From: Candidatus Zhuqueibacterota bacterium
GTDB lineage: Bacteria > Zhuqueibacterota > Zhuqueibacteria > Oceanimicrobiales > Oceanimicrobiaceae
Length of the DNA stretch: 41,617 nucleotides
NCBI GenBank assembly: GCA_029262005.1
Contig: JAJDAG010000113.1
Coordinates: 1-41,617, forward strand
Reading direction: 5' to 3'
Shown here: positions 1 through 41,617 of the stretch, piece by piece
How positions within the stretch are numbered: the first letter of the stretch is position 1
Layout of the letters: the number at the start of each line of letters is the position of its first letter
Position numbers and translations under genes: made by a program
The notes under the pieces: model-generated
What the model saw: the letters and a program-made list of their open reading frames with translations, nothing else
Told to the model about the DNA's origin: nothing
Database searches by the model: none

Positions 1-965
1 TGCCTCTTATAATGCCTTTGACCTCGATGGCCAAAGCACGAACGGCGCGGGCTTCTTTGTGCTTTGTGGCGATGCAGCCAATGTTGCTAATTGTGATTTG
101 GATGTCTCACCCAACACCAATCTAATACAAAACGGTGCAGATGCCGTAGCGCTTTACAGTGGCGATGCCGCAGATTTCCCCAACGGCACTCTTGTTACCA
201 CAGCGAATTTGTTTGATGCTATCGTTTATGATACCAATGATGCAGATGATGCCGGCTTGCTAGTACTTTTAAATTCCGGCCAGCCGCAAGTGAACGAAGG
301 CGGTGCGGGTAACAAAGACATCCACTCTAATTCACGCGTTCCGGATGGCGGAACACTGCGTAACACAGATACTTACGTGCAACAAACACCCACGCCCGGG
401 GCGGCCAATATTATCGCGCCGGATGTGGTCATTAACGAAGTGGATGCAGACCAGACCAGCACGGATAATGCTGAATTTGTAGAGCTTTATGATGGCGGTG
501 TGGGTAATACCGACCTGAGTGGGCTCGTTTTGGTTCTTTTTAATGGCAACGGCGATGCATCTTATAATGCCTTTGACCTCGACGGCCAAAGCACCGATGG
601 TACTGGCTTCTTTGTGGTTTGTGGCGATGCAGCCAATGTCGCCAATTGTGACTTGGATGTCTCACCCAACACCAATCTAATACAAAACGGCGCAGATGCT
701 GTCGCTCTCTATTTAGGGGACGCTACCGACTTTTCAAATGGGACGCCTGTGACGACTTCAAACTTGGTCGATGCCATCGTCTATGATACCAACGACCCGG
801 ATGACGCAGGTTTATTGGTACTGCTCAATGCCGGCCAACCCCAGGTTAATGAAGGCGGAGGCGGTAATAGCTCAAGCGATTCAAACCAACGAATTCCTAA
901 TGGCGCAGGCGGAGCACGGAACACAGACACTTATACTCAGCTACCTCCCACACCCGGGACTGAAA
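1..965 (+). repeat. In-frame tandem repeat, 555-bp period, encoding two LTD domains
   Basis: The segment at 6-110 recurs at 561-665 with only scattered changes, a spacing of 555 bp (exactly 185 codons). For example, the block encoding LDVSPNTNLIQNGADAV begins near 100 and again near 655. The first copy is cut by the window edge, so more copies may lie upstream. The DNA identity is high over the first two thirds of each unit and lower towards its end, which points to fairly recent duplication or gene conversion. Confidence 0.9.
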
Positions 966-3340
966 ATATGGCCCCGCCAGCAGTCATGGCTGAAATTTTT
1001 GAAATTCAGGGCTCTGGTTTAGCAAGTCCCCTTGCAGGCCAAACAGTCATAACTGAAGATAATATTGTCACCGCGGTGAGCACGAACGGATTTTTCATGC
1101 AAACACCCGATGCCAGAACTGATGCGGACCCTGAAACCTCTGATGGTATTTTAGTATTTACCGGCAGCGCGCCCAGCGTGTCTGTGGGCGATCAAGTGGA
1201 TGTTACCGGCCAGGTCGTAGAATTCTTCAATTTGACTGAAATTAGTAGCCCAACATCAATTACGATTGACAACTCCGGTAATCCTCTGCCAACATTGGTC
1301 ACATTTGATGCGAACACACCATCACCGAATCAGCCGCAGCCGACCAACGAACTGGAACGGTTCGAAGGCATGCTGGTAAGCTTTAGTGGTCTCGCCACTG
1401 GACCGACTGATCGATTTGGTGATGTTGCCGTCGTTGCTGCCGGCAACCGTGCCTTTCGGGAACCGGGTGTTGCTTATCCCGGTCTTCCAGGGTTGCCGCT
1501 CTGGGATGGCAATCCCGAAATCTTTGAAATAAATCCCAACGGTCTGGGCCTGGCCGAGGCTGCCATATTTGTAGAGCAAACGGTCATGGTTCAAGGCCCT
1601 TTAAGCTTCAGCTTTGGCGACTATCAAGTGCTGCCCAGCAGTTTAACACTGGGACCAACACCGCCACTGCCTCCGGCCGTGCGGGCACGAACAAGTGAGG
1701 AAGTCACAATTGCCACGCTCAACATGTTCCGCTTATTTGAAGGCTCCACTGATTTCCAAAACCGCTTAAGCAAATTTTCTCTCTTTATTCGTAATGTAAT
1801 GGACGCTCCGGAGATTCTGGCAGTCCAGGAGGTGGAGAATATCAGCACTTTGCAGTCCCTGGCAACCCAAATTCAAAATGATGATTCGAATGTGAATTAC
1901 ACAGCCTACCTGGTCGAAGGCAATGATGTGGGTGGTATTGATGTGGGCTTTCTCGTGCGCAGTTCAATTCAGGTACTCAGCACAACCCAATTGCACAAAG
2001 GTGAAATCTTCACTTTTAACGGGTCCATCCTGCACGACCGGCCGCCGCTGTTGCTTGAGGCAAAAATTCCCGCATCAGGCGATACCGTTAAAGTGCTAAA
2101 CCTGCACTTGCGTTCGCTCGGCGGAATTGACGGCAGTGATTCCACCCGGGTTCGTCTCAAACGTGACGCCCAGGCTACTTCTGTTTCATTGATTGTAGAC
2201 AGCCTGCAAACCGATAATTCCAACGTAAAATTAATTGTGACTGGCGATTTTAATGCCTTTCAATTTACAGACGGTTACGTCCATGTTTTGGGGCAAATTA
2301 TGGGAACACCAGCAAATGCATCACAGGCGCTGATACCCGGAACGGATCAAGTTGATCCTGATTTAACCAATGAAATTCTCGTACTGCCTGCCGAACAACA
2401 ATATTCGTTTAACTTCGGTGGTAGTTCTCAGGTGCTCGACCACATGCTGACTTCAATTAAACTAAGCCCCAAAGTGACAAACGTTGAATATGCCAGGGGA
2501 AATTCTGATGCACCAAATAGTTATCAGGATAGCACTACTTCAGCGTTGCGGGCATCGGACCATGACGGGTTGGTACTATTCCTCGACTTTGTACCACCTC
2601 AGATAACTGTTAATTCAACCCCAGGTAAACTCTGGCCGCCGAACCATAAGTATCACACGATTGCAATCTCTGATTTCGTTCTTGCAGTTATCGATGCTGG
2701 TGCGCCGAACCTGTCTCTTGATGATGTCTTTATCACTTCAGTCACCAGTGATGAACCGGAGAATGGTTCGGGCGACGGCAACACACTCAATGATATTGTC
2801 ATAGTAGACTGTCAAACCGTTGATCTCAGGGCCGAAAGGTCGGGTAAGGGCAACGGACGTGTTTATACGATTCATGTTGGTGCTCAAGATTTGAGCGGCA
2901 ATCTCGGCACAGCGACTTTTCAAGTTCACGTTCCCAAGAATAAGTCCGGCAGTCCGGCTATCGACGACGGCCCTGTCTATGAAGTAGATAGTGGTTGCAA
3001 TGCACCCAATAGCGGTCAGGGTCTGGCAAAATCAAACAGCACTGACGAGACTGCGGTACCAACGGAATTCATGTTGAATCAGAACTATCCGAATCCCTTC
3101 AATCCCGAAACAGCAATTCGTTTTCAATTGCCCGTTGACAGTGAAGTGACTATCAGGATTTTTAATGCTCTTGGCCAGGAAGTCAGAACTTTGGTCAACC
3201 AGGCGTATCCTGCGGGAGTTCACAGAGCAATGTGGAATGCCAGGGATAATAGTGACAATAAAGTTTCAAGCGGGGTCTACATCTATCAAATTAAAGCCGG
3301 CAAGTTCAGCCAGGTAAAAAAGATGCTGTTTCTGCGCTAG
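2..3340 (+). CDS. Secreted endonuclease/exonuclease/phosphatase-fold protein with tandem lamin-tail domains and T9SS sorting domain (5' partial)
   Basis: The reading frame is open from the first bases of the window, so the start and signal peptide lie upstream. Order by position: two near-identical lamin-tail (LTD) domains (about 1-420 and 421-965, the second beginning VVINEVDADQ); an OB-fold-like segment like that of ExeM/NucH-type extracellular nucleases (about 985-1640); a DNase I-like EEP domain (about 1700-2590) with ATLNMF, AVQEVEN, LNLHLRS, TGDFNAF and ASDHDG, which carry the expected Asn, Glu, His, Asp-Asn and Asp-His residues; an Ig/HYR-like domain (about 2595-2940); and a C-terminal sorting domain containing NYPNPFNPETAIRF and ending KKMLFLR. 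Likely role: extracellular or surface-attached nuclease or phosphodiesterase, exported by Sec and then T9SS. Substrate is inferred; EEP enzymes also cut phospholipids and other phosphoesters. The next gene is convergent, so this is the last gene of its transcript. Confidence 0.9.
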   Translation, partial: ASYNAFDLDGQSTNGAGFFVLCGDAANVANCDLDVSPNTNLIQNGADAVALYSGDAADFPNGTLVTTANLFDAIVYDTNDADDAGLLVLLNSGQPQVNEGGAGNKDIHSNSRVPDGGTLRNTDTYVQQTPTPGAANIIAPDVVINEVDADQTSTDNAEFVELYDGGVGNTDLSGLVLVLFNGNGDASYNAFDLDGQSTDGTGFFVVCGDAANVANCDLDVSPNTNLIQNGADAVALYLGDATDFSNGTPVTTSNLVDAIVYDTNDPDDAGLLVLLNAGQPQVNEGGGGNSSSDSNQRIPNGAGGARNTDTYTQLPPTPGTENMAPPAVMAEIFEIQGSGLASPLAGQTVITEDNIVTAVSTNGFFMQTPDARTDADPETSDGILVFTGSAPSVSVGDQVDVTGQVVEFFNLTEISSPTSITIDNSGNPLPTLVTFDANTPSPNQPQPTNELERFEGMLVSFSGLATGPTDRFGDVAVVAAGNRAFREPGVAYPGLPGLPLWDGNPEIFEINPNGLGLAEAAIFVEQTVMVQGPLSFSFGDYQVLPSSLTLGPTPPLPPAVRARTSEEVTIATLNMFRLFEGSTDFQNRLSKFSLFIRNVMDAPEILAVQEVENISTLQSLATQIQNDDSNVNYTAYLVEGNDVGGIDVGFLVRSSIQVLSTTQLHKGEIFTFNGSILHDRPPLLLEAKIPASGDTVKVLNLHLRSLGGIDGSDSTRVRLKRDAQATSVSLIVDSLQTDNSNVKLIVTGDFNAFQFTDGYVHVLGQIMGTPANASQALIPGTDQVDPDLTNEILVLPAEQQYSFNFGGSSQVLDHMLTSIKLSPKVTNVEYARGNSDAPNSYQDSTTSALRASDHDGLVLFLDFVPPQITVNSTPGKLWPPNHKYHTIAISDFVLAVIDAGAPNLSLDDVFITSVTSDEPENGSGDGNTLNDIVIVDCQTVDLRAERSGKGNGRVYTIHVGAQDLSGNLGTATFQVHVPKNKSGSPAIDDGPVYEVDSGCNAPNSGQGLAKSNSTDETAVPTEFMLNQNYPNPFNPETAIRFQLPVDSEVTIRIFNALGQEVRTLVNQAYPAGVHRAMWNARDNSDNKVSSGVYIYQIKAGKFSQVKKMLFLR

Positions 3341-3358
3341 TAGAGATAGCCATTATTC

Positions 3359-3400
3359 AAGCGGATGGGTGGGGCCGTGAGGCCTCACCTTATCCCGCTT
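3359..3400 (+). terminator. Hairpin after the LTD/EEP gene, probable terminator
   Basis: The outer arms AAGCGG (3359-3364) and CCGCTT (3395-3400) enclose an inner stem GGTGGGGCC / GGCCTCACC with one G-T pair and a GTGA tetraloop. It starts 19 bp after the stop codon. There is no T-run directly after it, so efficiency is uncertain. Confidence 0.5.
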
Positions 3401-3686
3401 ATAACCCTGTATGTAGATGTGTGATTAATGACATCAAAGAAATAGATGCGGATTTTTTTAAAGACAAGAAAAAATTTAAAATTTAAAGCACCCGACGAAT
3501 TATTTGAAAATAACTTTGTCGCAATTGCAACTTGAAACTAAGTACTATTGAATTTTAAATTTTGAAGAAAATCTGAAATCAAGATAATACGTTCGCTTTA
3601 AATTTTCATGGAAACTGAAAATAAATATATTTAAATTTGCTTTAAATATCAAAATGAGTATGCTCATGTTGATTTCATTTTCTGCA
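3401..3686. other. AT-rich intergenic region
   Basis: This is the space between two convergent genes. It is strikingly AT-rich compared with the coding DNA on both sides, with repeated TTTAAATTT-like words near 3475, 3553, 3597 and 3635. No ORF or RNA gene was recognised. Confidence 0.6.
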
Positions 3687-5393
3687 TTAATACCCTACCG
3701 CTCCGCCACTTTCACTTCGCGGGTCGGCGCCACCAGTTTTGAAACCCGAGCGCGGGTCAATATAAACTCCCATAGCCCGTCCCTGTGTGTCAACCCATTT
3801 GTATTGATGCCCCATTTTTTCTAATTGCTCAATTGTATCTTTTGTGGTTCCCCGTTTCTCAATTTTAATCACATCCGGCATCCATTGATGGTAAAATCGC
3901 GGGGCATCAACTGCTTCATAAATGTTCATATCATTATCGATCACATTCAAAATACACTGCAAAACAGTGCCAATAATGGTTCTTCCTCCGGGGCTGCCAA
4001 TAAGCATTAATGTGGTATCGCCTTTGGTCACAATGGTTGGGGTCATTGATGATAACATGCGTTTACCCGGTTCCACCAGGTTTGGTTTCGTGCCAATGAG
4101 GCCCTTGCTGTTTGTCTGACCCGGCCACGGATTGAAATCTCCCATTTCATTGTTCAGCAGAAACCCGGCGCCTTCAACCACAATCCCTGAACCGTAATAA
4201 TATTCCAGTGTGTAAGTGTTTGAAACTGCATTCCCTTCAGCGTCAACCACAGAATAATGCGTGGTTTCTTTCGAGGTCAGTTCCGCATCGACTTGTTCCA
4301 GTGAGCTGGCGGTTGCTTTATCCGGGTCGATCGTCTTGCCAAGCTCTGTGGCGTGCTCTTTCGAAATCAATCGTGCGATTGGCATATCGGGATTGAAATC
4401 CGGATCGCCCAGATACTTTGCGCGGTCGGCATAGGCCCGACGCATGGCCTCAGTCACAATGTGAATATATTGGGAGGAATTGAATCCCAGCTTAGACAGG
4501 TCATATTGCTCGAGGATGTTGAGCATAATCGCCAGTGTGACACCACCTGAACTGGGTGGCGGCATTGAATATATGGTATAATCGCGATAAGTCGAAACAA
4601 CTGGTTGGCGAATCACGGCCTTATATTCAGCCATATCATCTTCAGTTATGAGGCCGCCATATTGCCGCATTTGTCTCGCCAGTAATTGCGCTGTCTTGCC
4701 TTTGTAAAAACCATCTCTGCCATTTTTCGCGATACGTTTGAGTGTTTCAGCCAGGTCTTTTTGTACCAGCGTTTCACCCGGTTGATAGACTGTACCGTCC
4801 CCTTTGTAAAAGGCTTTCATTGTTGATGAGAACGGCTCAAATCGTGCTCGTAGCCTGGTGAAGTGCTGCGTGTAAGCATATGCAACCTGAAATCCATTTT
4901 CTGCTAATCGAATTGCGGGTTGTAAAAGATCGGCCAGCGGCATGGTGCCGTATTTTTCAAGCGCCAGACAAAGCCCCGCAACCGTTCCGGGAACCCCGAC
5001 AGAGAGATACCCATCATGGTTGATGCCATTTTTTAGTTGCCCGTTTTCATCCAGATACATTTCAGGATGGGAAGCCTTGGGTGCTTTCTCCCGGTAATCT
5101 ATGGTTACGGTGTTGCCACCCTTGAGGCGAACGACCATAAATCCACCACCGCCAATATTCCCGGCTTTAATATCAACTACGGCCAAGGCAAAACCGGTTG
5201 CAACCGCGGCGTCAATGGCGTTGCCACCCTTTTGCAGGATTTCCGCGCCAATTTGTGAGGCGATTCTGTTAGTAGAAACCACCATTCCATTTTTTGCATA
5301 TTCCGGCCACTTTTCGGCTGTGACCACGGAAGCATTCGAAAAACAGAACAGACTAAATGTCAATACAATGAGCTTACCATACGGTTTGAACAT
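3687..5393 (-). CDS. ggt: Gamma-glutamyltransferase (gamma-glutamyltranspeptidase)
   Basis: 568 residues, the normal size for the family. A signal peptide covers about residues 1-26, so the enzyme acts in the periplasm or outside. It hydrolyses or transfers the gamma-glutamyl group of glutathione and similar compounds. The precursor self-cleaves before the catalytic threonine in TTHYSVVD (Thr377), giving a large and a small subunit. The small subunit carries the substrate and oxyanion motifs NNEMGDF (about 414-420) and SPGGRTIIG (about 467-475). MLSSMTPT (about 445-452) is also typical. Promoter side faces the intergenic region shared with the divergent phosphohexomutase operon. It may serve glutathione or peptide scavenging; no partner gene is adjacent. 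Confidence 0.96.
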   Translation of the reverse strand: MFKPYGKLIVLTFSLFCFSNASVVTAEKWPEYAKNGMVVSTNRIASQIGAEILQKGGNAIDAAVATGFALAVVDIKAGNIGGGGFMVVRLKGGNTVTIDYREKAPKASHPEMYLDENGQLKNGINHDGYLSVGVPGTVAGLCLALEKYGTMPLADLLQPAIRLAENGFQVAYAYTQHFTRLRARFEPFSSTMKAFYKGDGTVYQPGETLVQKDLAETLKRIAKNGRDGFYKGKTAQLLARQMRQYGGLITEDDMAEYKAVIRQPVVSTYRDYTIYSMPPPSSGGVTLAIMLNILEQYDLSKLGFNSSQYIHIVTEAMRRAYADRAKYLGDPDFNPDMPIARLISKEHATELGKTIDPDKATASSLEQVDAELTSKETTHYSVVDAEGNAVSNTYTLEYYYGSGIVVEGAGFLLNNEMGDFNPWPGQTNSKGLIGTKPNLVEPGKRMLSSMTPTIVTKGDTTLMLIGSPGGRTIIGTVLQCILNVIDNDMNIYEAVDAPRFYHQWMPDVIKIEKRGTTKDTIEQLEKMGHQYKWVDTQGRAMGVYIDPRSGFKTGGADPRSESGGAVGY

Positions 5394-5929
5394 AGCTGTT
5401 TACTCACGCAAGGAAGTGTATGATACTATAATGTAAAATGGGTATGGATGAAAATAGAACATTTTTTTTAATCATGCAATAAAAAAGTAACACCCGGGAG
5501 TGTGTTGAGTGTGACTTGATTCAGACAGAAACTTCAAATAAAGTGTAAATTAATTTGTTGATTCAGCTTATTTTATGCTGAATCGCCCTGGAACATGTGA
5601 AACTTTCAAGTATTCCACTTCTGGTTAGCCGGGGCCACAGCGAATAGCAGATGGACAGTGGCTCGTCCTTGAATCATATAGCTTACATGCGTTTTGTAGT
5701 TTCGGGAAAATGAGCCTGGTCGTTGCTCAAAAAGCCGTTGCAAATTGAACTTTAATACATTATTATATAGCCATAGAACTTGATTGATTTACCCGGTTTT
5801 GTTGCCCGGTTGGCCCTTGAGCTGCTTTTGCCGGACTCTCGAGATGTCAACTGATTGTTAGTGAAATTAAAATTCTCCCGGTTGACAAACTGAACGGGTA
5901 CGCTGTAATTAATTATATGGAGACCGGTC
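5394..5929. promoter_or_regulatory. Divergent intergenic region between ggt and the BMC/nucleoside operon
   Basis: 536 bp with no gene recognised. It must hold the promoters of ggt (-) and of the operon that starts at 5930 (+). It contains a perfect 8-bp inverted repeat GATTCAGC / GCTGAATC at 5560-5567 and 5577-5584 with an AT-rich 9-base loop, plus one more GATTCAG at 5518-5524. These could be operator half-sites, but no cognate regulator gene is visible in the window. Confidence 0.4.
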
Positions 5930-7273
5930 GTGACCACTTTAATGGTTAGTGTTTCGGGTGTGCGGGGCATTGTGGGTGAAGGATTGACGCCGGAAGTTGT
6001 GCTTAATTTTTCACAAGCGTTTGGCACCTATGTCGGGCATGGCAAAGTCGTAGTTGGGCGAGATTCACGGGTCACAGGAGAGTTGCTTAAGAATTCTGTT
6101 ATCGCCGGTCTCCTTGCCGTTGGTTGCGATGTCGTGGATATTGGCATTTGCCCTACGCCGACATTGCAACTTGCAGCAGAGTCCCTAAAGACAAATGGCG
6201 GTATCATGATCACAGCCAGCCACAACCCGGTTATGTGGAACGGCTTAAAGTTAATTGGCAGCGACGGCTTGTTCCTGGATGCTGAGCAAGGCGAAGAAGT
6301 GTTGAATATTTCAACCAGGCAATCGTTCAATTTCGCAAACTGGGAAGGCATTGGTTTGCGTATTAGTTACTCAAGAGCGATTGAAGAGCACGTTAAGGCT
6401 ATTTTGGCGCTTGAGTACATCGATGTCGAGAAGATTAAGCAGCGGCGATTCAAGGTTGTTTTGGATTGTGTCTGCGGTGCAGGTTCTGTGATGTTGCCCG
6501 ATTTGTTGCGACGTTTGGGTTGTGATGTTGTGGAATTGTACTGTGAACCCACTGGCTTATTTCCTCATAATCCGGAGCCCTTACCGGAAAACCTCTCCGG
6601 GTTGTGCGCAGCGGTAAAAGAGCATGAGGCAGACCTTGGCATTGCTGTGGATCCGGACTCAGATCGGTTGGCACTGGTTTCCGAACGAGGTGAACCGCTC
6701 GGTGAGGAGCGCACTTTGGCGCTTGCTGTCAAGTTTATGCTGGGTAGAAAAAAGGGACCGGTTGTGATCAACGCCTCAACTTCACGCGTAATAGAAGATG
6801 TTGCTGCGGAAGCGGGTGTTGCGCTGCACCGAACAAAAGTAGGGGAAATCAACGTTGCCAAAAAAATGCGCGAAATCAACGCTGTGATCGGTGGTGAAGG
6901 CAATGGCGGTGTGATCCTGCCGGATATCCATCTGGGCCGAGACGCGCCGGTGGGCATTGTGCTAACCTTGCAGCACCTGGCGGATTTTGCCGGTACCATC
7001 AGTGCGTTGAATGACTCGCTACCCAATTATGTGATAACCAAAGACAAAGTAGAATTAGCGGACATCGAACCACAAGCGGCGCTTGATACAATCCGCCAAG
7101 CTTATGCCGGAGAAAATCTGGACTTTACCGATGGCATTAAGCTCGTACGCGACAGGTCCTGGGTACATGTACGGGCATCAAATACCGAGCCGATTATTCG
7201 CGTGATTGCAGAGGCACCCACCGAGGGTGAGGCTAAGGCATTATGCAAAGAACTTAAAGGACAGGTTGTATAA
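5930..7273 (+). CDS. Alpha-D-phosphohexomutase family protein (phosphoglucosamine/phosphomannomutase-like; possible phosphopentomutase)
   Basis: 447 residues, GTG start with GGAG (5919-5922) seven bases upstream. The family's four signatures are all present: phosphoserine loop TASHNP (Ser97), metal loop DPDSDR (Asp241, Asp243, Asp245), sugar-specificity loop GEGNGG (322-327) and phosphate-binding RASNTEP (415-421). The family moves a phosphate between C1 and the terminal carbon of a sugar through a bis-phosphate intermediate. By sequence alone it could be GlmM, ManB or a general mutase. It is the first gene before a microcompartment vertex protein, DeoC and a nucleoside phosphorylase. Archaeal phosphopentomutases belong to this family, so it may convert deoxyribose-1-phosphate to deoxyribose-5-phosphate here. 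That role is inference from context; no other phosphopentomutase is seen. Confidence 0.9.
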   Translation: MTTLMVSVSGVRGIVGEGLTPEVVLNFSQAFGTYVGHGKVVVGRDSRVTGELLKNSVIAGLLAVGCDVVDIGICPTPTLQLAAESLKTNGGIMITASHNPVMWNGLKLIGSDGLFLDAEQGEEVLNISTRQSFNFANWEGIGLRISYSRAIEEHVKAILALEYIDVEKIKQRRFKVVLDCVCGAGSVMLPDLLRRLGCDVVELYCEPTGLFPHNPEPLPENLSGLCAAVKEHEADLGIAVDPDSDRLALVSERGEPLGEERTLALAVKFMLGRKKGPVVINASTSRVIEDVAAEAGVALHRTKVGEINVAKKMREINAVIGGEGNGGVILPDIHLGRDAPVGIVLTLQHLADFAGTISALNDSLPNYVITKDKVELADIEPQAALDTIRQAYAGENLDFTDGIKLVRDRSWVHVRASNTEPIIRVIAEAPTEGEAKALCKELKGQVV

Positions 7274-7454
7274 AGCCCAATAACGAATACAGTTGTTTCC
7301 AGTGTTTACTATTAGACGGGAAGCTTTTTAGAATCATTTTATCCGACGCAATTTAGGTTTGAACCGCTACAGAATATGTGAGCCAGATTTTTGTAAACCA
7401 TTGCTCTGAATTGGAAAGGGGTCTGCAGGTAACTTTCACCAACGAATAGAATCC

Positions 7455-7739
7455 ATGCTCATTTGCAGAATAATCGGAGACATTGTCTCTACTCAGAAAA
7501 ATCAACATCTCCACGGACAAAAGCTGATGATTGTCCAACCTGTGCAACTGGACGCCGAAACCGCGACTGGGAATTCGTTGATTGCCCTGGACATTGTTAG
7601 CGCAGGGCCCGGTGATCTGGTCCTTGTGAATAAAGAAGGGAGCTCTGCGCGGCTGCTGCTTGATGATGAAAATATTCCTGTGCAAGCTGTAATCGTAGGT
7701 GTCATCGATGGTATGGACATACCGACTGCAAACAAATAA
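7455..7739 (+). CDS. Bacterial microcompartment vertex protein (BMC-P, EutN/CcmL family)
   Basis: 94 residues, the usual size of a BMC-P pentamer subunit. Family features visible: N-terminal RIIGDIVSTQKNQHLHGQKL, then MIVQPVQL, LIALDIVSAGPGDLVLV, SSARLLL, and the C-terminal AVIVGVIDGMDI. Pentamers of this protein cap the twelve vertices of a protein microcompartment shell. It starts 181 bp after the mutase gene and ends 47 bp before the more likely DeoC start. No clear Shine-Dalgarno site precedes the ATG. It is the only shell gene in the window; the hexamer (BMC-H) and trimer (BMC-T) tile genes are absent here. Its presence is the key evidence that the neighbouring enzymes are compartment cargo. 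Confidence 0.94.
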   Translation: MLICRIIGDIVSTQKNQHLHGQKLMIVQPVQLDAETATGNSLIALDIVSAGPGDLVLVNKEGSSARLLLDDENIPVQAVIVGVIDGMDIPTANK

Positions 7740-7786
7740 CGCTGAAGCACTTGAATTCAATCACAAAAACTTTAATAGCAAAAAAC

Positions 7787-7891
7787 ATGAATTTAGATGC
7801 CTTTGTAGACAAAATAGTAGATGAGATATTAGATGCTCCTACCCGGTGCATCGGCCCCAAATGTAACTGGTGTTGGGTCTGCCCGGATTGC
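7787..7891 (+). other. Encapsulation peptide plus C-x4-C-x2-C-x2-C-x2-C segment of DeoC
   Basis: Codons 1-17 encode the amphipathic helix and codons 21-35 the five-cysteine cluster. The spacing with repeated CxxC steps resembles metal- or iron-sulfur-binding loops. I know of no described DeoC with such a cluster, so ligand and role are unknown. Confidence 0.7.
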
Positions 7892-8614
7892 CGTACTGAG
7901 ATTGTTAAGAGCATTGTCGGTAATGGCGCGCACAGAGTTGGCGCCGGGCCAAATCTAGGGCCGATTCACGACGACCTGGCCAGACAAATAGATCACACAT
8001 TGCTCAAGCCGGAGGCCACGGAAAAAGAAGTCGTCAAACTGTGCGAAGAAGCGGTGCAGTACGGTTTTGCTTCTGTCTGCGTCAACCCTTGCTGGGTAAG
8101 ATTATGCCGTGATTTGCTACAGAGCAGTGGGGTCCTGACTTGCACAGTGATCGGCTTCCCGCTTGGGGCAACAAGCTGTGAATCGAAAGTATTTGAAACT
8201 CAGAAAGCCATCGAACATGGCGCTGATGAAATTGATATGGTTGTCAATGTGGGAAAACTGAAATCCAAAGACTATGATTATGTCGAACGCGATATCCGGG
8301 CGGTTGTTGAAACTGCCGGGTCACAGGCCATTGTCAAAGTGATTCTTGAGACCTGCCTATTGACCGATGATGAAAAAATAATATCATCGCTGATGTCAAA
8401 ACGGGCCGGTGCTGCTTTTGTGAAAACCTCCACCGGCTTTAACAAGGGCGGTGCAACTCTGGGAGACGTGGCACTCATGCGCAAAGTGGTAGGCAGTGAA
8501 CTCGGCGTCAAAGCGTCTGGTGGTGTTCGCGACCTTGAAGGTGCCAGAGAAATGGTCAACGCCGGTGCCAGCAGAATCGGTGCATCCGCAGGAATTAAAA
8601 TAGTGAGCACATGA
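7787..8614 (+). CDS. deoC: Deoxyribose-phosphate aldolase with N-terminal encapsulation helix and Cys cluster
   Basis: Splits 2-deoxyribose-5-phosphate into acetaldehyde and glyceraldehyde-3-phosphate. Counting from ATG 7787 (275 residues), the aldolase core starts near residue 65 and has DEID (Asp150), Schiff-base Lys213 in FVKTSTGF and Lys242 in VKASGGVR, so it should be active. The roughly 63-residue N-terminal extension is unlike ordinary bacterial DeoC. It has an amphipathic helix MNLDAFVDKIVDEILDA (hydrophobic at i, i+3, i+4, i+7, i+8), typical of BMC encapsulation peptides, then five cysteines in CIGPKCNWCWVCPDC (21, 26, 29, 32, 35), then a short linker. A TTG at 7751 would add 12 residues; ATG 7787 is preferred because it places the helix at the extreme N terminus. 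Neither start has a strong Shine-Dalgarno site. The stop overlaps the next start (ATGA, 8611-8614), showing co-translation with the phosphorylase. Confidence 0.96.
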   Translation: MNLDAFVDKIVDEILDAPTRCIGPKCNWCWVCPDCRTEIVKSIVGNGAHRVGAGPNLGPIHDDLARQIDHTLLKPEATEKEVVKLCEEAVQYGFASVCVNPCWVRLCRDLLQSSGVLTCTVIGFPLGATSCESKVFETQKAIEHGADEIDMVVNVGKLKSKDYDYVERDIRAVVETAGSQAIVKVILETCLLTDDEKIISSLMSKRAGAAFVKTSTGFNKGGATLGDVALMRKVVGSELGVKASGGVRDLEGAREMVNAGASRIGASAGIKIVST

Positions 8615-9960
8615 ACCAGGTTGATTTAATCCACAAAAAACGTGATGGCGGCGAGCTCACAGAAAATGAACTCGCCTTTTTAATTTCAGGTTATGTAGCA
8701 GGCGACATTCCAGATTATCAAATATCGGCCTTTCTCATGGCTGTTTATTTTCAGGGAATGACCTCCCGGGAGACCGCAACGCTGACTGCCCTGATGCGTG
8801 ACTCGGGCGTTGTTCTCGACCACAGTCACATCCCCGGCTTTAAAGCGGACAAACACAGCACAGGTGGGGTAGGCGATAAAGTCTCGCTTATTTTGGCGCC
8901 GCTGGTTGCGGCTGCCGGAGTCTATGTGCCCATGATTTCCGGCCGGGCCCTGGCACACACTGGCGGTACGCTGGACAAGCTCGAAGCCATTCCCGGTTTC
9001 CGAACCAATCTTTCTCTTGAGGAAATAGCGCGTCAACTGCCTGAGGTTGGCGCAGTGCTGGTGGGGCAAACCGCTGATTTAACCCCTGCGGATAAAAAAA
9101 TCTACGCCCTGCGCGATGCCACGGCCACGGTCAATTCAATCCCATTGATTACGGCAAGTATTTTAAGTAAAAAAATGGCTGAGGGCATCGATGCCCTGGT
9201 GCTTGATGTTAAGGCTGGTAGCGGCGCTATTTTTAATGAAAAGGAAAAGGCCTGGGAATTGGCCCGAATGCTGGTGAACACGGCTGCACATTTCGGTCTG
9301 AGGACTTCGGCCATTGTGACGGCCATGGATCAGCCTCTGGGCAATGCCATTGGCAACTGGCTCGAAACCAAAGAAGCCATAGACACACTGCGCGGCACTG
9401 GCCCCAAAGATTTGTTGGAACTGACTCTGGTGCTGAGCGCCCAAATGCTGGTCCTTGCCGGAAAAGCCGGCTCGGTGTCCGAAGGATGCGCCATACTTGA
9501 AGAAAAAATAAGCAGCGGCCAGGCGTTTGACAAGTTTCTTGAGCTGGTTAAATGGCATGAAGGCGATGTTTCGGTTGTTCAAAATCCGGATATTTATCCG
9601 CAACCAAAGCATTCGCTTGCCATTAAGAGCGAAACAGACGGCTATGTGGCAAAAGTGGATTCTCGCGAAATCGGCATTGTTTCCATGGCGCTTGGAGCCG
9701 GTAGAAGTTCTGTGGAGGCTGAAATCGATTACACTGCAGGCATTTGTTTAAAGAGAAAGATTTGCGATAGCGTAAAAACCGGTGATACGCTGGCGATGGC
9801 CTACTCGAACCATACGGAATTGTTGCATGCCAATGCAACCCGATTGCAGGCCGCATTCAAAATCGAGATTGAAAAACCAACAACTCCCGGGCTTATTTAT
9901 GGCGTTATCAATTCGGCCGGTGAAAAACATTGGAATGCAGAAAAACGTGATTTTGTTTAA
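8611..9960 (+). CDS. pdp: Pyrimidine-nucleoside phosphorylase (thymidine phosphorylase family)
   Basis: 449 residues. Phosphorolyses thymidine, deoxyuridine or uridine to the free base and (deoxy)ribose-1-phosphate. Signatures: phosphate loop KHSTGGVGDK (81-90) and family signature SGRALAHTGGTLDKLEAIPGF-type segment starting at residue 110. The C-terminal alpha/beta domain ends in a PYNP-type region (about 345-420) followed by a short extra tail of about 15 residues after GLIYGVI. Start codon overlaps the deoC stop by 4 bp. It supplies the sugar phosphate for DeoC. No encapsulation helix is obvious at either end, so it may act in the cytosol, outside the shell. Base preference cannot be told from sequence. 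Confidence 0.95.
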   Translation: MNQVDLIHKKRDGGELTENELAFLISGYVAGDIPDYQISAFLMAVYFQGMTSRETATLTALMRDSGVVLDHSHIPGFKADKHSTGGVGDKVSLILAPLVAAAGVYVPMISGRALAHTGGTLDKLEAIPGFRTNLSLEEIARQLPEVGAVLVGQTADLTPADKKIYALRDATATVNSIPLITASILSKKMAEGIDALVLDVKAGSGAIFNEKEKAWELARMLVNTAAHFGLRTSAIVTAMDQPLGNAIGNWLETKEAIDTLRGTGPKDLLELTLVLSAQMLVLAGKAGSVSEGCAILEEKISSGQAFDKFLELVKWHEGDVSVVQNPDIYPQPKHSLAIKSETDGYVAKVDSREIGIVSMALGAGRSSVEAEIDYTAGICLKRKICDSVKTGDTLAMAYSNHTELLHANATRLQAAFKIEIEKPTTPGLIYGVINSAGEKHWNAEKRDFV

Positions 9961-10039
9961 GCGTTTTGCCCGCATCGTGGATCAGGGTGAAGAATCTGTA
10001 TTTTAAACATTTATCTGAAATAAAAACAAATTATTAACG

Positions 10040-10423
10040 TTGAGGTATGCACATTTGTCATTACTAACATCGCGTCTCGAAAGAGAGCGGCAAACCGTTG
10101 AGGCGATGATTAAAATGTATTGCCGGGACATTCATGCTAATTCAGGAAAACTTTGCCCAGAGTGCAAAGCGCTTCTTGATTATGCCGGCCAACGCCTGCA
10201 AAAGTGTCCTTATCACGAAGAAAAAACAACATGCGCCAAGTGCCGGACACATTGCTACAAGCCATTAGTTCGAGAGAAAATACGAAAAATTATGCACTAT
10301 TCAGGCCCAAGAATGATACGCTATCATCCCGTATTGGCCTTTTTTCACATTATCGCCGGCATGCGTAAAGAACCTTTAAGTCCGATGCGCGGCAGGTACA
10401 TAGAGGATAAGTTTTGTACTTAA
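10040..10423 (+). CDS. YgbA-like protein (nitrous-oxide-stimulated promoter family)
   Basis: About 127 residues from a TTG start; a second in-frame TTG at 10055 is equally possible and no Shine-Dalgarno site decides it. Family features: ERERQTVEAMIKMYCRD, the cysteine pairs LCPECKALLDYA and KCPYHEEKTTCAKCRTHCYKP, then MHYSGPRMIRYHPVLAFFHI. The cysteines suggest metal binding. In Enterobacteria ygbA is linked with the nitric-oxide response, but the molecular role of the family is poorly known. It lies 79 bp after the phosphorylase gene on the same strand and could be read through from that operon, although a functional link to nucleoside use is not evident. Confidence 0.85.
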   Translation: MRYAHLSLLTSRLERERQTVEAMIKMYCRDIHANSGKLCPECKALLDYAGQRLQKCPYHEEKTTCAKCRTHCYKPLVREKIRKIMHYSGPRMIRYHPVLAFFHIIAGMRKEPLSPMRGRYIEDKFCT

Positions 10424-10502
10424 CAAATCAGTGCTAATCAGATGTGAGTATGCGGTCGTTTGGCTGGCACTCAGAGCGTTCGTGGAAACAAGCAACAAAT
10501 CA

Positions 10503-10530
10503 TCCGTCCGAAAGCCAGGCTTCGGACGGA
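10503..10530. terminator. Hairpin between convergent ygbA-like gene and pfkA
   Basis: Perfect 10-bp arms TCCGTCCGAA (10503-10512) and TTCGGACGGA (10521-10530) with an 8-base loop. It is placed between two convergent genes, so it may stop transcription from both sides. Neither flank has a strong T-run. Confidence 0.6.
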
Positions 10531-10557
10531 AGTCATACTCATCTTAAATCATTTTTG

Positions 10558-11652
10558 CTATTCATCGCCAAAAGATGTACCCACTGCCCTTGCTGCGTGC
10601 AAGGCTTGAGAGGTCATGGGCACCAGTTTTTGTTGCGCAATAGCGTCCTTAATGAGAACTGATTCTACTCTGTTTCCTTTTAAGGCTACCATATATCCAA
10701 ATTTGCCTGAAGTGACCAATTGGCTGGCTACATAACCGAACCGGGTCGCCAGATTGCGATCAAACGGGGTTGGCGACCCCCCTCGCTGCAAATGCCCCAG
10801 AACGGTGACACGCGTTTCCAGCCTGGTTTGTTCACTGATTCTGTCTCCAATCAGCTCTCCGATGCCACCCAAACGTTTGGAGTCGGTAAGTTTTTCATCC
10901 AACTTCTTAACGACAAGGTCACCATCGAATGGCTTGGCGCCTTCAGCCACACAAACAATGCTGAATCTCTTGCCGTGCAGGCTGCGGGCCTTTACTTTTT
11001 GGTAAATGGCTTCCCACTTAAAGGGAATCTCCGGGATAAGTATGATATCTGCACCACCAGCCAGGCCGGAGCCCAAAGCGATCCAACCTGCATATCGTCC
11101 CATAACTTCAATGACCATCACCCGGTGGTGCGAAGAACCGGTCGTGTGCAAGCGGTCGATGGCTTCTGTCGCCACAAAGCGGGCGGAATCATAGCCAAAA
11201 GTGACATCGGTTGCATCGAGATCGTTATCGATTGTTTTGGGCACGCCGATGACATTTAAGCCTAAATCACTAAGTTTCGAGGAAATATGCATGGTGCCGT
11301 CGCCGCCAATTGCGACGATGGCGTCAAGGCCCCAGCGTTTGTAGTTTCGCAATAATCGTGCGGACTCATCAATAATTTCTATCTTTCCATCAGGACCTTC
11401 GATGGGATAGTGAAACGGGTCTCCTTTGTTGGAGGTCCCGAGAATGGTTCCTCCCTGGCTCAATATCCCTGAAACTTGACTGTCGGTGAGTTCCTGCATC
11501 CTGCCTTCAACAAAGCCTTCAAAGCCATCCTCTATGCCCAGTACTGTAGCGCCACCATTCATGCAGGTTTTTGCCACGGCTCGAATTACAGCGTTGAGTC
11601 CGGGACAATCTCCTCCTCCTGTGATAATACCAATTCGTTGTGTTTTCGACAC
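10558..11652 (-). CDS. pfkA: 6-phosphofructokinase, probably ATP-dependent
   Basis: 364 residues, PFKA family. Phosphorylates fructose-6-phosphate to fructose-1,6-bisphosphate in glycolysis. Phosphate-donor loop ITGGGDCPGLN near residue 10, GGDGT at 116-120 and catalytic PKTIDND at 138-144. The glycine after GGD predicts ATP use, since pyrophosphate-dependent enzymes usually have Asp there. The lysine in PKTIDND (where E. coli PfkA has Gly) is more usual in pyrophosphate-type and in some eukaryotic ATP-type enzymes, so the active site is mixed. It stands alone as a transcript, convergent with the upstream operon and divergent from gcvP. A palindrome lies 37 bp before its start codon. Confidence 0.97.
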   Translation of the reverse strand: MSKTQRIGIITGGGDCPGLNAVIRAVAKTCMNGGATVLGIEDGFEGFVEGRMQELTDSQVSGILSQGGTILGTSNKGDPFHYPIEGPDGKIEIIDESARLLRNYKRWGLDAIVAIGGDGTMHISSKLSDLGLNVIGVPKTIDNDLDATDVTFGYDSARFVATEAIDRLHTTGSSHHRVMVIEVMGRYAGWIALGSGLAGGADIILIPEIPFKWEAIYQKVKARSLHGKRFSIVCVAEGAKPFDGDLVVKKLDEKLTDSKRLGGIGELIGDRISEQTRLETRVTVLGHLQRGGSPTPFDRNLATRFGYVASQLVTSGKFGYMVALKGNRVESVLIKDAIAQQKLVPMTSQALHAARAVGTSFGDE

Positions 11653-11670
11653 TTTAACGCTATCCTTACA

Positions 11671-11704
11671 TACTGAATAAATGACATTTACTGAATATTC
11701 AGTA
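11671..11704. promoter_or_regulatory. Palindromic operator-like site between pfkA and gcvP
   Basis: A perfect 16-bp palindrome TACTGAATATTCAGTA occupies 11689-11704. A further half-site TACTGAATA begins at 11671. The spacing of the half-sites and position 20-50 bp upstream of pfkA suit a transcription-factor binding site controlling pfkA, possibly also gcvP. The factor is unknown. Confidence 0.5.
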
Positions 11705-11948
11705 TAACAAAAATTGTACTCAGATCAAAATAATTTTCTGTTATGTCGGGCCTCACACCCAAAACTTTTGTAGACATTTTGGTTTTTTTTTTGTACAATC
11801 CTCTTCTGTTTTTCCAGTGATAATGAGGATGTCTTCACTGTTGCTGAGCAGTTTACAAATTCGAACATAAGAACTGTCATTTTCTTTTGAAAACGAATGA
11901 CAGAGAACAAATTCCAGAGCATTAATGACACCGCAGGAAGCTATGACC

Positions 11949-14840
11949 ATGCTGAATAATACGACAGACAATTTTGCTCACCGCCATATTGGGCCTGATG
12001 AAACCGAGCTGCGAAAGATGCTCGAAACGATTGGTGTGGATTCGTTGGAAGAACTGGTGAATGAGACAATTCCTGCTCACATTCGTCTGGAACAGTCCTT
12101 GGATTTACAGGAAGGGGTCAGTGAATTTACATTGTTGCGTGACTTGAAACGCATTGCGCAGAAAAACAAGCTCAACAAATCATACATTGGACTTGGTTAT
12201 ACAAACTGCATCGTGCCCAGTGTCATCCTCCGCAATATTTTTGAGAACCCCGGCTGGTATACGCAGTACACGCCCTATCAGGCAGAAATTTCACAGGGGC
12301 GTTTGGAGGCGCTGCTTAATTTCCAAACCATGATTATGGATTTGACCGCTATGGACGTTGCCAATGCCTCGCTGTTGGATGAAGCGACCGCTGCTGCTGA
12401 AGCCATGACCATGTTGCACCGGTTGCGCAATCGTGATTTGGTTAAACGTGGCGCCGATGCATTTTTTGTTTCGAACAAATGCTTGCCGCAAACTCTGGAT
12501 GTTCTGAAGACCCGCGCTGAACCACTGGATATTAAGTTGGCCATAGGCGATCCGGCTTCATTTTCTATTACCGACAATATTTACGGTGCGCTTCTGCAAT
12601 ATCCTGACTCAGACGGCAATGTCTTTGATTGCAGTGGTTTTATTGAAAAAGCACATGATGCGGGTGTTTTGGTCGCTGTTAGCGCGGATCTCCTGAGCCT
12701 TGCATTGCTTACGCCTCCCGGTGAAATGGGAGCGGATATTGTTTTAGGCTCTTCACAACGCTTTGGAGTGCCCCTGGGATACGGCGGTCCGCATGCAGCG
12801 TTTTTTGCAACACGGGAATCGTTTAAGCGTCAGGTGCCGGGCCGGATAATCGGTGTTTCTGTTGACAGAAATGGTAAGCCCGCCTGCCGTATGGCGCTGC
12901 AAACTCGCGAGCAGCATATTCGTCGCGAAAAGGCGACTTCAAATATTTGTACCGCGCAGGCGCTTCTGGCGATTATGGCCGGCATGTATGCTGCTTACCA
13001 CGGCCCAAGAGGGCTGCGGTCCATTGCCGGGCGCATACATTCTATGACCGAGATTTTGGAGAATGAACTAGTCGAATTGGGCTACCAGCAACTCAATAAA
13101 ACCTATTTCGACACCCTGAAAATTGCCGTCGATGCAGATACTCCGAGCATTGCTGTCATCCGGGATGCTGCCCTGCAGGCCGGCATCAATTTTAGATACA
13201 TTGACGATTCACATCTCGGCATCACACTGGATGAAACAACGCAGCCGGAAGATCTGCAACAAATCATAGATGTTTTCACCAAAGCAAACGGCGCCCGCCC
13301 ACGGAAGATCGATTTAGCAAGTGCTGTTGAAAGCACTCTCCCGGATGGGCTGCGCCGCACCAGCGAATATTTGACCCATGCAGCCTTTAACTCGTATCAC
13401 TCTGAAACCAAGATGATGCGTTATATTAAACGACTTGAGAATAGCGACTTGTCGTTAACCACTTCAATGATTCCCCTCGGTTCCTGCACAATGAAGCTTA
13501 ATGCGGCAACTGAGATGCTGCCCGTGAGTTGGCCGGAATTCTCACAGATGCATCCGTTTGTGCCGGTGGATCAAACCAAAGGCTATGCCGAAATTTTTAG
13601 TGAGCTGGAGGCGGCGCTTTGTGAAATTACAGGTTTTGATGCCGTTTCCCTACAGCCGAACTCAGGTGCCCAGGGTGAATATGCCGGACTGCTGGTCATA
13701 CGCGCATTTCATCGCGATAATAGAGAATTTAACCGAAACGTTGTTTTAATTCCGGCTTCGGCTCATGGCACAAATCCGGCCAGCGCAGTCATGACAGGCA
13801 TGCATGTGGTCATAATAAAGTGCGATGAGTTGGGGAATATTGATATTGATGATTTGCTGAAAAAAGCGGACGAAAATAAAGAGCACCTCGCTGCACTAAT
13901 GGTAACTTACCCATCAACGCATGGCGTGTACGAAGAAAAAATTAAAGAAATTTGTGAAATAATTCATACGCACGGTGGCCAGGTTTATATGGATGGTGCC
14001 AATTTGAATGCCCAGGTTGGATTTACAAATCCTGCGGTGATTGGCGCCGATGTCTGCCACCTTAATCTGCACAAAACTTTCAGCATTCCGCATGGTGGTG
14101 GCGGTCCCGGTATGGGGCCGATCGCAGTTGCTAAACACCTGGCGCCCTACTTGCCCGGGCACTCACAGGTGAACGTCGGTGGGAAAAAAGGCATTTCCGC
14201 TGTGTCGGCAACACCGTGGGGCAGTTCCGGCATTTTGCCCATTTCTTACGCTTACATCAAATTGCTGGGTGGCAAAGGATTAACCGATGTGACCCGCTAT
14301 GCTATTTTGAATGCCAATTACATTCGGGCCAGACTAAAAGACGCCTTTCCCGTACTTTACACCGGTGTCAAAGGGCACGTTGCGCATGAATTAATTTTTG
14401 ATTTCCGCGGATTTAAAGCAACCACAAAAATTGAAGTAGAAGATGTTGCGAAGCGGCTTATCGATTATGGATTCCATGCGCCAACGGTATCTTTTCCTGT
14501 GCCCGGCACTTTAATGGTTGAGCCAACTGAAAGTGAAGCCAAAGATGAGTTGGATCGGTTTTGTGATTCACTTCTGCAGATCAGAGAAGAAATTCAGGAG
14601 ATTGCAGAGGGTCGGGCAGACCAGGCGGACAATGTGTTGAAAAATGCGCCGCATACCGCTGAGGAGGCCCTGGCAGATGAGTGGTCGCACTGCTATTCCC
14701 GGGAAAAAGCGTACTACCCGCTGCCTTACTTAAAAAGCAATAAATTTTGGCCGCCGGTTGCGCGTATCGATAATGTTTACGGAGATAGAAATCTTGTGTG
14801 TGCCTGTCCGCCGGTGGCAATGTATGCACAGGAAGAATAG
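11949..14840 (+). CDS. gcvP: Glycine dehydrogenase (decarboxylating), single-chain P-protein
   Basis: About 963 residues. PLP enzyme that decarboxylates glycine and passes the aminomethyl group to the lipoyl H-protein of the glycine cleavage system. Both halves are joined in one chain: N-terminal P1-like domain (about 1-440, with RHIGP and the [17 protein letters not shown] segment) and C-terminal P2-like domain (about 450-960) with the PLP lysine in [17 protein letters not shown] (Lys709). Start chosen at 11949 because AGGAAG (11935-11940) is 8 bases upstream; in-frame ATGs at 11925 and 11943 fit the site less well. Genes for the H, T and L proteins are not in this window. Confidence 0.98.
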
Positions 14841-15024
14841 GCCACATCCTTAAATACTGACATCGCGTTTTAACTCTACTTTTGATGCTGTTGTGTTATC
14901 TTCGCACCTCGTTACTTAAATGTTGCGTTCGCCTGAATTGCATTTCATTTAAAAAGGGGAAAAGTGAGTAGAAGTTTAGAGCTGGGCGCAATTAAAGTGC
15001 TTGACCAAGCATCTTACCATTTTG

Positions 15025-16104
15025 TTACTTTTTCGCTTTTATCAGCACGACCAGACCAAGACATAAAAATATAACATTGGTTAACCAGGCTGCTGTCAGA
15101 GGTGGGAGTTTTCCGAGCTGACCCAATGTTTGCACAAAACGCAGCAGGCCGAAATAAATTAGAAAAATCACTGCACTTAGGATTAAGCCAAAAATGGCGC
15201 CGCTGCGCTGTTTGCTGGATGCCAGTGGCGCACCAAACAACACAAGAATGAAGCTGGCGAATGGTGCAGATAGCTTGAAATTCAGATCGACTTGCCATTT
15301 GCGTGTGTCTCCGCCATTCCGTACGATTTCATCAATAAAGTTCTTTAATTCAGAGTAGGACATATCTTCCGGGTTGGCTCGCTTTTCTGCAAGTTGAGCC
15401 GGTGTAAAATTCAGGTGCTTGTCTATCTCGTTCTTGAATGGAACAGCGTCTTCAGCACCATTGGAAAAGTGCCGTTTATAACCACTTTCCAGCACCCAAA
15501 CATCGTCTTTCCACCGCATCGACTTTATGTCGATCCTCTCGGTAATCGTGTTGCCCTCGTAGGTCTGAATTGTCACACGCTGTGCGGTTTTTGTCCGTGT
15601 ATTATACCTTGAAATAAACACTCTCCGCTCCAATGAATCACGCAAGAGCATATTGGTGACCGTTGTGCTTGTATTTGTTTTGTTCAATCCTAAATATTTT
15701 TGTTCAATTTGGGTTTTTCCCTGATTGGTGGCGGGCACCACTTTTTCGGCAAAGATCAGAGCCGCCGCACTAATGAGCAGGGAAAAAGCAAGCACACCTA
15801 CGAACATCCGATTCATGGAAATTCCCGCTGATTTTATGGCTGCCAGCTCGTTGTGTTTCGCCATTTGCCCGATGCTCAACATGCTTGCCAGCAGCATCGC
15901 CATGGGTAATCCGAGACTATTGACAATGAAAGGCACATAATAGAGATAATATTTCACAACGACAAAAGCCGGCACTTCTTTATCTATGAATCTGGCCAGA
16001 TTGCCCACCATATCGACACAAATCACAATCACTACAAAAAAGACAATAGCAAAGATCAGGCTGACAATAAAACGGCGAAGGACATAACGATCGAGTATTT
16101 GCAT
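15025..16104 (-). CDS. LptF/LptG family permease (YjgP/YjgQ)
   Basis: 359 residues. Inner-membrane subunit of the LptB2FG transporter that extracts lipopolysaccharide and passes it to the periplasmic bridge. Layout fits the family: N-terminal cytoplasmic helix MQILDRYVLRRF, then membrane segments at about 14-36, 50-75 and 95-118, a periplasmic jellyroll domain (about 125-270), and three more membrane segments from about 275 to 355. The KHNELAAIKSAGISMNRM segment is a strong family marker. The partner permease is not adjacent, which is unusual since lptF and lptG are often paired. It indicates an LPS-bearing outer membrane. Confidence 0.92.
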   Translation of the reverse strand: MQILDRYVLRRFIVSLIFAIVFFVVIVICVDMVGNLARFIDKEVPAFVVVKYYLYYVPFIVNSLGLPMAMLLASMLSIGQMAKHNELAAIKSAGISMNRMFVGVLAFSLLISAAALIFAEKVVPATNQGKTQIEQKYLGLNKTNTSTTVTNMLLRDSLERRVFISRYNTRTKTAQRVTIQTYEGNTITERIDIKSMRWKDDVWVLESGYKRHFSNGAEDAVPFKNEIDKHLNFTPAQLAEKRANPEDMSYSELKNFIDEIVRNGGDTRKWQVDLNFKLSAPFASFILVLFGAPLASSKQRSGAIFGLILSAVIFLIYFGLLRFVQTLGQLGKLPPLTAAWLTNVIFLCLGLVVLIKAKK

Positions 16105-16580
16105 TGAACGACTATTTCTTTTGGATGCGGCTCTTTTGAGACAAGTTCATTAGGCAGCCATGTTATAAGCGATTTGCACATAGAACGGGAGGCTTTTTCG
16201 CGTTCCCGGCGCTTGTTGGTTTACGTTCACCCATAAGTACAAAATTAAGGCTCTTTTTCTATTGTAAAACTAAGCTGAATTATGCATCAGCTACAGAGGT
16301 ACAGATAGCACGGAGTTTAAAAAAACAGCCAATTAAAGCTTGAAAAATGTGAGAACTCTGATTCACTCTTATAATTGTTCTTTATTGAAAACATTTGTTT
16401 TACGTTCCTTGCTCTCTGTGACTCTGCGGCAAAATTCATGAATAGAGCAGGCTAATAAATACTGTTTCTTATCATGCTTGTTCTGTTATCTCAGAAGATC
16501 TCCACCCAAATTAAATGACAAAAAAAACCAAAGCAAGAATTCGACTTTAACCTCGTCGAAACGTTCACCCTGTGTGCCGT
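16105..16580. other. Intergenic region, no gene seen
   Basis: 476 bp upstream of the LptF/G-type gene and downstream of the creatininase-family gene, both on -. It should hold the LptF/G-type promoter. Near 16405-16434 is a pyrimidine-rich word GCTCTCTGTGACTCTGCGGC, similar in style to short intergenic words scattered in many environmental genomes. No RNA or ORF is supported. Confidence 0.4.
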
Positions 16581-17342
16581 TTATTCATATAAATTTTGCA
16601 TGTCAGCTTTACTTATTTCATAAAACAAACTTGCCATCTTCGCGGCAACTGCATTAAAGTACTTTTCACCCTTTTCTTTCGTTGCTAATATTGGGTTTCC
16701 TACTCCCGTATCTTCACTTATTTTTGACCATTTGCGTTCTGCCCATACCCAACCTTCAGAAAATGCTGTAATTTTATTTTTCCTTTCTTTGCCGCTGCCC
16801 CATTTTTCTTTTGGTAAAACTAACTGGGGTTTGAGGTAAAGCAATAAACTTGTTTCCATTTCGTCAGCATGGTCACCAGGGGCTGCAAAAAATATTTTTT
16901 TATCAAGTGAAGTAAACCAATTTGAAACACAGATGAACATTTCAGGAAATTTCAATCCCAATTCTCGCACAATTGATTTAAAGTCATTGCCCCCGTGACT
17001 GTTAAAAATTAACAGTTTGTATATCCCTTGTCGAGCAAGAACCTCAACAATATCAAATAAAATGGCAAATTGGGTACTTGGATTTAAATTTATATCGAGA
17101 AAAATGTCGGCTTGACCTGTATTGACCCCAAAAGGAATGGTTGGCAGAACAATGACCTTGGCGCCTTTTTCCCAGGCTATCCTGGCGGATTCAGCGGCTA
17201 TGGAATCTGCCTCAATTATATCGGTGGCATAGGGCAAATGATAATTATGAGCTTCTGTTGCTCCCCACGGCAACACTGCCAATTCAAATTCAGCGTCTTT
17301 AAGGGCTTCCCAGTTTGTTTCTGCTAAAATATAAGGTCTCAT
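16581..17342 (-). CDS. Creatininase family amidohydrolase
   Basis: 253 residues, normal for the creatininase/MftE/ArfB superfamily of metal-dependent amidohydrolases. Metal-site motifs: WGATEAHNYHLPYATD (Glu30, His32, Asp41), FNSHGGND (His116) and GDHADEMETS (His158, Glu161). The full set of ligands is present, so activity is likely, acting on a cyclic amide, formamide or peptide-like bond. The exact substrate cannot be inferred because no pathway genes (creatinine, mycofactocin, riboflavin) are adjacent. Base composition is more AT-rich than the flanking genes, which could reflect a separate origin. Confidence 0.92.
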   Translation of the reverse strand: MRPYILAETNWEALKDAEFELAVLPWGATEAHNYHLPYATDIIEADSIAAESARIAWEKGAKVIVLPTIPFGVNTGQADIFLDINLNPSTQFAILFDIVEVLARQGIYKLLIFNSHGGNDFKSIVRELGLKFPEMFICVSNWFTSLDKKIFFAAPGDHADEMETSLLLYLKPQLVLPKEKWGSGKERKNKITAFSEGWVWAERKWSKISEDTGVGNPILATKEKGEKYFNAVAAKMASLFYEISKADMQNLYE

Positions 17343-17500
17343 ATTTTTGTCTTTAATATCACATAACGGTTAGTGGCTAAGCCGTAGAAAACCGGCTAAG
17401 GGATTTCGAATCCAAACAAGATTCCGCCGATTTTTTGAGCTAGCTGAATTCTGTTGCTATCTTCTAAAGAACATAAGCATCTGCGACAATATAAATTGGC

Positions 17501-18997
17501 TTATTTGTGAAAGCCCGAAAGCATCACGCCGATCCGGTCCTGAATATCACGAATTTTCGAAGTACTGACCACAAAATGCTCCATCATCATTGAAAAAGCC
17601 AAAAGTTCACCGTCGCCTGTGGTTGTGTAACCGGAGAGGGTTGAAACACCGCGCAAGGAGCCGGTTTTGGCGCGGAGCTTCCCTTCTGCGGAGGTATTTT
17701 TCATTCGCCTTTTGAGCGTTCCATCAACGCCGGCAATTGGCAGGGATGTCTTAAATTCTGCTTGCACACGAAAATCCTGGTGCATGGCTTGTAGCAGATT
17801 GATGAGAGCATCTGGAGAAATCACATTGTAACGCGAAACCCCGGAACCATCGACAATGTGCAGTTTCGTGGTGTCGGTTCCAGCCAGTGCAAGGAATTCC
17901 TTCACAGCAAAAAGCCCGGCTTTGGCTGTACCAGTCTGACTTAGCTCCGCACCAACTGTCTTAAGAAGCAACTCTGCGGATAAATTGTCACTGGCTTTGT
18001 TGGTGTTGATAACCACGGACGAAAGCGGTTCCGATTTGTGAACCACCAAAACAGAACTGGTGTCCGGTAGCGCCCCTTGAATAACCTGGCCGGTGAACTG
18101 AATACCCCCCTGGTTCAGCATTTCAGATAAAACGGTGCCGACAAACAGCGGTGCATTCACAACATCAATGGCAACCTGTTTCTCTTCTGCACCCGGAAGC
18201 CGGCCACCTTCTATCACAATTTTGTTGCTCGGCACTTTCCACTCACGCTCAACTTTGAATTGCTTAATTTGGATTGTATCAAGAGAATCAACTGTAAATC
18301 CCCTGTTTTCAACTGTCATATAAGCGGTGTTGGGCTCAATTGTAAACTGCAAGCTGTCGCCGATGGACTCTCCGGGTTTGACCCGCACAGTCACGCAGTT
18401 GTCATTTACAGTCAAAGCACTAATCGGCGCCCAGTACCAGGAAGAGGCATCATCCCACATCCAACCCGCACCCCAGTGCAGGTCGTCCAGGTAGCCGGCA
18501 TCGCAAATTAAGTCGCCACCAATAATTCGGATGCCTTTTGTTTTGAGTTGCTGAACCATTCTGGCCAGGTCGGTGAGCTGTAGATCCGGGTTGGCAAATC
18601 CCTTCAGATACAAATTTCCTGTGATGGCGCTGTCGGCCACGGCGGCCGTGTCTGCGTGCAACTCCGTTCTAAATTTGAAATTTGTGCCAAGCCGGGAAAG
18701 CGCCGTGGCTGTGGTTAACAGTTTCATATTTGAGGCTGGATGAAACAGCCTGTGACTGTCGCGTTCATAAAAAACAGCCCCGGTTTGCAGAGAGACGATT
18801 TTTATGCCGACACGTGTTTGTGCCAAAACAGAGTCAGCCAGGAGGGCGTCGATTTGTGCTTTTAGGTTTGCGCCCGGCAAAGAGTCCGGCGCAGGTTTAA
18901 CAAGAGAACCGGGGGCGCTGCAAGCATACGAAAGCAGCACGATCAGAGTAGAAAATAACAAAGGGAATACACGCCTCAACTGCAAAATTGCTTCCAT
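17501..18997 (-). CDS. dacB: D-alanyl-D-alanine carboxypeptidase/endopeptidase, PBP4 type (peptidase S13), lipoprotein
   Basis: Trims peptidoglycan stem peptides and cross-links in the periplasm. Start set at 18997: GAGGAG (complement at 19002-19007) sits 4 bases upstream. The resulting 498-residue protein begins with a short positive stretch and a hydrophobic segment ending in the lipobox LSYAC (Cys26), so it is a predicted lipoprotein. A start 24 codons upstream is also open but would bury the signal. Catalytic motifs: SNMK (Ser89, Lys92), SDN in the NKASDNLSAELL segment, and AKTGSLRG near the C terminus. The large insert between the first two motifs is typical of PBP4. Confidence 0.95.
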   Translation of the reverse strand: MEAILQLRRVFPLLFSTLIVLLSYACSAPGSLVKPAPDSLPGANLKAQIDALLADSVLAQTRVGIKIVSLQTGAVFYERDSHRLFHPASNMKLLTTATALSRLGTNFKFRTELHADTAAVADSAITGNLYLKGFANPDLQLTDLARMVQQLKTKGIRIIGGDLICDAGYLDDLHWGAGWMWDDASSWYWAPISALTVNDNCVTVRVKPGESIGDSLQFTIEPNTAYMTVENRGFTVDSLDTIQIKQFKVEREWKVPSNKIVIEGGRLPGAEEKQVAIDVVNAPLFVGTVLSEMLNQGGIQFTGQVIQGALPDTSSVLVVHKSEPLSSVVINTNKASDNLSAELLLKTVGAELSQTGTAKAGLFAVKEFLALAGTDTTKLHIVDGSGVSRYNVISPDALINLLQAMHQDFRVQAEFKTSLPIAGVDGTLKRRMKNTSAEGKLRAKTGSLRGVSTLSGYTTTGDGELLAFSMMMEHFVVSTSKIRDIQDRIGVMLSGFHK

Positions 18998-19219
18998 AAA
19001 ACTCCTCAATTGTCGGGAATTGATTTTCTGCGAAGGCCTGGTTTTTGGCCTTTTATTATTTGCAGCCAACGTTTTGTCTTGTCTGTGCCGAAATTTGTTT
19101 TACCTAAAGCATGATCTTCTTTGGATACTGTTTTGAAGGCTCAGCTAGTTGAGATAAGTTTGTTTTATTTTATTTTCGTTTAAGATACTAAGATATCTCG
19201 TCAATGGTATAATAAAAAA

Positions 19220-19327
19220 AACTTGCATTTTGAGTGGCTTTATTGTTACCTTCCAATGAATCTGAAACAGGTCTTCGAACCTGAAGTAGGATTCCCCCGG
19301 GCCGGCGAAAGTCGGCTCTTTTTTTTA
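19220..19327 (+). ncRNA. Candidate small structured RNA ending in an intrinsic terminator
   Basis: No + strand gene precedes the strong terminator at 19301-19326. Upstream are nested stems: outer GAATC / GATTC (19258-19262, 19290-19294) enclosing CAGGT / ACCTG (19268-19272, 19279-19283) with a 6-base CTTCGA loop. A TATAAT box at 19208-19213 could start a transcript of about 105 nt, but a -35 element is not clear. No known RNA family was recognised. Prediction rests on structure and placement only. Confidence 0.35.
19301..19326 (+). terminator. Intrinsic terminator with GAAA tetraloop
   Basis: Stem GCCGGC / GTCGGC (one G-T pair), loop GAAA, then TC and eight T. Orientation is +, opposite to the genes on both sides. 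The T-run overlaps the stop codon of the DUF3800 gene. Confidence 0.8.
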
Positions 19328-20092
19328 TAATTCGACAATCCCAAACTCGTGACGGGTTGATGCCTTTTTCACAATAACGGGGTCAAGACGCTCATAAAAC
19401 TTATATCCGCCTTTTTTTCTCATATACTTATTTGGTTCATAAAGTTGTCGTGCGCAGTAAGCTACCACATCAACTATCTGATGTAAATATGAATTTCTGG
19501 ACTCTCGCATAATCGGATCTTCTATGATATAATTGATGGGGATGTTTCGATATCCACCTGAATGGTAGCTACCACTATTGGGAATTGGATTGTAGCGTCG
19601 CATTTTTCGAATCAATTGAGTCAACTGTTTGTCGTCTGTACGGTCAGCAAGAACAATTCCTTTGTCGTCGGCGTTCATTGGTCCATTGAAATTGTGATGA
19701 CGAATAGTGTTTTCGAACCGTTGAGTCAAGGCCTGCCAAGTCCAATTAAAAACATCAGCTTTTGATTTATTCGCCTTTTGAGTTGCAATCGTTATTACGT
19801 TTACGTCTTGTTGATTTTTGACCCAGTCAATGCATTGTTTGAGGATATCAATTCTATCATTACGCTTTATTCGCCTCAGTTCTCCAGGGCGATTTACAAA
19901 ATGAGTCGCGTGAATCTCCTCCCTCAATTTAAGACCCTTGGTCTGCCTCAAATGTTGGCGAAAATCAACCAGATTATCTAAAATTGAGTTCCATCGCAAT
20001 TCATGAAAAATAAGTGCGCTTAAAATAAAATAATGGGTCGGGCTATTTTCTGAGCCAATATCACCGCTTTCATCAACATACATTAGGTACAT
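19325..20092 (-). CDS. DUF3800 domain-containing protein
   Basis: 255 residues. Begins with the family hallmark MYLMYVDESGDIG, followed by HYFILSALIF; later acidic motif VLADRTDDKQLTQLI (about 147-161) and the C-terminal QIVDVVAYCARQLYE segment (about 206-220). DUF3800 proteins are predicted to have an RNase H-like fold with conserved Asp residues at these places. They are found on mobile elements and near defence genes, and their biochemical role is not established. Here it is a single gene with no recognisable defence partner, facing a candidate small RNA on the other strand. Gene is somewhat AT-rich. Confidence 0.87.
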   Translation of the reverse strand: MYLMYVDESGDIGSENSPTHYFILSALIFHELRWNSILDNLVDFRQHLRQTKGLKLREEIHATHFVNRPGELRRIKRNDRIDILKQCIDWVKNQQDVNVITIATQKANKSKADVFNWTWQALTQRFENTIRHHNFNGPMNADDKGIVLADRTDDKQLTQLIRKMRRYNPIPNSGSYHSGGYRNIPINYIIEDPIMRESRNSYLHQIVDVVAYCARQLYEPNKYMRKKGGYKFYERLDPVIVKKASTRHEFGIVEL

Positions 20093-20341
20093 GAAATAAC
20101 CTTTTGCCCGTTATTATCACTTAGTGGGACACCAAAGATTCATCGGTGTAGAAAAAGTCGTCTTTTGAGTACTTCCTTTAATCACAGGATTATGGACTAT
20201 TAATGGATACGGTGTCCATAAACAAGCTTTCAAGTGAAATCAGTTTACAACCAATTAAAATTCAAAATTCAAACGATTTAGTTACTCCCAGATTAAGCTG
20301 GCGCGTGCATGGACGAATTGCCGAGCAGCTGCATTTTCTCA

Positions 20342-21112
20342 TTACAACATTTGTAAATGTAGCCACAAAGAACCAAAAGCCGATGGGCTCAAATTGTCAT
20401 TCTCCTTTAAAAAGAAAGAAGATAGAGCGACTCTGTTATTTTCAACAGTCATGAAACCAGCTATTTCCTCTGAGTTTGTTTCTCTGGCCTTTCCGATCAA
20501 TTCGCTACCGGACATGTCGCTGGTGAATGAAAAAATGAGTTCCGGCTTACTGGTCAAAGAGGTATCAATCAGGCCGTTACATGCAAAACTCTCAGGCGGA
20601 ACAGCGATGCCAACCTCTTCTCTGATTTCTGTCGCAATGCCGACAAATGGATCCGGAACCCCGGCAAAATCATGCTCGCCCGGCTCTACATGTCCACCGA
20701 AAACATCCAGCATATTCGGGCACTCCCCGACTTGACTGCTACGTTGCATGAGCACAATTTGATTGTCACAGCCAACTAAAACCGCGCTGATACCCAGCGC
20801 CCTGGGATTGAATTCCGGCTCTGTTATATGAGCGATCACGCGGATATGATTTGAAAAAAGGAGTTGCTTATAATCTGTTGGCGCCAGTGTCAAAATCAAT
20901 TGGCGGTCCGTGCTCTGCCAGTCACGTAAGGAACATAAATTCCCGTTATAAATTTTGCTCAGCCCTGCTGTTCCAACAATATTTGTTTTCCAGAAAGCCT
21001 CTATTTCTTTGGCTAAGTCATTGGAAAGAGCAGTCTTATTCGGATTCCATTTTATTTCAACATGCCGGTGAGCAAAAAAACCGGGGCAGAGAACTTCAAA
21101 AGGCAGATTCAT
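20342..21112 (-). CDS. Nudix hydrolase with an interrupted Nudix box (NUDT22-like layout)
   Basis: 256 residues. A non-Nudix N-terminal part (about 1-100) precedes the Nudix fold. The box reads FGGHVEPGE (138-146), then about seven more residues than the usual spacing, then EIREEVGI (162-169). The acidic metal-binding EExG part is intact. Animal NUDT22, a UDP-sugar hydrolase, has a similar N-terminal domain and lengthened box, so a nucleotide-sugar substrate is possible; a CoA or nucleotide substrate cannot be excluded. Its start is only 21 bp after the stop of the PduL-type gene, so it is likely the third gene of that operon. Confidence 0.85.
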   Translation of the reverse strand: MNLPFEVLCPGFFAHRHVEIKWNPNKTALSNDLAKEIEAFWKTNIVGTAGLSKIYNGNLCSLRDWQSTDRQLILTLAPTDYKQLLFSNHIRVIAHITEPEFNPRALGISAVLVGCDNQIVLMQRSSQVGECPNMLDVFGGHVEPGEHDFAGVPDPFVGIATEIREEVGIAVPPESFACNGLIDTSLTSKPELIFSFTSDMSGSELIGKARETNSEEIAGFMTVENNRVALSSFFLKENDNLSPSAFGSLWLHLQML

Positions 21113-21133
21113 ATTTAAGAAAATCCGCCAACA

Positions 21134-21901
21134 TCATTCTGTAAAAACATCATGCGCTTTTGCCAGATCTCGCGCCGCCGGTGTGACAATGGCGCCGGCG
21201 GGCACGGTAATCTTCCGGTGGCTGAGCATGGCTTGACGCACATCATTTTCGGTAATCAGCCGTTTATTTTGCATTGGCTGCGATTTTGTATCTTTTTTTA
21301 TGATGTAAACATGATCGCCGGTTTTGAGGCCCGATGCATTGGCTTCATCAACATCGATATGGAAATCGAGCACAAACGTTGGCTCGACACGGACCAAAAC
21401 ATTACCGAAAATGATCGAGCGCGGCTCATCTCCGGGATTTACCGCTGCGGTTTCAACCGGCGCAACAAAAACGCGTTCCCGTTCCCGCACACCAAGTTCA
21501 GCCGCATCTCGCGGATTCATGTGAATATGTCTTTGCGGCACAATAACACCCGATTTCAGTTCAACCGTGGCGGCAGGCCCCACAAGTTCAACCCCTGGTG
21601 TACCGGCAAGATCTCCTGAATATCGAACGGGCGGGTCAAGGCCGAGACGATATGCATCTGAACGTGAAATTTCCAACTGTGTCTGACCACGCGTTGGCCC
21701 GACAGCACGCACGCGCTCAATTCGGCCCCCGGGGCCAACAATATCCAATGTTTCCTGAGCGGCAAATTGGCCCTTCTGTGAAATATTTTTAAAGGGTACC
21801 AGAGTATGGCCTGCGCCGTAGAGCTTTTCTAAATCAGCCTGAGACAGGTGAAGATGGCGGTTGGAAACACCGACCGGAATGAATTTTTGTGGTTTGGGCA
21901 T
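21134..21901 (-). CDS. pduL: PduL-type phosphate acyltransferase (BMC phosphotransacylase) with extra C-terminal domain
   Basis: 255 residues. Converts acyl-CoA plus phosphate to acyl-phosphate plus CoA, the step that recycles CoA inside microcompartments and leads to ATP. PduL zinc-ligand motifs: SNRHLHLS (His16, His18), PQRHIHMNP (His125, His127) and DFHIDVDEANA (His181). There is no N-terminal encapsulation helix. Instead a C-terminal segment of about 45 residues (211-255, with RLITENDVRQAM, VPAGAIVTPAARD) follows the core. Similar LITE...VTPAARD segments occur, to my memory, on other microcompartment-linked enzymes, so this may be a targeting or docking domain. Lies 55 bp downstream of the aldehyde dehydrogenase gene and 21 bp upstream of the Nudix gene. 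Confidence 0.93.
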   Translation of the reverse strand: MPKPQKFIPVGVSNRHLHLSQADLEKLYGAGHTLVPFKNISQKGQFAAQETLDIVGPGGRIERVRAVGPTRGQTQLEISRSDAYRLGLDPPVRYSGDLAGTPGVELVGPAATVELKSGVIVPQRHIHMNPRDAAELGVRERERVFVAPVETAAVNPGDEPRSIIFGNVLVRVEPTFVLDFHIDVDEANASGLKTGDHVYIIKKDTKSQPMQNKRLITENDVRQAMLSHRKITVPAGAIVTPAARDLAKAHDVFTE

Positions 21902-21956
21902 TCGTATTTAATAAATCATTTTGAAGGATAGATTGAAGGTAACTAAATGTCGTCAA

Positions 21957-23552
21957 TCACTTGCGATTTGCCAAAAACTCGCCGATCACGCGCTCAACCT
22001 CAGCCTCAGACATGCCCGAAGAACCGTAACTCGCTGCGTCTTCTTTCTTTGCAGGCTGTGAACGTTCCGGTACGGCTGAAGCCGCAGCCCTGCCTTTTCG
22101 CGAGACATTTGCCGACAAAGCTTTTGAAAAGGGTGCCTCTGCGTTGCGCCAATCGTGGCGGATATTCGGGTGCCAGCTATTTTCGTTTCGCGGCATGGAC
22201 ATGGGCTTGGTCTCATACGCCACACGTTTAATATTGAGCAAATGGCGCGCGGTGATGTTGTCCGAAGTGATGTTTCGTCCATAACTTCCACACCCGAGGG
22301 TCAAGGATGGTACAAGTTCATTGGTGTAGCCAACTGAGCCAATGGAAGCAGGAGAATTGACAACAACTCGTGACGCCGGCACACGTATACCAAATTGCCG
22401 GATAACCTCGTCATCTTTTGAATGAACTGAAGCTGTGTGGCCACGCCCGCCCAGATTAAGAATTTCGACGCTGCGCCGGATGCCTTCTTCCCAGCCATTT
22501 ACAACGTAAAAAGCCAGAGTTGGCGATAGTTTTTCAGCGGAGAGCGGGTACATTTTGCCGACGCCGTCCAATTCAGCCACCAACAATTTCGTATCGGCAG
22601 AAATCTCAAAGCCGGCGGTCCGCGCCAGCACCTGCGGTGACTTGCCAACCATTTCAGCATTAATAATTAAATCAGCCGAGATTAAAACCCGCTCAAGCTT
22701 GGCCGTCTCCGCAGCGGTCATAAAATGAGCGCCCTGACTGATCAAGGCCTCTTTTACTTTACTTTTTAGCGGCGCATCCACAATTACAGATTGCTCCGAA
22801 GAACAAAGCGTGCCATGATCAAATGTCTTGCCATCAACAATATCTGAGGCGGCTTTTTTATAATCTGCCGACCGATCAACGTATGCCGGGACATTACCCG
22901 GGCCAACGCCATAAGCCGGCTTGCCCGCACTATAAGCCGCTCGCACAAGGCCAGGGCCACCAGTAGCTAAAATAACATCTGTATCCGGGCTGCGCATAAG
23001 CTCGTTTGTCGCCTTGAGCGTCGGGCCTGAAATAACGCCGATAAGCCCTTCCGGCGCGCCGGCACGCTGTGCTGCCTCAATCAAAATGTTAGCCGCCTCA
23101 ACAATGCACTTTGCTGCACGCGGATGCGGTGAAACAACAATACCGTTACGCGTTTTAAGCGAAATTAGAATATTAAACATTGTGGTTGAGGTCGGATTTG
23201 TGGTTGGAATGATTGCAGCCACAACGCCGAATGGCTCGGCTATTTCCAGAATTTTTTTCTTTCGATCTTCGCTGACAATACCAACAGTGCGCAGATCGCG
23301 AATCGACTCGTACACATCTCTCGTGCTGAACTGGTTTTTCCTTATCTTGTCCGGGATATTGCCGTAGCCGGTTTCACGCACAGCCATTTGCGCCAAATGC
23401 TCCGAAGCCTTGAAGCCCGCCTCAGCCATTGCAGCCACGACTTTATCCACTTGCTCCTGACTGAACTCATTAAATTCAGCTTGGGCCGCTTTGGCTGCAG
23501 CGCAAAGACACCGTACCTTTTGTATGGTTTGAAGATCCTGATCGAGATTCAC
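21957..23552 (-). CDS. Acylating (CoA-dependent) aldehyde dehydrogenase with C-terminal encapsulation peptide
   Basis: 531 residues, PduP/EutE/AdhE-N family. Oxidises acetaldehyde to acetyl-CoA with NAD and CoA. Catalytic cysteine in FDHGTLCSSEQS (Cys250); cofactor motif VILATGGPGLVRAAY (193-207) and GVGPGNVPAYV. The core ends near residue 457. A linker of about 55 residues rich in Ala, Ser and charged residues follows, then an 18-residue amphipathic helix MSEAEVERVIGEFLANRK (514-531), a standard encapsulation-peptide arrangement. First gene of a - strand operon with pduL and a Nudix gene. With DeoC at 7787 it forms the aldehyde-handling core of a microcompartment, although the two loci are about 13 kb apart. 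An alcohol dehydrogenase for NADH recycling is not in the window. Confidence 0.97.
   Translation of the reverse strand: MNLDQDLQTIQKVRCLCAAAKAAQAEFNEFSQEQVDKVVAAMAEAGFKASEHLAQMAVRETGYGNIPDKIRKNQFSTRDVYESIRDLRTVGIVSEDRKKKILEIAEPFGVVAAIIPTTNPTSTTMFNILISLKTRNGIVVSPHPRAAKCIVEAANILIEAAQRAGAPEGLIGVISGPTLKATNELMRSPDTDVILATGGPGLVRAAYSAGKPAYGVGPGNVPAYVDRSADYKKAASDIVDGKTFDHGTLCSSEQSVIVDAPLKSKVKEALISQGAHFMTAAETAKLERVLISADLIINAEMVGKSPQVLARTAGFEISADTKLLVAELDGVGKMYPLSAEKLSPTLAFYVVNGWEEGIRRSVEILNLGGRGHTASVHSKDDEVIRQFGIRVPASRVVVNSPASIGSVGYTNELVPSLTLGCGSYGRNITSDNITARHLLNIKRVAYETKPMSMPRNENSWHPNIRHDWRNAEAPFSKALSANVSRKGRAAASAVPERSQPAKKEDAASYGSSGMSEAEVERVIGEFLANRK
21960..22013 (-). other. Encapsulation peptide of the aldehyde dehydrogenase
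   Basis: The last 18 codons encode an amphipathic helix with hydrophobic residues Val6, Val9, Ile10, Phe13 and Leu14 on one face, joined to the enzyme by a low-complexity linker. Confidence 0.8.
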
Positions 23553-23736
23553 TGAACATCCTTTATACTAGCGATAAGCACGTATTTAATTTATGGATTT
23601 TAAATAATGAAAATATCACTTAACATGGCCATTGTCAAGCGAAAATGCTTGCTTTCTATTTGACTTTGTGGTGCAATGAGTCTACATTTCAGCACTGAAT
23701 TCACTTCATCTTTGCAGCATAATTTGGAGACGCCCC

Positions 23737-24999
23737 TTGCAGCTAAGAAAATCCGGTTTTCAACTTCGGCTATTATTATTGCTGACCTTGTCCCTGAGCA
23801 GTGTTTTTGTATCTACGGCAGTGGCGCAGCTAGACACTTTAAGAATCGCAACCTACAATTTACTAAAATTTCCCGGCAACAATGGCAACGACCGCCTCGA
23901 TGATTTTGAGATTGTTCTTCAACAGATGCAGGCGGATATTCTTGTTGTGCAGGAGCTTGAAACACAGGCTGGACTCACGGCGATCCTCGATATCCTGAAT
24001 GCCAAACAGAATGATTTTGAGGCAGCAGCATTCAGCGATGGTCCGGATACGGATAGCGGCCTTTTTTACAATCGAAACAAAGTCACTTTCAGCAGCCAAA
24101 ATGCCATCGGCACAAGCGTGCGAGACATTATGGAATACAAACTCGCAGCATTTGGCCAGGTGTTCACTATTTTTTCTACACACTTGAAAGCCGGCTCATC
24201 CGGCAGCAATCAGTCAACTCGTTTGGGACAAGCCACATTGCTACGCAACTACATGAATGCTTTGCCGGCGCAAACCAATTTCATGTTATTGGGCGATTTC
24301 AATATGAAGGCGGCAGCCGAACAAGCTTTTATTGAACTCACCGCTAACAAAGCGGACAACGATGGCCGCCTGTTTGATCCGATTAATCAAATTGGCCAGT
24401 GGTTCAATAACGCAGCTTTTATCCCGATACATACTCAGTCTACCCGGACAACTTCATTTAATAAAGGCGCTACCGGCGGTCTTGACGACAGATTTGACAT
24501 GATACTGGTTTCACAAGCGCTACTGGCTCAAGGAGGTGTTGAAATCCTGCCTGACAGTTACACCGCCTTTGGCAATGACAGCCAGCATTTCAATTTGGAC
24601 ATCAACTCCGGTGACAACACGGCGGTTCCCAACAATGTGGCGGATGCCCTGCACCAGGCATCGGACCATTTGCCTGTTTTCGCCGACTTTATTTTTGAAG
24701 ACCCGACTTCTGTTTCCGAAACCGGCGATATTCCAAATGCATTTCAACTGCTGAAAAACTTTCCCAACCCGTTTAATCCCACAACCACGATTCGTTTCTC
24801 ATTGCGCCAGGCAGACCATGTCAATTTACGCGTGTTCAATTTGGCCGGCCAGGAGGTCGCTGTTTTGGCTGACGGCTATAAAAAGGCGGGCGAACAATCA
24901 ATTGAATTTGATGCAAGCGGTTTGAGTAGCGGTGTTTACATCTACAAATTGAGCGCACACGGCTTGAGCATTTCGAAGAAACTTTTACTTTTGAAATAA
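23737..24999 (+). CDS. Secreted endonuclease/exonuclease/phosphatase (DNase I-fold) protein with T9SS sorting domain
   Basis: 420 residues from a TTG start; GGAG at 23725-23728 supports it. Signal peptide at 1-30 (cleavage after AVA). EEP domain about 34-318: IATYNLLKF (Asn41), VVQELETQ (Glu73), FSTHLKAG (His149), LLGDFNM (Asp187, Asn189), RFDMILVS (Asp254) and ASDHLPVFADF (Asp310, His311), so the catalytic set is complete. C-terminal sorting domain about 333-420 has NFPNPFNPTTTIRFS and ends KKLLLLK. Likely extracellular nuclease or phosphodiesterase. It is divergent from the aldehyde dehydrogenase operon (184 bp between), so the two may share regulation. Same enzyme fold as the gene at 2-3340 but without LTD and OB domains. 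Confidence 0.92.
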   Translation: MQLRKSGFQLRLLLLLTLSLSSVFVSTAVAQLDTLRIATYNLLKFPGNNGNDRLDDFEIVLQQMQADILVVQELETQAGLTAILDILNAKQNDFEAAAFSDGPDTDSGLFYNRNKVTFSSQNAIGTSVRDIMEYKLAAFGQVFTIFSTHLKAGSSGSNQSTRLGQATLLRNYMNALPAQTNFMLLGDFNMKAAAEQAFIELTANKADNDGRLFDPINQIGQWFNNAAFIPIHTQSTRTTSFNKGATGGLDDRFDMILVSQALLAQGGVEILPDSYTAFGNDSQHFNLDINSGDNTAVPNNVADALHQASDHLPVFADFIFEDPTSVSETGDIPNAFQLLKNFPNPFNPTTTIRFSLRQADHVNLRVFNLAGQEVAVLADGYKKAGEQSIEFDASGLSSGVYIYKLSAHGLSISKKLLLLK

Positions 25000-25127
25000 C
25001 CCGGCAGCGGGCAACCGAATACAGATGGATGAGCAGATTTGCATGTACTCAATTTTATCTCTTTCAGGCTGGTGAAGCTGCTGAAGCGTTGCACGCCAAT
25101 ACCAAAGGCCGAATATTACCTTGAAAT

Positions 25128-25161
25128 TACTCTGCCGGAGCCAAACGCCCCCGGCAGAGTA
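25128..25161. terminator. Bidirectional hairpin between convergent genes
   Basis: Perfect 11-bp arms TACTCTGCCGG (25128-25138) and CCGGCAGAGTA (25151-25161), 12-base loop. It separates the secreted nuclease gene (+) from the epimerase gene (-). Confidence 0.7.
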
Positions 25162-25179
25162 GCACAATGTTCTGAATTG

Positions 25180-26100
25180 TCAGACCGATTCCCAAAGCTG
25201 TTTTAACCCATCACGAAAAGCCACTGCCGGCTCAACATTCAGAAGCGCTTTGAGTCTTGAGTTATCCGCGAGCGAGTGTTTGATATCACCAAGGCGCTCC
25301 GTACCAAAAACTGGTTCACGGGTAGAACCGGAAATTTCCTGCAAATGCGCCACAAGCTTCAACAAATCGTTGGATTGCTTGCGGGCAACATTAATGATGG
25401 GCACATGGTTGAAATGAGTTTCAGCGGCAGCCAGGTTGGCGCGCACAACATCATCGATAAAAATGAAATCACGGCTCTGTTTACCATCGCCGTAAATTGT
25501 GTATTCACCATCCCGTTTAAAGCGATCGAGAAAAATTGAAATGACGCCGCTGTATTCTGAAGAAGGATCCTGGCGTGGTCCGAAGACATTGAAGTAGCGT
25601 AACGCCACAGCTTCCAACCCGTACAACTGGTGAAACAAACGCAAATAATACTCCCCGGCCAATTTATGAAAGGCGTATGGCGACATTGGCTTGGGCAGCA
25701 TGTCTTCTTTTTTCGGCAACTCCGGATCGTCACCATAAATGGCGGCTGACGAGGCAAAAACAACCTTTTTCACACCGTTGTCTTTTGCCGCCGTTAATAC
25801 CGACACGGTTCCGCCGACATTCACCGCATCGGTTTCAAGGGGGTCATCCACAGATTGCGCCACCGACGCAACCGCCGCTTCGTGAAAAATTAAATCGACT
25901 TTTTGCGTAACGTCTTTCATTAATTTAAAGTCGCGAATATCACCCTGGACAAAGCGTATTTTATCCGCAAAGGCCGCCAGGTTCCCCTGATTGCCCGTTG
26001 ATAAATTATCAACAATAACGACGTTATGCCCTGCTTTTACAAGGTGTTCTGAAATATGCGAACCAATAAAACCGGCACCACCGGTTACGAGAATTTTCAT
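25180..26100 (-). CDS. NAD-dependent sugar-nucleotide epimerase (extended SDR; UDP-glucose/UDP-GlcNAc 4-epimerase type)
   Basis: 306 residues. Rossmann motif TGGAGFIGS (6-14), catalytic Ser118 in FASSAAIYG and Tyr142-x3-Lys146 in PYAFHKLAGE, then LRYFNVFGPRQ and GDGKQSRDFIFIDDVV typical of GalE/WbpP-type enzymes. It inverts C4 of a UDP-hexose or UDP-HexNAc, providing precursors for LPS or exopolysaccharide. The short length and the FGPRQDPSSEYSGVIS segment are closer to the WbpP/UDP-GlcNAc 4-epimerase side than to E. coli GalE, but the substrate cannot be fixed by reading alone. It stands alone, and no glycosyltransferases are adjacent. Confidence 0.94.
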   Translation of the reverse strand: MKILVTGGAGFIGSHISEHLVKAGHNVVIVDNLSTGNQGNLAAFADKIRFVQGDIRDFKLMKDVTQKVDLIFHEAAVASVAQSVDDPLETDAVNVGGTVSVLTAAKDNGVKKVVFASSAAIYGDDPELPKKEDMLPKPMSPYAFHKLAGEYYLRLFHQLYGLEAVALRYFNVFGPRQDPSSEYSGVISIFLDRFKRDGEYTIYGDGKQSRDFIFIDDVVRANLAAAETHFNHVPIINVARKQSNDLLKLVAHLQEISGSTREPVFGTERLGDIKHSLADNSRLKALLNVEPAVAFRDGLKQLWESV

Positions 26101-26150
26101 TTAATCCTTCCTTGAATGTTAAATGTAATTGGTCGAAAACGTCCTGCTTC

Positions 26151-26274
26151 GTCATTCCTGCCGAACGGGAAAAAGCTGGAAGCACATCTCCACGTCGATA
26201 TCAACAAATTGTTTTACGTTAGATAAATGCTCTCGCAGCAGCTCCCTCACCCTGGACAACGGCTTCGGAATGAC
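26151..26274. repeat. REP-like interspersed inverted repeat
   Basis: GTCATTCC at 26151-26158 and its complement GGAATGAC at 26267-26274 bound a 124-bp intergenic segment. The words resemble common bacterial intergenic repeats (GTCATTCC...GGAATGAC). Only one copy is in the window. Confidence 0.4.
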
Positions 26275-26345
26275 AACAAATTCAGAACTTCCGAACAGAC
26301 ACTATATACGTTCATCGTCACTTATTTGCACGCTGTTTTCTTTCA

Positions 26346-28130
26346 TTACCCCACAAGCTCGGTCAGTTCATTTAACAGAGACTCAATGACAACGAACCCC
26401 CCTTCCCAGAAACTCTTTTCGGAAAAATCCAGGCCCAGCTCCTGAATCAGATGTTCTGGCCAATTGGAGTCGCCGGCGGCGAGCAGGGCACGGTATTTCG
26501 GCACAAAAGCTTCACCTTCTTTTTCATACTGATTAAACAAAGCCAGCACGAAAAGGGCGCCAAAAGTGTAAGCGTAGCAGTAAAACCGGCTGTGTATAAA
26601 ATGCGGTATCACAGACCAGAACCATTTCTCTTCTTCGAGAAAATCGACTGTGTCACCATACATTTCGTCACGGTGCTTTATCCAGAGTCGGCAAAAATCA
26701 TCTGCGCTCAAACGGTGCTTTGCCCCTTCAAGATGCGTGTCAAGCTCAAAGCGGGTATACATGGTTTGCCGTGAAATCGTGCCGAAAAAATCCTCGAGCT
26801 TCGAGGCGATTATCTGCACGCGGCTCTCCCGATCGGTTTCTTCAGCCAGGAGTTTACGCGTAAGCAGCATCTCGGCAAATACGGAGGCGGTTTCGGCCAA
26901 AACCAGCGGTGGATGAAACGTCAGCAGCGATTCTTTCTCACAGGCCAGAACGCTGTGCAAGGCATGACCAAATTCGTGTGCCATTGTGTAAACACTGTCA
27001 ATATTATCAACATAATTCATCAGGACAAACGGATGCGCCGATGGCCCAACGCTATAGCAGAATGCACCGCCACGTTTTCCCGGACGAATCTCGGCATCAA
27101 TCCAGTTCTGCTCAAAAGCGCCCCGGATAATTTTGCCGAACTCCGGCGAAAAACTACTGAAACTCTCAAGCACCAGCGCTTTGCCATTTTCAAACGGAAC
27201 AACCTTTCCGGATTGATTTACCGGAGCGTGTAAATCGCTGCCCTTCAGTTTGGACAGACCAAGCATCTTTGCTTTCAGTCGACAGAATTGCTGCGGCAGA
27301 TGGTTGTGCGCACCGGTGACATCCATCATGGTGTTGACCACTTCCGCGGGCACCTTGTTATTCAAAAGGCTGGGCTGGATAGGACTTTCGTAGCCGCGCA
27401 TCTCCATTTCAGTGGCATGATCTTTAATCAGGCTACCGAAAATGTTGGTAAAAATCAGGGCGTTGTCGCCGAACTTACCATCGTGGGCTTCTTTGGCGCG
27501 CCTGCGCACTTCGGCATCCTGATGCCGCGCCAACTCGCGCAATTCACTTTGTGTCACGGTATTTTTCTCACCGTCAAGCTCAAATTCCCATTCAAAGTCC
27601 GCTGTAAATTCATCAAACAAATTAACAAAGGCGGTTTTGCCTGACAGATTTTTACGATTCACCACCTGCTCTTCTTTCTCAGAAAGCATGTGCGGGGTGA
27701 AAAGTCGCAGCGATTCGAGATGGTGTTTGTAGTGCGAAAGAACACCTGACTCCAGAAGCTCTGCCATTTTTTCATCTGTGACACTCTGAATTTCCAGAGA
27801 AAAAAACAGCATCTCATTGTTAATTCGCGTCATCGCTTCCTGCACTTTTGCCACCATTGCCTTGTATGTGTCATTGCGGCCATCGGCGAAAAACAAGAGG
27901 TTGGCCATTGCGTACGGCCGGTAAGAGGCTTCAATAATCGCCTCGTATTCCTTCACTGCTGCCAGCAGCAACTCAGGTGTGCAAGTTCCGGCATCTATCT
28001 TGCCATGATATTGTTCCTGAAATGATCTCGCGCGTTCAAGGGCTGAATCACTATCTTTATTTATTTCAGGATCATTTTCCTTGGTATACAAACATCCCAG
28101 ATCCCAAACAACGCCTTTTGCTTTTTTCAT
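26346..28130 (-). CDS. pepF: M3 family oligoendopeptidase (PepF type)
   Basis: 594 residues, standard for oligoendopeptidase F. Cytosolic zinc metallopeptidase that cuts short peptides. Zinc motif HEFGH at about 383-387 within YTMAHEFGHALHSV, and the third ligand in PLVLAETASVFAEMLL about 25 residues later. The N-terminal helical domain (about 1-180) and the C-terminal HFIHSRFYCYAYTFGALF segment fit the family. No signal peptide. Convergent or tandem neighbours show no operon partner. Confidence 0.96.
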   Translation of the reverse strand: MKKAKGVVWDLGCLYTKENDPEINKDSDSALERARSFQEQYHGKIDAGTCTPELLLAAVKEYEAIIEASYRPYAMANLLFFADGRNDTYKAMVAKVQEAMTRINNEMLFFSLEIQSVTDEKMAELLESGVLSHYKHHLESLRLFTPHMLSEKEEQVVNRKNLSGKTAFVNLFDEFTADFEWEFELDGEKNTVTQSELRELARHQDAEVRRRAKEAHDGKFGDNALIFTNIFGSLIKDHATEMEMRGYESPIQPSLLNNKVPAEVVNTMMDVTGAHNHLPQQFCRLKAKMLGLSKLKGSDLHAPVNQSGKVVPFENGKALVLESFSSFSPEFGKIIRGAFEQNWIDAEIRPGKRGGAFCYSVGPSAHPFVLMNYVDNIDSVYTMAHEFGHALHSVLACEKESLLTFHPPLVLAETASVFAEMLLTRKLLAEETDRESRVQIIASKLEDFFGTISRQTMYTRFELDTHLEGAKHRLSADDFCRLWIKHRDEMYGDTVDFLEEEKWFWSVIPHFIHSRFYCYAYTFGALFVLALFNQYEKEGEAFVPKYRALLAAGDSNWPEHLIQELGLDFSEKSFWEGGFVVIESLLNELTELVG

Positions 28131-28684
28131 TGAAGCTCCTTGATTCTACTGCTGTTGCAATTTATGGTATGAACACAGAAGTTTCGACTTATGACTATCT
28201 TCCGGCCTGGATTTGGCATCGTAACGCAAATCCAACAAATCACAATTAAATACTTCTGTACTGAGAAGCAAGGGCAATGTAGCCTATTGCTGTTTCTTAA
28301 ACTCTGCTGTACCTGCACAATTGTCATGCTGCCGGAAAGATGCTGTCAGCATGACAACATTCGCAAATGAACAACCGCAATTGACACACGGTCAACGGCA
28401 TTCTGTCGCTTCATCCTGAAGCCAACTCAAAAATAAAAACTGAACTAAACAACATAAATTCAAGTAATTACAAACAAAACAACTGGATTGGCACAACGTT
28501 TGTTTAAAGCAGAATGGTTGTAAATATAACTTTTAAGGATGCGACCATGTGCAAATCTGGAATTTTCAAGTCGATAGATACCCCGGTATTTCCGGAGCAT
28601 GGCAGGCATTGACAGCCGCTGGAACAGACTTCTGCCTGTCTGCAACAAAAACCGGCTACTATAAATGTCAGGAGAAATAAATAC
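28131..28684. promoter_or_regulatory. Divergent intergenic region between pepF and clpB
   Basis: 554 bp without a convincing protein gene. It holds an 11-bp perfect inverted repeat TTGTCATGCTG / CAGCATGACAA (28321-28331 and 28347-28357, 15-base loop), which may be a REP-like element. A sigma-54-like sequence TGGCAC-N5-TTGTT lies at 28489-28504. No CIRCE or HAIR heat-shock operator was found. A 21-codon ORF with AAGGA upstream lies at 28547-28612 and could be a leader peptide, at low confidence. Confidence 0.4.
28489..28504 (+). promoter_or_regulatory. Possible sigma-54 type (-24/-12) promoter upstream of clpB
   Basis: TGGCAC AACGT TTGTT matches the TGGCAC-N5-TTGCW consensus at all but one key base (T in place of the -12 C). 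It would give a leader of about 170 nt before clpB. Confidence 0.25.
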
Positions 28685-31303
28685 ATGACCTTTGATAAAC
28701 TTACACTTAAGGCTCAGGAAGCCATCTCAAATGCACAGCAGCTTGCCGCTGAATACGGTCAGCAGCAAATTGAAGTGGAGCATGTGCTGCACGCCCTTCT
28801 CAATGACGCAGAAGGCGTGCCCGTTGCCATTCTGAAAAAACTTGGCGGCGGCCAAAGTCAAATCATAAAACGGCTTGAGGCTGAATTGCAAAAACTACCG
28901 CGTGTATCCGGTTCTGGCGCAATGGGACAAGTTTATGTCTCCAACCGCATGAACGCAGTGATGAACGCGGCGCTGAAAGAAATGCGAAAGTTGAAGGACG
29001 CCTATGTCAGCACAGAGCATCTCATGCTGGCAATCGCTGATGAAAAAAACGGTACGGCCTCTGCTATTCTCAAAGAGGCCGGTGTGACCAGAGATAATAT
29101 ATTTCAGGTTCTGAAGGAAATCCGTGGCAGCCAGCGGGTCACCGACCAGAACCCGGAACAAAAATACCAGGCGCTTGAGCGTTACGGTCGCGATCTGATT
29201 GAACTGGCACGCCTGGGAAAACTCGATCCGGTCATCGGCCGTGACGATGAAATTCGGCGTTGCATGCAGGTGCTATCCCGGCGCACAAAAAACAATCCTG
29301 TTCTGGTGGGAGATCCGGGTGTTGGAAAAACAGCCATTGTCGAAGGCATCGCGCAACGTATTGCCAACGGCGATGTGCCGGAGTCGCTGAAAAACAAACG
29401 TGTCATCGAATTGCAAATGGGCTCGTTGATTGCTGGTGCTAAATATCGAGGTGAATTTGAAGATCGCCTGAAAGCCGTTCTCAAAGAAGTTGAAGAGGCG
29501 GAGGGCTGGGTCATCCTCTTTATTGACGAATTACACACGATGGTCGGTGCCGGCGCAGCAGAAGGGGCGGTGGACGCTGCCAACATGCTTAAACCCATGC
29601 TGGCCCGCGGCGAGCTCCGCCTGATTGGCGCCACAACCCTGGATGAATACCGAAAACATGTTGAAAAAGACAAAGCGTTAGAACGCCGTTTCCAGAAAGT
29701 GCTGGTGGACGAACCCTCGGTAGAAGATACCATTTCAATTTTGCGCGGTTTGAAGGAACGCTACGAAATTCATCATGGGGTGCGCATTGCCGATGCCTCG
29801 ATTGTTTCAGCCGCTACCCTGTCACACCGTTATATTTCCGAACGGTTTCTGCCGGACAAAGCCATCGATCTCATTGATGAGGCAGCCGCCAAATTGCGCA
29901 CGGAAATAGATTCCATGCCGGAAGAGATCGACGAAATCGAGCGCCGGACTAATCAGCTTGAAATCGAACAAGTTGCTCTAAAGAAAGAAAAAGACACGGA
30001 CTCCAAAGAACGGTTGGCGATTTTGCGAAAAGAACTGGCCGGCCTGAAGGAAGAAGGTGCGCAACTCAAAGCAAGCTGGCAGGTTGAAAAAGACGCCATC
30101 AAACGCGTACACGCAGTAAAAGAGAAAATTGAAGATGCAAAAAGTCGGGCAGAGAAGGCGGAGCGCGAAGGCGACTTCAACAAAGCTGCCGAACTGAAAT
30201 ACGGCACGCTCGGTGAATTAGATAAGCAGTTGCAAACTTTAAAGGAACAACTATCTCAATTGCATGAAAGCGGCACTCTTCTCAAAGAAGTTGTTACAGA
30301 AGATGATATTGCTGATATTGTCTCCCGTTGGACGGGCATCCCGGTGGCAAAAATGCTGGAAGGCGAACGCCTGAAGATCCTCAAAATCGACGAACGGCTC
30401 AGGGACCGCGTTGTCGGCCAGGATGAAGCCATTGACGCGGTCTCATTTGCAGTGCAACGTTCTCGTGCCGGTCTCAGCGAAGGCAACCGGCCGATTGGCT
30501 CCTTTATTTTTCTTGGGCCGACCGGTGTTGGTAAAACCGAGTTAGCGCGCGCGCTGGCCGAATTTATGTTTGATAATGAAAACGCCATGGTGCGCATCGA
30601 CATGTCGGAGTACATGGAACCGTTCAATGTTTCCAGGCTCATCGGTGCGCCGCCCGGATATGTTGGCTACGAAGAAGGGGGACAGTTGACTGAGGCCGTC
30701 CGGCGCAGGCCGTACAGCGTGATTTTACTTGACGAAGTTGAAAAAGCGCACCCCGAAGTCTTTAACATTCTTTTACAAGTTCTGGATGAAGGGCGTCTGA
30801 CGGACAGCCAGGGTCACGTGGTTAATTTCACCAACACAATCATCATCATGACTTCAAACCTGGGCGCAGAGCTAATTCAGGACAATTTTCAAAAAATTAC
30901 TGAAGAAAATCGTAATAAAATATACGAACAAACCCGGGAGCAAGTGCTGCAATTAATGCAAAAAGTAATGCGTCCGGAATTTCTCAATCGCGTTGATGAA
31001 GTGCTGGTATTTCACCCGTTAACCCGGGAGAACATCGCTGAAATCGTTGAACAACAATTTGAAAAGTTGGTGCGCGTCGCGCTGCAACGCCAGGGTCTTG
31101 ATGCGGAATTAACCAAAGCCGCCAAGGAAGTGATCGCGACCCAGGGTTACGATCCTGTTTATGGCGCCCGACCGTTGAAACGGCTCCTGCAGCGGCATAT
31201 CATCAACGAATTTTCCCGCCGCATTCTTGCCGGTGAGATCACAAAAGGGGACAAAGTTGTGGTCGATGCGAATGAAGGGGAGTTGATATTTAAAAAACAA
31301 TAA
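28685..31303 (+). CDS. clpB: ATP-dependent disaggregase ClpB
   Basis: 872 residues, the usual ClpB length. Hexameric AAA+ chaperone that pulls proteins out of aggregates together with DnaK. Clp-N repeats at about 1-145 (begin [19 protein letters not shown]), first AAA+ module with Walker A GDPGVGKT near residue 209 and Walker B LFIDELH, a coiled-coil M domain at about 400-530, second AAA+ module with GPTGVGKT near 611 and [12 protein letters not shown], and a C-terminal D2-small domain. The M domain distinguishes it from ClpA/ClpC. AGGAG is 10 bases before the ATG. Probably stress-induced; no classic heat-shock operator is visible. Confidence 0.99.
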
Positions 31304-31321
31304 CATTACTGCCGGAACAAA

Positions 31322-31369
31322 AATCAACCTCCCGGATATCTACGCCGTTCATTCTCCGGGAGGTTGATT
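31322..31369. terminator. Bidirectional terminator between clpB and the DUF885 gene
   Basis: Perfect 15-bp arms at 31322-31336 and 31355-31369 (AATCAACCTCCCGGA and its complement) with an 18-base loop. Read on the - strand, the stem is followed by TTTGTT, a usable T-tract. On + there is only a later T6. Confidence 0.85.
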
Positions 31370-31401
31370 CCACACATGTTTTTTCGTGTAATCAAACCAA
31401 A

Positions 31402-33189
31402 CTAACTCTGCACCTGCTCCACCCAGTTTTTCACAATCTCTTCCAAAGTGCTCAAAGGCACCGCGCCATTGGCAAGAACAACATCGTGGAACTCGCGGAT
31501 ATTGAATGCCTCACCGAGTTTCTCTTGCGCCATTTTACGCAACGCCACTATTTTCAACATGCCAATTTTGTAAGCCGTGGCCTGGCCTGGGGCAACAATA
31601 TGACGTTCAACCATGCTTACCGCATCGCCAGCCGGGTTAGGTGTATTCGTCATGTAATAATCGATGCCTTGCTGCCGCGTCCATTTCTTTGTGTGAATGC
31701 CTGTATCAACCACCAGGCGACACGCCCGCCACAATTCCATTGCCAGACGGCCGAAATCAGAATAGGGATCTGAATAAAAACCCATTTCTTTCGGAATGAA
31801 TTCTGAATAAAGTCCCCAACCTTCAACATAGGCGGTGTAACCACCAAACTTGCGGAACTTGGGAATATCCGTCAATTCCTGTGCTATGGAAATTTGCATG
31901 TGATGCCCGGGAATACCCTCATGATAAGCAAGCGCTTCCATCTGGTAGGTCGGCATTTCATCCATCTTAAACATATTGGCATAATAAGCACCGGGCCTGC
32001 TGCCATCCGGCGCTGCTCTTTGATAAAACGCTTTGCCCGCAGATTCTTCACGAAATGGCTCCACACGCTTAACCACAATATCAGCTTTGGGCTTGGTGAT
32101 GAAAAGCTCATCAAGCCGCCCCTTCATTGTGTTGATGATCTCGGTTGCACGCGCCATGTATTTTTCGCGGCCTGCCGCGGTATTCTCGTACAAAAATTCT
32201 TTGTTTGTACGCATGAACTCGAAAAAGTCCTGCAGACTGCCGTTAAAATTAACAGCTACTTTTATTTCATCCATTTCGGCATGAATGCGCTCAACTTCTT
32301 TCAGGCCGATTTCATGAATCTCATCAGCGGTCAGAGCCGTGGTGGTCATTGCCGCTATCCGGGAATTATAAAAATTAGCGCCATCCGGAAATTTCCAAAC
32401 GCCGTCGTCATCGGTGGCTTTTTCTTCTAGCTTCTGCAGATAAGCGGACAGCTTTTCATATGCAGGAACAACCGAGGCTTGAATGGCCTCCTCAGCGCGC
32501 AGAATAAAGTCATTGCGGGCCGCCGCATCAAGCCCATCAATTGCGTCTATTTTATTGCGAAAATCATCGATCAAAGTTGTGCCGCTAATAATATTCCGGC
32601 AATCACGCAGCACATGCGCAAAAACGAATTTAGGTGGAATGATGCCCTTGCCCTCACGCTCTCTCAGGTCATCCAGCAATTGGTCAAACATCGCATTTAC
32701 TTTCCCCAGCCTGGCTATGTACGCATCAGCATCGCTCCCTTCGCGCACTTGATGCATGTTGATGAGGAAAGCTGGAATCTGCGAATGCAAGCCAAACATC
32801 TGGTTTACCGGGTAGCCATGAAATCGATATTTGAAATTTGCAATATCCTCAACTGACTGTTGAACAAATAAATCATAACTCAGCCGAGTGGCAGCATCCA
32901 GGCGAGCGTAATCGATTTCCAGGCGCAGCGCTTCAAGATTTTGTTTGTCTATTTCGTGCTCTTTTTGCGCGAATGCCTCAGAAAGATCATCCCATTTGTC
33001 ATAATCTTTTTTAATACCAAGCATGGTTTGGTACATCGGACTACGGTCAACGCTTTCATTGAAGATTTTCTCGAAAAACGCGTTTGCTTTGCTTGATTCA
33101 GCCACGATTTGTTCTTCTGTAACTTGCCGGCAGGCGCTAAGACATAATAAGGCCGCCACCAGCAAGAGCAGAGATACTTTTGCTCTCAT
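31402..33189 (-). CDS. DUF885 family metallopeptidase-like lipoprotein
   Basis: 595 residues. Signal peptide with lipobox LSAC (Cys20), so a predicted outer-membrane or periplasmic lipoprotein. The conserved DUF885 zinc motif YHEGIPGHHMQ lies near residue 421, with the distal YVEGWGLYSE helix about 30 residues on. Members of this family are distantly related to gluzincin metallopeptidases and are thought to hydrolyse peptides. The region EAWNSDYxx seen in some relatives is replaced by ordinary helical sequence here. The gene is monocistronic, bounded by a strong terminator downstream. Confidence 0.94.
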   Translation of the reverse strand: MRAKVSLLLLVAALLCLSACRQVTEEQIVAESSKANAFFEKIFNESVDRSPMYQTMLGIKKDYDKWDDLSEAFAQKEHEIDKQNLEALRLEIDYARLDAATRLSYDLFVQQSVEDIANFKYRFHGYPVNQMFGLHSQIPAFLINMHQVREGSDADAYIARLGKVNAMFDQLLDDLREREGKGIIPPKFVFAHVLRDCRNIISGTTLIDDFRNKIDAIDGLDAAARNDFILRAEEAIQASVVPAYEKLSAYLQKLEEKATDDDGVWKFPDGANFYNSRIAAMTTTALTADEIHEIGLKEVERIHAEMDEIKVAVNFNGSLQDFFEFMRTNKEFLYENTAAGREKYMARATEIINTMKGRLDELFITKPKADIVVKRVEPFREESAGKAFYQRAAPDGSRPGAYYANMFKMDEMPTYQMEALAYHEGIPGHHMQISIAQELTDIPKFRKFGGYTAYVEGWGLYSEFIPKEMGFYSDPYSDFGRLAMELWRACRLVVDTGIHTKKWTRQQGIDYYMTNTPNPAGDAVSMVERHIVAPGQATAYKIGMLKIVALRKMAQEKLGEAFNIREFHDVVLANGAVPLSTLEEIVKNWVEQVQS

Positions 33190-33434
33190 TTCGCTCCTCC
33201 GGATTTTGCACTGATTAAACAGATGTGTATGAAAGGAAAATAATATGGAGGCTTACGCTCACTCAGGGTGAAAGTTTCGACAAGGTTAAAGTCGAACTTT
33301 AAAAATGCACTGAGTCTGCCAATCGGTTGCAAATGCAGGATTATGCACAGATTTGTGCAAAACAGCTTGCTTTATCGACAAGATACTCTTTTTCTAATTC
33401 AAATTTCGCGACCGTGTCCTTCTTTTATATAAGG

Positions 33435-36400
33435 TCATTTTAAAAAAAACATCTTTTTCACACCTGTGTGAGAATCCGTTTTCAATCTATAAATGTACAG
33501 ACCTGAAGCGTAGCGACTACCATCAAAAGCAACCGCATGGTATCCCGCTTCTTTTTCACTATCTATTAGCACAGCTACTTCCTCACCAAGAATATTGTAA
33601 ATGCTCAATTTAACCCGGCCTGGTTCGGGTAGATCAAACTTAATAGTGGTACTCGGATTAAAAGGATTCGGGAAGTTCTGATAAAGCTGGTATTTATCAG
33701 GAATTTGCATATTTACTTCTATTACTTTGGAGTATTCAAAAGTGCCGTCCAAATCGACTTGTTTCAGTCTATATTTGATAATGACGCTCGTCGGCGATTC
33801 ATCAACATAGAAGTATTTTTTAGGTGAAGTGCTGTTGCCGTGCCCATTTACAAACCCAATTTCCTGCCAATCGTTATTCGCTGCGCCGCTTGCTCTTTGA
33901 ATTGAAAAACCAAAGTTGTTTGTTTCAGTCTCTGTTCCCCATTGCAACTTTACTGAATTGCCGTTAACCAACGCACTAAATGAAGATAACTCAACCGGAA
34001 GAGGCCCATTATACGGAATGAGCTCGGCTTCCAGGCTTTGCGCATCGAAGCAATCGAATTCTATAACGGTGTTCGAGTCGATTCTGTTGATGATTCGGGC
34101 AGCGGAAGGAGAGCCGCTCAAATCCCAATTCCCTTTCACCTTTATTTGCACCTTCTGCACAGTCGATTGGGCATTGGTCAAAGCCAGATTGCTGTTCCTG
34201 CTGATATTGCCATACACAATAAATTGGTCTTCATCGAGCCGGCCAAATTCCGGATTACAGACACTGACTTTCAGGTTGCTCGCCGAATGATTGAGCATGA
34301 CGATGCTCGGTTTATCGGCGCCGCGCAGCAGGCTGTCGGCAAGGAGACTGTAGCCGGACTGAAACAGGGCATAGCCGGTAATATCCAGTTCCTCGTGCCG
34401 CACGATGTGCGCCGTACTGTCCTTTTTCAAAACAGTGTATTTGGACGCTGCCGCATTGGCAAAATCCTGCAGACTTGCAGCATCTGTTTTAATCAACATC
34501 ACATACTCATAATCTTCATTGTTCGGATTCTTACCGTGGTCAATCCAGGCTGTGGCGAAATCACCCTGGGTATTGGTTGCGCCACTATTATCTATTGATG
34601 ACTGCGAGGAACGAATGATATTTACGCCTGTTCGATTGGGCAAATAAAAGCCGTTGCCAATGGGATCCATTAATGTGATCGAATTGCTGCCACTCGCAGC
34701 AAATGTATATGGAAAGGTGGATACACTGGTCGAATCAACATATATCGGTGTTGACGCGGATGACAGATTGCTCTGAAAAAGCGTTGTTTCGGTTTGATTT
34801 ACGCCGTCGCCGTTGATGATGTTGGAACCCAGGCAAATAATTTGATCATTGAAAAAAAACATTGATTTATTCACCCGTGTTCCGGCTGACGAGGCGGCGT
34901 CATAATGTTTCATAGCAAAGACGCCGTGCAAATCATCCAGGCTGCCGCCGCCGACAAAAGATTGATCGCTGAATTTTCGATGGCCATTCTGATCGGAATA
35001 AGTAGTGGAGCCTTTGAGGACGGCCAGGGAGAGTTTGAGCGCTGTCACGCCGGGTATTCGGGCCCAATCCCACCCATCTTCAACAATGCCGCTGGAAGTT
35101 TCATCAACCGGGCTGCCGTGGGTTAGCAAGCTAATGGAGCCGTAGCTGGAATATCTTCCATAGACATGTTCATTGCTGGATTGTTCGTAAGAGATGATAT
35201 TTTTGCTATAGCCTTTTACGGTGACCATCCATTCGTTGCGGCGATGAACCGACATGGCGGCATAAGGCTTGACCCAATGCCCGGAAGGGTCAGGCTCTGC
35301 CGAGTAGCTTTCTGATAGAGTTAAAAGGGTGTCCAGTTCGCCAATAGGTCTCGCCCAGCTAATGGCGCTCTGCACCTTCTTGAGGTACTTGGACTTGAAC
35401 AACGGGTGGTCGACGTCGTACATACGCAGAAAGGCGGCGGCCATTTCGTTATCAACCGTATTACCTGCCAGAGCCATCAACCCATAAGCGGAGACGTGTT
35501 TTATCAATGAATAAGCGGCATCCGGGGCGCGACCTGCCGTGCCTACCGGGACATCATATTTGTTGGCGATTAAGCGATGTGCCAAAAGCGATTGCTTGAG
35601 ATTTGTTTTGCTTTGCGCTGCAAGATCCCAGGACGATTCACTCAGAAGATAGGCAATGATAGAACACTGATGCAGCGCTTCCGGGACATAGGAAGTAGCA
35701 TACACCATTTTGTGATGATAACCCAGGTAATCGGGCTTGATCATATCCGACCATCCATAGGCAATGCTAAGGGCATTATCAAGAAAGGTTTTCAGAAAAT
35801 CCATGTTGGCGATTCTGGTGGCATCCGTAAAATCCTGAGCCAAAATATAAACAAACCTGTGCATAGCAACTTCGCGAAGGCCATCTGTGTTAAATCCGGT
35901 ATAGGTGAAAGAAAACCCCGAAGCCTGTGGTTGAATTATTCTCGTTGCCCAATCTAATGTTGCCATTTCTCTGTAAAAAAGACCTACTGCTTTTAACTCG
36001 TCGCGCATAATGAGAACTGCATGCGCGTAGCCTGCCATACGCTCGGAAATTGTATTCGCAAAAGGGGTATAGGTATTCAAATCCGAATCAAATGGGCGCC
36101 CATCAGATAATTTCATTTCAATACCATCCGTCCAACCCCTTGAATTCAGATATTCGAACAATATTAGTATCCTCTCCAAGGTTGTGCTGTCATAGTAATA
36201 AGGATTAAGATCATTACTCGGTCCTTGTAAGTGATAGCTGTATGCCAGCGGAAATAGAATGTTGGCAAAAATATGCTTAAGTTCGTTATAGTCATCTGTG
36301 TCTTCAAGGTCATATTGTCCCGAGCCCGAGGGAGTAAAATTGTCATACTCTGTATTGGCGCTGCTAAAGTAGTTTTTTAAAGCGTTATAACGTTGCTGAA

Positions 36401-37751
36401 TGCCGTAGATAGTGTAATCGGGATTTGTGCCGAGCAGCCAGGTCCGGTATTTTGTTCTGACACTATCAAGTCCGCTTAGGTCGGTAAAAGCGTTGGAGCC
36501 GGAATAGACAACCTTATACAAGTGTCTGGAATTTAGAAACAAATCGGTTGAACCGGTATAGTTTTGAGCGTCTTTCGGCTCCCTGCCATCGGGAAACGTA
36601 AGGGAATTGGCATAACTGACGCCGTCATCTGTGGAGGATTTAATATAGGCGTCGTTTGTATCGCGCGCATAGGCATTTATTAAATCGCCTGTGTCCGTTA
36701 CAGGCGGTTTCTCGTGATTTCGCATGTCGCCTAGATTGGTTACGCGATTCCAGGCGCTGCCGGTCCATTGGGCAATATCCAGCCTGTATATTGGATTCGT
36801 TTGACTGTAATTGTTGGTATTATAGGCGAAAGTTACTACAGGGCGACCCAGTCGATTAATGGTAACTCTTGGTGGTTGGATTTCATTGGTTGTATCTCCC
36901 CAGGCCTGTTCCCCCGGGTAGAATAGATCCGCATTAGTCGAATCTACATCGATTGGAATACCGACTTCGGTTCCATCGGCCTTATAATACTTGTCATTCG
37001 CCACATCATAACGCAGGTATGTGCCTTTTTGAAAAGTATTATCTCCACTGTGTAACTGCGACCAGACTGTCACAATATGAACACTATTATTTTCATCGCC
37101 ATAGATTTGGCTCATGTAGGCATTACGTCCATCCTGTTTCTTGAGTAATACCATTGTCCAGGTTTTCGTGATGTTGTTCCAGTGATAAAGGTCCTGCTTC
37201 TCATCATATTGACGCTCCCTGAGCGTTGCTCCATTAAAATACAGCCCTGTCCTTCTCGCTATAAAAAACACATCGCCATTCGTCGAGGTCGTCGCCCAGG
37301 GATAGGTGTATCTTCTTTCATCAAGGCCGGTATCATTGTAACCGGGCATGGTGGCGCTTTGGTCGGTAAAGCTATTGTATGAGCCTGCACTGTTAGACCG
37401 GTAGTATTTCATTTTGTGGTTATGCATGCCTATCCAGCAATGAATAAAACCGTCGCCATCGACAGCGATTGCAGCGTCATTGTGAGATTGGTCATCAGCG
37501 GCGATGGTGGGAAATAAGTCGCCGGACCAGTCGCTGCTGCCGGTATCCATATCATAACGGCAAACTCTTCCTGAGTCGGTGCCGGCGGTGTAGAGTATAT
37601 AAACGTAATTTCCATAATAAGCGAAAGCAGGATTACCCTTTGAACTTGTACCCTGCCCGTAGTCAACCAATTGGGTTACGGTTTGTGCAGAAACATTTAT
37701 TGCCATTAGTGACAATAAAACCATAACCAAAAATGTAAGTTGCTTTTTCAT
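33435..37751 (-). CDS. Secreted two-module polysaccharide lyase: BNR_4 propeller (PL24/25-like) plus PL8 chondroitinase-like, T9SS sorting domain
   Basis: 1438 residues from ATG 37751; AAGGAA 8-9 bases upstream decides it, although the frame is open 36 codons further up. Signal peptide 1-22 (SAQ end). Module 1 (about 25-420) is a BNR_4 beta-propeller; His90 (DQSHND), His110/His112 (IGMHNHKMKYY), Tyr148/Tyr150 and Arg166/Arg167 sit where ulvan-lyase propellers (PL24/25) place catalytic His, His, Tyr and Arg. Module 2 (about 430-1230) looks like PL8 chondroitin ABC lyase: KPDYLGYHH (His679/680), Tyr688, Arg741 in AGRAPD, and Glu861 in NEHVYGRYSSYG, matching that enzyme's His, Tyr, Arg and Glu. 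A C-terminal fibronectin-like segment (about 1250-1340) precedes a sorting domain with NFPNPFNPSTTIKF ending KKMFFLK. Predicted to eliminate uronic-acid-containing polymers outside the cell. Sulfated algal or glycosaminoglycan substrates are inference. Confidence 0.82.
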   Translation of the reverse strand: MKKQLTFLVMVLLSLMAINVSAQTVTQLVDYGQGTSSKGNPAFAYYGNYVYILYTAGTDSGRVCRYDMDTGSSDWSGDLFPTIAADDQSHNDAAIAVDGDGFIHCWIGMHNHKMKYYRSNSAGSYNSFTDQSATMPGYNDTGLDERRYTYPWATTSTNGDVFFIARRTGLYFNGATLRERQYDEKQDLYHWNNITKTWTMVLLKKQDGRNAYMSQIYGDENNSVHIVTVWSQLHSGDNTFQKGTYLRYDVANDKYYKADGTEVGIPIDVDSTNADLFYPGEQAWGDTTNEIQPPRVTINRLGRPVVTFAYNTNNYSQTNPIYRLDIAQWTGSAWNRVTNLGDMRNHEKPPVTDTGDLINAYARDTNDAYIKSSTDDGVSYANSLTFPDGREPKDAQNYTGSTDLFLNSRHLYKVVYSGSNAFTDLSGLDSVRTKYRTWLLGTNPDYTIYGIQQRYNALKNYFSSANTEYDNFTPSGSGQYDLEDTDDYNELKHIFANILFPLAYSYHLQGPSNDLNPYYYDSTTLERILILFEYLNSRGWTDGIEMKLSDGRPFDSDLNTYTPFANTISERMAGYAHAVLIMRDELKAVGLFYREMATLDWATRIIQPQASGFSFTYTGFNTDGLREVAMHRFVYILAQDFTDATRIANMDFLKTFLDNALSIAYGWSDMIKPDYLGYHHKMVYATSYVPEALHQCSIIAYLLSESSWDLAAQSKTNLKQSLLAHRLIANKYDVPVGTAGRAPDAAYSLIKHVSAYGLMALAGNTVDNEMAAAFLRMYDVDHPLFKSKYLKKVQSAISWARPIGELDTLLTLSESYSAEPDPSGHWVKPYAAMSVHRRNEWMVTVKGYSKNIISYEQSSNEHVYGRYSSYGSISLLTHGSPVDETSSGIVEDGWDWARIPGVTALKLSLAVLKGSTTYSDQNGHRKFSDQSFVGGGSLDDLHGVFAMKHYDAASSAGTRVNKSMFFFNDQIICLGSNIINGDGVNQTETTLFQSNLSSASTPIYVDSTSVSTFPYTFAASGSNSITLMDPIGNGFYLPNRTGVNIIRSSQSSIDNSGATNTQGDFATAWIDHGKNPNNEDYEYVMLIKTDAASLQDFANAAASKYTVLKKDSTAHIVRHEELDITGYALFQSGYSLLADSLLRGADKPSIVMLNHSASNLKVSVCNPEFGRLDEDQFIVYGNISRNSNLALTNAQSTVQKVQIKVKGNWDLSGSPSAARIINRIDSNTVIEFDCFDAQSLEAELIPYNGPLPVELSSFSALVNGNSVKLQWGTETETNNFGFSIQRASGAANNDWQEIGFVNGHGNSTSPKKYFYVDESPTSVIIKYRLKQVDLDGTFEYSKVIEVNMQIPDKYQLYQNFPNPFNPSTTIKFDLPEPGRVKLSIYNILGEEVAVLIDSEKEAGYHAVAFDGSRYASGLYIYRLKTDSHTGVKKMFFLK

Positions 37752-38825
37752 GTTTTTGTTCCTTCTATACCTTGGGTAGTATAATCGATAACATCGATTT
37801 CGATTTCTGAAATTGGCAATGATAAATGCTTGTCCTAAAAAGGGAGCTGCCAAAACCAATTAAATTTTGATATTCATATGGCGGGTTCCGGGTAGTTTTG
37901 AGAAAATCGGCTTACAGTTGTTCGCCTGCCCGGGGGTTGAAAAATACCGGGTGTACTCTAATAGGTGGCAAAAAATTCATATCTCCCCTCTGAAACAGGT
38001 TCTTTATTAAATCTTTGTAAATCTTATTTATTTTTCGGCATGTAACTTGTGAAACTGAACTCACAACCAGACCGAACTTAGCTGAAATCCTTTAGCTTTA
38101 ACAGGTCTATTTTTTACTGATTGGTCTCAGTACTTTAGAATCTAATGACGCCTCCCTTGAAATGATCTCAAAATTACAATTCTCCTGCGAAGATCGTTTT
38201 AGTTGTTGCAGATGGTTTACTTCTTCGCAAAGCCTGTGCAATGCACCGAGAGAATTGTACCTTTATTCCAGAAGGCTGTAAACCCTTATCATACAACAAC
38301 TCGCTGCGCGCAAGTTAGTGAATTAGGTGCTTTAATTGTTGCCTTTATCCTTATTAGAGTTTATCTTGTTTGTTACAGCCTGTAAGACACACCCCTTGTT
38401 CGTCTGAGTTCGGTCGTTATTCGAGATAATTCAGAGCGGATGTTGAACACCTAAGGGTTTGTCGAAAAAAAATGATTGCTTCAGATTATAATCCCGTTAT
38501 TGGTTACACTTTATTGGATAAGGATTGCCACGTCATTTTCCCCTGTGGTCAGTCTTTTGATCCGGTATTTCCTTGAGAGGAATACTCAACGTTGCGCGGT
38601 TATGTGCAACGGATTAATTTTACGGGCCGTTGTGTGGGTTGGCAGCAAAGGCAAGGCATGAAAAAAAAGTTCTATATTCAGAAACAGGAGATACAACAAT
38701 GAAACGCAAAACAAAACCTCCGTCCATGCTCAGGGTACCCTAAATATTGCCTGAAAGGGTGTTGTGCTTGAGAGAAGAGTTGTTTTGAATTCATTAAGTG
38801 TCAAAAACGACACAAGGGGATTATC
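37752..38825. promoter_or_regulatory. Long divergent intergenic region between the lyase and the TonB receptor
   Basis: 1074 bp with no gene recognised. It must hold promoters in both directions. Features: an inverted repeat AGGCTGTAA / TTACAGCCT at 38273-38281 and 38373-38381, and a 14-codon ORF (38699-38743) with AGGAG 8 bases upstream. Its stop codons and composition look non-coding elsewhere; it may contain a decayed gene, but no homology could be read. Confidence 0.4.
38699..38743 (+). CDS. Possible 14-residue leader peptide upstream of the TonB receptor
   Basis: ATG with CAGGAG well spaced upstream encodes MKRKTKPPSMLRVP followed by TAA, 82 bp before the receptor start. The ribosome binding site is better than that of many real genes here. 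It may be a leader that couples translation to expression of the receptor, or chance. Confidence 0.2.
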   Translation: MKRKTKPPSMLRVP

Positions 38826-41552
38826 ATGAACAAACACTTTTTATCCGTCGCACTTCTCCTATGTTTAGGAAGTCAAACTTTTGCCGGTAGCATTACCGGC
38901 AAACTCACCGACAAAGACACTGGGGAGCCTCTTATCGGTGCAAATATCGTTGTCGTGGGGACGACAGCGGGAGCCTCTACATCTAACAACGGCGATTTCG
39001 TCTTAGAGAGCCTGCCACCCGGTGAATACGCACTCAGAATCAGCTATATCGGCTACCAAACGGTCGAACAAACGGTAACTGTTGGCGCTTCTGAGATAAC
39101 CTTGAACCGGGCACTCACACCACTTATTTTGACCAGCGACATGATCACGGTTGTTGCCGCGCGCGCAAGAGTTCGCGAAACACCGGTCGCATTCATGGAT
39201 GTAGAAAAAATCCAGCTTATCGAGGAATCCGGCTCCCGTGATTTCCCTGCAATGTTGGATGCCATGCCGGGTGTTTACAGCACCGAAGGTACCGGTGAAA
39301 TGGGCGCCTCGCGGGTCAATGTTCGCGGCTTCGATTTCAAAAATATCGCCATGCTGATCAATGGTCTGCCGGTGAACGATGTCGAAGACGGATTTCAGTA
39401 TTGGTCGAACTGGGACAACTTGACCGATGTCACCTCTTCGGTACAGGTGCAGCGCGGACTCGGGGCGTCAAATATGGCCGTCTTTTCCGTTGGCGGCACC
39501 ATCAATATTCTCACGGATCCAACGCAACTCGAGAGATCCGTCAGCTTCAGGCAGGAATATGGTGCCGGCACCTATTTGAAATCACTCCTGAACTTCAATT
39601 CGGGTCTGATAGACAACAAATTTGCGGTCTCGATTTCTTTGGCCAGGAAAGACGGTTACGGCGTCATTGACCAGGCTTGGATCGATGAATACTCCTATTA
39701 TGGCACGCTCAGTTATAATGCCGGCAGAAATCATCGCCTTGAATTGTCTGCCGTTGGTGCGCCGCAATCCCATGGCCAGCGTTCTTTTCCCCAAAATGTC
39801 GGCGCTTTTGATAAAGACTTTGCGCTCGACATCTACCGCGACTATGGCCTGGGCGCTGATGCCATCGCCTCGCTGGAAGATGCTCCGGATCTCGGACGTC
39901 GATATAATCCTAACTGGGGCCCCATTTTCAATTTCGACAAATCCAGATTGAAGGAATACTACGACGGTGAAGTGCACGATTTTCAGGACCGCCCGCTCTA
40001 CCTCGGTGGCGACAAACAAAGTGGCAACTTCCTGAACTCAAATATCAACTACTATCACAAACCGCATTTTAACCTGAATTGGTACTGGCAGGCGTCCCCC
40101 AAACTGCTTTTGACCAATGTTGCCTACTATACTAGAGGACATGGCGGCGGTGCGCAAACCTGGGGTTCGCAACCAAGGATAAGCAGTGGCGAGTTTACAG
40201 GCCAGATTGACTACCAGACGATATACGATAACAATCGCAACAACATCGACCCGACCTATAGCACGACTGAGAGCAGAACACAGACGGTTATGCTCAACTG
40301 GACCAATAAGCACTACTGGGTTGGTTTGCTGAGCTCAGCGCAATATCGTCTCAATAATGAATCCACCCTGACCTTCGGAATCGACGGCCGCTACTACAGA
40401 AGTGAGCTCGGACCCGAAGTCAGGAACCTGCTGGGCGGCGATTATTACATCGATTTCGGCAACGCCAACCAGACCTCCCCGGTGAAGCGGCTCGGAGATA
40501 GTTTTGGCTTCCACTATGGCGCCAATATCCGCTGGATCGGCGGTTTTGCCAGCTATGAGCAAGAATTCGGCAAACTGACGGCAGTAGCTTCGGGATCGGT
40601 GATCAATAACTGGTATCAGAGACGGGATGATTTCAAAGACCATTCGCTTATCCCGCGCAAGACAGACTGGCTCAGTATTTTTGGCGGAACGGCCAAGGCA
40701 GGCGCCAATTACGCACTTGCGCAAAACCTCAATATATATGGCAATGCCGGCTTTTACTCCAAAGCGCCGATTTTTGCTGCGGCCATCGACTTCTCGCACC
40801 AAGTATTTGATAAAATCCTGAATGAGAAGATATACTCCATCGAGGGTGGCGTCGGTTATGAAACGAAGTTGTGGAAAATAAACGGCAACCTGTATCACAC
40901 GTTCTGGCAAGACAGAAACTTGCCTTCATCCACGCAAATAACCAATCCGACGACCGGAGCACAAGAGAGATTTTTGTTCCTGCTCAAGGGCATCGACGCC
41001 CGGCACATGGGAGTGGAAGCAGATTTCACTGTCAACCTGCATAAAATGCTGCAACTAGACGGAGCGGTTTCCCTGGGAAGCTGGGAATGGCTCAACGATG
41101 TTGAAGCTACATTTGCACCTGACGCTTATCCGGATTCGACGACAACAATTCAGGTCTTTTCAAAGGACCTTAAAGTTGGTGGCGCGCCGCAAACAACGTT
41201 CGGGCTGGGTGTGACCGTCAGGCCGGTGACAGGAATGACTCTCAAGACACAGTGGCGGCTGCACACAAACCAATACGCAGAATTCAATCCTGCCGGGCGA
41301 AGGTCGGAAAGTGACCGCGGCGCTCAGTCGTGGAAATTGCCAAGTGCAAATATCGTGGATATCTTTTTCGCTTATGCACTGCCGCTTGAACTCGGTGGTG
41401 CAAAATTGCAACTTATCGGCCGTGTCTTCAACCTGTTCGATGCCGATTTTATTTCGCTGGCAAGTGACCGCGGCAACCACACGGCCGCGGACGCTCTGGT
41501 GTTTATGGGCAAACCGCGCTATTTTAATCTTGGCATGACCATAGAATTGTAG
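38826..41552 (+). CDS. TonB-dependent receptor with carboxypeptidase-regulatory-like domain
   Basis: 908 residues. Signal peptide 1-20 (TFA|G). A CarboxypepD_reg-like domain (22-108, SITGKLTDKDTGEPLIGANI) precedes the plug domain (about 120-235, with MLDAMPGVYSTEGTGEMGASRVNVRGF and MLINGLPVNDVEDG) and a 22-strand beta-barrel to the C terminus, which ends in the aromatic-rich RYFNLGMTIEL. It imports a large ligand across the outer membrane with TonB energy. This layout is common for the glycan, peptide or cobalamin receptors of the FCB group. No SusD partner follows within the window, so it is not a recognisable SusCD pair. Divergent to the lyase gene, so it could take up lyase products. Ligand unknown. 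Confidence 0.94.
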   Translation: MNKHFLSVALLLCLGSQTFAGSITGKLTDKDTGEPLIGANIVVVGTTAGASTSNNGDFVLESLPPGEYALRISYIGYQTVEQTVTVGASEITLNRALTPLILTSDMITVVAARARVRETPVAFMDVEKIQLIEESGSRDFPAMLDAMPGVYSTEGTGEMGASRVNVRGFDFKNIAMLINGLPVNDVEDGFQYWSNWDNLTDVTSSVQVQRGLGASNMAVFSVGGTINILTDPTQLERSVSFRQEYGAGTYLKSLLNFNSGLIDNKFAVSISLARKDGYGVIDQAWIDEYSYYGTLSYNAGRNHRLELSAVGAPQSHGQRSFPQNVGAFDKDFALDIYRDYGLGADAIASLEDAPDLGRRYNPNWGPIFNFDKSRLKEYYDGEVHDFQDRPLYLGGDKQSGNFLNSNINYYHKPHFNLNWYWQASPKLLLTNVAYYTRGHGGGAQTWGSQPRISSGEFTGQIDYQTIYDNNRNNIDPTYSTTESRTQTVMLNWTNKHYWVGLLSSAQYRLNNESTLTFGIDGRYYRSELGPEVRNLLGGDYYIDFGNANQTSPVKRLGDSFGFHYGANIRWIGGFASYEQEFGKLTAVASGSVINNWYQRRDDFKDHSLIPRKTDWLSIFGGTAKAGANYALAQNLNIYGNAGFYSKAPIFAAAIDFSHQVFDKILNEKIYSIEGGVGYETKLWKINGNLYHTFWQDRNLPSSTQITNPTTGAQERFLFLLKGIDARHMGVEADFTVNLHKMLQLDGAVSLGSWEWLNDVEATFAPDAYPDSTTTIQVFSKDLKVGGAPQTTFGLGVTVRPVTGMTLKTQWRLHTNQYAEFNPAGRRSESDRGAQSWKLPSANIVDIFFAYALPLELGGAKLQLIGRVFNLFDADFISLASDRGNHTAADALVFMGKPRYFNLGMTIEL

Positions 41553-41564
41553 TTAGGAGAGAAT

Positions 41565-41597
41565 AACCCTGACAGGGCTTTGGGCCCTGTCAGGGTT
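41565..41597 (+). terminator. Strong hairpin after the TonB receptor
   Basis: Perfect 14-bp arms AACCCTGACAGGGC (41565-41578) and GCCCTGTCAGGGTT (41584-41597) with a TTTGG loop, 12 bp after the stop codon. No T-run follows in the visible sequence, so it may act as a transcript-end stabiliser. Confidence 0.7.
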
Positions 41598-41617
41598 GAG
41601 ATAGGTAACTGATGCGT

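Follow-up and report, generated by a model that had tools for sequence, protein, structure and literature searches.

The gene described here encodes a BNR_4 propeller-type domain followed by a PL8 chondroitinase-like lyase, and the question that it raises is whether the product is a two-headed uronate lyase or whether its propeller serves only to bind, position, or stabilize. We examined the gene within its window, the whole stretch of 41,617 nucleotides that was analyzed, and compared each of its modules with solved enzymes, with the host genome, and with genomes from other bacterial groups.

Gene structure and domain layout

The coding sequence is an intact open reading frame of 1438 codons on the minus strand, with its ATG at position 37751 and its stop codon ending at position 33435, and the boundaries given in the initial annotation (33435 to 37751) were therefore correct. 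The features of the locus are as follows.

33435..37751, minus strand: fusion gene, 1438 aa, ATG start (open reading frame and translation)
37683..37751, minus strand: signal peptide, residues 1-23, MKKQLTFLVMVLLSLMAINVSAQ (read directly from the sequence)
36492..37682, minus strand: module 1, residues 24-420, BNR_4 propeller-type domain (Pfam PF15892, E 2.9e-25)
36744-37601, minus strand: Pfam BNR_4 core of module 1, residues 51-336 (PF15892)
37254..37484, minus strand: codons of the module 1 catalytic set, H90 (37482-37484), H110 (37422-37424), Y150 (37302-37304), and R166 (37254-37256), by alignment to FoRham1 His85/His105/Tyr150/Arg166
35277..36479, minus strand: module 2a, residues 425-825, PL8 alpha/alpha toroid with H680, Y688, and R741 (Lyase_catalyt, E 4.5e-33)
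34494..35255, minus strand: module 2b, residues 833-1086, PL8 super-sandwich domain with E856 (Lyase_8, E 6.2e-37; Foldseek to 2q1f, 3e-51)
34248..34436, minus strand: module 2c, residues 1106-1168, PL8 C-terminal beta-sandwich (Lyase_8_C, E 1.4e-7)
33717..34013, minus strand: Ig-like stretch, residues 1247-1345 (matches within the host genome, 40-45% identity)
33450..33674, minus strand: T9SS type A sorting domain, residues 1360-1434 (Por_Secre_tail, E 9.9e-9; TIGR04183)
38826..41552, plus strand: TonB-dependent receptor-type gene, divergent, upstream (CarboxypepD_reg and Plug domains)

Each Pfam domain scored above its curated cut-off: BNR_4 (89.6 bits; cut-off, 27.3), Lyase_catalyt (115.4 bits; cut-off, 25.1; the match itself covers residues 572-779), Lyase_8 (127.9 bits; cut-off, 27), Lyase_8_C (32.3 bits; cut-off, 22), and Por_Secre_tail (35.8 bits; cut-off, 27). 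The NCBIfam T9SS model TIGR04183 (36.4 bits; cut-off, 23) agreed with Por_Secre_tail, and the combination of this C-terminal type A sorting domain with the signal peptide is that of a T9SS cargo protein; the proposal that BNR_4 and PL8 domains are carried by one secreted protein was thus borne out. The Ig-like stretch is common to other T9SS-tailed proteins of the host genome, and these matches begin near residue 1247. An Rfam search of the window gave no match.

It could be argued that misassembly has joined two unrelated genes, since the host is represented by one draft assembly of 205 contigs, a single genome of the genus was compared, and the gene occurs in no close relative. However, the 4317 bp read in frame without an internal stop codon, the join falls at a domain border, and module 1, although preceded by a signal peptide, lacks a separate sorting tail. 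Furthermore, module 1 (0.466 and 0.494) and the PL8 module (0.471 and 0.516) have similar GC and GC3 values, which give no sign of a chimeric join. We consider an assembly artefact to be scarcely credible.

The PL8 module and its place in the host genome

The PL8 lyase is complete across residues 425 to 1246, with its toroid, super-sandwich, and C-terminal domains all represented. The AlphaFold2 model of this module had a pLDDT of 91.5 and a pTM of 0.93, and its top Foldseek matches were the Bacteroides thetaiotaomicron chondroitinase ABC (2q1f), followed by P. vulgaris cABC-I (1hn0); the sequence matched the same two enzymes (E values of 2e-73 and 8e-52, respectively). H680, Y688, R741, and E856 align to His501, Tyr508, Arg560, and Glu653 of cABC-I, the roles of which have been described (PMC8684500). 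Two other positions differ from cABC-I: the charge neutralizer Arg500 corresponds to His679, a His-His motif that is also present in 2q1f (FHHR in the alignment), and His561, which contacts sulfate, corresponds to Ala742. The PL8 head is predicted with good confidence to be an active glycosaminoglycan lyase, which would act by beta-elimination on chondroitin/dermatan sulfate or hyaluronan; H680 would take the C5 proton of the uronate, and Y688 and R741 would protonate the leaving oxygen.

The N-terminal Lyase_N domain, a trait of the ABC-lyase subgroup that does not define PL8 overall, was not detected by Pfam in the window protein or in its closest PL8 paralogue, P0002 (L022:10406-13282), the PL8 module of which is 54 to 55% identical; it is present in a further host protein, P0003. 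P0002 and P0003 are encoded on contig C14, where the translations of neighboring genes read as several sulfatases, unsaturated-uronyl hydrolases (GH88-like), KduI/KduD, a KDG kinase/aldolase, NagB, a TRAP transporter, and a TonB receptor. Judged from these readings, and from the Pfam assignment of the PL8 domains, C14 carries a glycosaminoglycan-type locus. The fusion gene sits apart from it, on another contig, beside housekeeping genes; its neighbors encode a DUF885 protein, ClpB, and the divergent TonB-dependent receptor-type protein, which is a possible uptake partner of the fusion protein and just beyond which the contig ends. The remoteness of the gene from the glycosaminoglycan locus is a point against the two-headed reading.

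The propeller module

Module 1 is the sole BNR_4 domain of the host genome. Its AlphaFold2 model had a pLDDT of 68 and a pTM of 0.77, with low confidence beyond residue ~340, a weakness that also counts against a two-headed protein. The best Foldseek matches were BT3686-type structures formerly placed in GH145, FoRham1 (PL42), LOR107 (PL24), and a PL25 ulvan lyase. In phmmer searches the sequence of module 1 alone matched only former GH145-type structures (5muk, 5mum, 5mvh, and 4irt), and PL24 structures gave no match at an E value of ≤10; a profile that included 18 homologues additionally reached FoRham1, LOR_107/Uly1 (PL24), and the PL25 ulvan lyase, and the profile and Foldseek rankings agreed. 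Against the NCBIfam BT3686 model (NF052497; cut-off, 700 bits), module 1 scored 56.6 bits, which is below the curated similarity level of PL42, and two free-standing homologues scored 667 and 752 bits.

The anterior lyase residues of FoRham1, His85, His105, Tyr150, Arg166, and Tyr202, the roles of which were given when the renaming of GH145 as PL42 was set out (PMC8377490), are retained in module 1 as H90, H110, Y150, R166, and Y212; the first four are invariant and Y212 is near-invariant in the alignment. Module 1 keeps 28 of 55 strongly conserved columns, all five catalytic positions among them, a retention that is suggestive only (hypergeometric P of 0.028 versus random loss), since the columns are few and the catalytic residues were picked beforehand from the literature. 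The catalytic residues named for both modules in the initial annotation were all present and aligned with those of solved enzymes. In PL42 enzymes, Ser170, Arg220, Asn275, and Gln276 bind the leaving rhamnose and anchor the uronate. The equivalent residues in module 1 are Tyr, Ser, Gln292, and Pro293, the last two replacing the rhamnose subsite, and these losses likewise weigh against the two-headed reading; Arg220 mutants of FoRham1 are strongly impaired (PMC8377490). The posterior catalytic His48 of GH145 is Tyr46 in module 1, and the GH145 alpha-rhamnosidase (hydrolase) reading was ruled out because this histidine is missing.

Module 1 could be a rhamnose-releasing PL42 or former GH145 enzyme of the BT3686 or FoRham1 type, in which case the protein would attack gum-arabic-like side chains as well as glycosaminoglycans. 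Structures of these types are its best sequence and fold matches; however, given the loss of both the rhamnose-pocket residues and the posterior histidine, module 1 is not a typical PL42/GH145 member, and with the GGGTK and WEPxxDTELW motifs also missing and the NF052497 score so far below its cut-off, we judge this explanation to be very improbable. The same low score and substrate-residue losses mean that the term propeller lyase, which the initial annotation had applied to module 1, is an inference from the predicted fold and the residues: the catalytic set is present, but the relationship is distant and the substrate-holding residues are gone.

In PL25 enzymes the zinc site consists of His208, His264, Cys266, and His278, with His208 lying four residues after the catalytic arginine (PMC13193363). 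The position of this first ligand, the only one compared, is Leu170 in module 1 when placed by spacing only. By these comparisons module 1 forms an orphan branch within the BNR_4 superfamily of lyases, a member of neither PL42 nor PL24, and it probably falls outside PL25; there is no support for ulvan as its substrate.

Origin of the fusion and role of the propeller

Searches with the fused protein found no second BNR_4-PL8 fusion in about 1,450 genomes, but these were scored by sequence similarity, so that absence from them is not proof. The samples covered the host phylum (82 species, with the fusion in none of the others), Bacteroidia (295 genomes), the Carboxylicivirga order (295), the Pontiella class (288), a Latescibacterota-type phylum (64), and the Phycisphaerae phylum (294). 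One degenerate-pattern scan of 84,980 species returned 11 PL8 loci, all without BNR_4, and a plasmid search found only distant BNR_4 domains. The pairing had been put forward as one not known from a described enzyme; no identical BNR_4-PL8 protein was found in these searches or described in the limited set of papers searched, but a propeller joined to PL8 is not unique. When long PL8 open reading frames were inspected individually for N-terminal modules, three Bacteroidales proteins, L056 (Carboxylicivirga), L124, and L125, had an NHL-type propeller before PL8 and a T9SS tail, with whole-protein NHL scores above the cut-off (barely so in L124). Two others (L057 and L161) had Lyase_N and an insert without a family assignment, L055 had an N-terminal domain without a Pfam match, and L126 read as a sulfatase-PL8 fusion.

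In a PL8 tree of 36 rows, the window PL8 module and P0002 were sisters (support, 100/100) within a 13-row set (97/99), every Pfam-scanned member of which lacked Lyase_N; the NHL fusions formed a separate group (100/100). Across this clade the N-terminal module is absent, a domain without a Pfam match (L055), an NHL propeller with linker domains (L056, L124, and L125), or BNR_4 (the window protein). It is likely from the tree that propellers joined PL8 twice independently, although this falls short of proof because the inner arrangement of the set is moderately supported (84/90 and 81/90) and some branches are long. The fusion may have originated when a Lyase_N-less PL8, paralogous to the one in the host glycosaminoglycan locus, acquired a BNR_4 domain.

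The NHL propeller at the same place in cousin PL8 proteins is a further point against two heads and makes a binding or structural role for module 1 a serious alternative. The PL8 head alone would then be catalytic, with the BNR_4 propeller a former lyase that binds, positions, or stabilizes in place of the missing Lyase_N. The interchangeable N-terminal modules of the clade, the loss of the residues with which propeller lyases fix their substrate, and the first toroid helix, which in the AlphaFold2 model begins at residue 425, immediately past the propeller, so that the modules abut, are all consistent with this explanation. However, a pure binding module would have no need of catalytic residues, and all five anterior ones persist. 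We regard a binding-only propeller as quite plausible, at slightly less than even odds.

The persistence of the catalytic residues favors the propeller as a second lyase, and we consider it an evenly balanced matter whether it is catalytic. Our preferred reading, to which we assign a probability of roughly 0.5, is that T9SS exports the fusion protein to the cell surface, where it acts as a two-headed uronate lyase. This reading draws directly on the architecture, the predicted folds, the residue retention, and the PL8 phylogeny, from which we infer the activity of each head, the substrates, and their cooperation. The glycosaminoglycan-type locus elsewhere in the host genome, and the sister relationship of the PL8 module to P0002, also favor it. 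Within the BNR_4 lyase superfamily the propeller would be divergent and so far undescribed, with PL42, PL24, and PL25 as relatives; it retains the anterior-face acid/base histidines, the tyrosine, and the charge-neutralizing arginine. Since its leaving-group subsite appears to have been rebuilt, it probably cuts beside uronate, at a linkage that is not Rha-GlcA and that may lie in the acidic polysaccharide attacked by the PL8 head or in an associated one. A more speculative and rather unlikely extension would make module 1 the first member of a new family of propeller lyases, with a glycosaminoglycan or an associated acidic glycan as its substrate, so that it and PL8 work in cis on two linkages of one material. 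If both heads are active, the protein would offer a natural tool for acidic polymers in a single polypeptide, and the reach of propeller lyases would extend past rhamnose-uronate substrates; even with a binding-only propeller, the tree points to a Lyase_N-less PL8 clade that swaps its N-terminal module.

BNR_4 plus PL8 pairs domains of known kinds in a new way, and each part of the pairing has counterparts in known systems. The PL8 module shares the three domains and the His/Tyr/Arg/Glu active site of 2q1f and 1hn0, but the window protein has a BNR_4 propeller instead of Lyase_N. P0002 likewise has a T9SS tail and no Lyase_N; unlike the window protein, it has no propeller and sits in the glycosaminoglycan locus. 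Module 1 has the BNR_4 propeller and the five anterior residues in common with FoRham1 and BT3686, but at ~20% identity and with the rhamnose pocket, Arg220, and the posterior histidine gone; with the PL24 (LOR_107) and PL25 (PLSV_3936) ulvan lyases it shares the fold and the His/Tyr/Arg lyase logic, at ~14% identity in Foldseek. The closest architectural parallel is provided by L056, L124, and L125, which, like the window protein, carry a propeller ahead of a PL8 that lacks Lyase_N and falls in the same clade, and end in a T9SS tail; their propellers, however, are of the NHL type without a BNR_4 match, are separated from PL8 by extra domains, and belong to proteins on a separate branch of the tree.

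Secretome and possible microcompartment cargo of the host

When the 1,438-residue BNR_4-PL8 fusion protein was compared with its own genome, about 150 matches were obtained, nearly all of them to its C-terminal sorting tail, and the T9SS secretome of this host appears to be very large. Two further groups of genes in the window are as follows.

59-3340 and 23737-24999: two secreted endonuclease/exonuclease/phosphatase-family proteins with T9SS tails
7751-9960 and 21134-23552: a DeoC-like aldolase, Cys-rich at its N-terminus; a pyrimidine phosphorylase; a phosphotransacylase of the PduL type; and a C-terminally extended aldehyde dehydrogenase

Because BMC shell proteins are encoded elsewhere in the host genome, on contigs C91 and C57, the enzymes of the second group may be microcompartment cargo.

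Other BNR_4 and PL8 architectures

In another genome (G1178), the protein encoded at L162:229-2640 carries a BNR_4 domain (305 bits) and a Cellulase match that falls under the cut-off (20 bits); it is a further BNR_4 fusion, with a possible GH5-like partner domain. The 1,619-residue ORF at L126:977-5833 (genome G394), whose N-terminus reads as a sulfatase and which has a PL8 match further on, is a possible sulfatase-PL8 fusion. The PL8 proteins of loci L057, L127 and L161 have Lyase_N, the N-terminal domain usual in chondroitinase ABC, and contain approximately 200 residues without an assigned domain, inserted close to the start of the toroid.
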